A stretch of 64,000 bases of DNA from positions 620,001 through 684,000 of the forward strand of contig NC_023033.1 in the NCBI RefSeq assembly GCF_000505665.1, given 5' to 3'. Source of the stretch: Thermosynechococcus sp. NK55a (GTDB lineage: Bacteria > Cyanobacteriota > Cyanobacteriia > Thermosynechococcales > Thermosynechococcaceae). The translations under genes were made by a program, and so were the position numbers. Each line of letters opens with the position of its first letter. Positions within the stretch are counted from its first letter, which is position 1. Positions 1 to 64,000 of this stretch are shown here, in pieces. The notes beneath the pieces were generated by a model that did not search any database, was not told the origin of the DNA, and was given only the letters and a program-made list of their open reading frames with translations.

Positions 1-222
1 TTTGGAACTCCGCCCCACGGGGGCATTGCCTATGGCTTGGATCGTTTGGTCATGCTCCTTGCTGGCGAAGATTCCATTCGCGACACCATTGCTTTCCCCA
101 AAACCCAACAGGCCCGTTGTCTGCTCACCGGCGCCCCCAGCAGTGTTGAACCGCAGCAACTCAAGGAACTCCATGTGACGCCCGCCAAGCTAGCAAAAAC
201 CACCACTCAAACCAAAGCCTAG
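1..222 (+). CDS. aspS: Aspartyl-tRNA synthetase, C-terminal end (5' truncated by window)
   Basis: The window opens inside a reading frame that ends with TAG at 220-222. The first codons encode FGTPPHGG followed by GIAYGLDRL, the class II synthetase motif 3 with its ATP-binding arginine. The following AFPKTQ segment and a short basic tail are typical of bacterial AspRS. The enzyme charges tRNA-Asp in the cytoplasm. Only the last 73 residues are present, so nothing can be said about the anticodon-binding domain or whether it is a discriminating AspRS. Confidence 0.93.
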
Positions 223-229
223 GCACATA

Positions 230-251
230 GATTTATTGGCGATTTATTGGC
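230..251. repeat. Exact 11-bp tandem duplication
   Basis: The 11-base unit gatttattggc occurs twice head to tail just after the aspS stop. It overlaps the 3' end of the convergent GGCT-family gene. It is one of several two-copy duplications in the window (8151, 10663, 12509, 15053, 15751, 36480, 36515). Confidence 0.9.
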
Positions 252-652
252 CGATTCCACACCCCCTCTGGCAGCCACTCACCATTGAAATCCCGCACGC
301 GCTCAGTACTCATGATGTAAGCCCATGCTGTACCCAAGGGTTGATGAGTCAAGTCATACACTGGCACCTCTTGGCGACAGTAGACATTCACCTCAGGAGA
401 CAAATTGGGACTGTAACCTTCAAAGGCATCCAGCTGCGTCAAGAGGCTGGCAGGTGGATCATCAAAGAGTAGTAACTCCCCCTGCACCCAACCTTCCTCA
501 GCCGTTAGACCGGGGTACCCCATCGGCAGGTGATAAAGGCGGCCTCTCACCAATGCCGTTTGATGGCCACTTAGCCAAGGCCGACAGAAGAGGTCATGGG
601 GTGGATAGCCGGGTTTGAGGGTGCCATAGACAAAAAGGCGTAGTACCGTCAT
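233..652 (-). CDS. Gamma-glutamylcyclotransferase-like (GGCT/AIG2 fold) protein
   Basis: The 139-residue product starts MTVLRLFVYGTLKPG. The YGTLKPG loop is the substrate-binding signature of the GGCT/AIG2 fold, and LDAFEGY supplies the conserved acidic residue expected of the catalytic glutamate. Proteins of this fold cleave gamma-glutamyl amino acids or related amines in the cytoplasm; the substrate of this one cannot be told. A longer frame is open to 778, but the upstream 42 residues lack any conserved motif and the fold begins exactly at this ATG, so I chose 652. It is convergent with aspS with a gap of about 10 bp. Confidence 0.8.
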   Translation of the reverse strand: MTVLRLFVYGTLKPGYPPHDLFCRPWLSGHQTALVRGRLYHLPMGYPGLTAEEGWVQGELLLFDDPPASLLTQLDAFEGYSPNLSPEVNVYCRQEVPVYDLTHQPLGTAWAYIMSTERVRDFNGEWLPEGVWNRPINRQ

Positions 653-1159
653 GTTGCAAAGGAATAGCATCAATTTGCTGACAGAACTTACTTTACTGAG
701 TTTGATAGCGGTTTGCCCTGCTCCGGACTGCCCTCGACAATCCACTGCCCAGCGAGCCAAAATGAAAAATTCGAGCATGGGGGTTAGGGCTCCCGCGCCA
801 GTTTTGCCCCATTTTTGCAGAAGTGACTCCCCAAAAAAGCAACCAATTTATCCATTGCTTCTGCGTGCTAGCGTTAAACCATAGTGGGAGGTCGCCCTTT
901 GCCAAGTGGTGTGAGCCACAATCAGTGCCCCAGCAGTGCGTACTGCAGTTAAAGCCAAGGATAAATTGACTAACCAGAAAGAATGTTACCAAAACAGCAT
1001 TGAGGGCTATTTGCTTAGCTTGTGGTATGGGGGGGAGGTTTTGCCATGGGGGTGCTGGGAATGGCGCCAATGGGGTCTGCCATCGGAAATCGGGCAGCCA
1101 GTGTTCCTAGCCAAAAGGAGAGGATTGAATGCACCGTTGCCAGATATTCCTGAAAAAAG
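653..1159. other. Gap of about 500 bp with no supported gene
   Basis: No intact gene is convincing here. On the minus strand, short stretches with hydrophobic, protein-like composition appear in three different frames (for example around 1040-1140, 960-1020 and 780-900), as would be left by a decayed membrane-protein gene. I could not assign a family. It may equally be noncoding DNA. Confidence 0.35.
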
Positions 1160-1639
1160 TCAGCTATTTAGAACAGCAAGAATCTCGTGGCTAATGGCGC
1201 GCAGTTGGTTTTGCAGATCTTCAGTGGGCAGATTGTTGCCACTAAAAACCCCCTGACCAATACTGCTGAAGCGCCACTGCTTACTCATATAGCTAAACCC
1301 CACAATCTCTAGGCCAATGGCCCGCCGTTGGGGAGAGTCTGGCTCACCATAGAGGCGGATTTGCAGGAGCAAACTGCGGGCTTGCCAGCGGCGACTCCAA
1401 CCGGGCAGGTGAAAGCCAATGTCAATTGAATCGGGATCCACCAAGTTGCGGGTGTGGGGGTCATCGGCCCAAGGGTGCAGGTCTGCCTGCAGATCCGGAT
1501 TGCACTGCTTGAAGAGATGGACGATCGCCCCCAATTTGCTAGCCATTTGCACCGTCACTGCCTGCTCTGCTGCATTCACCGTGGTTGTCTCCGCAACACC
1601 GCTGTTCTCAAAGTTAGCGAGGGGAAACGGCTTGATCAA
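1160..1639 (-). CDS. Conserved-looking protein of unknown function
   Basis: A 159-residue soluble protein without signal peptide or membrane segment; I do not recognise the family. Its 5' end overlaps the end of the upstream cruA-like gene by 26 bp if the ATG at 1639 is used. An internal ATG at 1546 (MASKLGAIVHLF) would remove the overlap. The tight arrangement suggests co-transcription with the lycopene cyclase. The C-terminal half (VGFSYMSKQWRF, then a charged helix) looks globular. Function unassigned. Confidence 0.65.
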   Translation of the reverse strand: MIKPFPLANFENSGVAETTTVNAAEQAVTVQMASKLGAIVHLFKQCNPDLQADLHPWADDPHTRNLVDPDSIDIGFHLPGWSRRWQARSLLLQIRLYGEPDSPQRRAIGLEIVGFSYMSKQWRFSSIGQGVFSGNNLPTEDLQNQLRAISHEILAVLNS

Positions 1640-3659
1640 CTCTAGGGGTTGGCAGCAGTGTCAAAGAACGATCAAAGCGGGGTTGCCCCACAGAGTAAGT
1701 CAGGGCATAGCTTTGTACCAAAAGCCAAAACCACAACTGCGGCGCCAGGGGCTCCAGCCAGGGCTGACAACGGCGGATCAAGGGGGGCAGCCAGAACCCA
1801 AAGAGGGCATGGTACAGGGCATCCAAGCTAAAACTGAGGTAGCTTTGCAGCCAGCGCAGCAGATCCCAAAGCCCCACCATTTCGTAGATCCACCAGAGGA
1901 GACCGGGATTTTGCCAGGCAGCTCGCAGCGCCATGCGGTTAAAGGGTAGCCAACCGGCACGGTCTTTGATAAAGCGATCGGCCAATTCCGGAGATTCCTG
2001 CCCAAGAATGCCAAAAAAGGTGTTGAGCATGGCATTGACCCGCTCGGGGGGCAGGGGGCGATCGCTGGGCACCATCATTCCCCGTGAAAAGAGCCACGTC
2101 ACCGCGGTATTGCTCTGATAGGCGCGAATTTGGTTGAGGAAGGGCTGTTGCACAAGGTCATGACGCAGGGCAGTATCCAGCAGATCCGTCAAGCGTGGCA
2201 GGTTGCGCACCAGCGAGCCAAAACCGGTGAATACTAAAGGAGATTGCAGTGAGGCGGCATCGCCAATGGCCAAGACGCGATCAAATGCCACGGCGCGATC
2301 GCTCCGGTGGTGGCTAAAGTAGCCGGGGATGTAACCAAATGTCGGCTTTACCCAAGTCAGTTGATCTAAATCGCAGCGGCGGTACTCTGGCAAGATTGTA
2401 AAGAAGTCTTCGTAGAGTTCTAGGAGAGAGCCGGGAAACTCGCGGTGGATGTGGTGGTAGTGAAACAGGTAAATGGTGCGCTCTTCGCCTGACCCCGGAA
2501 ACAGCTCCCAAATGAGTTGCCGTCCTCGCGAAATATCGCCGTGGCTAAAGAGCACATCGCCATAATCCCCGTCCCACACTTCCGGAGCAATACCCTTAAC
2601 AATCGCCCCCACCGTTGGACAAACACTATCATAGGCACGACCGCCGTTCAGTTGCCGGGCAATTGGCGAGGCAGTACCCATGGCATCAATGAGGACGCGA
2701 GCGATCGCCTGTCGCTGTTCTTGGGTTTGGCGGTGCTGGGTTTGCAAAACCACACCATTGGGATGAATTGTGGCTGTTTTAAATTCTGTCCAATCCCAAA
2801 TCTCACCGCCCGCTTGGCGCAGTTTCTCACCGCACAGATGCAGGAATTTGGCCGAGTCGAGGGCAATGTTAAGAACGGTTGGGGTGTGCAGTACCGGTGC
2901 CCGACAATGGATAGGGCTGGTGGCATCAAAGAACTTGTTAAAGCCATCACGGTACTCGCGGGCAATCAGGCTTTCAAACTCCGCGGCGGTAAATAGCCCC
3001 AGATCAATCAGGCTCTGAAATTCCAGGCGGGAGATATTCCACTCCCGATTCATGCGGCCAAAGGGCAACCGCTCCATCAGCAGAACCCGATAGCCCAACC
3101 GCGCCATCACCGCCGCATGGACAACCCCCAAAGCACCACCCACATAAACCAGGTCATAGGTAGGGGGATCACAGGGGGTTGTTACCCTGTGCACAACAGG
3201 GACAGGGGGGGTAGGCTGTTGGAGACCTTGGCGCCAGCGTTGCTCCCACCAATAGACGCGCTCTAGATCCGCCTCACCTTGGGGCATACGTTGAAAGTAT
3301 TTCACCGTCAGGGGATAGCGATCGGCCAAGGCCTCAAAAATGCTCTGACCAGCCGGCCAAGGGGGCGGCTCCTCGGCCTGGAGGGGGAAGGCCAAACGCA
3401 GCTCCCGCTGAAGGTGTTGGAGACAGGCGCGCTCTTGGGGGAAAGGCCGCTCTCCCCAGCGCATCACCTTGAGGTATGTAGTTCGCTGTAAGCTCCACAG
3501 GAAAATGGCGAGTTCCGTTGCGGTTTCGGGAACCTGCCAACATCCCCCAGTGGGTTTTGGCGCAATGGTGCCCATGGAGGGCGCAAAAGTGTGGTGCAGC
3601 CAGTGAATGACCGCTGCGGTATGGGGAGTGGGTACCTCAAGGTATAACAGTTGTTGCAT
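1614..3659 (-). CDS. cruA: Lycopene cyclase, CruA/CruP family (probably CruA)
   Basis: A 681-residue FAD-dependent enzyme. After a leader of about 165 residues comes DLVYVGGALGVVHAAVMARLG, a Rossmann dinucleotide-binding fold, then LLMER and the family signature GRMNREWNISR. A second FAD contact, VLAIGDAASLQSPL, lies near residue 475. These features match cyanobacterial CruA, which cyclises the ends of lycopene on the way to beta-carotene in the membrane. The C-terminal 150 residues are rich in Trp and Leu and may be membrane-associated. CruP is the alternative; the longer C-terminus and the GRMNREWNISR form favour CruA. It heads a minus-strand pair with the unknown gene downstream. Confidence 0.8.
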   Translation of the reverse strand: MQQLLYLEVPTPHTAAVIHWLHHTFAPSMGTIAPKPTGGCWQVPETATELAIFLWSLQRTTYLKVMRWGERPFPQERACLQHLQRELRLAFPLQAEEPPPWPAGQSIFEALADRYPLTVKYFQRMPQGEADLERVYWWEQRWRQGLQQPTPPVPVVHRVTTPCDPPTYDLVYVGGALGVVHAAVMARLGYRVLLMERLPFGRMNREWNISRLEFQSLIDLGLFTAAEFESLIAREYRDGFNKFFDATSPIHCRAPVLHTPTVLNIALDSAKFLHLCGEKLRQAGGEIWDWTEFKTATIHPNGVVLQTQHRQTQEQRQAIARVLIDAMGTASPIARQLNGGRAYDSVCPTVGAIVKGIAPEVWDGDYGDVLFSHGDISRGRQLIWELFPGSGEERTIYLFHYHHIHREFPGSLLELYEDFFTILPEYRRCDLDQLTWVKPTFGYIPGYFSHHRSDRAVAFDRVLAIGDAASLQSPLVFTGFGSLVRNLPRLTDLLDTALRHDLVQQPFLNQIRAYQSNTAVTWLFSRGMMVPSDRPLPPERVNAMLNTFFGILGQESPELADRFIKDRAGWLPFNRMALRAAWQNPGLLWWIYEMVGLWDLLRWLQSYLSFSLDALYHALFGFWLPPLIRRCQPWLEPLAPQLWFWLLVQSYALTYSVGQPRFDRSLTLLPTPRVDQAVSPR

Positions 3660-3779
3660 TTTGCTTGATGAAGTCCACTAAGAAGCTTGACAACGGCACA
3701 ATTTGGCGTAAACTTCACTGTACTAAACAGTTTAAGAGTTAAGAGAGTTTACGATTTCTCAGAATTGCCCTGTTGCCCT

Positions 3780-4049
3780 ATGCATTATCCCATTCCTCGC
3801 ACGCTCGAAGAAATGACAGCCCTCAGCCAGCAACCCGTCAATGGTGATCTAGTGGCATCAGCGATCGCCGGCGTGATTACGATTTGCCGTGCCCAGGGCC
3901 ACAGTCTGGCGCAGGTTCAGGAATGGGTACTTGCAGAGGATGATCTACTGGATCAAAAAACGCGCCAATGGCTTAGTGAAGCAGTGGCAGTGGCTTGGTC
4001 AACCGTCGATGTGGCCGCAGTGACGACTGGCCGTGAGGGCGATCGCTAG
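3780..4049 (+). CDS. Small conserved-looking protein, unknown function
   Basis: An 89-residue acidic protein beginning [17 protein letters not shown]. The open frame extends upstream to 3687, but those 31 residues include an unlikely PCCP segment and no extra motif, so the ATG at 3780 is preferred. It has no membrane segment. Its 3' end overlaps the convergent ruvC gene by 51 bp, so the two transcripts are antisense over their tails. Family not recognised. Confidence 0.6.
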
Positions 4050-4478
4050 GGCATCAGCGGCATCATCGGGCTGGGGCAGGGTGCTGAGATGGAGTTCCCG
4101 TTGCACCGCCTGCTGCACCTCTATTTTGCTGGCATTGCCATAGCCGGTGAGGGCTTGCTTCACTTGGGGGGGCGTGAGTTCTAGCAGTGGACAGTGCAAT
4201 TGGCTCAGGACCAAAAGAATTACCCCCCGTGCTTGGGCAACCCCAATGGTATGGCTCATTTTGTAGAAAAAGAGCCGCTCCAAAGCCACTACATCTGGCT
4301 GGAGGGTGGGAATTAGCGTGTGCAGATCGTTATAGAGACTTTGGAGGCGATCGCCCGTAGGCAGATCGGCGGGGGTAGTAATTACACCAAAATCCCACAC
4401 TTGGCAGGTGTCCCTGTGCACCTCAATACACCCATAGCCAAGGGTAGCTAGGCCGGGGTCGAGGCCCAGAATGCGCAC
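3999..4478 (-). CDS. ruvC: Holliday junction resolvase RuvC
   Basis: A 159-residue endonuclease that cuts four-way recombination junctions with RuvAB. The N-terminal MRILGLDPG carries catalytic Asp7. Glu67 lies in ALERLFF, and the C-terminal DDAADALA (residues 138-145) supplies the remaining metal-binding aspartates. Length and motif order match the family. The stop lies inside the 3' end of the convergent 3780-4049 gene. The next minus-strand gene, NDH-2, ends 5 bp upstream of the ATG, so both may lie on one transcript. Confidence 0.95.
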
Positions 4479-4483
4479 TGGTG

Positions 4484-5689
4484 CTAACTAGCGATGGTGG
4501 TCAGGAGATCCAAAAAGGGCTTGGCCAGCCAGTTCAACCCCACCTTCAGTTGATGTTCGAGGGTGGGCATGCGGTAGAGGTAGGCCAGTCGCCGCGCCAA
4601 GTAGGCGAGGGGGCCATCAAGGGTCAGTCCTAGGCCGGCCAATGCAGCGCGATCGCGGCCGAGGGTGAGCATTTCGCCCAGGTGGGAGTAACGACAGGGA
4701 AGTAGCGGGCGATCGCTGAGACTGGCCCAAAGGTTCCAAGCAGCATAGTCCGCCTGCTGAAAAGCCGCCTGTGCCGTATGGGGAATGGGTTGTCCCTGTT
4801 CATCCACCGCATCCGCCGCATCCCCAAGGGCAAAAATATCGGGGTGATCAACCACTTGCAGTGTGGGCGCCACCTGGAGCCGACCGGTGGCAGTTTTGGG
4901 CAAATCAAGGGCCGCAATCACCGGCGAAACGGCTGTGCCAACGGTCCAAAGAACAATGTCCACGGGCAACTCGTCCACCCGGTCTTTGTATTGCAGCGAA
5001 ATGCGATCGCTAGTTACAGCAACTGGCGTGGTCTCTAGATCAATCCAAACGCCACGATCTTCGAGGGCACGGCGGGCCGCCTTGCGATTAAATTCAGGGG
5101 AGGACTTCAGGATCTCTGTGTTGCGATCCACCAGCCGAATGCGACCTCGGCTTCCCAGTCGCTCCGCCAGTTTACAGGCCAATTCCACCCCACTCGGACC
5201 AGCACCAACAACGACAACGCGGATGCGATCGCGATCAGAGTGCTCGCACCGTTGCAGCGCTTCTTCAAGGCGGTAGGCGTCACTGAGGGTACGGAACGTC
5301 AAGGCGTACTCCGCCCCACCGGGGATAGGGCTTTTCGGGGTTTCACCCCCTAGGGCGAGAACGAGTTTTTCATAGGTGAAGGGGTCGCCCTTGCTGAGGT
5401 GAACGGTTTTTTCCTGGAGATCAATAGTGGTCACCGTTCCCTGATGAAAGACCACTGGTGTATCCCGCAGCAGCTCCACAAAGGGAGGGGCAATTTCCCA
5501 GGCCTCTAGCTCCCCCGTAATCAGTTCGTAAAGCAGGGGCGTAAATACAAAGCGATCGCTGTGATCCACAAGGGTGATCCCTAGGGGGGAAGACCACGGG
5601 AATTGCGCCAAGCGGAGGGCTGTATAAAGCCCACCGAACCCACCACCTAGAATGCAAATTTCGCTTCTCACCGCTGATTCCCTGATCAT
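4484..5689 (-). CDS. ndbB: Type II NAD(P)H:quinone oxidoreductase, NdbB-like
   Basis: A 401-residue two-dinucleotide-binding flavoprotein. GGGFGG at residues 15-20 binds FAD, GAGPSG at 162-167 binds NAD(P)H, and IFALGDAAD near residue 290 is the second FAD motif. It has no transmembrane helices but a C-terminal amphipathic tail suited to membrane attachment. NDH-2 enzymes pass electrons from NAD(P)H to quinones without pumping. Its length and form resemble cyanobacterial NdbB, whose plant relative NDC1 acts in phylloquinone synthesis; that subtype is tentative. Its ATG overlaps the HAD gene stop by 4 bp (ATGA), so it is translationally coupled. Confidence 0.85.
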
Positions 5690-6429
5690 GCTGTCCCCCT
5701 CAGTATAACTTGCGCCTTTGTGAGGTCAGCAATTTGGGGCACGGCTAGGGGCTCGTTGAGGGCTGGTTCTGGCAGCAAGGGGCGATCGCGCCGCAGCCAA
5801 ATGGCCTGCAAACCCGCTCCTTGAGCACCGCGGACATCCCCCTCCCAACTGTCGCCAATGTGCCAGACTTGGGAGGCCCCATAGGAAGCCACTGCCCGCT
5901 CAAAGATCAACCGATCCGGTTTCGCTGCCCCCACCTCACTGGAAATCCACACCGCCTGGAAAAAACGGGCTAACCCCAAGGCCTCAAGAACCCCATAGAG
6001 ACGGCTATCAAAATTGGACACCACCATCAGGGGAATATCCTGCGCTTGCCAATTCTCCAAAGCAGGCAAAACATCCTCATAAAGGCACCAGGGTTCAGCG
6101 GTAGCGTAGTAGGCAAAGACAGGGGCAAAAAACGTCTCAAAATCAACAAATTGATCCAAGACCCCCGCGCGGCGAAATGTCTCTGCCGCAACCCCTTGCC
6201 ACCACCGCAATTCTGCCTCTGCCCGTTGTGAAACCTCAAGCTCAGGGAAGGCGCAGGGAGGAGCCGCCTTAAAGGCCTTAAAGAAGGCCACATCCAAGGC
6301 TGCTGGATCAACCTGAACCCCGACTTCAGCCGCAAAGCGACCATAGACTGTGCCCACAGATTCCTGTAAGCCAAAGAGGGTGCCGACGGCATCTAGGGTA
6401 ATGAGCTGGGGCGGATCAAGCGGGTGCAT
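5686..6429 (-). CDS. HAD-superfamily hydrolase, DREG-2/HDHD3-like
   Basis: A 247-residue protein with LDAVGTLFGL as HAD motif I, VVSNFDSRL as motif II and HIGDSWEGDVRGA as motif IV. The second aspartate of the usual DxD is valine, as is common in the DREG-2 subgroup. The lysine of motif III lies in EVGAAKPD. It probably dephosphorylates a small phosphometabolite; the substrate is unknown. I start at ATG 6429 (MHPLDPPQL), 14 bp inside the upstream thf1 gene, rather than at 6498, because the extra residues are thf1 sequence in another frame. It is co-transcribed with thf1 and the NDH-2. Confidence 0.8.
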   Translation of the reverse strand: MHPLDPPQLITLDAVGTLFGLQESVGTVYGRFAAEVGVQVDPAALDVAFFKAFKAAPPCAFPELEVSQRAEAELRWWQGVAAETFRRAGVLDQFVDFETFFAPVFAYYATAEPWCLYEDVLPALENWQAQDIPLMVVSNFDSRLYGVLEALGLARFFQAVWISSEVGAAKPDRLIFERAVASYGASQVWHIGDSWEGDVRGAQGAGLQAIWLRRDRPLLPEPALNEPLAVPQIADLTKAQVILRGTA

Positions 6430-7084
6430 CGGAACTGGCATCCACAGCGGGTGGCGCGGAGGTCTGCTGAGCACGGCGCTTGCGTTCCTGCTCCACAAGT
6501 TCCCTCATCAAACTGCGAGCCTGATTGATTTTGTCGAGGTTACTGCGGTAGAGTTCGAGATCGCGCTTGACTTTCTCAATGGGCAGTTGGATCACAGGAG
6601 CCAGTTGATCCAGTATTTCGTTGAGGTTGACTGTCAGTTCTCCTGCCAGCTCTTGCAGGAAGGCATAGAGTCCCACGGCATGAAGGCGGCTATATTTGCC
6701 CGCGTGGTTGAGGCTGTTGAGGGGGGCACTGGGTTGGCCACTGTTGAGTTCACCAAGGATTTGACTCAAGGGGCGGCCTTGGTACTGTTGCCAACTGGCG
6801 GCATCCTCCTTCAGCTGTTGCGGGTTCATTTCCTCAGCAACACAGAGGGCATGAAAAATACGGTTGCCATCGCCCTCGGGCTGATAACCCTCCATAAACT
6901 GGTCAAAGGCAGTAACAACCCCAAGAGCAAAGAGGGGAGAGTAGCGAAAATCTACATTGACGCGCAACAGATGGATTTCGACAAGCAGTTCTTCAATGAA
7001 GCGACGGTAGATCGAGTGAATCGGTCGCGTGTAAGCCGCATAAAAGGCGCGTTTGGTATCAGAGACAGTTCGAGGATTTTGCAC
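6416..7084 (-). CDS. thf1: Thylakoid formation protein Thf1 / Psb29
   Basis: A 222-residue, largely helical protein beginning MQNPRTVSDTKRAFYAAYTR, the family's characteristic N-terminus. The core contains FRYSPLFALGVVTAFD, and a basic, Ala/Ser-rich C-terminal tail follows. Thf1/Psb29 helps assemble and repair photosystem II and interacts with FtsH proteases at thylakoids. It is the first gene of the minus-strand series with the HAD and NDH-2 genes and lies divergent from the DUF309 gene across a 71-bp gap. It is a strong marker that the host is photosynthetic. Confidence 0.94.
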   Translation of the reverse strand: MQNPRTVSDTKRAFYAAYTRPIHSIYRRFIEELLVEIHLLRVNVDFRYSPLFALGVVTAFDQFMEGYQPEGDGNRIFHALCVAEEMNPQQLKEDAASWQQYQGRPLSQILGELNSGQPSAPLNSLNHAGKYSRLHAVGLYAFLQELAGELTVNLNEILDQLAPVIQLPIEKVKRDLELYRSNLDKINQARSLMRELVEQERKRRAQQTSAPPAVDASSDAPA

Positions 7085-7155
7085 AAGCTCTGCCGATATT
7101 CGTTAAAAAATGTCATGATTCTTTACTATTATCGCCCATTGCGCTTTCCCAATCA

Positions 7156-7530
7156 ATGATGCATTCGGAGCTTGCCCTAGCTATTGCCCAATTTAATAGC
7201 GGCGAATTCTATGCCTGCCATGACACCCTCGAAGCTCTCTGGCTAGAGGCCAGTGAACCTGAGGGCACGTTTTACCAAGGCCTGCTGCAAATTGCTGTCG
7301 CCTGCTATCACCTGAGTCGGGGCAACCAGCGGGGGGCAATTTTACTCTTGGCGGAAGGACGGCGTCGCCTTGAACAGTGTGATCCTGACTACCAGGGTTT
7401 AGACTTAGCAGCCTTCCTAGCAGGAGTGGCCGAGTTACAAGCGCAGCTTCACCTCGCAAAAACTCCCCTTGACTCAGCGCCCAAAATTCAGTTGCATCTT
7501 CCTGTTGCTGAATCCCTAGATCAAGCCTAG
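7156..7530 (+). CDS. DUF309 family protein
   Basis: A 124-residue protein with FNSGEFYACHDTLEALW near residues 14-30, the hallmark (HDxLExxW) of DUF309. A helical core GTFYQGLLQIAVACYHL follows. The conserved His, Glu and Trp suggest a ligand or metal site, but no reaction is established. The start may be the first ATG (7156) or the adjacent one (7159). It faces thf1 divergently and is the last core gene before the accessory island. Confidence 0.85.
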   Translation: MMHSELALAIAQFNSGEFYACHDTLEALWLEASEPEGTFYQGLLQIAVACYHLSRGNQRGAILLLAEGRRRLEQCDPDYQGLDLAAFLAGVAELQAQLHLAKTPLDSAPKIQLHLPVAESLDQA

Positions 7531-7599
7531 ATGCCAAGACCCGGGACATGACCTACCTTTGAAACAACTACTCTGGTCGCTCCATTTACCACGTTCAGA

Positions 7600-8110
7600 G
7601 TTTCTCGATGGGTATCATGTGGTCCCAAGTGGGTTGGGGAATTCGGTGACTGTGCGTCCAAAGGTAGCCTGTGAGCGTCTCTTGCAGATCAGCGGCGGAG
7701 ACAAACGCTCAACGCGCAGAATCTCGGCAATGCGACCGTTGAGGCGCTCGACCATGATTGGTTTGCGGGTGGCGAGGTTGGATAAGCCGATGCTGGATTC
7801 TCTTCTTCCCACAGAGATAATCGAACGGATGGCGTCCGGTGGGTTGGCGATCGCCCGTGGTAAGATAAACAACTTGCCAGGTCTTGACAGCAGCCCTCCA
7901 GAACAACAATAACAACCCCAGTGCGAAGCGCAAAGCAGCCGTCGTCAAGCTGAGGCTGTATCGCCCGATATCCCACGTAGGCTTCCGAATGGTCGACACC
8001 CTACACATCTCCATTGGCGCGAAAAACAGACACACAGCGCTACGCTCAGGACACCTGCACCGCCTATCGCAGCCGCGATGACTGTTCCTACAGGATGATA
8101 AGTGCAGCAA
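7600..8110 (-). pseudogene. IS481-family transposase remnant (DDE C-terminal part)
   Basis: Read on the minus strand, one frame gives TGRHPFDYLCGKKRIQHRL followed by HPQTN, and a neighbouring frame continues MVERLNGRIAEILR. Together these are the last third of an IS481-type integrase core, including the catalytic glutamate in MVER. The two frames join near 7757 with an indel, and the N-terminal two thirds (helix-turn-helix and both aspartates) are missing or scrambled. No intact terminal inverted repeats were found. It marks the left edge of the island. Confidence 0.65.
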
Positions 8111-8150
8111 CGATCTCAGGACTGGATGTCATAGGGGGCACACACTAAGG

Positions 8151-8176
8151 GAGCTTGAGTCATGAGCTTGAGTCAT
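8151..8176. repeat. Exact 13-bp tandem duplication at the end of the GT4 gene
   Basis: The unit gagcttgagtcat is present twice, head to tail. The stop codon of the GT4 gene (8160-8162) lies inside it. Removing one copy would let the frame run further, so the duplication probably set the present C-terminus (DSSS then stop). Confidence 0.9.
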
Positions 8177-9407
8177 TTAGGGCAGCCTCATAGACCTGTA
8201 GATATTTTGCAGCAACGATTTCACTAGCAAAGCAGTCGACCGCACGAGCCCGTGCGTTTTTTCGAAGCTGTAGATGGCGCTCTGAATCCGAAAGCACCCA
8301 CTGAATGCCCCGTGCCAGATCTTCTGGATCAAACGGCTGAGCCAGATAGCCCGTCTCTTTGTGCAAGACGATATCGCGCAAACCAGAGGTGTTGAAGGCA
8401 ACAACAGGCGTGCCACAGGCGTGGGCTTCGGATGTAGTCTGGCCAAATGCCTCTAGCCGTGATGGAACTATCATTACATCAGCCGCGCTATACAAAATGC
8501 GTAAGCTTAAATCGTCAGCTAAATGCCCGACATAGTTCATCGAAAAGCCAAGATCAGGAGGTTTCCTAGGGCAGAGTTCGCCAAAGATTACCAATTGCAG
8601 CTCTGGAAGTTCGCTGCGTAAATGCTGAATTGCCTTAAGCAGAAGATCGAACCCCTTCCTTGGGTCCCGCCCTCCCCCCATTGCACCAAATAGAAGCAAG
8701 GGCGTACCCTTAGGCAAACCAAACAGTTCTCGCGCCAAGTTTGTCTCGAGCGGCTGCCACCGTTCGGTATCAATAGGATTTGGGATCACGCTCAATGGCC
8801 ACTCGTGCATCAACGCACTTTCTTGCACGCACTGCGCCAGCCAACGACTGGGGGTAACGATGTGGATGGGATGCTTCCAACACTTGCGCTTACGCGTCCA
8901 GGTCCAGCGGTTGAGATCAAATCCTCTCTCATAGCTAGGCCGGTTGTTATGCCTGTAGCCCTCACGCCAACGATGATCTTCAGTGTAATGTTCAGCTCCG
9001 CAAAAGGCCCACATGTCATGTAACGTCCACACCACGGGTTTACGCAGCCGGCCAATATCTTCAATAGACAGCATTTCCCCCTGTACCCAATGCAGGTGCA
9101 AAATGTCGGCGTCAGAGCTATTCAGTGCACGGACCCTGCCGGATGGAAGGAACGCCGGGGAATGAAGAATCGGGTTGCCGGTTTTAAGTACTGACTTGAC
9201 CAGTCCCCTGCCAAGCGCGCGGCGCAGTATGGCCAATCCTTTACCGAAGTTTGTCGTTGGCCCCTCCACCGTCCAGTCGCCAGAGGCGGCAACATCAACC
9301 CACAGCCAGGAATCGACGCCCACCCGCCTTAAAGCGTGATGAATCCGATAGGCCGCACGAGCGGCGCCGCCAATGATATCGAAGCAGTTGAGATGAATGA
9401 CTTTCAT
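8160..9407 (-). CDS. Glycosyltransferase family 4 (WcaC-like)
   Basis: A 415-residue GT-B fold enzyme. It begins MKVIHLNCFDIIGGAARAAYR, the donor-loop glycine motif of GT4. The C-terminal half has VIPNPIDTERW and the nucleotide-sugar site PSRLEAFGQTTSEAHACGTP near residue 325, with the paired glutamates of retaining GT4 enzymes. It most likely adds a hexose to a lipid-linked glycan at the cytoplasmic membrane face. The frame is intact and its motifs complete. It is the most downstream gene of the island's minus-strand series. Confidence 0.88.
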   Translation of the reverse strand: MKVIHLNCFDIIGGAARAAYRIHHALRRVGVDSWLWVDVAASGDWTVEGPTTNFGKGLAILRRALGRGLVKSVLKTGNPILHSPAFLPSGRVRALNSSDADILHLHWVQGEMLSIEDIGRLRKPVVWTLHDMWAFCGAEHYTEDHRWREGYRHNNRPSYERGFDLNRWTWTRKRKCWKHPIHIVTPSRWLAQCVQESALMHEWPLSVIPNPIDTERWQPLETNLARELFGLPKGTPLLLFGAMGGGRDPRKGFDLLLKAIQHLRSELPELQLVIFGELCPRKPPDLGFSMNYVGHLADDLSLRILYSAADVMIVPSRLEAFGQTTSEAHACGTPVVAFNTSGLRDIVLHKETGYLAQPFDPEDLARGIQWVLSDSERHLQLRKNARARAVDCFASEIVAAKYLQVYEAALNDSSS

Positions 9408-9422
9408 GTGATACCTATGGAC

Positions 9423-10256
9423 TCAAACAGTGGTGAGCACGTACCTAAGTAGACGGGCCAGTCCACCAGGCAGGTGTTGGGTAAATCGCCAAAGCATCAA
9501 CGACTGCTGTTCAACCTTGCGGGCTGCCACAAGGTCCAATCGGTCACAGCGAACGAATGCACGACCATAGGCTACCTTCTCGGCTGGTTGCAAGCCTAAA
9601 GCTCGTAGAACTTGATTCCAAGAATAGCGAAAGTGAAAAGTTTGCGGCAGGTGGCAACGTATGACTGGGAAGAAACAGTTAGCAATTAAGTAACGCCCAC
9701 CAATGCGAAGGTGTTGTGCTGTCTCATACACCAGTTGCAGTGGATCCGGCACATGTTCAAAAACATCAATTGCCAAGAGAATATCATACTCTCCGAGCAT
9801 TTCCGTTTGGTAGCGGACATTCGCAGTTTTTTCCGCGCGGGCGATCGCCAATAGATGCGGATGGGGCTCGATTACCTCAATCAACGCATCGGGGAGTGCT
9901 AGTCCAATCATACGTGCCAGGGTACCGAATCCACCCCCAAACTCCGCCACACGGTTAGGAGAATGCTTTGCAACCCAATCCTTAAATTGCTCACGATATT
10001 CCCGGCTTTGGTTATGCTGCTCAATAAACAGGCCATTTAGCAGCCAGACTGGATGACGATAGAAAGCATCAACTGAGGCATCCATCACCTCGGCGTCGCA
10101 TCCCAGAGATACCCAAGCCTCGTCCATCAAGCCCCACATCTGTTCCAAATCTGGATAACCTCCAAAGCGTTCAAAAACTTGGGCCAACCATTGGCGCTCT
10201 TCGAGCTTAATCAATGGCAACTCATCGGCGGAAATCCACTGCGTCAAATCAGCCAT
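9423..10256 (-). CDS. Class I SAM-dependent methyltransferase
   Basis: The product is about 277 residues if the ATG at 10256 (MADLTQWISADEL) is used; an ATG at 10289 would add 11 residues. VAEFGGGFGTLARMIG is the SAM-binding loop, IEVIEPHP ends strand 2, and LLAIDVFEHVPDP is motif II/III. The N-terminal 120 residues are an extra helical domain. Island context suggests O- or C-methylation of a sugar or glycan end, but the acceptor is unknown. It ends 16 bp upstream of the GT4 gene and is likely co-transcribed. Confidence 0.8.
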   Translation of the reverse strand: MADLTQWISADELPLIKLEERQWLAQVFERFGGYPDLEQMWGLMDEAWVSLGCDAEVMDASVDAFYRHPVWLLNGLFIEQHNQSREYREQFKDWVAKHSPNRVAEFGGGFGTLARMIGLALPDALIEVIEPHPHLLAIARAEKTANVRYQTEMLGEYDILLAIDVFEHVPDPLQLVYETAQHLRIGGRYLIANCFFPVIRCHLPQTFHFRYSWNQVLRALGLQPAEKVAYGRAFVRCDRLDLVAARKVEQQSLMLWRFTQHLPGGLARLLRYVLTTV

Positions 10257-10812
10257 CGCACACTTACCCCCCAGGCTCAGTAGGTGCAAAAAACAACCGT
10301 GCCTTCACGCCTCTATGTAGAGTGATTCCGCAAGCGACGCATTCACGCACCAAGCCGTTCACCAGCAAGCGCGGCACATGCTCGAGAAAATGCGACGAAT
10401 AGAGACGAATAGGTACGAGGCTGTGTTACTCGGCAACGGCAAGTGGTTGAGTAGGTTGACATGTCGGACAGCTCATAAAATCGGAGCGAAATCCAAATTC
10501 AGCCACTCTGGGAAATCGACAAAAAACAGCCACAACCAAGATTGACCTTAAGCATGACTCACCTTCCTTTTAAGCATGCCCCATAGGTTACCCGCAGCCC
10601 AGCGACGGTAACTGCATAAATCATAAAATATAGGGGAAACATTCCTTACAACCATCAAAAACATGCAAAAACATGATCAAAGAATGCAAAAACATGATCA
10701 AAGACATAACAATCAGCCGACACATCTTAGCACACATTGTTTGGGTGAGTGATGATGCCCAGACTCTGGATGGCCATTTCAGGAAGTAGGCTATCTATAT
10801 CTGTTGTATGAG
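10257..10812. other. Noncoding stretch inside the island
   Basis: No gene is supported over about 550 bp. It is comparatively AT-rich towards 10600-10720 and contains an exact 21-bp tandem duplication. Confidence 0.6.
10663..10704. repeat. Exact 21-bp tandem duplication
   Basis: A 21-base unit (atgcaaaaacatgatcaaag plus a) occurs twice without mismatch at 10663-10683 and 10684-10704. A partial third match precedes it (catcaaaaacatg). Confidence 0.92.
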
Positions 10813-11037
10813 TTATCTCAGGCAGAAAGCCAATGTTGCTGAGGAGGTTCGCATTTGGCGTGGCAGTGAGACCACCTTCTCGGTGCGTCCCAGGTCAGCA
10901 AAAGGGTCAACGAGAGGCGCCGACACACATTTGCGGACATAACCTCCCCCAACATCCAGATACCGACCTTTGACGGGTTCGCCTAGCATCCAATACAGAG
11001 CTCCGGCCAATTTGCAGGGGATCGAAAAGTTTCTCAT
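10813..11037 (-). pseudogene. Truncated methyltransferase fragment
   Basis: Seventy-four residues starting MRNFSIPCKLAGALYWMLGE and reaching GRYLDVGGGY, the SAM-binding loop that normally opens a class I methyltransferase. After that the sequence no longer resembles one and stops. It is the 5' end of a methyltransferase gene joined to unrelated DNA. No matching downstream part is visible on this strand. Confidence 0.5.
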
Positions 11038-11050
11038 TACCAGCCCGGTA

Positions 11051-12004
11051 TCAGCAGCGGCTATAGCGCTTGCGTAAGCTTCCTCCTAACCCGGCAAGTT
11101 TATTGTAAACACGCTTAACAAATGGTCCCTGAAAACATTTGACATTGCTGAACCTATCGGCCTGGTTATTCCTGATTACTCCTACAGGGTGCACCAAAGG
11201 AAAATTCATCGGCACGCGAGCCATATTGGCCAATTCGCTTGTCCTCCTCGTATGAGTAGCATTAGGACCGAAGCCGATATTCGAGATCAGGTTTGTTGCT
11301 GGTAGGATGGTTAGCCGACCCTCAACCCAATTCGCAAAAGTCCACTGATAATCCCAGGTATCAATTTCACCGCGATATACCGACTCGAAAATGTTTTTCC
11401 AGTAACGCGCTTCGCTTGCATTGCCCACCATATCGACTAGCCAGCCTTCATCGCGGATGCGTGGCCATTTGGACATTGCGATGTCGTAGCTACCGACCCA
11501 CCGGTCACGCCATGTCGCCCAGCCCCAGATGTGCGTGTATTTCGAGAAGTAATAACTGTCGCCATTGCGACGACGACCGAACTGGAAGTTGTTGCCGCTG
11601 ATCATACCAATGCGCTGGTCGTGGCGATAGCGTTCCAGTAGTTCCTGGCAAAACCGGAAAAATGTTTGGTCGGGCAGGCAATCGTCCTCGAGGATGATGG
11701 CTTCTTCCACCTGTGAAAAAACCCAGTTGATGCCGCTGGAGACGCGCTGCTTGCAACCGAGGTTTGTCTCGGAGAAATTGGTCAGCACTTCGCACTCCCA
11801 ATCCACGCGTTCAACGACGGCGCGGGCGGCGGCAACCTTTTCGGCCTCGTCTTGTCGATTAACGCGTGGGCCATCGCCAACCACCAATAATTTCGGCGGC
11901 CTGGCCTTGGCGATCTCGGCAAAGACACGCTCGGTGGTGTCCGGACGGTTGAAGATGATAAAGGCGACCGGCGTGGTCAAATGAAAGTCGGGCATCGAAA
12001 ACAC
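11051..12004 (-). CDS. Glycosyltransferase family 2-like nucleotide-diphospho-sugar transferase
   Basis: A 317-residue GT-A enzyme. PVAFIIFNRPDTTERVF is the typical start of this subgroup, where the usual NR/NNR segment binds the nucleotide. AIILEDDCLPDQTFFRF contains the metal-binding EDDC acidic motif in place of DxD, and HIWGWATWRDRW is the acceptor-side motif of the family. The start could be the ATG at 12004 or at 11995 (MPDFHLTTP). It probably acts in O-antigen-like glycan assembly. The frame is intact, unlike most neighbours upstream. Confidence 0.82.
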   Translation of the reverse strand: MFSMPDFHLTTPVAFIIFNRPDTTERVFAEIAKARPPKLLVVGDGPRVNRQDEAEKVAAARAVVERVDWECEVLTNFSETNLGCKQRVSSGINWVFSQVEEAIILEDDCLPDQTFFRFCQELLERYRHDQRIGMISGNNFQFGRRRNGDSYYFSKYTHIWGWATWRDRWVGSYDIAMSKWPRIRDEGWLVDMVGNASEARYWKNIFESVYRGEIDTWDYQWTFANWVEGRLTILPATNLISNIGFGPNATHTRRTSELANMARVPMNFPLVHPVGVIRNNQADRFSNVKCFQGPFVKRVYNKLAGLGGSLRKRYSRC

Positions 12005-12167
12005 CTTCCAAGATAAAAGGCCGCGTTGGCAAGACGTCGTTAACTGTGGAATATCAGATGTTCCTTATTCCCCAGGCGTATTGCCACAAGCTCGCCGTCA
12101 ACAACCATGTTGTAACGGATGGAAGCAATTCCTATCAGACATCCTACAAAAACAAGTCAGGCGGAGA

Positions 12168-12907
12168 TCAGCTAGCCAGTAACTTCCGGAAATAAGCAAT
12201 AGTCTTACTCAGCCCGTCTTCAAGGGTTACCTTCGGTTCCCAGCACAGCTTTTCCTTTGCCAGGTTGATGTCGGGTTGTTGTTGGCGCGGTTTATCTGTC
12301 GGAAGGGGTTTGAAAGTGAGTTTCGAACGACCGCCAACCAGCCTCAAGACATTTTCCGCTAGTTCCAGCATAGTGAATTCAACAGATTAATTGGCCCAGT
12401 AAAGCCCTTTTAACTCTCCATCAGAAGCCCAAAAGCATCAATCATGTCGTCTACATAGCAGAAACTACGCGTTTGCAAAGCGTCGCCGTAGATATTTAAT
12501 TTATATTTATATTCTCGATATTCTCGCATTTTAACATCTGCACCATAAAGGTAGACCTCAGAAGTGAAAGCTTGAAAGATTCTGGCTTTCAAGCCCTTGG
12601 ATAGGCCAAGCATGTCAATCGCCCCATGTACGCTTGTTTTCGTACTCTGCAAAGGGTCCCGCTGATAGTGCACCGGCGAGGCGGGGCAAGCCAGGTTGTA
12701 TATCTGATCGACCTCGACATAAAGCGGGAATGTCACGCCGTCCCGCATCAGCTCGAAGTAAGGATGCCCTAGCAAATGTGCGATGTTCGTTTTACTACCG
12801 GTAAAGAAGTTGTCGACGCAAAGAACATCGTGGCCATCCTTGATCAGGCGATCGCAAAGATGGGAGCCAAGAAAGCCGGCACCGCCGGTAACGAGCGTGC
12901 GTTTCAT
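12168..12907 (-). pseudogene. UDP-glucuronate decarboxylase (UXS-type SDR) with internal deletion and frameshift
   Basis: The N-terminal part [21 protein letters not shown] plus [13 protein letters not shown] identifies a UDP-glucuronate decarboxylase making UDP-xylose. After FQAFTSEVY, where about 75 residues including the catalytic YxxxK should follow, there are about 17 low-complexity residues (12470-12530). The frame then resumes at [22 protein letters not shown] stop at 12410 and a frame break precede the C-terminal piece [16 protein letters not shown] (12168-12371). Without the catalytic Tyr and Lys it cannot be active. The replacement segment contains a 9-bp tandem duplication. Confidence 0.9.
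12509..12526. repeat. 9-bp tandem duplication at the deletion scar in the UXS pseudogene
   Basis: atattctcg occurs twice head to tail, with further ttata-type repetition beside it. It gives the REYREYKYK residues that replace the deleted catalytic segment. Confidence 0.8.
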
Positions 12908-12929
12908 ATTCTTTAGTCCGTAAAAAAGA

Positions 12930-13755
12930 TCAACGAGTCGAGGACATGTATTCGCCCGTTACAGAGCCGTGCCTGAAAATCATCGGATCGGCATGCATAC
13001 ACTCACATTGCAAATTCGCCTTTTTCATCAGTATGAATAACGCATTCATCATCCAATCGATTCCGATCACGCGTAGCCAAGGTCTTCTGGTTAGCATTTC
13101 ATGAAAGACACTCACCAGCGACCTGCTCATCAAATAGACACAGGTGGTGTTAGTCACAGGCTTTCGGTAATACCTGAAGGAATCGTCCTTACCCGTTTGT
13201 AATTCGTCGACCCTCAGTGCTTCACGTGAGAGTCCGCCTGCTAGATCAACATAAACAAGATGGCTGCCATGCGGGTTTTTTCTGACAAGCCTGTCGAGCA
13301 GACCCGCCAGTCGCTGCACGCTGTCATCCTTGAACACTGCGTCGTCTTCGAAGCAGAGGAGGAAATCCGCATCCGTATCCAAAAACGTCGCCCAGGCGCG
13401 AATGTGCTTGTCCGTAAGCACCATCTCAATGGCGCTGCTGCGTCGCCACCCCCCCGCGCGAGTAGCGCCCAGACGTCAAGCTACGCAGCAGAAAGCTGGC
13501 AATATGCCGTGGAAGGAAGATCGTTGGTAAAAGCCTGTAACGCAGCCAGTCACGATCCAGTACTTGATAGATGACATCCCGGAAAAACGCCATGAGCATG
13601 GTGTGAGGCTTGATCTCGGGCTGGTACGCCACCTCAAACAACTTGACATCGAACCCCGAGGAAAGAGCGGACTGCAGTTCCTCCAGGCGCGGTCGGATGT
13701 AAGCGTTGCGCTCAGCGTTGTGGTTGTGGATGAGAGCGATGCTGACTTTATTCAT
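12930..13755 (-). pseudogene. Glycosyltransferase family 25-like gene frameshifted at a G7 tract
   Basis: The first part (13755-13426) starts MNKVSIALIHNHNAERNAYI. The second (13424-12930) continues with LTDKHIRAWATFL, FLLCFEDDAVFKDD and CVYLMSRS, the order seen in GT25 LPS glycosyltransferases. The frames meet at a run of seven G (plus-strand C at 13449-13455). With six G the frame is continuous over 275 codons including stop. A single added base therefore inactivates the gene, or the tract varies in length. The start at 13755 is chosen because the upstream 64 residues in frame carry no family motif. Confidence 0.8.
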
Positions 13756-14154
13756 GATGTCTCTTGAGGTAGTAAATAAGGCATAAGTTGAAGAGGGTGA
13801 TGGGAGCGGGCATTTTTTACAGCTTGTGAAAGAAGTTAGTGGTTTCCTATTTGAGACCTCTGACTTGCCTACGTTGGCTGCATCCCATACTCCCAAACCA
13901 ACTCCTCCCGGATCTATCTTATCCCCGGCCAAGGCCGCTATCGCCATTTACATGCTCTTCACCAGGCAAAGCAGTAAAAAGTCAAAGCAACAGCCTATAC
14001 TCTCCTTCTTGTGAATAAGAGAGGTGGCCTTTTTTATGTAGAAAATTAATTCTAATCTTAACAATAAAATACACCAAGTACTCCCCCAGTACAATTTTCA
14101 GAAGTGATTTCATGAAATGTTTCATTACTGGCGCCATACTCGTGTCTCTCTATC
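13756..14154. other. AT-rich gap of about 400 bp, no gene seen
   Basis: No supported coding region. Composition is clearly AT-rich, especially 14020-14150. Its position between two minus-strand genes makes it a possible promoter region or a recombination joint. Confidence 0.5.
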
Positions 14155-14999
14155 CTATCTTAGGCCCATACATTTAATGCCTTGCTTCAAAATATCACGA
14201 ACCGTCCTAGCCCATACTTTAAGCAAATGCCAGGGAATATACATTTTTGGGCTAGACAACAGTATAAACATAGACCAATGAATCGGATTGTTAACGTACT
14301 TATTTGAAAAATATTTTGTCAAAAAATCAACAAATGAATCGGACTCAATGTTTCTATATCCAGTTGTCATCTCATTAAATGATATGGTCAGCTCTGGTGA
14401 TGTCCGTAGAGGAATGCCCATTCTATAAGCGCGTATAGTGTACTCATAATCAGACAGATAGTGGGGGAGCAGCCTGGGAAAAAATCACCCACCTGCTTTA
14501 TTACCGACAGATACATGAACAATCCCCGCGTAGGCAGGCAATTGATGCGTTCAGGACTTGACGCTGTCTTGAATGTGAGTTTTCTCAAATCTGCCTCGAC
14601 ACCTGATTCTTCTATGCATCCACTCCTGGTGTTCAGCACTTGCGGAAGTAGCATGCCACGGTACCCCTGAAGCAACTCCACAGCTTTCATGAGAAACTCG
14701 GGGCCAAATGTCACATCGTCATTAATGAATAAGACGACATCATCGTCGGCAGCGTTGCGCTTTAGCCACTCAATCCCCTGCTGCAAGCTACCAGCCCACC
14801 ACCAATCGCCCACACCGCGAAGGACAGTCAGATTGTTGATTCTTTCGCTAACCATTTCACTTGTGCCGTCTGTAGAGCCATCATCAATTAGAAGTAGATG
14901 ATAATTCCTGTATGACTGCGCACAAAGGCACTCTATGAATTTTTCTGTGACTGCACGCCTGTTGTACACCGGCAACAGGATATGCACTAATTCCATCAT
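14155..14999 (-). pseudogene. Family 2 glycosyltransferase with a single-base frameshift
   Basis: MMELVHILLPVYNRRAVTEKF starts a GT2 enzyme, with IDDGSTDGT and a VVLFINDDVTF metal motif. The first frame runs to DFFPG near 14473 and then turns to unrelated residues. The neighbouring frame continues LLPHYLSDYEYTIRAYRMG and then MGIPLRTSPELTIS to the stop at 14155. Adding one base around 14471-14474 restores 282 codons including stop. It resembles rhamnosyltransferase-type GT2 proteins. It is probably inactive as sequenced. Confidence 0.82.
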
Positions 15000-15044
15000 G
15001 GCTTCTCCAGAACAAACGAAAAGTTATCGCCCATGCCGAGGCCA

Positions 15045-15479
15045 TCAAACAAACGAGTAATCACGAGTAATCACATGATTCAATTTGCTCCTATGAGCGA
15101 ACGAAAGAACTTTGACGATTGCTTTTTCATGTAAAGCGGCATCACCTATATCACGAGACCAGAACCATAATGGTTTACCAGGTACTGGGTAAGTAGCCAG
15201 ATGTATCCGTTGGTAATGCAGCCAATTAGAATTAGTGACGGTATCAAACCTTGCAAGCACCAAACCAGACTTCTCGGCCGCTAGGCGCATCGATTTGGGG
15301 GTAAAGAACTGAAGATGGTATGGCGCATACCAATTCATCCAGCGTTTGCCGAATAATTTGACACCCCAGCCATGTGCATTAGGTGTGCTTAAAATGGCTG
15401 TGCCGCCGCGTTTGAGAATCCCCACCATTCCCCGTAACATTGTGATTGGCTGCATGATAATATTAATTACCTGAATCAT
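15045..15479 (-). pseudogene. SAM methyltransferase lacking its N-terminal half
   Basis: The 144 residues correspond to the C-terminal half of a class I methyltransferase: MLRGMVGILKRGGTAILSTPN matches the strand 4-5 region, and HLQFFTPKSMRLAAEKSG matches the usual end. No SAM-binding GxGxG loop exists, and the present ATG (15479) overlaps the stop of the gene before it (ATGA). Either the N-terminus was deleted or the remnant is now expressed as a short protein without SAM binding. A 10-bp tandem duplication lies in its last codons. Confidence 0.65.
15053..15072. repeat. Exact 10-bp tandem duplication
   Basis: acgagtaatc occurs twice head to tail, followed by a further ac. It lies in the final codons of the truncated methyltransferase and encodes its VITRDYS end. 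Confidence 0.9.
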
Positions 15480-15894
15480 CCTAACAACGTCGAAAAATTT
15501 TTCTCATATACTTTATTATCAAACAAGCCGACATGCACTTTATAACCGAACCTCTCAGCCATACAGCAGATATTTTCACTCCACCCTGTAAACGTCGCAC
15601 TCTCGTGCACAATGGTAACCAAGTGGTTCGCCAGAGCTGCAACCAATCTGCAATCCCTTCTTGGAGAGGGATATTACCACCGATATCATGGTTCCAGCTT
15701 ATCGTCTGGCAATTGACGAAAGCAAACGCTGGACCTTCAATGAAAAATGAAAAATAATATACCTTAAAATAATATACCTTCGACGAAAGTTGATAATTTT
15801 CTTCGCCCCTTTGAAATTCGACAAGGTCCATAAAACCAAGACGTCCTTTACCCCGAATCCTTCGGGACAGGTCTGCCGCTTCAGGGTAATCCAA
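15476..15894 (-). pseudogene. Unrecognised island gene with a single-base frameshift
   Basis: The first frame starts MDYPEAADLSRRIRGKGRLG at 15894 and is protein-like to GIADW near 15645. The next frame continues VAALANHLVTIVHESATFTG and ends FDNKVYEKNFSTLLG, stop at 15476. Adding one base near 15643 gives about 140 codons. I do not recognise the family. The AT-rich N-terminal half carries an in-frame duplication (YYFKV repeated). The 3' end overlaps the next gene's ATG by 4 bp and the 5' end overlaps the GT2 gene by 14 bp. Confidence 0.5.
15751..15780. repeat. Exact 15-bp tandem duplication, in frame
   Basis: aaaataatatacctt occurs twice head to tail and duplicates five residues in the broken gene at 15476-15894. 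Confidence 0.92.
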
Positions 15895-16786
15895 TTGCTG
15901 GTAGCAGCTCTATCGCTGGCAGCCAACCGACAAAACACCTCGTAGCTGCTTGACAAAAGAACCTGCCGGAATAGCGGCTCAACAGGCTTACAAGGCTTGG
16001 TAGAAGGCGTGAGGTGTACCCCCTGCCTTCCCGCAGCATTTCAACAATGCCATCGATTTCCCCGTCATCCAGATCAGGCAGCAAAGCCCGCCAGTGCCGG
16101 ATGCGTACCGCATCGGCCCGGTCCTTCTGCTCTTCTGACTTCCGGGAAGAAGTCTGCGCCGTATGAACCCGATAGCGCAGAACAATCTCCGGCACATTGA
16201 CGAGACGGTACCCCGCAGCCCAGGCACGTTGCCAAAGGTCATAATCCTGCGCAAGAACAAATTCCGGCTGGTATCGCAAGCGGTCGAAGGCCTCGCGCCG
16301 CCCCATGACAGTGGGATGCGCAAAGGGTACCTCAAACAGCAGCCGCACTTCACAGGCCTCATGGGTCAAAGGGTAACGCCACAAGGCTCGCCAGTCGCCG
16401 AAACACGCAACCGCGCCGCCGCAGAAATCCGCTTTTGTCGCCTCCAGGTGCTTCACCTGCAAAGCCAGGCGTTCGGGCAGGGCAACGTCGTCGGCGTCCA
16501 TTCTGGCGACCCATTGCCCGCGGGCAAGCCCGATGCCTTCGTTGAGCGTTGCCACCAGCCCGCGGTTTTCGCGACTGACCAGCCGAATGCGAGGATCCCT
16601 TGCCGCATACCGTTTGAGAATGTCCAAAGAGCCATCGGTCGATCCGTCATCGATGATGATGAACTCGAAATCCTGGAATGATTGCCTCAGGATGGACTCG
16701 ATCGCCTCGGCAACATAGCGTTCGGCGTTGAATACCGGCATCAGCACCGAAACGAGCGGTGAGGTTTTCGCAGTTATGACACTCAC
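15881..16786 (-). CDS. Family 2 glycosyltransferase
   Basis: A 301-residue GT-A enzyme. PLVSVLMPVFNAERYVAEAI is the nucleotide-binding strand, IDDGSTDGSLDIL is the second motif, and ARMDADDVALPERL carries the DxD metal site. QDYDLWQRA is the ED-like acceptor motif. I start at GTG 16786 because it overlaps the fucosyltransferase stop by 4 bp (GTGA), the usual coupling. An ATG at 16807 would overlap by 25 bp. The frame is intact. It probably transfers a hexose to a lipid-linked oligosaccharide. The C-terminus is short and may have been trimmed. Confidence 0.85.
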   Translation of the reverse strand: MSVITAKTSPLVSVLMPVFNAERYVAEAIESILRQSFQDFEFIIIDDGSTDGSLDILKRYAARDPRIRLVSRENRGLVATLNEGIGLARGQWVARMDADDVALPERLALQVKHLEATKADFCGGAVACFGDWRALWRYPLTHEACEVRLLFEVPFAHPTVMGRREAFDRLRYQPEFVLAQDYDLWQRAWAAGYRLVNVPEIVLRYRVHTAQTSSRKSEEQKDRADAVRIRHWRALLPDLDDGEIDGIVEMLREGRGYTSRLLPSLVSLLSRYSGRFFCQAATRCFVGWLPAIELLPAIGLP

Positions 16787-17664
16787 AGCACAGTCCACCC
16801 CGAGCAATACAGATCACGCGTGTCGAAGTCATCGACGTTGAACCAACGCTTCGGCGCGATCACGAGCTTGTGCGGCTGCGAATTCAGCCACGCGCCCCAC
16901 CAACTGAAGCTGCTGTTGGCCAGGATATGGTGACGACAGGCGCTCATGAGCTGCATGTCGCGGAAGCTGTGTTCACCACGGTTGTGGTCGATCACGATCA
17001 TAGGCGCAGGGAGCTTCAAATTGGCGCGCACCCAATCGGGGTCGTCGGAAAAGACATAAAAGCGGGGTTCGCGCATGCGCTCCATCAGTAGTGCGACGGC
17101 GCGCGGGTAATAGGCCGATAAATCCACGCCATGCACACGGCGAACGACCGGATCCTGGACGAAGTCTCCCCTCCTCACGTGCAGGGAGACGCTTTCGCAT
17201 GCCGCCATCTCCTCGACGATCTGCCGGTTCCTCTCGTCCAAAGGCTGCGCAAAACGAAAGGCTGCGCGCACGGCGTCCTGATATTCCGAAAAGTACCGTT
17301 CAGACTGCCAGTAGCCGTCGAGATACGCCTTCGGACCCAGCGCCTCAAACCCAGGCCAATAGTGAAAATGCGGCTCCAGGGCATAGCCTTGCGGCAGCAG
17401 CCAGCGCAGACGTCTGCGAACGAGCAAGCGCCGCACGAGCGGATGGGAAAAACTTCCAAGCACCTGCCGCATCTCCGAAGGGGCCGCCCGTGGCAGGTCG
17501 AGGTCGAATACCCGGTGCAATTCCAGGCCCTGGTGCAAACGCACACCATCGAACCAATCGAGATCAAAGCGCAGCGGCACGGCATGCCGAAGGGATAGCG
17601 CCAACCCCGCTGCGTATTGGAACATCTGATTGCCAAGGCCGCCGTACAACCGCACGATGATCAT
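16783..17664 (-). CDS. Alpha-1,2-fucosyltransferase, GT11
   Basis: A 293-residue enzyme starting MIIVRLYGGLGNQMFQYAAG, the GT11 signature. HVRRGDF near residue 170 binds GDP-fucose, and the C-terminal LANSSFSWWGAWL is equally diagnostic. It adds fucose to a galactose-type acceptor. Frame and motifs are intact. The open frame extends to 17811, but the added residues are out-of-frame flippase sequence, so ATG 17664 is used, 3 bp after the flippase stop. GDP-fucose synthesis genes are not in the window. Confidence 0.92.
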   Translation of the reverse strand: MIIVRLYGGLGNQMFQYAAGLALSLRHAVPLRFDLDWFDGVRLHQGLELHRVFDLDLPRAAPSEMRQVLGSFSHPLVRRLLVRRRLRWLLPQGYALEPHFHYWPGFEALGPKAYLDGYWQSERYFSEYQDAVRAAFRFAQPLDERNRQIVEEMAACESVSLHVRRGDFVQDPVVRRVHGVDLSAYYPRAVALLMERMREPRFYVFSDDPDWVRANLKLPAPMIVIDHNRGEHSFRDMQLMSACRHHILANSSFSWWGAWLNSQPHKLVIAPKRWFNVDDFDTRDLYCSGWTVL

Positions 17665-17666
17665 GG

Positions 17667-18818
17667 TCAGCTCAACTTTACACTCAACATGGGAACGAAG
17701 GCTGCCGATGTCCGCAGGTGCGGGTAGCCAACCATGACCGCGCCCCCCGTCGCCAGCAGCACAGCCGCCGCAGGCCCATGCCAAATGCCCAAGGCGAAAG
17801 ATCCAGCGCATAGGCCAATGCCGCGCTCAGCACACTGCCGACAGCGCCAACGGCAGGCGCCACGTATGGCTGGTAGTTTTGTTGCCAGTGCGCTCATCGT
17901 CCATGGGTTGATTGTAAGCCTCGCCACCTCGAGCAAGCAACCGAACACCAGCCACTGCGGCGCGGCATGGTAGGCCGGCCCGGCTAGCAAAAACAGGAAT
18001 TGCGCCGCCATGACGAAAGATTCTATCACCGACGTCATCTGCGCCGGGACACTCAACGCGACCAGAAACACGCCGAGGGTCTCAGCCGGCCAGTGCCGCT
18101 CCAGCACGAAGCGGTAGCCATTGCCCTCCAGCCACATCGCCCCGGTCACGAGGGAAGCGCCAGTAGTCCCGCTCCTTGAAAAAAGGCGGCGCTGGCTGCT
18201 GTGGGGCCGTCGCCTGCCGGGCAGTGAGCCCCATCCGGTAGATGGCCACACGAACGCCCAGGAACGCCAAACCAGCCCCCGTGGCCTGCCCGGCAAACCA
18301 GAAGACGGCGTCTGCTTGCCACAGCACGGCGAGTGTCGCGGCCAGGAGCGGCAATCCCGCTGCGATAGCCCCCCATGCCACGGCTGCCAGGCGGTGCCCC
18401 AGTGCGTTGATCACAGCCCCATAAGCCTGTGCTGTGCGGCGGTCGAGAACACGATGAATGCGGCGACCGCCACGCCCGCCACCAGGGCAAACGCCCAGCC
18501 ATGGGCAATCAGTGCGCCATACCAGACGCCTGCCGCCGCACCGAGCGCCAACGCGAACCAGCCCCAGTAAATCAGGTTCTCCCTCAGCCGCAGCCCTAGT
18601 TCGGCGCCATCGTGCCATTCGTGCAGGTGCCGTTGCAGCCACTGACCCGATGGGTTTATGAACAACAAGCCTGCAAATGCAGCGAACCCGTTCAGGAGTG
18701 CGACCAGAGCATACTCGGAAGGCGGCAGGAGCCGGGTCATCGCCGCAAAGCCGCCAAGCGCGACAACGGCATTCAACACGCGCCCGACCGCGATGATGAC
18801 CGCTTCGCTCTTGTTCAT
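17667..18818 (-). pseudogene. Polysaccharide flippase (Wzx-like, MOP superfamily) with multiple frameshifts
   Basis: MNKSEAVIIAVGRVLNAVVA starts a multi-helix membrane protein. Hydrophobic segments typical of Wzx/RfbX continue in changing frames: ALVAGVAVAAFIVFSTAAQ to about 18425, then VAWGAIAAGLPLLAATLAVL to about 18170, then LVTGAMWLEGNGYRFVLERH to about 17860, then VAPAVGAVGSVLSAALAYAL to about 17760, then AAAVLLATGGAVMVGYP to the stop. At least four frame changes are needed and they sum to zero, giving about 384 codons. It would have exported lipid-linked repeat units. Its ATG overlaps the GT10 stop by 4 bp. As sequenced it is not functional. Confidence 0.8.
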
Positions 18819-19856
18819 TCGGGACAAGCCTTCAGCGCGGCGACGATGCCGCCGGCCACGGTCTTGGCAAAACATTGCACCGAGAAACGCTGCGCGGCCT
18901 CCGAGACCAGAAAGGCAGCGATCGCCCGCTGATAGGCGAGATAGCGATCTTCCGGCATGGAACGCAGGAAAACGTAGAGATCAGCGTAGGAGGCAAAGCG
19001 CCGGCGGTCGATGAAACAGTCCGCGGGGATATATCGGTGACATCCTCGGCGCCCCAATACACCGGCACATTGCCGGCACAGAAAACGCATCGAAGATCTT
19101 TTCCGTGATATAGCCGCGCAGCCCCGCGACGTTTTCATAGACGAGGGAAGAGCGCGCCCGTTCGAGCACCGGCGCCTTGGCGGGTATGGCGCCCCGCCAC
19201 GAGGGAAACCAACGCACAAATCTGGGCAAGCTCCTTTCGACCTTATGAATGACCCCACCCAGCCGAGTCGGGAGTCGTGGTGACAAATCCCACCCGGGGC
19301 CATAGAGCGCAAAATCCTGCGGCGCATGGCGTTCGAACCAGCGAATCGCCCGCACCCGCTCCCGATAGAGATCCTGAGCGGGTCGCCAGACCGGCAGTGC
19401 CTTGTTGGCGGCAATCATCACCAGAAGCTGGGGCCGCCGGGCGTAACCATCGACCCTGCCCTTGCCCAAGGGATGCGCCAACCGAATCTGGGTCGCCAGA
19501 CCCTTTTCGACCAGCTCCGGCATCCACGTGAACACCCCCTGGTACCGGCGCAACCGGTGCTCATCGACATTGGGCGGATGCACCAGCCCGCATTCCATCA
19601 GGATCGCAAAGGTGGGAACGGCATGCCGGGTCGCATGGGCGTTGACGTGAATGACGAAATCCGCCTTTCGGCCGTGGAGATCATCCGTGGCCAGCAGTTC
19701 CAGACCCGCTGCCCGAAGTTCATCGCGCAACGCCAGCCAAGGGCGGCTTAACCCGTCACGCGTGCTCGGGTCGAGAAACGCCGCTGCGGAACCGTTAGTG
19801 TAGGAAAGAGCACCGAGCAGCGCTGCCGAAGGGGATGCAGAAACAGCCCGCATCAT
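18815..19856 (-). pseudogene. Alpha-1,3-fucosyltransferase-like (GT10) with two single-base deletions
   Basis: The first frame gives NKALPVWRPAQDLYRERVRA, YENVAGLRGYITEKIFDAF and other GT10 features up to about 19098. The neighbouring frame holds CAGNVPVYWGAEDVTD. A third holds YIPADCFIDRRRFASYADL to the stop at 18815. Restoring one base near 19098 and one near 19034 yields 348 codons including stop with the canonical fucosyltransferase order. Both lesions hit the GDP-fucose-binding motif region, so the product as sequenced should be inactive. It sits directly upstream of the flippase, overlapping by 4 bp. Confidence 0.85.
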
Positions 19857-19860
19857 TCAC

Positions 19861-20048
19861 TCAGAGGCGACATGAGTAGGGACGAGGTTTTTCGCCGCCC
19901 AGCTCTCCCAGACAAACTCATAGTTCCACATCTCGACATGACTTGCCGCCAGCTTTTCACGAAGCGCACGTCTGCGTTCCATTGCATTCGGAACGAAGTG
20001 ATGAAACTGGATCTGGAGAAAACGCACCCGCTCGATCCATTTGAATGC
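19861..20048 (-). pseudogene. C-terminal remnant of an FkbM-type methyltransferase
   Basis: On the minus strand 62 residues are open, from AFKWIERVRFLQIQFHHFVP through MERRRALREKLAASHVEMWN to FVWESWAAKNL, with a stop at 19861-19863. This matches the usual tail of FkbM-family proteins (IQFH..VP.A..RR and WNY.FVWE.W). A TAG at 20049-20051 ends the frame upstream, so the catalytic part is gone. An intact FkbM gene lies 0.9 kb upstream, but its tail is different, so this is debris of another copy. Confidence 0.6.
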
Positions 20049-20064
20049 CTAGGAAAACATCGCC

Positions 20065-20866
20065 TTAAGACTCGGCATCACGGCATTTCTCAAATGTAAA
20101 TATTGCCAAGCAATATTTTTGTTGACCCGTGTGCAGCAGGGCTTTCTCTAAATCTTCAGATACCACAAACTTATTACTATCCTCCGCGTATGCCAATCCT
20201 TTAAGCAGCAAGCCTTGCTCCGCTGCATACCGAGCTATCTTGAATGGATCAATAATACAGTGCGCATTGAATTCCACGCGCTCGCGACCAACAGGTGCCG
20301 ACAAGTAAAAGATCCCACCAGGCTTGAGCATTTTTGCCATATTCTTTAAACCCAGCAAATGCCCATCCGGTGCGATCGGATCGCCATAGCGGCCCAATCC
20401 GAAATGCTCCAACGCATGCAGGCACGACAATGAATCACAATAATTGTGAAATGAATCTGGCAGATTCATCACATCTGCTTGCTTGAACACAATGCCAGGA
20501 ACTGGCGCAGTAATCGGCCGCACATCAATTACCTCGATCTCCCTGAAACTTGCGACGTGTGCAACAAAACCGTCTACACGGGAACCCACATCGACATGTT
20601 TTTCGGGAGCGTCCGCATGTATCAGCCGGGCAACATAAAGGTCCTGCCAGAAGTATTCGTTGGAGGTGGAGCCCCCTTCTTCAAACCAATCGTGCAAACA
20701 TGGCATGAATGAGATTGAGCCACCGTACCTTGCCTTGAATCGTAACAAGTCGGCCAAGTAAGCGGGGCAACCCCTTGAGTGCCCTGCCAAAACGCCTCAC
20801 GTCCAGACCGAGCTGGACACATAATAGCCAATGCAATTTATAAAGAAGGTTTCTCACACTCGACAT
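20065..20866 (-). pseudogene. DUF268 family protein with a one-base insertion near its start
   Basis: From 20866 the first frame reads MSSVRNLLYKLHWLLCVQLG and then ALKGLPR. The next continues YLADLLRFKARYGGSISFMP to CRDAES at 20065. Removing one T near 20761-20763 gives 267 codons including stop. HVDVGSRVDGFVAHVASFRE and VIDVRPI are the DUF268 core, a methyltransferase-like fold; LHALEHFGLGRYGDPI follows. DUF268 genes commonly occur in glycan loci, but the activity is unknown. Translation from an internal start (20790 frame) would still give most of the domain. Confidence 0.75.
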
Positions 20867-20911
20867 TCAAGCTGATCAGAAATAGTAAGTAGCGAAACCG
20901 TTCCCGCGTCA

Positions 20912-21643
20912 TCAAATTTGTTTCCAGCGTTGTTGCCATCGACGATTATCGACAAAAATTGCATTTATATAAGTGTCGGCATACAAAAAATAATCATTTT
21001 GCAGCATTTCATTTAATATCTCTTGTCTTCTTTTCGGCTCTTGACGCGTCTCATATTCAATTACCTCGACACATACACAAAAAGGCCTAAATTTTTCCCA
21101 TTCGATTGCCTCAATTATTTCGTAGTCAAGCCCCTCAACATCTAGATTCAAAAAGTCCAAATAGTCAAATTCTGACAAGATTTCATTTATGCCTTTTACT
21201 TCGACTGAAACAGTATCAATGATACGATGCCCGTTTGCCACATAACGGCGAGCCTCTTCCTCAGAAAATGTGCTCAAGGTAGGAGGATCCATTATAAAAA
21301 AATCTGCATACCCATGCGTCGCAGAAATACCGCATTGCATAATTTTGTCTCGTTGTCGCTTTCGTCGAAGAAGTTTTGCATAGTATGGGTTGGGCTCAAC
21401 CAAAACCCCACTATGTCCAGCTGCATATAATAGGGCTGTATTCGATAGAAAATAGGGGTGATGGGCTCCAATATCTAGATATCGAAGTTGCTTTTTACCG
21501 TTAGTAAAGTTGGTCAAGATAAAATTTATAATTAAATCTTCTCCACACTGGGAATAAGAAGTTCTTTTGTAAAAAGAAGACGGAACATTGCTCTCAATTA
21601 TCTGCTTCAACATACGCATAAACACCGCTTTCAAGTTAAACAT
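20912..21643 (-). CDS. FkbM family methyltransferase
   Basis: About 243 residues. The N-terminal SYSQCGEDLIINFIL and RYLDIGAHHPYFLSNTALLY are FkbM hallmarks, the latter binding SAM. VEPNPYYAKLL, then IDTVSVEVKGINEIL and DFLNLDVEGLDYEIIEAIEW complete the family core. It probably O-methylates a sugar of the island's glycan. The ATG at 21643 overlaps the preceding methyltransferase by 8 bp; an alternative ATG at 21619 lies in a near repeat of the same sequence (cataaacaccg at 21617 and 21641). The gene is strikingly AT-rich against its upstream neighbours, pointing to a different origin. Confidence 0.82.
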   Translation of the reverse strand: MFNLKAVFMRMLKQIIESNVPSSFYKRTSYSQCGEDLIINFILTNFTNGKKQLRYLDIGAHHPYFLSNTALLYAAGHSGVLVEPNPYYAKLLRRKRQRDKIMQCGISATHGYADFFIMDPPTLSTFSEEEARRYVANGHRIIDTVSVEVKGINEILSEFDYLDFLNLDVEGLDYEIIEAIEWEKFRPFCVCVEVIEYETRQEPKRRQEILNEMLQNDYFLYADTYINAIFVDNRRWQQRWKQI

Positions 21644-22133
21644 AAACACCGTTTGCGTGCGGCACGTAGGCCTGGGAGTAATCATCCACATCGGCATGCT
21701 CGGTGTGCCGCCAGTCGTAGCGGCGCACGTTGACGAAGCCCGCCTCGGTGAGGTTGCGCGAAAGCGAGTCGAAGTCGAAGACGTTGTAGTGGATGTTGTA
21801 GAGATAATCCTGCCGGCCAAACAGCGGGCCGATCACGAGGTCGAGTTTGCCGAAGCGGCGGTAGACCTCGCAGATCTGCGCGAAGTCTGGCACGGAGATG
21901 CGCAGCACCCCGCCCGGCCTGAGCACGCGATGCCATTCCTTCAGCACCCGCGGCACGTCACGCCGCTTGAAGTGTTCCAGCACATGGCAGTTGTAGATGA
22001 GGTCGACCGAGCCATCCGGGATGAACGACAGGTTGTCGATGGTAGCGACATGGTCCACATGGGGATAATCGATGGCATCGATATGGACGAAGCCGGGAAT
22101 GTGGCGCTTGCCGCAGCCCAGGTGGAGTTTCAT
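21636..22133 (-). CDS. Small class I SAM-dependent methyltransferase
   Basis: A 165-residue protein beginning [20 protein letters not shown], a compact SAM-binding start. [20 protein letters not shown] and [13 protein letters not shown] complete the core. Such short methyltransferases with an HxLEH motif are common in O-antigen loci, where they modify sugars. The acceptor is unknown. Its ATG overlaps the acetyltransferase stop by 4 bp. It is GC-rich like the 16.8-19.8 kb section. Confidence 0.85.
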
Positions 22134-22678
22134 GATCTTACCCCCTTTGCGTTCAAGGCCTGGCGCCCGTTTTCCCGCCGGATTTCGGCGGGGAGCAAGG
22201 TTTTCACAATGCGCGCCGGTACGCCAGCAACCAAGACGTCCTCTGGCACATCCTTCGTTACAACCGCTCCCGCAGCAACGATGCTGCGGCTGCCGATTCT
22301 GACCCCCGGAAGAATGATGGCGCCTGTGCCAATCCAGACATCGTCGCCGATTTCGACGGATTGATTGATGCCGACCGCGGTGATGGGCAGTGCAGCAGGA
22401 TCGTGCGTGGGAGTCACGATGCGGGTATCAGCCGCGATGGCGCAGCGTTCGCCGATGCTGATATGGCCTTGCGAGGAAGCCCACAGGTAAACGCCGGGGC
22501 CTATCGAGGTGTTGGCACCGATGCGGACATGCCGCGACCATGCGATTCTGACGCGATCGTAAATTTGCGCACGCGGCCCCAAGTACCCCAGCCGCAGACG
22601 GAAATAGGTCATACGGATGCGCATGAAAGCTTTGCTCGGGAGGGCGAAGGCGTAGGCGATTGATTTCGCAAAGGTCAT
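22130..22678 (-). CDS. Left-handed beta-helix acetyltransferase (WcaF/serine-acetyltransferase-like)
   Basis: A 182-residue protein. The middle carries hexapeptide turns ([64 protein letters not shown]) ending in [13 protein letters not shown] holds the catalytic histidine position. It probably O-acetylates a sugar using acetyl-CoA. It is the first gene of the island's minus-strand series, so the promoter should lie in 22679-22894. The frame is intact. Confidence 0.88.
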
Positions 22679-22894
22679 CTCATCAGCTTTGTAAGCTTCG
22701 TATCATAGTATCTGCTAAGGGGGGCGGGCGTCTAGGGATTAGTATACTCAGAGATTGCAGCCCCACTCTCAGGGTGTTTTAGGCAGAGTTCTGTACTACC
22801 TATGTTGACTTCAGGACTTGTCTCCCAATCTTTTGGTTAAGGCAGTCAGAATCCAGTACACTGACTGGCATCAAGCTTCTTTGGCACCAGGGTC
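22679..22894. promoter_or_regulatory. Divergent intergenic region between the island and FHA-ABC gene 1
   Basis: A 216-bp gap separates the first island gene (minus) from the FHA-ABC gene (plus), so it must hold both promoters unless the island is read through from elsewhere. I could not fix a clear -35/-10 pair by eye. The right border of the foreign composition appears to fall here. Confidence 0.4.
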
Positions 22895-25800
22895 ATGACT
22901 CAAGCAGCGTGGTTAGAACTGGTCAAATCAGTGAGTGAGCAGGGCGTCCAGTTACCCACCGGCGGACTGAAAATTGGCCGTGCCCCTGATAACGACCTTG
23001 TTCTCAACGATCCTTCTGTTTCCCGCCACCATGCTTACTTGGGATGGCAAGAAGGGAGAGTACATTTAACTGATCTGGGCAGTAAGGCAGGTACCCATCT
23101 CAATGGCCAGCCAGTTGTGCCCAATACCCCTATTCCTCTAGAAAATGGTGACTTAATCACGCTTGGCAACTCAGCAGTGCGTTTTCGCCTGGTTTGGCAG
23201 TATCAGGAATATCAGCCCGGCACTCTCGAGGTGGGTGGGCCTACTGAAGTTCCTGTGGTTGAAGTTCGCACAAAAACGTGGCGACAACGTTGGGGATTAA
23301 GGGAGCAAACTAGTCTTTTGGGAACGCATCCTGGCTGCGATGTCGTGGTGGATACTCCTGAACTGCTGCCCTGCCATTTGAAGTTGCGCTTTGTCGATCA
23401 GCATCTTCAGGTCATTGATCTCAGTAACCCGCAGCCAGCGATGCACCCGTATTTGGGAATCGGGGAAAGCTATGCTCTGACAGAGTTTGTTACTCTCACC
23501 TATGTAGGACAGGAGTTGCCTGATTGCATTGATACCCAGCGCCATGCCATTGCCTTTAGCCCAGCGACAGAGTTGCGTTTGACCAACACGGCAACGGTAC
23601 TCGCCATTCCTGAGGCAGATGGCACACCCACTGTCCCTGTGAAGACGATTTCGCTGGTGGGATACAACACGTTCACGATCGGCCGCGATCCTAGTAATGA
23701 TTTAGTCATTGAGCATCCGACAGTCTCGCGTCACCACGCCAAAATTGAGCGCCGCAATGGCGATTTAATTCTCACGGACTTGGCATCCAGCAACGGCACG
23801 TTTGTCAACGGCCGTGAGGTAGAAACACCCACACTGCTGCGGGTGGGGGATAGTATCCGCATTGGCAGCGATCGCCTTGTTCTCAATGTCGATGAAACCC
23901 TGACCCAATATGCTGAATCGGGTCACATGCGCCTGGATGCCATCAACCTCACTAAGGTGGTGGGTAAAGGGACGCGAATTCTCCACGATATTTCCCTATC
24001 AATCATGCCCAAAGAGTTTGTGGCCATTCTGGGTCCCAGTGGGAGCGGTAAGTCAACACTCCTCGATGCCCTCAATGGATTGCGGCCAGCAACAACGGGA
24101 ACTGTACTGGTCAATGGCACAAATTTCTACCGCAACTATCAGGCCTTTCAAGCGCAATTGGGCTATGTACCACAGAAAAATATCATTCACGAGGAACTGA
24201 CGATCGCCCAAGCTTTGGAATATGCAGCAAAACTACGGATGCCCCCCGATACAACTGCAGCAGAACGCCAACGGCGGGTGACAGAGGTGTTAACAGAATT
24301 GGGACTGAACCACCGTCGGGATGTGCCCATTTCGCGTCTGAGTGGGGGTCAACAGCGGCGAGTATGTATTGGAGCAGAATTGCTGACCCAGCCCAGTCTT
24401 TTCTTCCTCGATGAGGCGACCTCTGGCTTGGATCCCGGCACTGAGGCGGACCTGATGTTTTTGCTGCGGCAGTTGGCAGATCAGGGGCGAACGATCCTCA
24501 TCATTACCCATGCCACCCAAAACATCCGGGAGTGTGATCTGGTGATCTATTTGGCGGAGGGCGGACGGCTCGCCTACTTTGGCCCCCCTGATCAACTGCT
24601 GCCCTATTTCCGCGCCACCTTTGGCGATCGCTTGAGTGGCATCAAGCTCGAGGATTTCTCTGGCATCTACCGTGCCTTAGACAAGGAGAAAAACCCCCAT
24701 GCCCCCACTTCAGAAGAGCTAGAGCAGGCCTACCGGCGATCGCGCCTCTATCAGGAATATGTTGTGGGACGCCAACAGGCGCTGGCTTACATGCCCGATG
24801 AAAGTCAGCGGTCCCCCAAGGGCAAGTCCGGTCGCAGCAGTGAACCGAAATCCAAAATCTCCCCTTGGCAACAATTTCTCATTCTCATCCACCGCAATCT
24901 CACTATCCTCAGTCAAGATCGCATCCAGCTGCTGCTGACCCTCTTAATTGCTCCCTTGCTCGCTAGTCTGAATTTTGTCTCTTGGCGGCGGGATCTCTTT
25001 AATCCCGAAACGGGGAATGGGGGTCAAGCCCTGACGATGATTTTTGTCACCAGTCTCATTGCGGTGATGATTGGTGCGATGACGACAATGCGCGAGTTGG
25101 TCAAGGAGGTGGAAGTTTATCGGCGGGAGCGGTTGGTTGGCCTGCGACTGTTGCCCTACCTTGGCTCTAAGGTGGCGATCGCCCTTGGTCTGGCCCTTTA
25201 TCAAGCGGCCACCTACCTTGCGGTAACAAAACTAGCAGTGGATTTACCGGGAGATTGGGGTGTCACCTTTGCCATGTACATCACCTTTGCCCTTGCCATT
25301 TTTGGCGGTATGGCGATGGGCCTTTTGGTGTCTGCCCTGGCCCCTAGCCAAAACATTGTGCCTCTGCTGGTGCTAATGTTTTTAGTACCACAAATTATCT
25401 TTAGTGGCGGTATTCAGCCCGTTTCTTCCTTTGGGTTGCCGGGGCAGATCATCAACCATCTGACGGTGATTAAATGGCCCTTTGAGGCGATGGTAAAGCT
25501 CACGGGTATGGGAGATGACATTGCCAATGACCCCTGTTGGCGGGAGCCAGAGGAAGAGCGGCAAAAAATGACCGAACAGATGCAGCGGGAGTTTTGTCTT
25601 TGCTATGGCCCCGGCCTCTTTCAAACCTGCAACTTCCCCGGAATTCGCTCCAAATACGTACCCACAGTGGATGAACCCGCACCGCCGCAGCCAGAGCCTC
25701 CCGGCGATCCCCCCAATGATCCGGCGGCGCTCCAGGACTACCTCCGACGGCTGCAAGCCTATCAGGCGGCAATGGACGAGTGGGAAGTAAAATACTCCGA

Positions 25801-25984
25801 GTGGAATCGCCAGCGCAGTCGCGCCATCAATGAAGCGCAGGGCACCATCAGTCGCTTCCAGCGGGATCAAGGGTATATGTTTACCGTGAATGTGCAACGC
25901 CATTGGCGGGATCAAAGCCTTCTCATCTTGGCAATGCTGGTGGCTTTACCCTTCTGTCAAAAACGCCGGGACTTTGGCCGTTGA
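22895..25984 (+). CDS. FHA-domain ABC half-transporter (ABCG-like), paralogue 1
   Basis: A 1029-residue fusion. FHA 1 spans about 20-100 (IGRAPDNDL, SRHH 43-46). A degenerate FHA spans 130-205 and lacks the SRH triad. FHA 3 spans 250-332 (IGRDPSNDL, SRHHAK 279-284, SSNGTFVNG). The ATPase follows: Walker A PSGSGKST 381-388, signature LSGGQQRR 482-489, Walker B LFFLDEAT 502-509, His539. The membrane part runs about 676-845, with a last helix near 1005-1022. Between them is a loop of about 160 residues with five Cys (881-912), a Pro-rich hinge (928-943) and a helical stretch. FHA domains bind phosphothreonine, so activity may be kinase-controlled. Substrate unknown. A paralogue lies at 36542. 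Confidence 0.9.
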   Translation: MTQAAWLELVKSVSEQGVQLPTGGLKIGRAPDNDLVLNDPSVSRHHAYLGWQEGRVHLTDLGSKAGTHLNGQPVVPNTPIPLENGDLITLGNSAVRFRLVWQYQEYQPGTLEVGGPTEVPVVEVRTKTWRQRWGLREQTSLLGTHPGCDVVVDTPELLPCHLKLRFVDQHLQVIDLSNPQPAMHPYLGIGESYALTEFVTLTYVGQELPDCIDTQRHAIAFSPATELRLTNTATVLAIPEADGTPTVPVKTISLVGYNTFTIGRDPSNDLVIEHPTVSRHHAKIERRNGDLILTDLASSNGTFVNGREVETPTLLRVGDSIRIGSDRLVLNVDETLTQYAESGHMRLDAINLTKVVGKGTRILHDISLSIMPKEFVAILGPSGSGKSTLLDALNGLRPATTGTVLVNGTNFYRNYQAFQAQLGYVPQKNIIHEELTIAQALEYAAKLRMPPDTTAAERQRRVTEVLTELGLNHRRDVPISRLSGGQQRRVCIGAELLTQPSLFFLDEATSGLDPGTEADLMFLLRQLADQGRTILIITHATQNIRECDLVIYLAEGGRLAYFGPPDQLLPYFRATFGDRLSGIKLEDFSGIYRALDKEKNPHAPTSEELEQAYRRSRLYQEYVVGRQQALAYMPDESQRSPKGKSGRSSEPKSKISPWQQFLILIHRNLTILSQDRIQLLLTLLIAPLLASLNFVSWRRDLFNPETGNGGQALTMIFVTSLIAVMIGAMTTMRELVKEVEVYRRERLVGLRLLPYLGSKVAIALGLALYQAATYLAVTKLAVDLPGDWGVTFAMYITFALAIFGGMAMGLLVSALAPSQNIVPLLVLMFLVPQIIFSGGIQPVSSFGLPGQIINHLTVIKWPFEAMVKLTGMGDDIANDPCWREPEEERQKMTEQMQREFCLCYGPGLFQTCNFPGIRSKYVPTVDEPAPPQPEPPGDPPNDPAALQDYLRRLQAYQAAMDEWEVKYSEWNRQRSRAINEAQGTISRFQRDQGYMFTVNVQRHWRDQSLLILAMLVALPFCQKRRDFGR

Positions 25985-26074
25985 AATCCTGCAAGCTTTT
26001 AGGCCAAATTTTTTAGTGATTTTTTAATCAATAATGAATAAAGTCATCCGTCGCCATTTTGTTTTTACAATCCT

Positions 26075-28912
26075 ATGTCCGCCCCCAATCTACTGCTGAT
26101 TGATGGTCATTCCTTGGCCTTTCGTGCCTACTACGCTTTTAGCAAGGGGCGGGACGGGGGCTTGCGCACCTCTACGGGGATTCCTACCAGTGTGTGTTTT
26201 GGCTTCCTCAAGAGCCTCCTAGAGATTCTGGAGCAGCAGCAATCCGACCATGTAGCCATTGCCTTTGACTTGGGGGAGCCGACATTTCGCCACGCCGCCG
26301 ATGAAAACTACAAAGCAGGTCGTGCCGAAACCCCGGAGGACTTTATTACCGATATTGCCAATTTGCAGGCTCTGCTGCGGGCCCTACGTTTGCCCCTATT
26401 GAGTCAGCCGGGCTATGAAGCGGATGATGTGATTGGTACGGTGGCTCACCGCTTGCGATCCCAAGGGTGGCAGGTCTCCATTGTCAGTGGCGATCGCGAC
26501 CTCTTTCAATTGATTGATCGCAAGGGTCAAGTCCAGGTCTTGTATCTAGGGAATACCCTTGGCCAGCGCAAACAGGGTCTGGAGGCCTTTGATGCCCTCA
26601 AGGTTAGGGAAAAAATGGGGGTTTGGCCAGAGCAAATTGTGGACTATAAAGCCCTCTGTGGCGATGCCAGCGATCGCATTCCGGGTATTAAGGGCATTGG
26701 CCCAAAAACCGCTGTGCAATTGCTGAGTCAATACCCCACCCTGGAGGACATTTACGCCCACATCCATGAGATCATGCCCCTCAGCCTGAGAACCAAGCTG
26801 ATCAATGGGGAGGCCGATGCCCGCCATTCCCGTACATTGGCCCAAATTGTCCACGATGTTCCCTTGGAACTCTCCCTAGAGGAACTGCATCTGACTCCCT
26901 TTGACTGGCCAATGCTGGATCACCTATTAGATCAGTTGGAGTTTCGCGCCCTGCGAATGCAACTTCAGGAGTGGCACCGACGCTTGGGGGGCATACTCCC
27001 CGATTTAGAGACTGACTCAGAGGAAACGTGGTTTTTTGCGCCCACGGATACCCCCCCTCCCTTGAATGTGCAACTCATTGAAACGCCAGAGCAACTGCAA
27101 TGGCTGATTAGCCAGTTAGAAACCTGTACAGATGCAAATCATCCCGTGGCTTGGGACACGGAAACAACGGCCTTGAACCCCCGCGATGCTGCCTTGGTGG
27201 GCCTGGGTTGCTGTTGGGGAGCCGCTCCCGATCAGGTGGCCTATCTGCCCTTGGGGCACAAAGAGGGCCAGAACCTCCCCCTGCAAGACACTCTCACCGC
27301 TTTGCGACCGATTCTGGAGGGCGATCGCTACCCCAAAGTCTTGCAAAATGCCAAATTTGACCGCTTGGTGTTGCGCTTTCAGGGGATTCAATTACGGGGG
27401 GTAGTATTTGACACAATGCTGGCCAGCTATGTGATTAACCCCGAAGCCAGCCACAACCTTAAGGATCTGTGTCAACGCTATCTGCCCCTCCCAGCCCAAA
27501 GCTACCGCAGTCTTGTCGGCAAAGACCAAACCCTTGCGGACCTGTCACCAGCCACGGTGGCCCAATACTGTGGCCTCGATGTCCATACCACCTATCTTCT
27601 CAAGGAGAAACTAGAGGCAGACCTAACCCCCCGCTTGCGGCAACTGCTCCTAGAGGTGGAATTGCCCCTCGAACCCATTCTGGCGGAAATGGAAGCTACG
27701 GGCATTCGCATTGACAGTGACTATTTGCGGCAACTCTCCCAAGAACTGGAACAGCAACTGGCAGCCCTGCAACAACAGGCTTGGGATGCTGTGGGACAAC
27801 CCTTTAACTTGGCCTCCCCCAAGCAACTGAGTGAACTGCTCTTTGGCACATTGGGGCTGGATACGAAAAAGACCCATAAAACGAAATTGGGCTATTCCAC
27901 CGATGCCGCAACCCTTGAAAAACTCCGGGGAGATCATCCCGTGATTGACCTCATTTTGAGCCATCGCACCCTCGCCAAGCTCAAATCCACCTATGTTGAC
28001 GTGTTGCCCACTCTGGTGCGTCCAGACACAGGCCGTGTTCATACTGAATTTAACCAAGCGGTGACGGCGACCGGTCGCCTCTCGTCCTCCAATCCCAATC
28101 TGCAAAATATCCCCATTCGCACCGAGTTTAGTCGGCAAATTCGGCGCGCCTTTATTCCAGAGCCGGGCTGGCTACTGGTGACAGCGGACTATTCCCAAAT
28201 TGAGTTGCGCATCCTCGCTCATCTGAGTCAAGAGCCTGCCCTGGTGGCGGCCTACCAAGAGGGGGCGGATGTCCATCGCCTCACGGCGCAGTTTCTCTTA
28301 GAAAAAACCGATATTAGTTCCAGTGAGCGTCGCCTGGGCAAAATTATTAACTTTGGCGTCATTTACGGGATGGGCCCCCAGCGGTTTGCCCGCGAGGCCG
28401 GCGTGAGTGTTGCCGATGCTAAAGTGTTTATTCAGCGGTTTTACGATCGCTATCCACGGGTCTTTGACTATCTGCGGCACATGGAACGGCTTGCCCTCAG
28501 CCAAGGCTATGTGGAAACTATTTTGGGGCGGCGGCGCTACTTTGCATTTGAGAGTCGCGAATTACAATCCCTGCGGGGCAAGCCCGTGGAAGTCTTAGCC
28601 GATGTCGATCCCAGTAAGCTAAAGATGAGCAGTTATGAGCGGGGACTGTTGCGGGCGGCAGCCAATGCCCCGATTCAAGGTTCCAGTGCCGATATTATCA
28701 AGTGTGCAATGGTGAAGCTGGCACCCCTGTTGCCGCCAGAAAAGGCTCGCCTGCTGCTGCAAGTTCACGATGAATTGGTGTTGGAGATGCCCCCTGAGGC
28801 GTGGGAACACCTGCAAACCACGATTCCTGAAGTGATGAGTACGGCGGTGCCCCTGCGTGTGCCCCTGGCGGTGGATATTTACGCAGCAGCCAACTGGCTG
28901 GAGGCCAACTAG
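26075..28912 (+). CDS. polA: DNA polymerase I
   Basis: A 945-residue, three-domain enzyme. The 5' nuclease (1 to about 300) starts LLLIDGHSLAFRAYYAF. The 3'-5' exonuclease (about 325-520) keeps WDTETTAL (Exo I), LQNAKFDRLV (Exo II) and AQYCGLDVHTT (Exo III), so proofreading looks intact, unlike Taq-type enzymes. The polymerase domain has TADYSQIELR with Asp705 and LQVHDELV with Asp899 as catalytic metal ligands. It fills gaps and removes RNA primers. It starts 90 bp after the FHA-ABC gene and ends 8 bp before the peptidase gene. Confidence 0.97.
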   Translation: MSAPNLLLIDGHSLAFRAYYAFSKGRDGGLRTSTGIPTSVCFGFLKSLLEILEQQQSDHVAIAFDLGEPTFRHAADENYKAGRAETPEDFITDIANLQALLRALRLPLLSQPGYEADDVIGTVAHRLRSQGWQVSIVSGDRDLFQLIDRKGQVQVLYLGNTLGQRKQGLEAFDALKVREKMGVWPEQIVDYKALCGDASDRIPGIKGIGPKTAVQLLSQYPTLEDIYAHIHEIMPLSLRTKLINGEADARHSRTLAQIVHDVPLELSLEELHLTPFDWPMLDHLLDQLEFRALRMQLQEWHRRLGGILPDLETDSEETWFFAPTDTPPPLNVQLIETPEQLQWLISQLETCTDANHPVAWDTETTALNPRDAALVGLGCCWGAAPDQVAYLPLGHKEGQNLPLQDTLTALRPILEGDRYPKVLQNAKFDRLVLRFQGIQLRGVVFDTMLASYVINPEASHNLKDLCQRYLPLPAQSYRSLVGKDQTLADLSPATVAQYCGLDVHTTYLLKEKLEADLTPRLRQLLLEVELPLEPILAEMEATGIRIDSDYLRQLSQELEQQLAALQQQAWDAVGQPFNLASPKQLSELLFGTLGLDTKKTHKTKLGYSTDAATLEKLRGDHPVIDLILSHRTLAKLKSTYVDVLPTLVRPDTGRVHTEFNQAVTATGRLSSSNPNLQNIPIRTEFSRQIRRAFIPEPGWLLVTADYSQIELRILAHLSQEPALVAAYQEGADVHRLTAQFLLEKTDISSSERRLGKIINFGVIYGMGPQRFAREAGVSVADAKVFIQRFYDRYPRVFDYLRHMERLALSQGYVETILGRRRYFAFESRELQSLRGKPVEVLADVDPSKLKMSSYERGLLRAAANAPIQGSSADIIKCAMVKLAPLLPPEKARLLLQVHDELVLEMPPEAWEHLQTTIPEVMSTAVPLRVPLAVDIYAAANWLEAN

Positions 28913-28920
28913 GTTTGTTG

Positions 28921-30432
28921 ATGCGGCAGCAACACCCCCGGCAAGTGTCCTTTTGGCAAATTCTTCTCTGCCTTCTTGTGGGGGCGATCGCCTTCTGCTG
29001 GCCTGCTGATGCCCAAACAATTCGCCCTTACATTGACCGTGCCATGGATCAAATGAGTGAATTCTATCTTGACAATGGGATGCACTTCATTGTCATGGAG
29101 CAACACCAAGCCCCGATTGTGGCATTTCTCACCTATGTGGATGTGGGGGGCGTGGATGAACCCGCAGGCCAGACTGGTGTCGCCCACTATCTCGAGCACT
29201 TAGCCTTTAAGGGTACCCGCCGTATCGGCACAACGGATTATGCTGCCGAAAAAGAGAAACTTGCCCAACTAGATCGCCTCTTTGAGCAACTGCAAGCTGC
29301 AACCGATGAGCGGCAACGTCAGGCATTGATCACAGAATTTGCGGCGGTGCAGCAGGCGGCCGATCGCTATGTGATTCGCAATCAATATGGCCAAATTGTT
29401 CAACAAGCTGGGGGAGTAGGTCTCAATGCCACCACCTCCGCCGATGCCACCCGTTACTTTTACAGTTTTCCCGCCAACAAATTGGAACTGTGGATGTCCC
29501 TAGAGTCAGAACGCTTTTTGGAGCCCGTCTTTCGCGACTTCTATCAGGAAAAAGCAGTCATCCTTGAGGAGCGGCGACTACGCACAGAAAATTCCCCCAC
29601 AGGGCAGCTTTTTGAGGCTTTTTTGGCCACGACCTTTCGGGAGCATCCCTACCGCCGACCCGTCATTGGCTACCGTGAGGACATTCAAAACCTGCGCCGC
29701 GCCGATGTGGAGCAGTTCTTTCGCCAGTATTACACCCCCGAGAAAATGACAATGGTACTGGTGGGAGACGTGGATCCTCAACACGTTAAGGAATTAGCAA
29801 CGGTTTATTTTGGTCGCTACCCCAGGGGAACGGGCAAGACCACAACCATTCCCCCCGAACCACCGCAAACAGCCCCTCGCCAAATCACCCTCGAATTGGC
29901 AAGCCAGCCCCTCTACATCGAAGCCTATCCCTGCCCACCCCTGCGCGAACCTGCCTATCTGACCTATGAAATTCTGGCTCGCCTCCTCACTGGCGGTCGC
30001 ACCTCCCGTCTCTACCGTTCCCTGGTGCTTGAGCAAAAACTTGCCCTCAATGTGCAGGCCTACGTGGGGTTTCCGGGTAATAAATACCCCAATCGCTTTC
30101 TCATCTATGGGGCGCCAGCTCCGGGGCAAACAACGGCTGCCCTTGCCGCAGGCATTGCCCAGGAACTCAAGGCACTGCAAACTACCCCCGTGACCGCACC
30201 AGAATTGGATCGGGTGAAAACCCAACTGCGAATGGAGCTGCTGCAAAACCTGATGTCCAATGAGGGCATGGCCAAACTCTTGGCGGAGTATGCCGTAAAG
30301 GGGGGTGGCTGGCAACAACTCTTTGCTCGCCTAGAGGCGATTAATGACATTACCCCTGCCGATATTCAGCGGCTGGCTCAATCCCTGAAACCTGAGCAGC
30401 GAACTGTGGCGCAGATTCAAACCCGTCCATGA
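28921..30432 (+). CDS. M16 family zinc metallopeptidase, exported
   Basis: About 503 residues from the ATG at 28921; in-frame TTG codons just upstream are less likely starts. A signal peptide is evident (RQQHPRQVSFWQ, a hydrophobic run, then ADAQT). H89-Y-L-E92-H93 is the inverted zinc motif HxxEH of insulinase-type enzymes, followed about 70 residues later by the third-ligand glutamate region near VILEERRLRTEN. A second, inactive M16 lobe follows. It probably degrades peptides in the periplasm or thylakoid lumen. It overlaps cobS by 4 bp (ATGA). Confidence 0.9.
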   Translation: MRQQHPRQVSFWQILLCLLVGAIAFCWPADAQTIRPYIDRAMDQMSEFYLDNGMHFIVMEQHQAPIVAFLTYVDVGGVDEPAGQTGVAHYLEHLAFKGTRRIGTTDYAAEKEKLAQLDRLFEQLQAATDERQRQALITEFAAVQQAADRYVIRNQYGQIVQQAGGVGLNATTSADATRYFYSFPANKLELWMSLESERFLEPVFRDFYQEKAVILEERRLRTENSPTGQLFEAFLATTFREHPYRRPVIGYREDIQNLRRADVEQFFRQYYTPEKMTMVLVGDVDPQHVKELATVYFGRYPRGTGKTTTIPPEPPQTAPRQITLELASQPLYIEAYPCPPLREPAYLTYEILARLLTGGRTSRLYRSLVLEQKLALNVQAYVGFPGNKYPNRFLIYGAPAPGQTTAALAAGIAQELKALQTTPVTAPELDRVKTQLRMELLQNLMSNEGMAKLLAEYAVKGGGWQQLFARLEAINDITPADIQRLAQSLKPEQRTVAQIQTRP

Positions 30433-31160
30433 AATCCCTTTGGCAGGAATGGCTGGGGGCGATCGCCTTCTACACCTGTTTGCCCATCTCCCCTAGCTGG
30501 CCAATTCAATTGGCAGGGGCAGCCAAGTGGTGTCCTTGGGTGGGGACTGTGCTGGGGGGAATACTCTGGGGAGTGCAGTGGCTGCTGGATTTTTTGCAGG
30601 TTCCCTCCCCTGTGGCGAGTGTGGTGCTGGTAGCCCTTTGGTTGGCACTGACGGGCGGATTGCACTTGGATGGTGCGATGGACACTGCCGATGGTTTAGC
30701 TGTCAGGGATCAACAACGGCGTCTTGAGGTGATGGCAGATAGTCGAGCAGGGGCTTTTGGCGTCATGGCCGCAATTGTGATCCTGCTTTTAAAAGTCACA
30801 AGCTTAAGCAGTCTGGCAAAGGGCAGCGTCTTGGTTTGGGTATTGGTGGTGGGGCGCCTGGCTCAGGTGTGGGCGATCGCCCGCTATCCCTATTTGAAGC
30901 CCCAGGGCACGGGTCAGATCCATAAAACCAGTGGTGTCTTTCCCCGCGATTTTTGGCCGAGTGGTTTACTTGTGCTCTTCCTCAGCTTCCTGCTGCCGCT
31001 TCCCCTTGGGCAATTGCTTTTTGGTCTGCTTTTAATTCTCTTGATCCCTGCATGGTTTCAGTGGCAGTTGGGGGGTCACACGGGGGATACCTACGGTGCA
31101 GTTGTGGAGTGGACAGAAGCCTTGATGCTGGTTGCCTTTACAGTGGGATCAGCCAGTTGA
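30429..31160 (+). CDS. cobS: Adenosylcobinamide-GDP ribazoletransferase (cobalamin synthase)
   Basis: A 243-residue polytopic membrane protein. GGLHLDGAMDTADGL near residues 77-91 is the CobS signature that binds the nucleotide substrate, and DSRAGAFGVMA is the second conserved motif. It joins adenosylcobinamide-GDP with a lower-ligand riboside in the last steps of (pseudo)cobalamin assembly. It is coupled to the peptidase gene by an ATGA overlap, and its 3' end overlaps the convergent comF by 70 bp. The same window holds cbiG and the B12-using nrdJ. Confidence 0.94.
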   Translation: MKSLWQEWLGAIAFYTCLPISPSWPIQLAGAAKWCPWVGTVLGGILWGVQWLLDFLQVPSPVASVVLVALWLALTGGLHLDGAMDTADGLAVRDQQRRLEVMADSRAGAFGVMAAIVILLLKVTSLSSLAKGSVLVWVLVVGRLAQVWAIARYPYLKPQGTGQIHKTSGVFPRDFWPSGLLVLFLSFLLPLPLGQLLFGLLLILLIPAWFQWQLGGHTGDTYGAVVEWTEALMLVAFTVGSAS

Positions 31161-31804
31161 TCGGGTAGTGCCACAGCCACGGTGATGATGCCCAAAACTT
31201 TGTATCCTGCATTGCGTAAGACGGTGGCGGCGCTGCCTGCCGTCGTCCCCGTTGTATAGATGTCATCGCACAGCAATAGCCAGCGTTGTCGCTCCAGACC
31301 GTGTCCAAGGCAAAAGGCATTGGCCAAATTGGCCTGGCGTTCTTTGAGGGATAGCTGAAACAGGGCCTCCGTTGGCCGTTGGCGGATGAGCCCCGCCGCC
31401 GCTAGGGGGAGTTCTAGGGTACGGCAAAAGCCCTTGGCAATGAGCGCCGCTTGATTAAAGCCGCGGCTTTTCAATTTATCGCGATGGAGGGGAATGGGCA
31501 CAATCTGCAAGGGTAGATGTTGAGCTACCTTGGCCTCAAACCAGCTTAGGGCCAACCATTGGCCAAAGAGGTAAGCCAGCTCCGGCTGGTTGTGGTATTT
31601 CATGGTGGCGATCGCTCGCTTGAGGTCTTGCTGATAGTATCCCCAGGGAAAAAGGGGCAGACTGCCCCGCCAGTAGCGTTGCCGTTGGCGCACTTCCCAT
31701 GACCTCAGGCGCCGTGCACAATCCCTACAAATCGTTTGGGAACTTGCCCGACCACAACAGCAACAGCGCTGCTGCACCAAAAAGGAGGTCAGCGATCGCC
31801 ACAC
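31091..31804 (-). CDS. comF: ComF family phosphoribosyltransferase-like protein
   Basis: A 237-residue protein. An N-terminal cysteine cluster (CCCCGRA and CRDC) forms the usual zinc ribbon. VPIPLHRDKLKSRGFNQAALIA and the PRPP motif LLLCDDIYTTGTT (near residue 180) identify the ComF family. In competent bacteria ComF supports uptake of transforming DNA, which fits naturally transformable cyanobacteria; here that role is inferred from the family. Convergent with cobS. Confidence 0.9.
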   Translation of the reverse strand: MWRSLTSFLVQQRCCCCGRASSQTICRDCARRLRSWEVRQRQRYWRGSLPLFPWGYYQQDLKRAIATMKYHNQPELAYLFGQWLALSWFEAKVAQHLPLQIVPIPLHRDKLKSRGFNQAALIAKGFCRTLELPLAAAGLIRQRPTEALFQLSLKERQANLANAFCLGHGLERQRWLLLCDDIYTTGTTAGSAATVLRNAGYKVLGIITVAVALPDQLADPTVKATSIKASVHSTTAP

Positions 31805-31822
31805 CAGCGCACCCCCTATGGG

Positions 31823-32113
31823 CTAACAGTAAGCACTAATATCCTCATGGCACTCATTCGCCAAGTAGCAAAGGGCGCGGTAGCGCAGCACCATCAGTTC
31901 TTCATAGAGGGGATTCAGGTGGCACAGCGGCGGAATGTGAATGTGCCATTTGGCAACCACAATATCACGTTCAAAGGGACACTGGGCCGGGATCAAGCGG
32001 CACAGACGATGGGCAAGCTGGCGATCGCGCACTTCCAGATGCTCTAGCCACTGCCGTACCGGCCACAGGAGCGTGCGGAGCAGACGTTGCCCCAACGTAA
32101 AAATCATCATCAA
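31823..32113 (-). CDS. Mo-dependent nitrogenase C-terminal-like domain protein
   Basis: A 96-residue protein whose whole length matches the small domain annotated in cyanobacteria as Mo-dependent nitrogenase C-terminus. The features are WLEHLEVRDRQLAHRLCRLI, PAQCPFERDI, IPPLCHLNPLYEELMVLRYR and ALCYLANECHEDI. Five cysteines are present. The family name comes from similarity to a nitrogenase-associated extension; no catalytic role is known, and its presence does not show nitrogen fixation. It ends 18 bp upstream of comF. Confidence 0.75.
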   Translation of the reverse strand: MMMIFTLGQRLLRTLLWPVRQWLEHLEVRDRQLAHRLCRLIPAQCPFERDIVVAKWHIHIPPLCHLNPLYEELMVLRYRALCYLANECHEDISAYC

Positions 32114-32641
32114 CTCAACACCTCAACTCAATCATTGAAGTTAGCAGCAAAAAATTCCCTTCCCCACCGTTTAAGAAGGCAATGGCAATCACTTAAAACA
32201 ATGTCTAAACGATGTCTTAAGAAGGGCAAATTTATCACTGCCTCTGATGGCAAAAAAGTCGTTCTGATCCACTTTGGATCATCCTTAGCAAGGCGCGATA
32301 CCCTAGAGAAATCTCAATGAAAATCGCATCACAATAGACAATCTCCTTGTTTCAGAGAGATTTAGTAGTAGTGGATACATGGTTGAATTGAATGATGATC
32401 CTGTATCCATCCTTATTTTAGTGACTTCTGTTGAAGTTGACGATGAGGTTTTCCGAAAAGTTGCCCTTACAGCCACTGAAGTCCGCGGCGGCAACTGCAG
32501 ATTCAGAAATTATAGCCTTGGAATTCAACAGATGAGGGGGCATCCTCGCAACCGTAGGTGAATGCTCATAAAAGCCTAGTAGCACAGGTCCCCCTTTCTA
32601 AGCTAATCTGCAATTAGAGTCTGGCATTGGGGAGCACTGGT
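32114..32641. other. Gap of about 530 bp, no supported gene
   Basis: Short open frames exist on both strands, but none has convincing composition or a recognisable motif. Near 32110-32135 the word caactcaa appears twice, 13 bases apart. The 3' part should contain the promoter of the universal stress protein gene. Confidence 0.5.
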
Positions 32642-33523
32642 ATGTTTAAGAACATATTGATTCCAACAGATCTCCATGATGGCCTCCCCAAACTCACCCA
32701 CTACCTTGAGGCCCTGCAAACCGCAGGTGCCCGCAAATTGATCTTTTTCCATGCCCGCCCCATAAACGAGGATGGGGATAAGCCGCGGCTGCGGGAGGAA
32801 AAGCTGCAACAGGCGCGTGAGTTACTCAAAATTGACCCCACCAATGTCCCAGCCGATCTTAAAGCAGAGGTGATCATTGAAAACCGCCGCCCTGCTGATG
32901 CCATTCTGGACACCGCTGAAAAACATCAAATTGACTTGGTACTGGCTAGCCGTCCCGTCCGCAATCTATTGGATGAGAAACTCTTCGGCAGTACAACCAT
33001 TGAGGTACTGCAACGGATTAAAGTCCCGGTCATGATTATGCGCCCGCACCTGTTGTGGGTCATGACCACCGCAGAACTAAATCTCCGCTGTCAAAATCTC
33101 TTTCGTCATCTCCTTGTCCCCTACGACCACAGTCCCTCAGCTCAGCACCTCGTCCAAAAACTGCGGCAGGGTGTCCAACAGCCAGATCAAACGAGCATTA
33201 CTTCCCTAACGTTTTGCTGGATTATCAGTGATGCGGGTCAAAGGGAGCTGGGGATTGCTGAGGAGCGCCCCAAGGCAGAAAAAATCCTGGCCCAGCTGAA
33301 GCAGGAATTCACGGGCTATGGCCTGAGCGTTGAAACAGAGATTCGCTTTGGCAGTCCCGTTGTGGAAGCCCAGTTGGCAGCTTACGATCGCGACATCTAT
33401 GGAATTGTGGTTTCCTCTAGTTCCGTTGGTAAAATTTGGGAATTATCAATCCCCAGCTTTGCCGGGGAAATCATTCGCCGTTGCCACTTTCCTGTAATCT
33501 ATTTTCCGCCCGCTGGTCGCTAA
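32642..33523 (+). CDS. Universal stress protein, tandem UspA domains
   Basis: About 293 residues from the ATG at 32642 (MFKNILIPTDLHDG). The first UspA domain (1 to about 140) ends with LFGSTTIEVLQRIKVPVMIM. The second (about 150-290) starts RHLLVPYDHSPSAQHLV and ends SFAGEIIRRCHFPVIYF. The ATP-binding GxxGxxxx(S/T) motif is recognisable in the first domain only as FGSTT, so nucleotide binding is uncertain. Cytoplasmic; roles in stress adaptation are inferred from the family. It stands alone on the plus strand. Confidence 0.85.
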   Translation: MFKNILIPTDLHDGLPKLTHYLEALQTAGARKLIFFHARPINEDGDKPRLREEKLQQARELLKIDPTNVPADLKAEVIIENRRPADAILDTAEKHQIDLVLASRPVRNLLDEKLFGSTTIEVLQRIKVPVMIMRPHLLWVMTTAELNLRCQNLFRHLLVPYDHSPSAQHLVQKLRQGVQQPDQTSITSLTFCWIISDAGQRELGIAEERPKAEKILAQLKQEFTGYGLSVETEIRFGSPVVEAQLAAYDRDIYGIVVSSSSVGKIWELSIPSFAGEIIRRCHFPVIYFPPAGR

Positions 33524-33525
33524 TT

Positions 33526-33568
33526 GATTAAAGGATGGGGCAGCAAAACTACCCCAAGGAGTTTAATC
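33526..33568. terminator. Hairpin between convergent genes
   Basis: GATTAAA at 33526-33532 pairs with TTTAATC at 33562-33568, and inside it GGGG (33537-33540) pairs with CCCC (33552-33555). It lies between the stops of the stress-protein gene and the DUF5132 gene, a fitting place for a two-way terminator. No long T tract. Confidence 0.4.
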
Positions 33569-33580
33569 GGGAGCCAAGAC

Positions 33581-33895
33581 CTAGCTAATCGTCACTTCGC
33601 GGGGTTCCTCAGGAGCGGCGGCCTTTGCTGCTTTTTGCTCCATCATTTCTGAGCGCGCTTCGGCAACCAAGTCCTGGAAAGACTCACTGGCTTCGGCGAT
33701 CGCCGTCTGGGCTTTCTCATAGGTTTCAAACGCCCACATCAAACCTGATTTTGCCGCATTACGAGCTTGCTCTGCCAAGTTGTGACCAGTCATTGAGTCA
33801 ACAGCACCCACAACCGGCGCAACAGCAACAGCACCAACCCCAAGGGCAAGCACGGCGAGTGGTTCTAAACCAAGTAACAGGGCTTCCAACTCCAT
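33581..33895 (-). CDS. DUF5132-like small membrane protein
   Basis: A 104-residue protein starting MELEALLLGLEPLAVLALGV. The first 40 residues form one hydrophobic segment rich in Ala and Val, followed by a helical, charged tail ending EEPREVTIS. The pattern matches cyanobacterial DUF5132 proteins. Function unknown. The frame is open to 34060, but the added residues are Cys/Phe-rich without motif, so ATG 33895 is used. Confidence 0.65.
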   Translation of the reverse strand: MELEALLLGLEPLAVLALGVGAVAVAPVVGAVDSMTGHNLAEQARNAAKSGLMWAFETYEKAQTAIAEASESFQDLVAEARSEMMEQKAAKAAAPEEPREVTIS

Positions 33896-34025
33896 TCTGC
33901 GGCATCCTCCAAAGAAAAAGCAAGATGAGTACATCGCACCTATGATAGCAAAGGTGCAGGGAGGGCCATATCCCCACTCGCTTAATCGCTCCACCAAGAA
34001 TCTTATGCAGGACTGAGCCAAAAGA

Positions 34026-34235
34026 TTAGGAGAGCTTGAGGGCAGTACTGGGAACCTCATCCCAAGAGGCCACGGTACGCAAGCGAACTTGCCAACCGGC
34101 AGCTTTTTGTTCTGTTGTCAAGTTTTTCTCAAAGGACTGCACACACTCTCTCGCCTGTGCTTCATTACAACAGGCAATACAGGCATAAAGCAAGCCAGAA
34201 GGATCAATTTGCTCGCTCACCCAAATCGTGATCAT
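34026..34235 (-). CDS. Small soluble protein, unknown function
   Basis: A 69-residue protein beginning MITIWVSEQIDPSGLLYACI. It has a pair of cysteines (ACIACC), a charged middle helix and an IWVSE strand-like start. I do not recognise the family. Composition is protein-like and the frame occupies the space between the DUF5132 gene and bioF, both on the same strand. Confidence 0.55.
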   Translation of the reverse strand: MITIWVSEQIDPSGLLYACIACCNEAQARECVQSFEKNLTTEQKAAGWQVRLRTVASWDEVPSTALKLS

Positions 34236-34316
34236 CGCTCACTCCTTGGTGCACTTTGCCGATTTCACAGAACTATCTACAGCCTAGGCGAAACACAGCC
34301 AGACCGTCAGCCCTTC

Positions 34317-35492
34317 TTAACAGCACTTTAATAAAGCGGCCAATGCTGCCAGTAGTTGTTCAATGTGCCCAGGGGTGTGATCGGCTCTTAAGGTGATGCG
34401 CAGACGACTAAAAGGCACGGTCGGTGGCCGTACCGCCGCCACCCAACATCCAGCATCTTGTAATTTCTGACCCCATTGGAGGACGGTGGCTGGATCGGGA
34501 GCAGGCAGGCAAAAGATAGGGGTCGGTAAGGGACGGGGCAAAACCGGGCAGCCCAATGCTTGCAGTCCTTTTTCTAGTTGTTGAATGCGCTCCCCTAGGG
34601 CTTGGCGCAGGGAAGGATCTGTTTGTAGTTGCTCAAGGGCAGCAAGGGCAGCAGCAGCATCCGCCGGTGAGAGGCCAGTGCTATAGATCCATGTGCTGGC
34701 ACGGTGTTGCAGATAGGTGATCAGGGCTTGGGAGCCGGCAATGTATCCCCCTAAACTGCCAAGGGCTTTGCTGAGGGTACCCATTTGAATGATGGTCGGG
34801 CTAGATTGCCCCAAGGCGGCTAAGGTACCAGCACCATTGGTTCCCAACACCCCTGTGCCGTGGGCATCGTCGACGAGCACCATTGCTATATAGGCCTCGG
34901 CTAGCCCTAGTATCTCCTCTAGGGGGGCGACATCCCCATCCATACTGAAGACACCATCGGTGAGGATTAGACAACGGCGGTATTGGGAGCGATGGGTCTC
35001 TAGGAGTTGAGCAAGGGCGGCAACATTGTTGTGGGGGTATTCATAGAACGTAGCGCGACTGAGGTGGGCGCCTTTTTTCAGACAGGCATGGTTGTAGGCA
35101 TCCCCAAGCACCAAGTCCCGTTGATCCACAAGGGCAGCAATGGTGCCAAGATTGGCCGCAGTACCGGAACTGAAGACCAAGGCAGCTTCTGTACCCTTCC
35201 ACTGGGCGATCGCCCGCTCGAGTTGGGCGTGGAGGTGACGCTGACCACTGAGAAGGCGCGAGCCTGTGGCTCCGGTTCCCCACTGTTGAATGGCTGCAAT
35301 GGCGGCGACTTTCACCTGCGGGTGGTTGGCCAGACCTAGATAGTCATTGCTGCAAAAGTTAATCAATGGACGGGGCGGCTCTCCTACACTCACTACTGCT
35401 GCCGGTGCGCCACTGAGCAGGGGCTGGCGATACCAATGGGCACGGTGCAGCGTATTTAGGGCAGGTTCTAGCCAGTCAAAGGGATCGCTCAT
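34317..35492 (-). CDS. bioF: 8-amino-7-oxononanoate synthase
   Basis: A 391-residue PLP enzyme of the alpha-oxoamine synthase family, condensing pimeloyl thioester and alanine in biotin synthesis. FCSNDYLGLANHP, GSGATGSRLLSG-like GTGATGSRLLSGQRHLH, VLVDDAHGTGVLG and the PLP-lysine motif MGTLSKALGSLGGY are all present and in order. The length is normal. Glycine C-acetyltransferase and ALA synthase are related, but cyanobacteria make ALA by the C5 route and the NDYLGL form fits BioF. No other bio gene is adjacent. Confidence 0.92.
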   Translation of the reverse strand: MSDPFDWLEPALNTLHRAHWYRQPLLSGAPAAVVSVGEPPRPLINFCSNDYLGLANHPQVKVAAIAAIQQWGTGATGSRLLSGQRHLHAQLERAIAQWKGTEAALVFSSGTAANLGTIAALVDQRDLVLGDAYNHACLKKGAHLSRATFYEYPHNNVAALAQLLETHRSQYRRCLILTDGVFSMDGDVAPLEEILGLAEAYIAMVLVDDAHGTGVLGTNGAGTLAALGQSSPTIIQMGTLSKALGSLGGYIAGSQALITYLQHRASTWIYSTGLSPADAAAALAALEQLQTDPSLRQALGERIQQLEKGLQALGCPVLPRPLPTPIFCLPAPDPATVLQWGQKLQDAGCWVAAVRPPTVPFSRLRITLRADHTPGHIEQLLAALAALLKCC

Positions 35493-35548
35493 TTGAGAAT
35501 ATTTTGGGGCAGAGTTGACAAAGCCTAAAAATACGTGATCTAAACCAA

Positions 35549-36295
35549 CTAAACCAATACGTGGCGGGGCGATTGCGGGGGACGAAGTTTATTGCCATTC
35601 TGCGGGTAGCGCCCATTCAATGGCTCAAGGTGCAGCCGATAACCGACATTGCGCACGGTTTGAATCAAACGTGGCTGTTGCGGATCCACTTCAATTTTCT
35701 TGCGCAAAGATAAAATATGCGTATCGACGGTGCGGGGGTTATCAATGCCCTCTGGCCAAGCCCGCCGCAGCAACTCCTGACGACTCAAAGGCGTGCCCCC
35801 CATTTGGGTGAGGACATAGAGCAAGCTAAATTCCTGCGGTGTTAAGTCCACTGGGACATTGCGTACTACCACTCGCCGCTGCACTAAATCAATTTGTAGC
35901 TCACCTAGGTTCAAGATGCTGGGTAAACAGGGGCGTGCTCGCCGTGCCAAGGCCTCGATGCGGGCAAGAAACTCCTGCATCCCAAAGGGCTTGGCCAAAT
36001 AATCATCGGCGCCTGCCCGCAGCGCCGTCACCACATCCGCTTCATCTTCACGGGCGGACAGGACTAAAATCAAAACGGCGCCTTGATGGTGCAGCCAGCG
36101 GCATAATGCCAAGCCATTCCCCTCATTTAAGTCTAGATCGAGGACGACCAAATCGGGATGCCGCAGTTGAAACACCTCCTGTCCCTGTTGACAGCCACTG
36201 GCAAGATGAACAATGTGCCCCCCTTGTTGTAGGTGCCAGCCAAGGAGGGAACGCAGGTGGGGGTTGCTTTCAATAATTTCAATGTGCATCAACAT
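35549..36295 (-). CDS. OmpR-family response regulator with atypical acidic pocket
   Basis: About 248 residues from MLMHIEIIESNPHL (ATG 36295; 36289 is the alternative). The receiver domain has the phospho-acceptor aspartate in VVLDLDLNEGNG, serine in LVLSARED and lysine in YLAKPFG. The usual second acidic residue of the DD/ED pair is serine (IIESN), so metal binding and phosphorylation may be altered. The winged-helix effector covers the C-terminal 100 residues (LTPQEFSLLYVLTQMGG, NPRTVDTHILSLRKKIE, VRNVGYRL). No sensor kinase is adjacent. It is divergent from FHA-ABC gene 2 across about 245 bp. Confidence 0.85.
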   Translation of the reverse strand: MLMHIEIIESNPHLRSLLGWHLQQGGHIVHLASGCQQGQEVFQLRHPDLVVLDLDLNEGNGLALCRWLHHQGAVLILVLSAREDEADVVTALRAGADDYLAKPFGMQEFLARIEALARRARPCLPSILNLGELQIDLVQRRVVVRNVPVDLTPQEFSLLYVLTQMGGTPLSRQELLRRAWPEGIDNPRTVDTHILSLRKKIEVDPQQPRLIQTVRNVGYRLHLEPLNGRYPQNGNKLRPPQSPRHVLV

Positions 36296-36479
36296 GAGTA
36301 CATCCCCACAACAAGATGTCGTTCTACATTTCTGGGAGATTTTGCCAGAAGGTGCAACAGGATGGCAGTATTTGAATGAATTGGATGCTAATCTAGCAAA
36401 TCTAATACCTATCATTTCGTAACGAATAATACTTTAGGGTTTTTTCTTGTTCCCGCAATAGAAAATTCTTACCCCTTCT

Positions 36480-36507
36480 CTAGTGACAAAATTCTAGTGA
36501 CAAAATG
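36480..36507. repeat. Near-exact 14-bp tandem duplication
   Basis: ctagtgacaaaat is repeated head to tail (last base t or g) in the leader of FHA-ABC gene 2, a few bases before a second duplication at 36515. Confidence 0.9.
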
Positions 36508-36514
36508 AAGTGGG

Positions 36515-36534
36515 GTTTCTAAACGTTTCTAAAC
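36515..36534. repeat. Exact 10-bp tandem duplication
   Basis: gtttctaaac occurs twice, ending seven bases before the ATG of FHA-ABC gene 2 at 36542. It may alter the spacing of the ribosome-binding region (aaggga). Confidence 0.9.
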
Positions 36535-36541
36535 AAGGGAT

Positions 36542-39523
36542 ATGGCTGTGCCCATTCTCAACCTCTTAGGGGCTGATGGTTCACGACAGCAAATTCAACT
36601 GGGGCGCGATCGCCTGATCATTGGTACTGACCCCCAAAGCCAAGTGATTCTTGTCGGCGAGGGGATTTCCCGCCACCATGCCTTGATTCTTCCCACTGAA
36701 ACGGGCTACCAAGTGGCGGATCTCGGGAGCGCCAGCGGCACTTTTTTGAATGGCACAAAGCTGCGGCCGCGCACCCCTGTGGTTCTCAAGGCGGGCGATC
36801 GCCTCCGCATTGGGGACTTTGAAGCCATTTTCGATCCAGATGGCAGGGCAACAACGGAACTGCCAGGCACGGTCGTGATGGGGGCTGCTAGTACGCCAAT
36901 TTTGCAGGTGGCAACGCCTCACTGGTTGCAGGAGTTTCCGCTGCTCAAGGAGGAACTGATTCTCGGTCGGGACCCAAAGGCAGACATTACCATTGACCAT
37001 CCCTTTGTGTCCTTTCACCATGCCAAGCTGGTGCGATCGGGGGATCACTACAAAATCATTGACTTGGGCAGCAAGAATGGCCTTCACTGGCGCGGCACAA
37101 CGATGAGCGAACATACCTTGGCACCGGGAGATGTCATTCATGTGGGGGAATCGCTGCGCCTCACATATCTGTTGATGCCTGCCACGGAGGTTGTTGAGCA
37201 AACTCGACCCCTCCCACTGCGCGATCGCCAGCAGGTTCGCATTGGCCGCGATCCCAGCAATGATATGGTGCTGGATCATCCCGTCGTCTCACGGTTTCAC
37301 GCTCGCCTTTATCTCCAAGAGGGACAGTGGTACATCGTCGATCTCAACTCCGCCAATGGCACCTTTGTCAACAACCGACGCCTTGAACCCCGCAAACCTG
37401 TAGTCTTGCCAACGGGTGCGCTGGTGCGCATTGGTCCCTATAGTTCTGTTTTTACCCCCGACGAAACCATTGTTCCCCACAATGACAGTGGTAACCTGCG
37501 TCTCGACGCCATCCACCTCAGTAAAACCACCCCTAAGGGGGCGAAGCTCCTTCAAGATATTTCTCTTTCAATTTTGCCCCGCGAGTTTGTGGCAATTGTT
37601 GGTGGCAGTGGTGCTGGTAAATCAACGCTGCTCGATGCCCTCAATGGTTTTCGTCCTGCCACGAAGGGCATGGTACTGGTCAACGGCCATGATCTGTACC
37701 GCTACTTTGGAACATACCGCACCCAGATTGGCTATGTGCCTCAGGATGACATTATCCACCGGGAGTTAACTGTGGCTCAAGCCCTAGATTATGCAGCACG
37801 ACTGCGCCTACCCGCTGATTTTAGCGATCAAGAGCGACAGGAACAGGTGAACCGGGTTCTGGCGGAGTTGGAGTTGACAGCGCAGCGGCATGTCCTTGTT
37901 AAGCAACTGAGTGGTGGTCAGCGCAAGCGGGTGTCGATTGGTGTGGAATTGCTCACCCGCCCCAGTTTGTTTTTCTTGGATGAGGCAACTTCTGGCTTAG
38001 ATCCGGGCACGGAAACCCAAATGATGCGGCTGTTGCGGCAGTTGGCGGATCAGGGGCGAACGATTTTACTCATTACCCATGCCACTAAGAATGTGATGCT
38101 CTGCGATTTGGTGGTGTTTTTGGCGCGGGGCGGCTACCTTGCCTATTTTGGTCCACCGGATCAAGCCCTCAGCTATTTTGATGTTCAAGATTTTGATGAA
38201 ATTTACCTCAAGATTGAGAGCGAAGCTAATCCGGCCCTATGGCAGCAACGCTATCGCCAGTCTCATCTGTATCAAACCTATGTGGTGGAGCGACAGCGTC
38301 CCCTCAATGTGGATACAGGGGCAACGCGACAGGTCCAGCCCCAACATCAAAAAGCAACGATTCCCCGAGTGGCACCATGGCGGCAGTGGTGGATTCTCAT
38401 CCGGCGAAACTTGGCCATTTTGCGACAGGATCGGGCGGCCCTCATTCTCATGCTCTCTTTGGCGCCGATTTTGGGAGCCTTGGATTTTGTCCTCTGGAAG
38501 CCAATGATTCTTGATCCAGATCAAGGGGATGCGGGGCAGGCATTTACGATGGCCTTTGTTACTGTGCTCATTGCCGTGATGGTGGGCAGCCTAGCCACGA
38601 TGCGCGAAATTGTTAAGGAACTGGAGATCTATCGCCGTGAGCGGATGGTGGGGTTGGGGCTGTGGCCCTATATTTTTTCAAAGCTGGGCCCAGCAGTGGT
38701 CCTGGCACTATACCAAGCAGCCATTTTCTTGGGGATGAAGTTTTTGGCGATCAATCTTAGCCTCGGTATTGGGGCGATCGCTGGCCTTTACTTGACACTG
38801 TTTCTGGTGACCTTTGGTGGCATGGTAATGGGGTTACTGGTTTCTGCCCTCTCCCCCACTCAGACGGTTGCTCCTCTACTCACGATTCTCTTTTTGGTGC
38901 CGCAGATTACCTTTGCCGGTGCCATTATTCCCCTCAAGGATCTAGGGCCAGTGGGCAATTGGATCAGCGATGTCACCTTGACCCGCTGGGGCTATGCCAA
39001 TGTGGTTTCCCTCTTGGGCTTTGGTCAGGATGTGGCTCAAGATCCCTGCTGGCAGCAACCGAAGTCGGTACGGGAGAAGCGAAGTCCTGAAGCTTTGGCT
39101 CAGTGTCCCTGCTTTGGCGAGAACCTCTTCCGGCGTTGCCACTTTCCAGGGGTGCGCAAGGAGTACCACCCCGCTGTGGATGAACCAGAACCCCCCCAAC
39201 CTGCGGAACCAGGTGATCCACCGGCACTGCCCAAGTCCGTCTTAGAGTTGAATCAGGCCTATCGCGATCGCGTCGAGGAGTACAATCAGCGGGTCAAAGC
39301 CTATCAGAGGGCCATGGATCGCTGGCAAGACCAATTTGCCCTCTGGAAAGAGCAGCGGGGGCGGGCGATCGCCAGCGGTGAAGCCCTCATTGATCGCTTT
39401 TGGAGTCTTCAGGGGCAGACCTTCAACGCCAATGTTACTGCCAATCACCTGCGCTTAGGGGGCATTATTGCCCTGATGCTGGGACTAGTGGGGGTCTTTC
39501 AAAAGCGTAAGGATGTGCTTTAG
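36542..39523 (+). CDS. FHA-domain ABC half-transporter (ABCG-like), paralogue 2
   Basis: A 993-residue paralogue of the product of 22895-25984, with the same order. FHA 1 (about 20-98; SRHH 43-46, SASGTFLNG), FHA 2 (about 130-210; LGRDPKADI, SFHHAK, SKNG) and FHA 3 (about 225-305; IGRDPSNDM, SRFHAR, SANGTFVNN) all look better preserved here. The ATPase has GGSGAGKST 354-362, LSGGQRKR 456-463 and LFFLDEAT 476-483. A six-helix membrane part follows. The extracytoplasmic loop again has DPCW, CPCF, RRCHFPG, a VDEPEPPQP hinge and a helical stretch. Half-transporters dimerise; the two paralogues could form a heterodimer. Substrate unknown. Confidence 0.9.
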   Translation: MAVPILNLLGADGSRQQIQLGRDRLIIGTDPQSQVILVGEGISRHHALILPTETGYQVADLGSASGTFLNGTKLRPRTPVVLKAGDRLRIGDFEAIFDPDGRATTELPGTVVMGAASTPILQVATPHWLQEFPLLKEELILGRDPKADITIDHPFVSFHHAKLVRSGDHYKIIDLGSKNGLHWRGTTMSEHTLAPGDVIHVGESLRLTYLLMPATEVVEQTRPLPLRDRQQVRIGRDPSNDMVLDHPVVSRFHARLYLQEGQWYIVDLNSANGTFVNNRRLEPRKPVVLPTGALVRIGPYSSVFTPDETIVPHNDSGNLRLDAIHLSKTTPKGAKLLQDISLSILPREFVAIVGGSGAGKSTLLDALNGFRPATKGMVLVNGHDLYRYFGTYRTQIGYVPQDDIIHRELTVAQALDYAARLRLPADFSDQERQEQVNRVLAELELTAQRHVLVKQLSGGQRKRVSIGVELLTRPSLFFLDEATSGLDPGTETQMMRLLRQLADQGRTILLITHATKNVMLCDLVVFLARGGYLAYFGPPDQALSYFDVQDFDEIYLKIESEANPALWQQRYRQSHLYQTYVVERQRPLNVDTGATRQVQPQHQKATIPRVAPWRQWWILIRRNLAILRQDRAALILMLSLAPILGALDFVLWKPMILDPDQGDAGQAFTMAFVTVLIAVMVGSLATMREIVKELEIYRRERMVGLGLWPYIFSKLGPAVVLALYQAAIFLGMKFLAINLSLGIGAIAGLYLTLFLVTFGGMVMGLLVSALSPTQTVAPLLTILFLVPQITFAGAIIPLKDLGPVGNWISDVTLTRWGYANVVSLLGFGQDVAQDPCWQQPKSVREKRSPEALAQCPCFGENLFRRCHFPGVRKEYHPAVDEPEPPQPAEPGDPPALPKSVLELNQAYRDRVEEYNQRVKAYQRAMDRWQDQFALWKEQRGRAIASGEALIDRFWSLQGQTFNANVTANHLRLGGIIALMLGLVGVFQKRKDVL

Positions 39524-39546
39524 TCTCGAACAGTAGGGTTACCGTT

Positions 39547-39759
39547 TCAGCGGCGGATCAGTTCCGAAGCCAGCACCCATGGGCTAGCCACCAGCGCCCT
39601 TTGAGCCATTTCTCCAACACTGAGCATCCCTGCGGCAAGGCAAAGCTCATACCAAGGGCACAGCCAACCACAGATGCCCCAGCAGGGCACAAAAAAATAG
39701 CACTGACCAGACAACCCGCTGACTGTGCTAAACAGTTTGGCCACCTTCTGGTTCCTCAT
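39547..39759 (-). CDS. Doubtful small Cys/Trp-rich open frame downstream of argD
   Basis: Seventy residues starting MRNQKVAKLFSTVSGLSGQC, 17 bp after the argD stop on the same strand. A hydrophobic middle with five Cys/Trp positions (PCWGICGWLCPW) could be a membrane segment, but composition is odd and I know no family. It could be chance. Otherwise this 253-bp gap holds nothing obvious. Confidence 0.25.
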   Translation of the reverse strand: MRNQKVAKLFSTVSGLSGQCYFFVPCWGICGWLCPWYELCLAAGMLSVGEMAQRALVASPWVLASELIRR

Positions 39760-39776
39760 CTGCTGAGGTTCAAGTA

Positions 39777-41030
39777 TTAGGCTGCTAGGTGGGCAAAGGC
39801 GCGGCTCATTGCCCCTAAGGCCATATCAATCTCGGCAGCACGGACAATGAGAGGAGGGACAAAGCGTACCACCTTCGGCCCCGCCGGCACCAGCAATAGC
39901 CCCTCAGCAAGGGCAGCTTTGACGACTTCAGCAGCGGTGAGAGGGGTGTCGGGTTGGAGTTCAAGACCGTTGATCAGCCCCCAGCCGCGCACCTCGGCAA
40001 TGAGTTGGGGATAGGTGGCCGCCAGGTCCTGTAGTCCTGTCCGCAGTTGCTGCCCGCGATCGCGCACATTTTCGAGGAGATTCTCTTTTTCCAGAGTTTC
40101 ACAAACGGTGAGGGCTGCTGCCGTGGCCAAGGGGTTACCGCCAAAGGTACTGGCGTGATCCCCCGGCTGAAAGACGGCACAAAACTCCTTGGCAATCATG
40201 GCACCAATGGGAACGCCCCCGGCAAGGCCTTTGGCAGCGGTGAAAACATCCGGTTCGACACCGAGGGTTTCATAGCCCCACAGGGACCCCGTGCGACCCA
40301 TGCCCACTTGCACTTCATCAAAAATCAGGAGAATGCCTTTTGCTGTGCAGAGTTGGCGTACCTGCTCAAAGTAGGCGCGATCGCCGGGGCGGACTCCCCC
40401 TTCCCCCTGCAAGGGCTCCAAAAGAATGGCTGCCACCTGCGGTTCCGGTTGATCCAAGGAGGCCACGAGGGCTTCTAGAGCACCTAAGTCGTTGTAGGGC
40501 ACATAGGCAAAGCCGGGCACCAAGGGGTCAAAGTGTTTTTGGTATTTTGGTTGTCCCGTAGCGGTTATCGTCGCCAGGGTACGTCCGTGGAAGCTGGCCT
40601 GTGCTGTAATGATGATTGGGTTGGCAATGTGGCGAACGGTATGGGCATATTTACGGGCCAGTTTAATGGCCGCTTCGTTGGCTTCAGCACCAGAATTGCA
40701 GAAAAAGACGCGATCGCCACAGGAGTGAGCCACCAACCACTGCGCCAATGCCCCCTGTTGGGGAATGTAATACAGATTCGAAACGTGGTGCAGCGTTTGC
40801 ATTTGGCGGCTGACCGCCTCCACTAAGGCTGGATGGGCATGGCCGAGGGTACAGGTGGCAATGCCCGCCACAAAGTCTAGATAGCTGCGGCCTTGATCAT
40901 CCCAAACCCGACAGCCTTCACCGCCCACGAGCGCAATCGGAAAGCGGCTATAGGTGGTCATCACCACTTGGTCAAAGGCATCAGTACTGAAGGAGGTCGA
41001 GGGAGCAGCAACCATTGACTCTGGACCCAA
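39777..41030 (-). CDS. argD: Acetylornithine aminotransferase
   Basis: A 417-residue class III PLP transaminase that makes N-acetylornithine for arginine synthesis. FFCNSGAEANEAAIKLARKY binds phosphate of PLP, LLIFDEVQVGMGRTG carries the ring-binding aspartate, and TAAKGLAGGVP holds the Schiff-base lysine. STFGGNPLA is the usual end motif. The start may be ATG 41030 or 41015 (MVAAPSTSF). It can be confused with other omega-transaminases, but the overall pattern fits ArgD. It is divergent from nrdJ. Confidence 0.92.
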   Translation of the reverse strand: MGPESMVAAPSTSFSTDAFDQVVMTTYSRFPIALVGGEGCRVWDDQGRSYLDFVAGIATCTLGHAHPALVEAVSRQMQTLHHVSNLYYIPQQGALAQWLVAHSCGDRVFFCNSGAEANEAAIKLARKYAHTVRHIANPIIITAQASFHGRTLATITATGQPKYQKHFDPLVPGFAYVPYNDLGALEALVASLDQPEPQVAAILLEPLQGEGGVRPGDRAYFEQVRQLCTAKGILLIFDEVQVGMGRTGSLWGYETLGVEPDVFTAAKGLAGGVPIGAMIAKEFCAVFQPGDHASTFGGNPLATAAALTVCETLEKENLLENVRDRGQQLRTGLQDLAATYPQLIAEVRGWGLINGLELQPDTPLTAAEVVKAALAEGLLLVPAGPKVVRFVPPLIVRAAEIDMALGAMSRAFAHLAA

Positions 41031-41170
41031 AGCAAAAACTTCCTGCTATCTTAGCATCTCCCTATCGGTGTGGCAGGGCAGTTGGGGATCACCCTATAAT
41101 TAGTGCTTATTGACCGCCAAGGATGGCTTCGGTACACTACACCTAGTATTAGCCATTGAATCCTAACCCT

Positions 41171-43444
41171 ATGGTGCAAAATCCTCCCCGTCCCCAAACC
41201 AGCTTCCCCACTACAGCCCCCACAGCCTATCCCGTGTTTTACCGTACCTACAGCCGCCAAAATGAAGCGGGCGAGCGGGAGAGTTGGCCACAGGTGTGCG
41301 ATCGCACCCTCAAAGGCCTACAGGAAGTGGGGCACCTCACCGAAGCGGAAGTGGCACTGCTGAGGGAAATGCAGCAGGAGCTGAAGGCCCTGCCCTCTGG
41401 CCGTTGGCTGTGGGTCGGCGGCACCGATTGGGTACGCCAGCCCGAGAACTTTTCCGGTGCCTACAACTGCACCAGCACCAATGTTGTGGATTGGGATTCC
41501 TTTGGCCTCATGATGGACTTGGCCATGCAAGGCTGTGGCACAGGGGCAATTCTGGAACCAAAATACATCTCTCAGTTACCTCCCATTTGCAATCGCCTAG
41601 AGGTCACCGTTATCGGCGCAATTGGTCAAACCCCCAGGGAAGCGCGTCAAGAGCACACCACCGTCACACTCACGGGGCAGACCTGCCAGATCAAAGTGGG
41701 GGATAGCCGCCAAGGCTGGGTGAAGTCTTACCAAACGCTTCTTGAACTAGCCAGCAACCCGCACCTCGGTGGTTCAGTTCAGGTCACGATTGACATCAGT
41801 GATGTGCGTCCGACAGGTGAGCGGCTCAAGGGGTTTGGCGGAGTGGCCAATCCAGTAAAGCTGCCAGACCTCTACCATCGCTGTGCTGTCCTGTTAAATG
41901 CCGCAGTGGGTCGGCAGTTGACCTCTGTGGAGTGCTGTCTGCTGATTGACGAGGCAGCCGTTGTCGTCGTTGCGGGTAATGTGAGGCGATCGGCGGGCAT
42001 GCGTCAAGGCGCTAGTGACGATGAGGCCTTTGCCCAGGCCAAGCAAAACCTCTGGCAGCAGGATGAGCAGGGCAATTGGCGCATCGATCCCAAGCGGGAT
42101 GCTCTACGAATGGCCAACCATACCCGTGTCTTCCACAGGAAGCCGAGTCTTGAAGAATGTATCAATGCGGTGCGAAGTCAGTTCTATTCTGGGGAAGGCG
42201 CTATTCAATGGGCAGGGGAGGCGATCGCCCGCGCCAACGCCGATCTTCTAACCACACCCCATCTGAAGCAGGCTTTTCTCCGTGCCTATGAAAATCAACA
42301 GGGGGACGCCTTTTTGCAGAAGCTCTTGCCTGCCATGGATCAGCGGGAGCTTGCCCATCGCCTTGGTCGCTATGGCCTCAATCCCTGTGGGGAAATTATT
42401 GGTGCGGATTTTCACTGTAACCTTGCAGAAATTCACCTCAATCAGATTGATCCAGCGGATACAGCCACCCAAGAAAAAGCCTTCAAAGCGGGTGCCCTCT
42501 CCGTTGCTGCCCTGTTAAACCATCGGTTTGTTGTTGAGCGCTATCAATACTCCCGTGCCATTGATCCCATCGTTGGCGTCAGCTTTACGGGACTCTTCGA
42601 TTTCTTTGTCCATGCCTTTGGTGTGCCTTGGCTGGAATGGTGGGCCGCCGGACGCCCCGATACACCCCAAGGGCGCCAATTCAAAGCCCAAGAAGCCGCT
42701 TTCCTCCAACGCTGGCGGTGGATTGTCCATGAGGCCGTTTGGGAGTATTGCGATCGACATGGCCTCAAGCGCCCCAATCGCTGTACCACTGTCCAACCCT
42801 CCGGTACTAAATCCCTGCTGACGGGTGCCTCTCCCGGTTGGCATCCCCCAAAGGCCCAACGCTTTATTCGGCGGATTACCTTCCGCAAGGGCGACGCAGT
42901 GGCGATGGCTTGCTATGACTATGGCTACAATGTCATCCCCTCCCAGTCCGATAAGGATGAGACGGGTAAGCTTCTGGATGATCCCTTTGATCCGCGGTGT
43001 ACCGAGTGGCTAGTGGAAATTCCCGTTGCTGTCTCTTGGGCAGATCTAGCGGGGGCAGACACGATTGATGTTAGCCAGTTTTCCGCCTTAGCGCAGTTTG
43101 ACTTCTATATGCAGGTGCAGCAACATTACACCACCCACAACACCAGTGCCACCATTGAGCTACGGGAAGCCGAAGTGGAACCCCTTGCCACAGCAATTTA
43201 CACGGCGATTCAGCAGGATCAAGGGTATATTTCTGCGGCACTCTTGGCACGCTTTGATGCCCATGAAACATTTCCCCGTCTGCCCTTTGAACCCATTAGC
43301 AAAGAACGCTATGAGCAGGAAATTGCTGCAGTTGCTCAGCGCAAGCGGGTCAATGATTTCCATGAAGCCCTCTCCCGCTATACCCAACCCCTGGCGGAGG
43401 CAGGGCCAGCCGGCTGTGACTCCGATAAGTGTTTGATGTCCTAA
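41171..43444 (+). CDS. nrdJ: Adenosylcobalamin-dependent ribonucleoside-triphosphate reductase (class II, monomeric)
   Basis: About 757 residues from ATG 41171; an in-frame TTG at 41156 is less likely. N404-P-C406-G-E408 holds the thiyl-radical cysteine and its partners. YNCTSTN (Cys100) and FHCNLAE (Cys416) are the probable redox pair, and the tail CDSDKC carries the re-reducing cysteines. NVRRSAGM and QPSGTKSLLTGASPGWHPP are RTPR-type motifs. It makes dNTPs for DNA synthesis without oxygen or iron, using B12. No intein interrupts it. A terminator hairpin follows. Confidence 0.93.
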   Translation: MVQNPPRPQTSFPTTAPTAYPVFYRTYSRQNEAGERESWPQVCDRTLKGLQEVGHLTEAEVALLREMQQELKALPSGRWLWVGGTDWVRQPENFSGAYNCTSTNVVDWDSFGLMMDLAMQGCGTGAILEPKYISQLPPICNRLEVTVIGAIGQTPREARQEHTTVTLTGQTCQIKVGDSRQGWVKSYQTLLELASNPHLGGSVQVTIDISDVRPTGERLKGFGGVANPVKLPDLYHRCAVLLNAAVGRQLTSVECCLLIDEAAVVVVAGNVRRSAGMRQGASDDEAFAQAKQNLWQQDEQGNWRIDPKRDALRMANHTRVFHRKPSLEECINAVRSQFYSGEGAIQWAGEAIARANADLLTTPHLKQAFLRAYENQQGDAFLQKLLPAMDQRELAHRLGRYGLNPCGEIIGADFHCNLAEIHLNQIDPADTATQEKAFKAGALSVAALLNHRFVVERYQYSRAIDPIVGVSFTGLFDFFVHAFGVPWLEWWAAGRPDTPQGRQFKAQEAAFLQRWRWIVHEAVWEYCDRHGLKRPNRCTTVQPSGTKSLLTGASPGWHPPKAQRFIRRITFRKGDAVAMACYDYGYNVIPSQSDKDETGKLLDDPFDPRCTEWLVEIPVAVSWADLAGADTIDVSQFSALAQFDFYMQVQQHYTTHNTSATIELREAEVEPLATAIYTAIQQDQGYISAALLARFDAHETFPRLPFEPISKERYEQEIAAVAQRKRVNDFHEALSRYTQPLAEAGPAGCDSDKCLMS

Positions 43445-43451
43445 GAGAAGG

Positions 43452-43467
43452 GGGGCAAACTTGCCCC
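43452..43467. terminator. Bidirectional terminator hairpin between nrdJ and the kinase gene
   Basis: GGGGCAA (43452-43458), a 2-base loop and TTGCCCC (43461-43467) form a perfect 7-bp stem, followed by tctattt. It lies eight bases after the nrdJ stop and two bases before the convergent kinase stop. The short loop is unusual. Confidence 0.55.
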
Positions 43468-43468
43468 T

Positions 43469-45043
43469 CTATTTAGGCAACTTTGTAAACCAGTTCTTCT
43501 TGGCGCGATCGAGCTGACCTTGAACAAACCCCGAGACCATACTAAAGTCTGCTCCAGAAATGTCGGCACCAGTAAAGTTGGCTCCCGAGATCGAGGCATC
43601 CAGTAGTTTTGCCCCCTTCAAATTTGCCCTCTCAAAGTTGGCTTGCACCAGATAGGCACCGCAGAGATTGGCATCATTCAGGTTAGCTCCCTGAAAATTG
43701 GCTTCCCGCAAGACAGCATTGGCAAGAATACAGCCTTTCAAATCTGCATTGGTAAAATTGGCATTGGCAAAGTTAGCCCCCGCCAGATCCGCATTGCGGA
43801 GAACAACGTTGGAGAGATCGACATCGATAAAATCTCGCTCTCCCCGTTTATAGGCTGTGAGCACCTGTGCCGCTGTCATCCGTGGTGTGACTTTGGCACG
43901 GAGGTGTTGACCGGGGCCAGTTCCGACAACCGGTGGGCCTCCCAATTGGGTCCCTGTCATCCGTGATTGGCGCACTCGCGCCGCTTGGGCATTTTGACTC
44001 ACCGATGAGGCATAACTGGAGCGCTTAGGTGCTTCAGGCACACGGGGGCGGCCTTGGGTCGGCGGGGTCGAAAGGGCATTGCTGAGGTCATCATCCTCTG
44101 CGGAAACAGTAGGAGCAGCGACACTAGCTGGTTGTTTGGACTCAAGTAGTTGCAGATCCGCAAGGACATCCATGGCGGTTTGGTAGCGATCTTTAACCGC
44201 ATCCTGGAGCATTTTGTTAAGGAGAGCAGCAAACGCAGGGGAAATATTTTTGACGTAGCGCTGCCAATGCCATTCGCCCGTGCGCGGATCCCGTTCAATT
44301 TCCTTGGGGGATTTAGCAGTCAGTAAGTAGACACAGGTGACCCCGAGGGCATAAATGTCACTGGCATAGACCGGACGCATGGCCATTTGCTCTGGCGGCG
44401 CATACATGGGGGTTCCCACTGCGAAGTTGGTAAATGTGGATAGCTCCGGGGCATTTTCCACCATAGCCTGCGTAACTTTGTCTTTTACCGCCCCAAAGTC
44501 AATAAGCACCAACTTGTTATCAATATCACGGCGGATGAGATTAGCCGGCTTAATGTCGCGGTGAATGACACCATTGGTGTGTAGGTAATCAAGGATGGGG
44601 AGCACTTCCTGCAAAACCTGCTTTACCTCTTCTTCGCTTTTGGGGCCAAAGCGCTTGACCTCCTGTTGCAGGGTAAGGCCACCCACGTATTCTTGAATCA
44701 GGTAAAATTCATTTTCATTTTCAAAGTAGCCGAGCAGCCGAGGCAACTGTGGGTGATTGCCAACTTTACCCAAGGTGGTGGCTTCCCGCAAAAAAAGCTC
44801 CCGCGCCATCGCTATGATGTGGGGAGCTGTGGCTGCTGGTCGCAACTGTTTAATCACACAGGTGGGATTGCCAGGCAGTTGCGTATCAATGGCCAAAAAG
44901 GTAGCGCCGAACCCCCCTCGCCCTAGAACTTTAATTGCCTTGTATTGATTATTGAGTAAAAGTTTGCTGCCGCAGGCTTGGCAAACATCGACATTGTCAG
45001 GGTTGTCCGGTTTGGTACAGTTCGGATTTAGGCAGTAACTCAT
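43469..45043 (-). CDS. Ser/Thr protein kinase with N-terminal zinc ribbon and C-terminal pentapeptide repeats (SpkB-like)
   Basis: A 524-residue protein. Cys4, Cys9, Cys21 and Cys24 form a zinc-ribbon-like start. The kinase domain (about 34-290) has GRGGFG 41-46, Lys65, HRDIKPAN 161-168 and DFG 182-184, all intact. A Pro/Ser/Arg-rich linker (310-400) follows. Then pentapeptide repeats of the A(N/D)LxxAN type run over about 410-505, forming a right-handed helix. The architecture equals cyanobacterial SpkB. Cytoplasmic; targets unknown. The pThr-binding FHA transporters in this window are conceivable partners, but that is inference. Confidence 0.9.
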   Translation of the reverse strand: MSYCLNPNCTKPDNPDNVDVCQACGSKLLLNNQYKAIKVLGRGGFGATFLAIDTQLPGNPTCVIKQLRPAATAPHIIAMARELFLREATTLGKVGNHPQLPRLLGYFENENEFYLIQEYVGGLTLQQEVKRFGPKSEEEVKQVLQEVLPILDYLHTNGVIHRDIKPANLIRRDIDNKLVLIDFGAVKDKVTQAMVENAPELSTFTNFAVGTPMYAPPEQMAMRPVYASDIYALGVTCVYLLTAKSPKEIERDPRTGEWHWQRYVKNISPAFAALLNKMLQDAVKDRYQTAMDVLADLQLLESKQPASVAAPTVSAEDDDLSNALSTPPTQGRPRVPEAPKRSSYASSVSQNAQAARVRQSRMTGTQLGGPPVVGTGPGQHLRAKVTPRMTAAQVLTAYKRGERDFIDVDLSNVVLRNADLAGANFANANFTNADLKGCILANAVLREANFQGANLNDANLCGAYLVQANFERANLKGAKLLDASISGANFTGADISGADFSMVSGFVQGQLDRAKKNWFTKLPK

Positions 45044-45402
45044 AAGCAGCCAAGAAGATGAACAGCACGTTCAACAAGGGGGGAAGGGAGATAGGGTGAC
45101 CTGTTTTTTTGAAGTCAAAGCTTACAGAAAGATGCCCCCACCGCTAGCATAACTCAGTAGTTTTCACAAAATGACGCTGTTCTTTTACGATACTCTTTTT
45201 TCTTTGCCTCACCCTATCCGTGAAATTACGGAAGTTTGACAGGAAGCCTGTAGCCCTTTTCTAAAGTATTGGGATGCATAAGGAGAAAGCTGATCCTTTC
45301 CGGCAGGGGCTTTGACTGTTTTGAAGCTCTTCCAAGCTTGTGAAAAGAGCCTTTGCTATACTACAAGGGTAGCACTTCATCCTCCCTGGTGTGGCTTTGG
45401 CT
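45044..45402. promoter_or_regulatory. Divergent 359-bp intergenic region
   Basis: It separates the kinase (minus) and yqeK (plus) genes and must hold their promoters. No gene is seen. TATACTAC at 45356-45363 is a -10-like sequence about 40 bases before the yqeK start, without a clear -35. Confidence 0.35.
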
Positions 45403-46053
45403 ATGACCCCGCTTGTGACAGCTAGTCCGAAGGACTTCCTATGCGATCGCCAGCAGGTTTTGGCCTGGCTAACGGCAAATGTACCTGCGCCACGACTACA
45501 GCACATCCTGAGGGTGGAAACAATGGCGGCGGAGCTAGCTCTACACCATGGCTTGGATGTGGATCGCGCTGCTTGGGCTGGATTACTGCATGATTTGGCG
45601 AAGTACTTTCCTCCAGAGCGATTGTTAAGTATGGCACAGGAGGCGGGGCTACCCATTACAGAGGTAGACGAAGCAGATCCCCATTTGCTCCATGCCGACA
45701 TCAGTGCTTTGGTGGCGCGGCAGCAATTTGGTGTGACTGATGAGCAGGTCTTAGCAGCCATCGCCAATCACACCTTGGGTCAAGCCGGAATGGATGCCTT
45801 GAGTTGTGTCGTGTTTCTTGCGGATAGCTTGGAGCCAGGGCGGGGCCAGACGGTGGAGCTCGAGGAATTGCGCAAGGTGGCTCACCAAAATTTACAGGAG
45901 GCGGTGTGGCGAGTGTGCGATCGCACGCTGTTGTGGCTGATTGATCAGCATCGCTTAATTCATCCACGCATGCTCCTCACCCGCAATTGGGCAATGCAGG
46001 TGGCACCAGCAAAGCCGAAAAAGAGCGAAAGGAAAGCTACCGCCAAGGTTTAG
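45403..46053 (+). CDS. yqeK: YqeK-type HD hydrolase (Ap4A symmetrical phosphohydrolase)
   Basis: About 216 residues from ATG 45403; an in-frame GTG lies at 45391. HILRVETMAAELA gives the first histidine and AGLLHDLAKYFP the HD pair. DPHLLHADISA and AIANHTLG supply the other metal ligands, and VVFLADSLEPGR is the family end motif. YqeK enzymes split diadenosine tetraphosphate into ADP and are often next to nadD or rsfS; neither is adjacent here. The basic tail (KPKKSERKATAK) is extra. Confidence 0.87.
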   Translation: MTPLVTASPKDFLCDRQQVLAWLTANVPAPRLQHILRVETMAAELALHHGLDVDRAAWAGLLHDLAKYFPPERLLSMAQEAGLPITEVDEADPHLLHADISALVARQQFGVTDEQVLAAIANHTLGQAGMDALSCVVFLADSLEPGRGQTVELEELRKVAHQNLQEAVWRVCDRTLLWLIDQHRLIHPRMLLTRNWAMQVAPAKPKKSERKATAKV

Positions 46054-46098
46054 AGGCATTGTTAACCTAGAAAGTAGGTTTAATCTTGGAGTTGCCCT

Positions 46099-46944
46099 AT
46101 GAGCACCGCTGCAGCAACGGCTGTTCCCAGTATTTTCTCAGGTGAATTTGTTCAGGAAACACTGGCTTTAACCCGTCGCCTGTTTATCCAACTGCAACGG
46201 CGCCCTTCCACACTGGTGGCGGGGGTGGTACAACCCTTGATTTGGCTGGTCCTCTTTGGTGCCCTCTTCCAAAATGTGCCGCAGGGCCTCTTTGGCGAGA
46301 GCACGAGTTATGGTCAGTTTCTTTGCGCTGGCATTATTGTCTTTACGGCCTTTAGTGGTGCCCTCAATGCGGGGTTGCCGGTGATGTTTGACCGTGAATT
46401 TGGGTTTTTGAATCGGCTGTTGGTGGCACCGTTGGCTTCGCGGTTTTCAATTGTTCTCGCCTCGGCGTTGTTTATTACCACCCTAAGTCTGATTCAGGTG
46501 GTGGCGATCGCCAGCTTGGGGGCACTCCTAGGAACGGGGCTACCGAATTTAGCGGGTATTGGGGTTGTCTTGGCAACGGTGCTGATTTTGGTTTTCGGCG
46601 TAACGGCCTTGAGCCTCGGTCTTACCTTTGCCTTGCCGGGGCACATCGAATTGTTGGCCGTTATTTTTGTCATCAACCTACCGTTACTCTTTGCCAGTAC
46701 CGCCTTGGTGCCCCTGTCGTTTATGCCTCGCTGGTTGCAGTGGATTGCTAGCCTCAACCCCCTCAGTTTGGCCATTGAACCAATTCGCTATGTCTATCTG
46801 CACCCCGATTGGCGGTTGAGCGATGTGGTGATGGTGGCTCCTTGGGGGTCACTGAGCTTGGGAGCGGCACTGCTAATCCTTTTGACTGTCGCCCTAGGAA
46901 TGAGCCTACTGATCCAACCGCTATTACGGCGCCGCTTGGCCTAG
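46099..46944 (+). CDS. ABC-2 type transporter permease
   Basis: A 281-residue membrane protein with six hydrophobic segments. GVVQPLIWLVLFGALFQ begins helix 1, and FDREFGFLNRLLVAPL is the typical amphipathic segment of DrrB/NodJ-type permeases. IASLNPLSLAIEPIRYV precedes the last helix. Its ATPase partner is not adjacent and must be encoded elsewhere. Substrate unknown. Convergent with the 46941-47378 gene, with which it overlaps by 4 bp. Confidence 0.87.
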   Translation: MSTAAATAVPSIFSGEFVQETLALTRRLFIQLQRRPSTLVAGVVQPLIWLVLFGALFQNVPQGLFGESTSYGQFLCAGIIVFTAFSGALNAGLPVMFDREFGFLNRLLVAPLASRFSIVLASALFITTLSLIQVVAIASLGALLGTGLPNLAGIGVVLATVLILVFGVTALSLGLTFALPGHIELLAVIFVINLPLLFASTALVPLSFMPRWLQWIASLNPLSLAIEPIRYVYLHPDWRLSDVVMVAPWGSLSLGAALLILLTVALGMSLLIQPLLRRRLA

Positions 46945-47378
46945 ACCACCCGCAATGTGAAGCCTTGGGTACACCACTCCCGCACATCCAAGCAAAACTC
47001 ATTCCCTTCCGGTTCACTGCTGAGATCCCCTAGCAGACCGAGAACCAAGGCAAGACTATCCTCACCAGAAATTAGGAATGGCTCTGAATGGTTGGGGTGG
47101 CTACTCAGTTGACTAAAACGGCTCAGAGGACGGGGGCTGCTGATGATAAAGACCTTCAGCCATTGGCAAGGGCGATTCAGCGTCCAAGTATAGAGGGGAA
47201 TATTCAAGCCGGGGGCAACTGCCAACTGCCACGACTGCGTTTGCAGCGGCAGCAGGAGCATCCCCTGACTGCTATCCCAGGCAAGGGCGACAATGTTGAG
47301 GGGGCGATCGCCATAGTTGTAGAGGCTCCAGCGGCAAGTATCTCCCTTGGCCAAGGTGAGGGGGCTGTGTAAATTCAT
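46941..47378 (-). CDS. Unknown soluble protein downstream of the orthocaspase-like gene
   Basis: A 145-residue protein beginning MNLHSPLTLAKGDTCRWSLY. Predicted strands (WSLYNYGDRPLNIVALAWDS, MLLLPLQTQSWQLAV) give a beta-sandwich-like impression reminiscent of DUF4384-type modules that accompany caspase-like proteins, but no match can be claimed. It lacks a signal peptide. It starts 17 bp after the orthocaspase-like stop on the same strand, so the two are probably one operon and may act together. Confidence 0.6.
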   Translation of the reverse strand: MNLHSPLTLAKGDTCRWSLYNYGDRPLNIVALAWDSSQGMLLLPLQTQSWQLAVAPGLNIPLYTWTLNRPCQWLKVFIISSPRPLSRFSQLSSHPNHSEPFLISGEDSLALVLGLLGDLSSEPEGNEFCLDVREWCTQGFTLRVV

Positions 47379-47395
47379 GGCTGGCAGCTTGGTGC

Positions 47396-48817
47396 TCAGG
47401 ACATCTGGAAGGGGATTGGGACTGCGGGGGGGGATTGGCGGCTCAAGAGTTTTGCCGTTGGCGATAGTTGTTCAAGAGTTGTACACACAGCCACCTGACT
47501 GGAGGTGGGATTGAGCGTTAGGGTCAGCCATTTCTGGGCCAGGAGGGCATTCAGTAGGGGGTTCAAGCGACGGATACCGGCTTTGGCGGCTTCATTGCTA
47601 CCACTACAACTGTGTTCCAACAACGTCCCTACTGGCCACTCCAGCCCATAACTGCCCGCTGTCTCACTTTTGGTGAGAACCACATCCGGCAGGGAGTCAC
47701 TGCTGTTGAGGACAGCAACTTTTTCTTCATTGGCCAGGGCATTGATGGCATCCACGCGCTCAATTTTGCTGAGGTTGGTGTCGAGGGCCACCTGCAGCTG
47801 GAGATTTTTCCCTAAACGCCGCTGTTGTTCATAGAGGCGATCGCCCACTTGCAGAGGCTGACTGCTGACTCCTTGGGCCAGCAGGCCATTAAAACTCGCC
47901 ATGTCAACCACGGTGCCACCATCGGCAGTGCTCCAGCGACTGTGGGGATGACAGTAGGTCAACAGCCAAGGACTGAGGCCGCCACACCAGATTTGTAGGG
48001 AGCGATCGCGCCCTATTCCCTGCACTACACCATCAAATCCTGGGGATAGGGTGAGGTTCGCCGCTAACCCGTCGCTCACCAGACGCATTTCTGCCCCCGT
48101 TTGCCAGCGCAGTTCATCGGCTGTGTACATCAGGCTCGTTGCCAAGGGGCGATCGCCCCCCAAAGCCGCTAGATAATGGCTAAAACTAGCAGTAAAGAGT
48201 CCCATAGGGACACCATTCAGGTGTGTTTCTACCCCCAAATCAGCCCAGAGGAGATGATCTTTGGAAACTTCGCCTCTGCCACGGGTCTCTCCAGGGTGCA
48301 ACGGGACAAATCGCCAACGCAACATCTCCCCCTCAATGGGGGGCGGGCTAAAGCGAGTGTCGAGCCATACCTGTACCCCTTTGGTACGCAGTAATTCAGC
48401 AAGAGGTAAGATGCCCTCACCGGATCTTGTGGCATCCGCCAAAACCAGCGCTGGTTGTTGCTGCCAGAGGGTGCCATAGCCACTAAAGTAAACCAAAAGG
48501 GGCTGACCAGAGCGCTCCAGCACCCCTAGGGTTTCTTGGACAGCATCCAGGGTTGCCGCCTGTTCCGTCAGTAGCGTAATGTCACTGTCCGCCAGCCCCC
48601 ACCCGTCTAACAACAGGTTTTTCACTAGCTGAACATCCGTCAGACAACCCGCTAAGGGGGGCACACCGGCCAACTGGGGATAGTGGTTAATGCCAATCAG
48701 GAGTACTTGCCACGGACGAAGGGAGTCTGCCCAGGAGCCGCCTGCCGTTTGCCAAACCCACGGCATCAGTGTCAGTGCCGCAGCACCATACAAAAAAGAA
48801 CGACGGCTTAACCGCAT
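47396..48817 (-). CDS. Pseudo-orthocaspase (caspase-like C14 fold) with Tat signal, catalytic residues replaced
   Basis: A 473-residue protein. The start MRLSRRSFLYGAAALTLMPW is a twin-arginine signal. The p20-like fold follows: LLIGINHYPQLAGVPPLAGC at 39-58 is the orthocaspase opening. The catalytic histidine position is tyrosine (FSGYG, Tyr114) and the catalytic cysteine position is arginine (WLDTRFS, Arg155). Proteolysis by the usual dyad is therefore impossible. Such inactive homologues are known in cyanobacteria. The C-terminal 250 residues are of unknown fold. Export suggests a periplasmic or lumenal binding role. In an operon with the 46941 gene. Confidence 0.82.
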   Translation of the reverse strand: MRLSRRSFLYGAAALTLMPWVWQTAGGSWADSLRPWQVLLIGINHYPQLAGVPPLAGCLTDVQLVKNLLLDGWGLADSDITLLTEQAATLDAVQETLGVLERSGQPLLVYFSGYGTLWQQQPALVLADATRSGEGILPLAELLRTKGVQVWLDTRFSPPPIEGEMLRWRFVPLHPGETRGRGEVSKDHLLWADLGVETHLNGVPMGLFTASFSHYLAALGGDRPLATSLMYTADELRWQTGAEMRLVSDGLAANLTLSPGFDGVVQGIGRDRSLQIWCGGLSPWLLTYCHPHSRWSTADGGTVVDMASFNGLLAQGVSSQPLQVGDRLYEQQRRLGKNLQLQVALDTNLSKIERVDAINALANEEKVAVLNSSDSLPDVVLTKSETAGSYGLEWPVGTLLEHSCSGSNEAAKAGIRRLNPLLNALLAQKWLTLTLNPTSSQVAVCTTLEQLSPTAKLLSRQSPPAVPIPFQMS

Positions 48818-48949
48818 GCCTTACCTCCCAACAGACCCATCCTCAGGTTAGAGCACGGGCACAACAACACTTATGAATTAGGACTAGTTCTATTCTCAAA
48901 GGTTGTGGACTCAATTAGGTCCACAGCGAGCATAAAACATCAATTTTTC

Positions 48950-49600
48950 CTAAAGGCCTTCCCCCCGCACAATGAAGCGGACACGCTGGCTAATAGTTGT
49001 CGCATGGTCACCAATGCGCTCCAAGTTGCGAATCAGCAGCAGTAGGATCAAGCGCAGTTCCACCGGCTCTTGGGGATTCAAAGGGGCGCAAAGTCGCCCA
49101 TAAAGGCGTTGGTAGTCGGCATCGACGGCATCATCGCAGTTGGCTAGGGCTACTCCCGCCTCAGGATCAAAATTGGCAATGGCGGATAGGGCGGCCGATA
49201 GCAACAGTTGCGCTCTCTCGAACATCAAGCGGACGTCTTCAAGATAAGGTGGAGGTGGGTACCGTAGCAGCGTTTGAGCAGCACGGCCAATTTCAAGGGC
49301 ATCATCGCCGATGAGCGCTAGATCGCGACAGAAGTGGGAAAGCATGACCAAAAATCGCAGATCCTCTGCCACAGCGGCTTGCAATGTCAGCAGGGCGATC
49401 GCCTGGCGATTGAGTTCTTGAGCACTGCGGTTAATGTCTTGTTCCCTTTGGATCAACTGCTCAACACTGAGGAGATTTCGCTCAATCAGAGCACCATAGG
49501 CCAGTTGACAGGCACTTTCCACCAGTGCCCCTAGGCGCAGCAAGTCACTGCGCAGACGTTGTAGTTGCCGCTCAAAATGGGTGGCCACAGTCTCAGGCAC
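48950..49600 (-). CDS. phoU: Phosphate signalling protein PhoU
   Basis: A 216-residue all-helical protein with two three-helix bundles. FERQLQRLRSDLLRLGALVE starts the first, DLRFLVMLSHFCRDLALIGDD carries its metal-binding acidic motif, and RNLERIGDHATTISQRV is the matching motif of the second. PhoU represses the phosphate regulon and modulates the Pst transporter at the membrane. No pst or pho genes are adjacent. Divergent from natD across about 170 bp that contains a TATAAAAT-like box near 49685. Confidence 0.9.
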   Translation of the reverse strand: MPETVATHFERQLQRLRSDLLRLGALVESACQLAYGALIERNLLSVEQLIQREQDINRSAQELNRQAIALLTLQAAVAEDLRFLVMLSHFCRDLALIGDDALEIGRAAQTLLRYPPPPYLEDVRLMFERAQLLLSAALSAIANFDPEAGVALANCDDAVDADYQRLYGRLCAPLNPQEPVELRLILLLLIRNLERIGDHATTISQRVRFIVRGEGL

Positions 49601-49770
49601 CCACCCTTGCTCAAATAACTGTGCTCCCTAGTGTGCCAAAAAATGGGGTGAGTTGTGCCTTGGGCACAGCCGGAATCAATTGATGTATAAAATATAGGCA
49701 TTTTGATTCTTGCATCCACTGGCGCGATCGCAACAGCGCAGCTGTATTGGCCTTAACTTCCAGGACCTCA

Positions 49771-51021
49771 ATGGTTGGTTACCTCATTTCCCTTGGTATT
49801 TTCACTGCCACCTTTGCCCTCTTTAGCTTGGGGCTGAATTTGCACTGGGGCTATACGGGGCTAATTAACTTTGGCCATGTCGGCTTTTTGGCCATTGGTT
49901 CCTACACCACGATTTTGTTGGGGATTGCTGGCGTGCCGATGTTCTTTGCCGTCCTGGCTGGGGTGGTGCTGGCCATGGGACTAGGCTTTTTAATGGGGAT
50001 TGCTACGCTGCGACTGCGGGAAGATTACCTGGCAATTGTGACCATCGGCATGGCGGAAATTGTCCGCCTGATTGCCCTCAATGAGGATTGGCTAACCCGA
50101 GGGGGTCGGGGAGTGTATGGGTTTCCGCTGCCCCTTGCTCAGTTCAATCCCAATATACCGACTAAGCTGGGGATGATAGCTCTTTTTTGGGCTGTGGTGG
50201 GGGGGGCTGCATGGCAGTGGTGGCAATGGTTACAGCGGCAGTATGGGCGATCGCACCCCGGCTGGTTACTCCCGAGCTATGCAGCGTTATTGATTGCCAG
50301 TACCCTCAGCCTTTGGGCAACGTTACTGCCTTTGAGCTTGGGACGGGGAATTGCCATTTTGCCTCTTGTGTTGACACTGGTGACCTTTGGTGGCGCGATC
50401 GCTCTCCTGGGCTACTATTGCCGTCCAGAAAGACGAGCGGTGCTTCCCATTGCCCTGAATACCTTGGCCGCTGCCTTGGTTGGTCTTGTGGTCAAAGCCC
50501 TCACCCTTGGCCTATGGGAGTTTAGTTACCGGGCTGGGCTATTGTGGCTTTTGGTCTTGGTTTTGGCTTTGGTGGTGTGGCAGTTAGAGCGTTGGATTCA
50601 TTCCCCCTGGGGACGGGTACTCAAAGCAATCCGGGAAGATGAGGAAGTGGCCAAAGCTCTGGGCAAGGATGTCTTTGCCTACAAAATGCAATCGCTGTTG
50701 TTGGGGGGAGCGATCGCCGCGGTGGCAGGGTCTTTTTATGCCTGGCAGCTCACATTTATTAACCCCGATGGCTTTTTATCTCTGATTACATTTCAGGCGT
50801 GGACAATCGTGGTTTTAGGGGGGGCAGGCAACAACATGGGACCTCTCCTCGGTGCCGCCCTTTTTTGGGCCTACACTGCACTGACCCGCTTTATTCCCCT
50901 GGATGGCGGTCGCTTAGAGGCGCTGCGGATGATGCTCATTGGCCTTGTCCTCATTGTCTTGATGATGTGGCGACCCCAGGGTATCTTGGGCAAAAAGGAG
51001 GAACTTAGCCTTGGTCGATGA
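49771..51021 (+). CDS. natD: Branched-chain/neutral amino-acid ABC transporter permease (LivM/NatD-like)
   Basis: About 416 residues from ATG 49771 (MVGYLISLGIF). It has about ten membrane segments. NLHWGYTGLINFGHVGFLAIG near the N-terminus and LKAIREDEEVAKALGKDVFAYK followed by AGSFYAW are LivM signatures; the latter is the EAA-like loop contacting the ATPase. The middle (residues 145-240) is longer than in E. coli LivM, as in cyanobacterial NatD. It is coupled to the ATPase gene by an 11-bp overlap. The symbol is by analogy to the N-I system. Confidence 0.85.
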   Translation: MVGYLISLGIFTATFALFSLGLNLHWGYTGLINFGHVGFLAIGSYTTILLGIAGVPMFFAVLAGVVLAMGLGFLMGIATLRLREDYLAIVTIGMAEIVRLIALNEDWLTRGGRGVYGFPLPLAQFNPNIPTKLGMIALFWAVVGGAAWQWWQWLQRQYGRSHPGWLLPSYAALLIASTLSLWATLLPLSLGRGIAILPLVLTLVTFGGAIALLGYYCRPERRAVLPIALNTLAAALVGLVVKALTLGLWEFSYRAGLLWLLVLVLALVVWQLERWIHSPWGRVLKAIREDEEVAKALGKDVFAYKMQSLLLGGAIAAVAGSFYAWQLTFINPDGFLSLITFQAWTIVVLGGAGNNMGPLLGAALFWAYTALTRFIPLDGGRLEALRMMLIGLVLIVLMMWRPQGILGKKEELSLGR

Positions 51022-51823
51022 GCCTTCTCTCGCGCCCGTCTCTAGCGGTGTCAGTCAAGTCTTGCCCTCAGACCTCCTAGTGGCCACAGGACTATGCAAA
51101 AGTTTTGGTGGCATTCGCGCCGTCGATCATGCGGAAATTCGGGTTGCCCGTGGCAGTATTACTGGTCTCATTGGTCCAAACGGTGCCGGCAAAACCACCC
51201 TATTCAACCTCTTGTGCAACTTCCTTACGCCCGATCAAGGCCGTGTGATTTTTGATGGTGTCCCCATTAGCCATCTGCCAACCCACCAAGTTGCCCTTCA
51301 GGGACTCCTGCGCACCTTCCAAGTGCCGCGGGTACTCTCACGCCTATCGGTTCTCGAAAATATGCTCTTGGCAGCGCCTCTGCAAACTGGGGAGAAGTTG
51401 TGGAATAGCTGGCTTCAGCCCCTGCGCATTCGCCAAGAGGAACAGGAGCTGCAGCAACGGGCGTGGGCAATTTTAGAGTCTGTGGGGCTAGCAGCCAAGG
51501 CCAATGACTATGCGGGTGCATTGTCGGGAGGGCAGCGAAAACTCCTTGAAATGGCGCGAGTCATGATGCACCGTCCCCGCATGGTCCTCCTCGATGAGCC
51601 AGCCGCCGGCGTCAATCCGACCTTGATCAACCAAATTTGTGGGCATATTGGGCGCTGGAATCAGGAGGGCGTGACGTTTCTGATTATTGAACACAATATG
51701 GACGTGGTCATGTCCCTGTGTCAGCACATCTGGGTCTTAGCGGCGGGGAAAAATCTTGCTGACGGTCCTCCGAGTGAGATTCAAAGCAATCCTGAGGTCT
51801 TGAGAGCTTACCTTGGACAATAA
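51011..51823 (+). CDS. natA: Branched-chain/neutral amino-acid ABC transporter ATPase (LivG/NatA-like)
   Basis: Up to 270 residues if translation begins at TTG 51011 inside natD; other non-ATG starts (TTG 51062, GTG 51080) lie before the conserved GLCKSFGGIRAV. Walker A GPNGAGKTT, the LivG-type insertion RTFQVPRVLSRLSVLENMLL, signature LSGGQRKLLE, Walker B RMVLLDEPAAGVNP and the H-loop LIIEHNMDVVM are complete. It energises uptake by NatD and a second permease not encoded here. Confidence 0.9.
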   Translation: MVDEPSLAPVSSGVSQVLPSDLLVATGLCKSFGGIRAVDHAEIRVARGSITGLIGPNGAGKTTLFNLLCNFLTPDQGRVIFDGVPISHLPTHQVALQGLLRTFQVPRVLSRLSVLENMLLAAPLQTGEKLWNSWLQPLRIRQEEQELQQRAWAILESVGLAAKANDYAGALSGGQRKLLEMARVMMHRPRMVLLDEPAAGVNPTLINQICGHIGRWNQEGVTFLIIEHNMDVVMSLCQHIWVLAAGKNLADGPPSEIQSNPEVLRAYLGQ

Positions 51824-51955
51824 ACCTTGAATGATAAGTCCTTTGGGGTGGGTCAGTGGTTCTCGCCTCTATCGCTTCTCACGTGACGTTGCTCATGTTT
51901 TTTGGGGACAGCCCTCTTCGCAGCGATCGCCCACACTCAACACCCCGAAAGCCAA

Positions 51956-54040
51956 TCAAGAATAGTCACGGATCACCCCCAAGGAAGGACAGCGCTGCTG
52001 ATCCAACTGCTGAAGGTATTTGCGATCCCGATAGTAGTCACGGCGCAGTTGTTCAAGGAGTTGCAGCCCCTCTGGTACCACACTGGAAATATCGTCAATC
52101 TCAGTGTCGCTGTTGGTGAGTACTAGGTAGCGGCGTAGGTCTTCAGTGGCAGGAGATTCACTTAAAATCAAGGCAACAGTTTCCTGCCAAGACTGCAGGA
52201 GGTGGCGACAGCGCTTTTCAATGGCAATGCGCTCAAGGGCAGCGGCGGCGGCCTGGATGACTAGTTTGGGGCGATCGAGACTGCTGGCAGTAGTCTCATC
52301 TAAATGGAGTAGCGGCGTCAGCAGAGAAGCATCTTCTGCTTCATTGAGGCGATCAAAAAGATGACTGACCAAATCCAAGTCCGTCAGTGGTGTTCCGATC
52401 TCCGTGGGTGAATGCAGTGGCCATTCAGTGTTATAGGGATCATCGGGGGCAGGCAGGCCGGCACAGTGTTCTTCTTCAATGGCTAAGATCTGCCGCCACA
52501 GCCAACGGTGGTGGGAGAAGCTAAATTCAATATCCCGTGCTTGCAGCGTTTGCCGAATGAGGGGGCGATATTCGCCACAGTGGAGGTAGAGGCGCAGTAG
52601 CTGTTCTTCAGCTGCTTGACGCAAATTATAGTCCGCTGGACGTTGCCATTTTTGCGATCGCCCCTGCCAGCGGTGCCCCCGCACCTGTTGCCGCAGCGCC
52701 TCTTCAATACGGAGCGTCAAACGACTATCGTGGCGTCCCAATAGCTCAGCACAGTGGTGAATGTAGTGGCTGCGCAGGGTGGCGTTGGGAAGCTTCGCCA
52801 AAAGTTCACTGAGGGCTTGGCTGGCTTGCTGAAATTGATCCCCCTGCTCAAGATCGTACTGCTGCACAAGGGTCTGAATTTGCCAGTCCAGCCAAAGGGG
52901 GGCTTGATCCAACAGGCCTTGGTACGCTGCCTGCTGTGCCGCCAAGGTTGCCTCATCCCCTGTGAAAAAGTCCGCCGCATCCTTACCCGCTGGCAAGGTG
53001 AGAATCCGCAGTCGCAGATCCCCCCGATAGGCCAAATCCGCAGCCTCGCCAATGGCGCGATCGGCAGCCCGCTGTCCCGCCTGATCTGCATCAAAGTTGA
53101 GGATAATTTGCTTTGACTCGGTGTAGCGCAGTAGCAACTTAATTTGGGCTTGACTGAGGGCAGTCCCTAAACTGGCCACCGTCTGGGGAAATCCCGCCTG
53201 GTGCAGAACCATCACATCAAAGTAGCCCTCAACAACGATCGCCTGATCCCTTTGGGCAATCGCTTGCCGTGCCTTATCGAGGCCAAAGAGCAATTGCCCC
53301 TTTTTAAAGATCAGGGTCTCTGGGGAGTTGAGATACTTGGGCTCCTGGTTTCTCAGGGTGCGACCGCCAAAGCCTACTACCCGTCCCTGGGCATCCATAA
53401 TTGGGATCATCAGGCGATCGCGAAAGCGGTCGTAGTAGCCATCCCCGTTGGACCGCGGCAGAATTAAGCCGGCCTGTTCCACAAGGGCAGGGGGATACCC
53501 CTTTTGCTCCACAAGATAAGTGTAAAGAACTTGCCACCCTGGGGGGGCATAGCCCAAGCGAAACTGCTGGATGGTTTCCTCCCTGAGCTGGCGCTGCCGC
53601 TGCAAATAGTCTTGGGCGTCTTGACCAACGGGTTGCCGCAGGGCGTGTTCATAGAAACGGGTGGCGATCGCCAGAATCTCGTAGAGTTGCTCTTGAAGGG
53701 ACAGCCGCGCCTGTAGTGCTTGTTTTTGCTCACTATCGAGGGTGCGCACTGGAATCTGATGGCGTTGGGCAAGGTCGAGCACCACCTCAGTAAAGGAGCG
53801 CTTTTGCAGTTCCATCAGGAACTGAATTGCATTGCCGCCGGCACCACAGCCAAAACAGTAGTAAAAACCCTTTAGGGGGCTGACCGTAAAACTGGGGGTT
53901 TTCTCCTCATGAAACGGACAACAGCCAACATATTCTTGGCCGCGCTTGCGTAGGACAACGTGCTCGGCCACCAGATCAACAATGTTGACCGCTTGCCGCA
54001 CAGCCTCAATTGTGTCGGGGTGTAGGGGAGGAATGTCCAT
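51956..54040 (-). CDS. dnaG: DNA primase
   Basis: A 694-residue enzyme. The N-terminal zinc-binding domain has CCPFHEEKTPSFTVSP and FYYCFGCGAGGNAI. The TOPRIM catalytic core has IVVEGYFDVMVLHQAG with the catalytic Glu, and ILNFDADQAGQRA with the DxD metal site. YLNSPETLIFKKGQLLFGLD precedes it. The C-terminal 200 residues match the helicase-binding region in length. It makes RNA primers at the replication fork. Convergent with natA and divergent from pfkA across about 190 bp. Confidence 0.96.
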   Translation of the reverse strand: MDIPPLHPDTIEAVRQAVNIVDLVAEHVVLRKRGQEYVGCCPFHEEKTPSFTVSPLKGFYYCFGCGAGGNAIQFLMELQKRSFTEVVLDLAQRHQIPVRTLDSEQKQALQARLSLQEQLYEILAIATRFYEHALRQPVGQDAQDYLQRQRQLREETIQQFRLGYAPPGWQVLYTYLVEQKGYPPALVEQAGLILPRSNGDGYYDRFRDRLMIPIMDAQGRVVGFGGRTLRNQEPKYLNSPETLIFKKGQLLFGLDKARQAIAQRDQAIVVEGYFDVMVLHQAGFPQTVASLGTALSQAQIKLLLRYTESKQIILNFDADQAGQRAADRAIGEAADLAYRGDLRLRILTLPAGKDAADFFTGDEATLAAQQAAYQGLLDQAPLWLDWQIQTLVQQYDLEQGDQFQQASQALSELLAKLPNATLRSHYIHHCAELLGRHDSRLTLRIEEALRQQVRGHRWQGRSQKWQRPADYNLRQAAEEQLLRLYLHCGEYRPLIRQTLQARDIEFSFSHHRWLWRQILAIEEEHCAGLPAPDDPYNTEWPLHSPTEIGTPLTDLDLVSHLFDRLNEAEDASLLTPLLHLDETTASSLDRPKLVIQAAAAALERIAIEKRCRHLLQSWQETVALILSESPATEDLRRYLVLTNSDTEIDDISSVVPEGLQLLEQLRRDYYRDRKYLQQLDQQRCPSLGVIRDYS

Positions 54041-54232
54041 AGACCATTAGTTTAGCCGATCCCCTAAATCAGAGATTCCCCTCCGGCAAATTCAACAATT
54101 CCTGAGCATGTTGCAAGCTCTTAACTCGAGCAGTCAAGGGCGATTCACCTTCGCTAGGATGTTGACGTTGCCCTTGTTGGGCGCAGAGGCAGGCTTTGAG
54201 GCCATAACCGTTGACATAGGGAGCCAATATTC

Positions 54233-55342
54233 ATGAGTACCAGCCGCAAACGACTTGGTGTGTTCACCAGTGGCGGAGATTGCCCAGGTCTAAATACAGC
54301 TATCCGTGCCATTGTTGCCCATGCCACCTTAAGTTACGGTTGGGAGGTTCTTGGCATTCTCCACGCCACTCAGGGGCTAATTGAGCGGAAGGCGATCCCC
54401 CTCAATGCAGAAGGCCTCGGGGGCATGGATGTACTGCTCAACATGGGGGGAACCATTCTCGGGGCAATTAATAAGGGCGATACCCTTGGCCATGCCGATG
54501 AAGTGATTGCCGGGTACTATGAATTGGGCTTGGATGCCCTCATTGCCATTTGTGGCGATGGCAGCCTGAAAATTTTGCATCAACTGGCGCAAAAGGGAAA
54601 CTGGAATTTTCTTGCAGTGCCGAAAACCATTGATAACGATGTCGCCTTGACCGATCGCGCCATTGGCTTTGATACCGCTGTCAACACTGTTGTCGAAGCT
54701 CTGAGTCGAATTACCTCCACCGCCGCTAGCCATGATCGTGTTTTTGTAGTGGAAGTGATGGGGCGCACCGCTGGTCACTTGGCTCTGTATTCGGGCATTG
54801 CCGGAGGCGCTGACATTATCCTGATTCCAGAAATTCCCTACTCCATTGAAGGCATTTGCCAACACCTCCAGAAGTTGCGCGATCGCTGGGGACGCAAGTT
54901 TGCCCTCATCGTCGTTGCTGAAGGCTCCAAGGAACTAGAGGAAGACGCCAACCATCCTCGTCATTGCAGTATTGGCCAGTATATTGCCGATAAAATTGCC
55001 CAGTACAGTCCCATCCCCATTGAGCTACGGGTTTCGGTGTTGGGGCACATTCAGCGGGGGGGCGCCCCGATGGCCATGGATCGACTGCTGGCAGCAGGCA
55101 TGGGCAATACCGCTGTAGATTTGGCGGCTCAAGGGACGTTTGGCCGCATGGTGGCGTGGCAGGCGGGGCAAGTGGTGACGGTGCCCATTGCCGATGTTGT
55201 TGCTAAATCCCCGCGCCATGTGGATCCAAATAGCTTCTTGATTCGCACAGCTCAAGGATTGGGGATTTACGTTGGTGACAAGCCGATGCTGCCCTACGTA
55301 GATCCCACCCTCTGCCGTGATCAAGTGATTTGCGCGATCTAG
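54233..55342 (+). CDS. pfkA: ATP-type 6-phosphofructokinase
   Basis: A 369-residue enzyme. RLGVFTSGGDCPGLNTAIRA binds ATP. CGDGSLK keeps glycine in the position that is Asp in PPi-dependent enzymes, and PKTIDNDV carries the catalytic Asp, with Lys where E. coli has Gly. VEVMGRTAGHLALYSG and LGHIQRGGAPMAMDR bind fructose 6-phosphate. The Gly/Lys combination resembles actinobacterial ATP-PFKs, so ATP is the likelier phosphate donor. Glycolytic, cytoplasmic. Convergent with miaB, 11 bp apart. Confidence 0.93.
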   Translation: MSTSRKRLGVFTSGGDCPGLNTAIRAIVAHATLSYGWEVLGILHATQGLIERKAIPLNAEGLGGMDVLLNMGGTILGAINKGDTLGHADEVIAGYYELGLDALIAICGDGSLKILHQLAQKGNWNFLAVPKTIDNDVALTDRAIGFDTAVNTVVEALSRITSTAASHDRVFVVEVMGRTAGHLALYSGIAGGADIILIPEIPYSIEGICQHLQKLRDRWGRKFALIVVAEGSKELEEDANHPRHCSIGQYIADKIAQYSPIPIELRVSVLGHIQRGGAPMAMDRLLAAGMGNTAVDLAAQGTFGRMVAWQAGQVVTVPIADVVAKSPRHVDPNSFLIRTAQGLGIYVGDKPMLPYVDPTLCRDQVICAI

Positions 55343-55353
55343 AACCCCCTGAA

Positions 55354-56706
55354 TCAGCAAACTAAGGAGTAGTCTGCAAGGGGCACGCCACTGAGGCTAA
55401 AAGCTCGCGCCGCGGTAATGCGGACACGCACCAGTTGTCCCCGTAGGGTCTCAATATCGCCAGGTAGGTACGTGAGGCGGTTACCATCGGTGCGGCCATA
55501 GACTTGCTGCGAATCCTTGGGATTCACCCCCTCCACCAGCACTACTTCTTCCCGTCCGAGATAGCGTTGGGAGCGATCGCCAGCAATCTTAGCCACTAAA
55601 TGATTCAGCCGTTGGAGGCGATCCTCTTTAATTTCTTCTGGCACTTGATTCTGCCACGTGGCCGCTGGTGTATTGGGTCGCGGCGAATAGGCCGCCGTAT
55701 TCAGTTGGTCAAACCCCACCACCGCCACCAGATCGAGGGTGCGCTGGAATTGTTCTTCTGTTTCACCGGGAAAACCAACAATGGCATCCGCACTAATGGC
55801 AGCATCCGGCATATAGCGGCGAATCGTTTCAATGATCTGTAAATAGCGCTCGCGAGTATAGCCCCGTGCCATTGCCTTGAGAATCTCGTTATCTCCCGAC
55901 TGAAAGGGAATGTGGAAATGCTTACACACCTTGGGCAGCTCGGCACAAGCCCGAATCAATCGCTCCGTAAAATAACGGGGATGACTGGTGGCAAAGCGAA
56001 TCCGTTCAATCCCAGGAACATCATGGATGTAATAAAGCAAATCGGTAAACGTGTGCTGTCGCCGGCCCTCTGGAGTAATTCCCGGCAAATCACGACCGTA
56101 GGCATCAATGTTTTGCCCAAGGAGTGTCACTTCTTTATAGCCTTGAGCTGCCAGCTCCTCAATTTCAGCGCGGATTGCCTCGGGGCGGCGGGATTGCTCT
56201 TGTCCCCGTACCCCCGGCACTACACAGTAGGTACAGCGTTCATTACAGCCATAAATCACGTTAACCCAAGCGGTAACCGTACTATCGCGCCGGGGTTTGG
56301 TAATGTCCTCAACAATCTGCAGCGGCTCTGTGGCCACCACTTGGCTGCCATTCCACACCTGCTCAAGCAGCTCACCCAGGCGATTGGCATACTGTGGCCC
56401 CATCACCAGATCCACTTCAGGAACTCGCCGCAGCAGTTGCTCCCCCTCCTGTTGAGCGACACAACCAGCGACAATCAGCGTTAGGTTGGGGTCTTGATGC
56501 TTGCGCTTAGCCTGCCGCCCTAGGTAGGAATAGAGCTTTTGCTCAGCGTTGTCCCGAATTGTGCAGGTGTTGTAGAGCAACACATCGGCCTCATCCGGTT
56601 CGGCGGCCAATTCTAGGCCCATCGCCTCCAAGACCCCGGCCATGCGCTCGGAGTCGGCTTTATTCATTTGGCAGCCAAAGGTGGTAATGTAGTAGCGGCG
56701 TGGCAT
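55354..56706 (-). CDS. miaB: tRNA-2-methylthio-N6-dimethylallyladenosine synthase
   Basis: A 450-residue radical-SAM methylthiotransferase. Cysteines in [24 protein letters not shown] and [10 protein letters not shown] bind the auxiliary 4Fe-4S cluster. [16 protein letters not shown] is the radical-SAM CxxxCxxC. The TRAM domain lies at the C-terminus ([24 protein letters not shown]). It modifies A37 of tRNAs reading UNN codons. 15 bp separate it from the grpE gene upstream on the same strand. Confidence 0.95.
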
Positions 56707-56721
56707 TCCCTTGAGGCGCCC

Positions 56722-57417
56722 CTATACGTCGGTCACATCATTGGTGGGATTTGTGTTATCAGCACTACCCTCTTCAGGGGGAGCGGCCACTTTAACCATG
56801 GCATGGCGCAACACGCGATCGCCCAGCATATACCCCCGTTTGAGTTCTTCAATTACTGTGCCTTCGGGATGTTCATTGGTTGCCTCCCGCAGCACAGCCT
56901 CGTGGAGGTTGGGATCAAAGGGCTTGCCTTTGGCCTGCATCGCCGAAACGCCAATGCGCTTCAGGCACTCCACCAGTTGCTTGTAAACCCCCTGATAGCT
57001 GCGGTGAATTTTTTCTTCCGCCTCTGTTTCCGTTTGAATGTGGGTGCGGGCTAGCTCAAAGCTATCCACCACAGGCAGTAAATCAGCAATGACACTGCAC
57101 TTAATCTGTAGCTCTAGCTCCTCTTTTTCCCGCTGCGTGCGTTTGCGGAAGTTCTCAAAGTCAGCGGCAAGGCGCATATATTGGCTATTGCGCTCCTCCA
57201 CCATCTGCGAAAGACTAGCCTTGGCAGCTTCAAGGGCAGCAACTTTCTCTAGCAAGTCCGCTGCATCCGCAGAGGTTGCCTCAGATGCTTGACCCTCTTC
57301 GCCCGTGGTGGCTTCTGCGGGATTCTCAACATTCCCAACCGCATTCTCAACGGCGTCAGGGGTAATTTCCCCTTCTTGGGCTTCAGCAGCGGGGTTGGTT
57401 ACGGTTTGATCACTCAT
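56722..57417 (-). CDS. grpE: Nucleotide exchange factor GrpE
   Basis: About 231 residues from ATG 57417 (MSDQTVTNPAAEAQ). The acidic disordered N-terminus (to about residue 70) leads into a long coiled coil (VAALEAAKASLSQMVEERNS, FENFRKRTQREKEEL) and the beta-wing domain that docks on DnaK (GKPFDPNLHEAVLREATNEH, RGYMLGDRVLRHAMVKVA). It releases ADP from DnaK. dnaK is not adjacent within the window. Confidence 0.95.
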   Translation of the reverse strand: MSDQTVTNPAAEAQEGEITPDAVENAVGNVENPAEATTGEEGQASEATSADAADLLEKVAALEAAKASLSQMVEERNSQYMRLAADFENFRKRTQREKEELELQIKCSVIADLLPVVDSFELARTHIQTETEAEEKIHRSYQGVYKQLVECLKRIGVSAMQAKGKPFDPNLHEAVLREATNEHPEGTVIEELKRGYMLGDRVLRHAMVKVAAPPEEGSADNTNPTNDVTDV

Positions 57418-57759
57418 AGCTTGACTCAGGTTATGCCCTCTAGACTGTGGATTGCGCACCGCAGTGCGTTTAACTCATGCAATCTTTTTAGCCTATCATC
57501 TTACCCATTGTATCAACAGGGGCGAGGCATCCGTCTATTAGGAGCTGCTCTACTACGGCTCTTTTCACAGGGCTGGCAGCCACCCCAACACCTAACCCAA
57601 AACCTCAGAGGTACTATGGGAGAAGGTCGCATCCATCTTTGATGCCTCCCCTATTTTAGGGCAAGGTCTTGACTGGTCTTGGCACTGAAAGATTCAGTTG
57701 CTCGTACCCTAAGGACTACGTTCTGGCCAAGTAAAGTTTAGGAGCAGGAGTTTTCGTTG
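57418..57759. promoter_or_regulatory. Divergent 340-bp intergenic region
   Basis: It separates grpE (minus) from the secreted-protein gene (plus). No gene is seen, and no CIRCE-like inverted repeat was recognised near grpE. GGAGCAGGAG at 57741-57750 is a plausible ribosome-binding region for the gene at 57760. Confidence 0.4.
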
Positions 57760-58203
57760 ATGTCCTTGCGCTCCATAAAATTCAGCCTAGGGCTAGCCTG
57801 CACATTGACAGTTGTAGCTCCAGTGCTAGCACAGACAGAGCCACCGCCACGGGAAAACTTCAATCCCTTTGGGGTGGATAATCCAGTCCTACAGCGAGCA
57901 CGGAATTGGGCACGACAGGCGGCAGAGCGGGCAAATGGCGGGTTGAGTCGCTACCGCGCTGAAGCATCCATGTTTGGGCCTGCAAGTCAATCCCCCTACG
58001 TGGATAATGGTGATGGGACGTTTACCTTTCGTTTTCGAGGGGGGCCACCCGCGGAGCCACCAACCATTGAAAGTATTGTCACGGTGAACCCCGACCCAAG
58101 CAATCCAATGATTCGTATTGACTACAATGGCCCTATTCGGTCGGTGGCCCCTCCTCAACCGTTGCCAGAAATCCCATCCCCAAGCAATATGGGGAGCTTT
58201 TAG
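57760..58203 (+). CDS. Exported protein of unknown function
   Basis: A 147-residue protein from ATG 57760; a TTG precedes it. A signal peptide is clear (SLRSIKFSLGLACTLTVVAP, then VLAQTE). The mature part starts with a Pro-rich segment and an amphipathic helix (RARNWARQAAERANGG). It goes on to a small beta-like domain (YVDNGDGTFTFRFRGGP) and a Pro-rich tail. I recognise no family. It probably resides in periplasm or lumen. It stands alone upstream of the ado cluster. Confidence 0.7.
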   Translation: MSLRSIKFSLGLACTLTVVAPVLAQTEPPPRENFNPFGVDNPVLQRARNWARQAAERANGGLSRYRAEASMFGPASQSPYVDNGDGTFTFRFRGGPPAEPPTIESIVTVNPDPSNPMIRIDYNGPIRSVAPPQPLPEIPSPSNMGSF

Positions 58204-58350
58204 GGGTATCAGTGCATAGAGATTCGCCTATTCAGGAACTCGAAAATCTCTGGTACGCTACCCCTCGTCAGGAGATCGCTGCTGCGGTATGATAGGGGAA
58301 GGCTTCCTACCTCATCACCTCTAATAAATTTGTGTCTAGGAGAGTTCGCA

Positions 58351-59046
58351 ATGACAACGGCTACCGCCACACCTGACTTGGACTACCATAGCGATCGCTA
58401 CAAGGATGCCTACAGCCGCATCAACGCCATTGTCATTGAAGGCGAACAGAAAGCTTGCGATAACTATATTGATTTAGCCAAGCTGCTGCCCCAACACCAA
58501 GAGGAACTCACCCGCCTTGCCAAGATGGAAGCCCGCCACAAAAAGGGGTTTGAGGCCTGTGGTCGCAACCTGAATGTAACGCCAGATATGGGATTTGCCA
58601 AAGCGTTCTTTGAAAAATTGCACGGTAACTTTCAAGCAGCCCTGGCGGAGGGAAAAATTGCCACTTGTCTTCTGATTCAAGCTTTGATCATTGAATGCTT
58701 TGCGATCGCCGCCTACAACATCTACATCCCAATGGCGGATCCCTTTGCCCGTAAAATTACTGAGGGTGTTGTTAAGGACGAATATAGCCACCTCAACTTT
58801 GGTGAAATCTGGCTCAAGGAAAACTTTGAAAGCGTCAAAGCGGAGCTCGAAGAAGCCAATCGCGCCAATCTACCCTTGGTCTGGAAAATGCTCAACCAAG
58901 TGGAAGCCGATGCCAAAGTGCTCGGCATGGAAAAAGATGCCCTTGTGGAAGACTTCATGATTCAGTACAGCGGTGCCCTAGAAAATATCGGCTTTACCAC
59001 CCGCGAAATTATGAAGATGTCGGTTTATGGCCTAACTGCGGCATAA
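58351..59046 (+). CDS. ado: Aldehyde-deformylating oxygenase (cyanobacterial alkane synthase)
   Basis: 231 residues from ATG 58351, preceded by AGGAGAG. The di-iron ligands Glu32, Glu60, His63, Glu115, Glu144 and His147 sit at the same positions as in characterised cyanobacterial enzymes, and Cys70 in the GFEACGRN motif is conserved. The ferritin-like helical enzyme turns fatty aldehydes into alkanes one carbon shorter plus formate. It is followed by acyl-ACP reductase, which makes its substrate. Longer starts (58330) lack conservation. Confidence 0.96.
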
Positions 59047-59090
59047 TGGTGACTTAATATATCGTTACATTTCAGTCACCGCACGCTTGT

Positions 59091-60119
59091 ATGTTTGGAT
59101 TAATTGGTCATCTGACGAATCTGGAGCACGCCCAAGCCGTTGCCCAGCAGTTGGGTTACCCCGAATATGCCGATCAAGGCTTGGAGTTTTGGTGTATGGC
59201 ACCGCCGCAGATCGTCGATGAGATTACGGTGACGAGCATAACGGGCAAGACCATCTATGGCAAATACGTTGAGTCCTGCTTTTTACCAGAGATGCTGGCC
59301 AACCAGCGGGTGAAGGCAGCGACTCGCAAAATCATTAACGCCATGGCCCATGCCCAAAAGCACAACATTGACATTACGGCCTTGGGGGGCTTCTCCTCAA
59401 TCATCTTTGAGAACTTTGATCTAGAGAAAATCTCCCACGTTCGCAACATTGAGCTGGACTTTCGCCGCTTTACAACGGGGAATACCCACACCGCCTATAT
59501 CATCTGCCAACAAATTGAGCAGGCGGCGCCCCAAGTGGGAATTGATTTGCGGCAGGCCACCGTGGCTGTTTGTGGAGCTACGGGGGATATTGGTAGTGCC
59601 GTCTGCCGTTGGTTGAATACCTGTTTGGATGTGCCAGATCTCTTACTGGTCGCACGGAATCGCGATCGCCTGCTGGAGCTACAGGCGGAATTGGGACGGG
59701 GGAAAATCCTTGACTTGATGGAGGCGCTGCCCCTTGCCGATATTGTGGTTTGGGTGGCCAGTATGCCCAAGGGAGTTGAGCTGAGCATTGAGCAGTTAAA
59801 GCGTCCCTCCCTGATGATTGATGGCGGTTACCCCAAAAATATGGCCACCAAAATTCAGCACCCCCAGATTCATGTTCTCAGTGGTGGCATTGTCGAGCAC
59901 GCCCTAGACATTGACTGGAAAATTATGGAAATTGTGAATATGGATGTGCCCTCGCGGCAGATGTTTGCCTGTTTTGCAGAGGCTATGCTTTTAGAGTTCG
60001 AGGGCTGGCACACCAATTTCTCTTGGGGGCGCAATCAAATCACTGTGGAAAAGATGCAGCAAATTGGTGAGGTCTCCCGTAAACACGGATTTAAGCCACT
60101 CCTGTTGAACCCTCAGTAA
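59091..60119 (+). CDS. aar: Long-chain acyl-ACP reductase
   Basis: A 342-residue NADPH-dependent enzyme that reduces acyl-ACP to fatty aldehyde. The nucleotide loop is [17 protein letters not shown] (159-175), and the nucleophilic cysteine is Cys294 in [15 protein letters not shown]. The start [18 protein letters not shown] is the family's standard opening. 44 bp separate it from ado, and accA follows after 23 bp. The order ado-aar-accA is widely conserved in alkane-making cyanobacteria. Confidence 0.96.
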
Positions 60120-60142
60120 AACCAAAAGGAACCCACTCGCCT

Positions 60143-61117
60143 ATGGCAAACGAACGTCGCACGCTTCTGTTGGAGTTTGAAAAGCCCCTCGTGGAGCTAG
60201 AAGCCCAAATTCAGCAGGTGCGGGATAAGTCTTCGGAGTTTGGTGTTGATGTCTCAGAGCAAATCCGTGAATTGGAGGAGCGCGCCAGGCAACTGCGCTA
60301 TGAAATTTTTAGTAAGCTGACACCGGGACAAACCCTTCAGGTGGCTCGCCATCCGCGCCGTCCCAGCACGTTGGATTACATCCAAGCCATTAGTGAAGAG
60401 TGGATCGAACTTCATGGCGATCGCCGGGGCAGTGATGATCCCGCCATTGTCGGTGGTATCGGTCGGCTCAATGATCAACCGGTCGTGATGCTAGGGCAGC
60501 AAAAGGGTCGCGACACCAAAGATAATGTGGCTCGCAATTTTGGCATGGCCTCCCCCGGGGGCTATCGCAAAGCCCTGCGTCTGATGGAGCATGCCAACCG
60601 CTTTCAGATGCCCATCCTCACCTTCATTGATACACCGGCGGCTTGGGCGGGGGTGGAGGCGGAAAAGTTTGGCCAAGGGGAAGCCATTGCCTACAATCTA
60701 CGGGAGATGTTCCGCTTTGAGGTGCCAATCATCTGTACTGTGATTGGCGAAGGTGGGTCTGGTGGTGCTTTGGCCATTGGGGTGGGCGATCGCCTGCTGA
60801 TGTTTGAACACGCCGTCTATAGTGTGGCGCCGCCGGAGGCCTGTGCAGCAATTCTCTGGCGCGATGCCCAAAAGGCGCCCCAAGCAGCGGAAGCTCTGAA
60901 AATCACGGCTCGCGACCTGCTGAAGCTAGGGATTGTTGATGAAATTGTGCCCGAACCCGTTGGTGCTGCCCATAGCAACCCCGTAGAAGCAGCAGAAAAT
61001 CTCAAGGCAGCTCTCCTGCGAAATTTGGCGGAAGTGCAAGCCCTCAGCAGTAGTGAACGGCGGGAGTTGCGCTATCAGAAGTTTCGGCGCATGGGTGTCT
61101 TTGCTGAAGCGGTATGA
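60143..61117 (+). CDS. accA: Acetyl-CoA carboxylase, carboxyltransferase subunit alpha
   Basis: A 324-residue protein. [17 protein letters not shown] is the N-terminal helix. [39 protein letters not shown] and [18 protein letters not shown] follow. [20 protein letters not shown] holds the oxyanion glycines. With AccD it transfers carboxyl from biotin to acetyl-CoA, the first step of fatty-acid synthesis. Its place behind aar couples malonyl-CoA supply to acyl-ACP use. It overlaps the SDR gene by 4 bp (ATGA). Confidence 0.96.
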
Positions 61118-61821
61118 CCCAACAAGTCCTAATCACCGGAGCCAGTAGTGGCATTGGGGCAGCCACGGCCATTGCCTTTGCCCAAGCGGGATTTAATGTG
61201 GTGCTCTTGGGGCGATCGCCCGCCAAACTGGCCGCTGTCCATGCCCAGGTGGTGGCCTATGGCGTTCAAGCCCACACATTTAGTGTGGATTTCAGTGATC
61301 CAGAACCCCTGCGATCGCGCCTTGATGAGATTCTCAGTAGTGTTGGCGATGTCCATGTACTGGTGAATAATGCAGGGATGGCAAGAACCGCTCCCCTCAT
61401 TGATCAACCCTTGGCGGACTGGCAGCAAATCCTGAACGTCAACCTCACCAGTGCCCTCATCTGCTCCCAAGCGGTACTGCCGCAACTACGATCTCGCCAG
61501 TGCGGTACGATAGTCAATGTTGTTTCAATTGCTGGACGCCAAGTTTTTCCCGACTGGGGCGCCTACTGTGTCTCGAAGTTTGCCCTCATGGCCTTGACCA
61601 AAACGATGGCGGCTGAAGAACGCGCCCACGGTATCCGCGTGATTGCCATCTGTCCCGGCGCCGTTGACACCCCCATTTGGGAAGACGTAGCAGGAGACTT
61701 TGACCGCACGGGGATGCTCAGCCCCGAACACATTGCTAACACCATTTTGTACACGACTCAATTGCCGCAAACGGCTTTTGTGGAAGAGCTAGTGGTCATG
61801 CCCCTCGGCGGAACCCTCTAG
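61114..61821 (+). CDS. Short-chain dehydrogenase/reductase
   Basis: A 235-residue classical [22 protein letters not shown] binds the cofactor, NNAGMA is present, VSIAG carries the serine, and [13 protein letters not shown] gives the YxxxK pair. Arg31-like residues after [11 protein letters not shown] suggest NADPH. The C-terminus (VVMPLGGTL) resembles FabG-like or sepiapterin-type reductases. It is coupled to accA and followed by folE, so either fatty-acid or pterin chemistry is conceivable; the substrate is not resolved. Confidence 0.85.
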
Positions 61822-61854
61822 ACTCCACCTTGTCCTTTACTTGTCACCCTTTTT

Positions 61855-62542
61855 ATGGCAACGTTCAATATGCCCGATTCGATCATTAACGGTAAAGCGG
61901 CCACACCGGCAATTCTGCCCGATCGCAACACCCACCAAGGCAAAGAAGCGATTCCCCACCACCCCCCCAGAGGTTGCCAAGGAAGAAATGATGGCGGCAG
62001 TACGCACAATTCTACTGAATGTGGGCGAGGATCCCGATCGCGAGGGGTTGCTGAAAACACCCAAGCGGGTCGCTGAAGCAATGCAATTTCTCACCAGTGG
62101 TTACAGCCAATCCCTTGAAACCCTTGTCAACGGCGCGATTTTTGATGAAGGCCACGATGAAATGGTCTTGGTGCGCGACATTAACTTCTTTAGCCTCTGT
62201 GAGCATCACATGTTGCCTTTCATTGGCAAAGCCCATGTGGCCTATATCCCCAACCAGCGAGTGATTGGCCTCAGTAAATTGGCCCGGGTTGTGGAAATGT
62301 ATGCGCGGCGGCTGCAAGTTCAAGAACGCCTGACCCGTCAGGTGGCTGAAGCCATTGAAACCGTTCTCGATCCGAAGGGAGTGGCTGTGGTTATGGAAGC
62401 AACCCACATGTGCATGGTGATGCGCGGTGTCCAAAAACCCGGCTCTTGGACAGTGACCAGTTCGATGCTGGGGGTTTTCCGTGAAGATCAAAAGACCCGT
62501 GAGGAGTTTCTCAACTTGATTCGCCATCAGCCGAACTTTTAG
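61855..62542 (+). CDS. folE: GTP cyclohydrolase I, N-terminal frame ambiguous
   Basis: From [20 protein letters not shown] on, the protein is a standard Fol[21 protein letters not shown] and [10 protein letters not shown] hold the zinc ligands, and [16 protein letters not shown] the GTP site. This frame has no ATG before 61988; it can begin only with TTG 61841 and an unlikely Cys/Arg/Trp-rich segment. ATG 61855 opens a natural-looking N-terminus ([20 protein letters not shown]) in another frame. Dropping one C from the C7 run at 61962-61968 fuses the two. Start 61855 assumes that fusion; otherwise translation starts near 61988. Confidence 0.8.
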
Positions 62543-62555
62543 GGAGCAGTCCTTG

Positions 62556-62571
62556 GGGGGCGATCGCCCCC
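62556..62571. terminator. GC-rich palindrome after folE
   Basis: GGGGG, a HIP1-type CGATCG core and CCCCC form a perfect palindrome followed by tttgggg. It lies 14 bp after the folE stop, so a terminator role is possible, though HIP1 sites are common anyway. Confidence 0.35.
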
Positions 62572-62632
62572 TTTGGGGTTCTCAAGAACTTAGGCTAGGA
62601 TGGATAATGAGTGAGATCCTCATGGGCGCATT

Positions 62633-63130
62633 GTGGAAAGATTTCACTTGTCTCAGTCTGAACATCGCCAACACCCCCAAACGCAACCCCCCTCCCTGAG
62701 TGTGGCGAATGCCTACCTGCTGTGGTGTTTGAGCCTCGTCGGGGTCTGCGGCCTGCAACGCTTTTATGTCGGGCAGCCCCTAGTGGGTCTGTTGTACCTA
62801 GTCACCTTCGGCGTCTGTGGTGTCGGTCAATTCATTGATCTGTTTCTGATTCCAGGGCTGGTGGATCGCCACAAAACCTACCTGCGGGGACGCTATCTAA
62901 CAGCAGAGAAGGACCCTGACCTCAGCCCTGCCTCTGGTAGATCGATACACCGTTTACTGCAAGTCGCAAAAGAACATGGGGGCGTTCTCTCAGCAGCCCA
63001 AGTAGCCCTCTATACCCATCTAGATCCCCAAACAGTCGAGGAATTGCTCTTTGAGGCTCAGCGACTCGGCTATGCCACAGTATTCAATGACCCCGAGACA
63101 GGGGCAGTGCGCTATCGCTTTGATGTCTAG
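62633..63130 (+). CDS. TM2-domain membrane protein
   Basis: A 165-residue protein starting with GTG 62633 (MERFHLSQSEHRQ). Residues about 25-80 are a TM2 domain: two helices with LVGVCGLQRFYVGQPLVGLL between, containing the GxxRFYxG motif. The C-terminal 70 residues (LLQVAKEHGGVLSAAQVALY, VEELLFEAQRLGYA) look like a winged-helix domain, as in other cyanobacterial TM2 proteins. Function unknown. cbiG begins 3 bp after its stop. Confidence 0.75.
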   Translation: MERFHLSQSEHRQHPQTQPPSLSVANAYLLWCLSLVGVCGLQRFYVGQPLVGLLYLVTFGVCGVGQFIDLFLIPGLVDRHKTYLRGRYLTAEKDPDLSPASGRSIHRLLQVAKEHGGVLSAAQVALYTHLDPQTVEELLFEAQRLGYATVFNDPETGAVRYRFDV

Positions 63131-63133
63131 TTC

Positions 63134-64000
63134 ATGCTGCCCTTAGACCCGTTTCAACCCATGGGGGCGATCGCCACCACTTCCCAGGGACTGGCTCAAC
63201 TCCAGCGCATTGTTGATGTAGGCATTCCCCTCAGCATTTGGGTCTCGCCCCAGTTAGGTGCCCACCGCCCCGTACAAACCTACGAGGGTCCTCTGGCAGC
63301 CCATTTACAGAAACACTGGTGCCACTATCGCGCTTGGATCTTTGCCTTGGCCTGCGGTGCTGTGGTGCGGTTAATCTCACCCCTGTTGACCCACAAAAGC
63401 CAGGATCCGGCGGTTTGCGTTCTTTCTGAGAATGGCCAATGGATCGTGAGTTTGCTGGGGGGGCATAGTGCGGGGGGCGATCGCCTCTGTCACATCCTCA
63501 GTGCTACCCTTGGCGCAACACCAATTCTCACAGGGGCAAGTTATAGCCAAGGCTACTTTGCCGTGGATACTTGGGGAACAGCCTTGGGGTGGCAACGGGG
63601 GGCAGGAGACTGGCATGCGATCGCCAGCCAACAGGCGCAGGGAAAGGCGCTGCAAGTGTATCAAACCTGCGGTAGCGCTTTGTGGCGCACAGGTCTCAGT
63701 TCAGACCAGCCCCTTGAGTTAGTCAGCACCCCACCCCTAGAAAATGCGGTGTGGATTACCGAAAAAGTGTTACCCTCCTCTGTGACCTCAGGGGTAGCTT
63801 GGCATCCACGGGTTCTGTGGCTAGGTATTGGCTGTGAACGGGGAACATCGGCAGCCCTGATCCAGCACGCCATTGATCAGACCCTTGCCCAAGCGAGACT
63901 CAGCCCCCTCGCGATCGCCGGCCTTGCCAGTATTGATCGCAAAGCCGATGAAGTGGGGTTATGTCAAGTGGCTAAGGCGCACGATTGGCCCAGCCGCTGG
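63134..64000 (+). CDS. cbiG: Cobalt-precorrin-5A hydrolase CbiG (3' truncated; possibly CbiG-CobJ fusion)
   Basis: The frame opens at ATG 63134 and runs, without a stop, to the window edge (289 codons). IFALACGAVVRLISPLLTHK, AVCVLSENGQWIVSLLGGHS and GGDRLCHILSATLGATPILT are the CbiG N-terminal and middle domains. LWLGIGCERGTSAALIQHAI starts the C-terminal CbiG domain. CbiG opens the lactone ring of cobalt-precorrin-5A in anaerobic-type B12 synthesis. In many cyanobacteria it is fused to CobJ/CbiH; the fusion would lie beyond the window. It is coupled to the TM2 gene. Confidence 0.9.
   Translation, partial: MLPLDPFQPMGAIATTSQGLAQLQRIVDVGIPLSIWVSPQLGAHRPVQTYEGPLAAHLQKHWCHYRAWIFALACGAVVRLISPLLTHKSQDPAVCVLSENGQWIVSLLGGHSAGGDRLCHILSATLGATPILTGASYSQGYFAVDTWGTALGWQRGAGDWHAIASQQAQGKALQVYQTCGSALWRTGLSSDQPLELVSTPPLENAVWITEKVLPSSVTSGVAWHPRVLWLGIGCERGTSAALIQHAIDQTLAQARLSPLAIAGLASIDRKADEVGLCQVAKAHDWPSRW

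Follow-up and report, generated by a model that had tools for sequence, protein, structure and literature searches.

A conserved four-cysteine head and a probable PPalpha-type stalk in the TM5-TM6 loop of a cyanobacterial FHA-ABCG half-transporter

The locus

The window, by which we mean the whole 64-kb stretch of DNA analysed here, is part of a 2.52-Mb cyanobacterial genome. It holds two genes for half-transporters of the same architecture, which we call ABC1 and ABC2. This work will focus on ABC1 and on an unusual loop near the end of its protein. The features are as follows, in window coordinates.

22895..25984, + strand: ABC1, an FHA-FHA-FHA-NBD-TMD half-transporter, 1029 amino acids, ATG start
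22946..23185, + strand: FHA1, residues 18-97, canonical (G28 R29, S43 R44, H46, N70 G71)
23306..23506, + strand: FHA2, residues 138-204, a degenerate FHA fold
23675..23866, + strand: FHA3, residues 261-324, canonical
23972..24604, + strand: nucleotide-binding domain (NBD), residues 360-570; Walker A GPSGSGKST, signature LSGGQ, Walker B FFLDEATSGLD, H-loop H539
24863..25507, + strand: TM1-TM5 and the short helices thereafter, residues 657-871, ABCG fold
25508..25657, + strand: four-Cys head, residues 872-921; Cys codons start at 25535, 25595, 25601 and 25628 (C881, C901, C903, C912)
25670..25723, + strand: polyproline arm, residues 926-943, with Pro at about every third residue
25724..25879, + strand: helical rod, residues 944-995, with heptad-spaced aromatics Y949, Y956, W963 and W970
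25892..25981, + strand: TM6 and the basic C-tail, residues 1000-1029
36542..39523, + strand: ABC2, paralogue with the same architecture and loop, 993 amino acids; loop at approximately 39017-39418

ABC2 is 53% identical to ABC1 over residues 257-1026, and its loop has five heptad aromatics as against four in ABC1. The genome has a third FHA-ABC protein, ABC3 (L003:901-3516), which lacks the loop. A distance of 13.5-13.8 kb separates ABC1 from ABC2 in 6 of the 8 genomes of the genus that are single contigs, and from this kept spacing an ABC1-ABC2 heterodimer is possible. Downstream of ABC1 are an M16 peptidase and further genes, including what we take to be a DNA polymerase I-like gene. The window ORFs upstream of ABC1 have no match in the 3.4-4.5 kb of upstream sequence of L009-L011, and no partner gene is kept across many loci among the ORFs compared. 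We give the neighbours of ABC1 and ABC2 no weight as functional evidence.

The exporter core

ABC1 is a half-transporter of the ABCG type that carries FHA modules at its N-terminus. Pfam places ABC_tran at residues 363-510 and ABC2_membrane at 659-868, and the NBD precedes the membrane domain in a single chain with the ABCG fold. The AlphaFold2 model, built from 26 aligned rows, has a mean pLDDT of 82.8 and a pTM of 0.66. Its top PDB matches in Foldseek are ABCG2 and ABCG5/8 (E 2.4e-23 to ABCG2), and residues 363-864 match ABCG2 at the sequence level as well, so the first-pass annotation was right to call it an ABCG-type exporter. Walker A, LSGGQ, Walker B and the H-loop are all intact, and G383, G385, K386, L482-Q486, D506, E507 and H539 are invariant in all 26 rows.

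That alignment leaves out three near copies (L010, L015, L054) and one truncated frame (L011). The four-cysteine pattern discussed below is also found in these four (the gene of L054 is that of L025). Mean conservation is 0.79 in the NBD and 0.69 in the membrane domain, against 0.46-0.64 in the loop.

The FHA modules and phosphothreonine

The first-pass annotation counted three FHA modules, and two of them hold up as canonical. The Pfam FHA model matches ABC1 in two stretches (E 1.5e-50) and the FHA-like Yop-YscD_cpl model in three. Judged by sequence, FHA1 and FHA3 have the full G-R, S-R, H and N-G set of residues. The middle module, FHA2, does not: residue 144 is T (R in 17 of 26 rows), residue 158 is L (S in 15 of 26), and the NG loop is lost to a gap. 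The ligand-contact residues of FHA3 (G263, R264, S278, R279, N300, G301) are invariant in all 26 rows. FHA1 is absent from 11 of the 26, in one case (L060) only through the choice of start codon; that row was begun at the first ATG and hence lacks FHA1, and an earlier start would give 1030 amino acids (L100).

No kinase gene adjoins ABC1 within the stretch examined. Elsewhere we recognised the exporter in 28 of 30 stretches (all but L102 and L116), and a Ser/Thr kinase gene, recognised by motif only, lies directly upstream on the same strand at 3 of the 28 loci: a Brasilonema plasmid (L093), L111 and L115. The gaps between kinase and exporter run from 125 to 399 bases. The binomial probability of at least 3 such neighbours in 28 is 0.003 at an assumed rate of 1% and 0.018 at 2%, with the loci treated as independent though near copies among them are not. 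Two of the three kinases share an N-terminal CxxxxC...CxxC segment with the window kinase at 43469. The tail of the Brasilonema kinase has repeated Thr-containing segments, which could be FHA ligands. The genome as a whole gives 11 Pkinase matches above the cut-off. Near ABC2, 5 of 7 relatives keep a USP gene and 3 of 7 a kinase (at cuts of 60% identity and 60% length, and with the L134 and L135 stretches perhaps ending before the kinase); both are absent from L137 and L138, where the block is broken. Control of ABC1 by Thr phosphorylation is plausible given the FHA3 residues that are kept and the kinase upstream at three related loci.

The loop between TM5 and TM6

The loop spans residues 872-999 (about 130 residues), after the short helices behind TM5 and before TM6, and is made of two modules. 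The DPCW, CLC and TCNFPG motifs, the Pro-rich stretch and the long helix that the first-pass annotation had picked out all lie here, the motifs at 879-882, 901-903 and 911-916. The four cysteines of the head, spaced C-x19-C-x-C-x8-C, are invariant in 26 of 26 aligned rows and are the sole cysteines on the predicted outer side of ABC1. P930, P933 and P936 of the arm are likewise invariant in all 26.

A cysteine-bearing loop at this position is what ABCG2 has in its EL3, which helps form the exit roof and whose intramolecular disulphides are needed for maturation and matter for activity, according to the portions of the source used here (PMC12250437). The tail after TM6 has 4 K/R in 9 residues and the TM2-TM3 loop 6 K/R in 20. 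From the homology and fold of ABCG2 and the basic C-tail, we expect the loop to be a much enlarged EL3 facing the periplasm, or the lumen if the protein is in the thylakoid. This agrees with the side that the first-pass annotation had raised as a possibility.

Is the loop an ordered structure? Its pLDDT is 79-89 in the full-protein model (79-88 in the head), and the segment folded alone from 21 rows has a mean of 90.7. The earlier objection that it might prove disordered and poorly conserved does not apply. We also considered the loop as an intrinsically disordered hinge, and this is ruled out by the values in context and by 95-97 over the Pro arm folded alone.

Conservation is uneven within the loop, with means of 0.59 in the head, 0.64 in the Pro arm, 0.57 in the helix base and 0.46, the lowest, in the distal helix. 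On this pattern the specific work would fall to the cap near the membrane, and the rod would serve as a spacer or a dimer brace.

A Pfam scan of 21 loops found nothing above the cut-off for the first member and weak families alone across members (23 families, best E 0.0053), among which Hormone_3 (pancreatic peptide) matched 3 of 21 loops and Strep_SA_rep 2 of 21, all below threshold. The loop model compared with the PDB gave no convincing match and no PP-fold chain (Foldseek best E 6.3, VIA-align best Z 4.2), and a Foldseek comparison with viral models gave nothing convincing (best E 5.8). The loop may still have a related fold among known structures.

The proline arm and the helical rod

We searched a profile of 21 loops against 177,635 distinct PDB sequences, and nine designed PPalpha miniproteins rank first (E 3e-4 to 3.4e-3). 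The best, 5lo2, scores 23.8 bits (E 3e-4) and is covered over residues 2-35 of its 36, an alignment that spans both arms plus the turn. Next comes the antigen I/II adhesin 6e36, a weak match (E 0.025). The PPalpha miniprotein fold was reportedly designed from adhesin and hormone parts. Recomputed, the score is 22.9 bits, against shuffle maxima of 3.8 when the columns of the whole block are shuffled and 14.1 when each arm is shuffled separately (100 trials each).

The sub-threshold Pfam matches to Hormone_3 and Strep_SA_rep lean towards PPalpha too, and so does the spacing of residues. Among 45 distinct loops there are 157 aromatic pairs at i+7 (shuffle mean 31.8, maximum 47) and 177 Pro pairs at i+3 (mean 92.8, maximum 111) over 300 shuffles, counts that ignore relatedness, the loops being related rather than independent. 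Aromatic pairs at i+11 number 47, also above every shuffle (maximum 37), as is expected of a helix with two hydrophobic rows. These loops were picked by regular expressions for the cysteines, for the residues that precede the arm and for an aromatic where the rod ends. Because the same expressions missed some loops, including that of ABC1 itself, cysteine conservation was counted from the 26-row alignment instead.

In the model of the loop alone the Pro arm is an ordered coil (pLDDT 95-97) and is followed by one helix over residues 943-997 (about 53 residues), a rod about 80 Angstrom long at 1.5 Angstrom per residue. Rod length differs among members. A strict length zipper between the Pro arm and the helix heptads was tried and rejected, as the two do not correlate in the 45 loops (rho 0.24, p 0.12). 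The row L083 has a longer arm and six heptads together, yet there is no general trend.

The loop shows the sequence pattern of PPalpha, with prolines spaced by three and then a helix whose heptad aromatics and Leu keep to one register. Two results count against PPalpha, the missing correlation between arm length and heptad number and the lack of a PP-fold structure among the Foldseek matches. On balance we are quite confident in reading the arm and rod this way. The first-pass annotation had called the proline stretch a hinge. The model and the profile match speak instead for the polyproline arm of a PPalpha hairpin, which would be rigid.

Distribution and history

A protein search with the loop alone found it in 29 of 58 relatives: the genome itself, all 10 other members of the genus, 15 of the 18 others in the family and 3 of the 29 from the rest of the class. 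Over the phylum, a profile search found the loop in at least 11 of 386 genomes (7 of 142 genera) among the best nine candidates per genome, one of them matching by the head only. Strong FHA-ABC matches occur in at least 46 of 292 genomes, and at least 40 of these hold a match that ends before the loop, among the best two candidates per genome. None of the 14 readable relatives of that kind that were fetched carries the loop. A plasmid search gave six matching records, all cyanobacterial (four were opened), and a search of viral contigs gave none. In a whole-protein scan of genome contigs, loci outside the cyanobacteria match over the ATPase stretch.

The tree was built from the NBD and membrane domain only and takes no account of the loop. 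In it, a branch with 100/100 support separates 30 loop-bearing and 3 head-only proteins from 15 loop-less ones, among which ABC3 and L127 are long branches and the join of ABC3 may be false. The loop is the mark of one well-supported branch of cyanobacterial FHA-ABCG exporters. The three head-only proteins are plasmid copies (one from Nodularia, two from Nostoc) that keep the four cysteines and have neither arm nor rod. They nest within the loop branch, somewhere in a group of 25 rows that also holds the Brasilonema copy (100/99). If the tree is rooted among the loop-less proteins, the most parsimonious account is that they lost the stalk. From this the head is probably the more essential of the two modules.

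Interpretation

The explanation that best fits the whole, and that we hold to be moderately likely, is a phosphothreonine-gated ABCG exporter whose exit cap is locked by disulphides and has a rigid stalk. The transporter would work as a homodimer, or as a heterodimer with ABC2. Inside the cell FHA3, and FHA1 where present, would bind phosphothreonine made by a Hanks-type Ser/Thr kinase, and this binding would dock or cluster the transporter and tune its ATPase, as for Rv1747 and PknF. The cargo of the NBD and membrane domain would be an envelope compound, hydrophobic or lipid-linked. Outside, EL3 would be enlarged from the 42 residues of ABCG2 to about 130, with the four cysteines paired in two disulphides, by which a small head is fastened to the exit roof. 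A polyproline-II arm would run outward from the head and pack on the returning long helix as a rigid PPalpha hairpin, so that the cap would reach out by several nanometres, into periplasm or lumen, ahead of TM6. Weighing against this explanation are the lack of a kinase neighbour for ABC1, the partial keeping of the USP and kinase genes near ABC2, an arm length uncoupled from the heptad number, the lack of a convincing Foldseek match for the loop in the PDB and the existence of stalk-less plasmid variants.

The cysteines could be explained differently. They may hold a metal, or they may be a thiol switch for closing or opening the exit roof, with the stalk merely positioning the site. There are exactly four of them outside the cytoplasm and all are invariant, a Cys4 metal site fits as well as two disulphides do, and the head is retained where the stalk is absent. 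However, with the ABCG topology the compartment on that side would be an oxidising one, the homologous loop of ABCG2 uses disulphides in the published material cited (PMC12250437), and, with no Pfam match above the cut-off, no known metal ribbon is recognised in the loop. We think a sensor of this kind quite improbable.

The stalk raises the question of what it would be for. It could dock: the two PPalpha hairpins of a dimer would extend towards peptidoglycan or a partner in the outer membrane and pass substrate across the periplasm, an idea modelled roughly on MacB, which works with partner proteins. The length and confident modelling of the rigid hairpin suit this, and the antigen I/II adhesins are a precedent, with helix-plus-polyproline stalks that project a head from the surface in the sections of the report drawn on here (PMC3178794). 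But a docking stalk sits badly with a distal helix that is the least conserved part of the loop, a rod of variable length, natural stalk-less variants and the failure of any widely conserved partner gene to appear among the ORFs compared; we regard it as unlikely. At the other extreme, ABC1 could be an ordinary Rv1747-like exporter whose loop is a folding or dimer-stabilising ornament with no task of its own. The core is more conserved than the loop, and loop-less FHA-ABC relatives are common, but against it stand four cysteines and three prolines invariant across several families in all 26 rows and the full support of the loop-bearing branch, and we doubt this explanation about as much.

The gated exporter with its locked cap has a further-reaching form, which we offer tentatively and consider rather less than probable. 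A natural PPalpha hairpin would serve as a rigid, disulphide-locked periplasmic stalk, so that one protein would link phosphothreonine signals in the cytoplasm with a cap or a delivery arm that stands several nanometres out in the periplasm or thylakoid lumen. If true, the stalk would be a natural transporter counterpart of the designed PPalpha miniprotein fold.

Most of what is known of FHA-gated ABCG exporters comes from mycobacteria (Rv1747), and to our knowledge their outside face has been little studied. The FHA-ABCG fusion and a cysteine-bearing EL3, that of ABCG2, are already known. In the literature searched we found no ABC exporter described as having a conserved Cys4 head together with a natural stalk of the PPalpha type, and an outside cysteine cap with a proline-braced stalk appears to be undescribed so far. 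The cyanobacterial branch offers a large and strictly conserved outside cap, a recognisable and engineerable PPalpha fold and four fixed cysteines, in harmless thermophile hosts suited to structural work. It is now testable whether reading phosphothreonine inside alters export and what a rigid stalk at the exit does for an ABCG exporter.

Comparison with known systems

The mycobacterial Rv1747, with its kinase PknF, is like ABC1 in joining FHA modules, NBD and membrane domain in one half-transporter of the ABCG kind, as far as the cited accounts go (PMC3908365, PMC9312465), and the FHA-ABCG fusion is already known from it (PMC3908365). The pairing of pknF and Rv1747 described there (PMC3908365) is resembled by the three loop-bearing relatives with an adjoining kinase gene and not by ABC1. 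Rv1747 differs in having two FHA domains with a disordered linker between them, and, comparing by description, the parts of those papers used here describe no large TM5-TM6 insertion (PMC3908365, PMC9312465). Loop-less cyanobacterial exporters such as ABC3 share the FHA-NBD-TMD order, the phylum and the genome with ABC1, but their EL3 is short and without the four-cysteine pattern, with a single Cys there in 1 of 15 (L126).

ABCG2 and ABCG5/8 have the same fold as ABC1 and likewise a loop between TM5 and TM6, with cysteines in that of ABCG2. In the passages cited, EL3 of ABCG2 covers residues 589-630 (42 residues) and has three cysteines (PMC12250437), whereas ABC1 has about 130 residues there (872-999), four cysteines and a PPalpha-like stalk, plus the FHA modules. 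The PPalpha miniproteins (5lo2, 6gwx), pancreatic polypeptide and the antigen I/II stalk all have a P-x-x-P arm followed by a helix with heptad Leu, Tyr or Trp, as the loop does. The likeness is likely to be convergence, and we claim no homology. Unlike all of these, the predicted ABC1 hairpin sits in the loop of an exporter and carries a cysteine head.

Genes Surrounding the Exporters

Genes upstream of ABC1, the first of the two FHA-ABCG half-transporters in the window, look like an envelope-glycan island. When the window ORFs upstream of ABC1 were compared with the upstream ends of the related loci L009-L011, there were no matches.

20065-22678 (- strand): genes coding for methyltransferase and hexapeptide acyltransferase, on the upstream side of ABC1
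L011:3368-6259: ABC1 orthologue of a Thermosynechococcus MAG, 964 aa, interrupted in the proline arm by a change of frame

The frame change in this orthologue may be an assembly error.

A Ser/Thr kinase encoded in the window carries an N-terminal cysteine segment, and a segment of the same kind is present in the kinases of L111 and L115, related loci where the kinase gene lies immediately upstream of an exporter with the complete loop (four-Cys head, arm and rod). A Ser/Thr kinase is also found in the gene row of a Brasilonema plasmid.

43469-45043 (- strand): Ser/Thr kinase gene whose product has a CxxxxC...CxxC segment at its N-terminus and pentapeptide repeats at its C-terminus
L093:118-11211: row on Brasilonema plasmid pBOCT2 with first a DUF4255 gene, which lies on the opposite strand, and then genes for a Ser/Thr kinase, a loop-bearing FHA-ABC exporter, a WD40 protein and a product whose Ig-like matches are weak

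Exporters keeping the head without arm and rod are situated within a plasmid transfer or partition cassette, which is common to the cyanobacterial plasmids L094-L096 and L116. It holds genes for a small protein, one resembling ParM and the head-only FHA-ABC exporter, together with a MobV relaxase gene in L094-L096. The L095 copy is 620 aa long and lacks FHA, and in L116 the exporter was matched as a fragment only. Additional small genes and one very large gene are present in the L095, L096 and L116 cassettes.

Comparison with Rv1747

ABC2, the paralogue of ABC1, has a universal stress protein (USP) nearby.

32627-33523 (+ strand): tandem USP gene, 3 kb upstream of ABC2

The mycobacterial USP Rv2623 is described as binding one FHA domain of the FHA-ABCG exporter Rv1747 (PMC5549992). 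The window gene, however, is retained within a conserved block in five of the seven relatives compared, being absent from L137 and L138.
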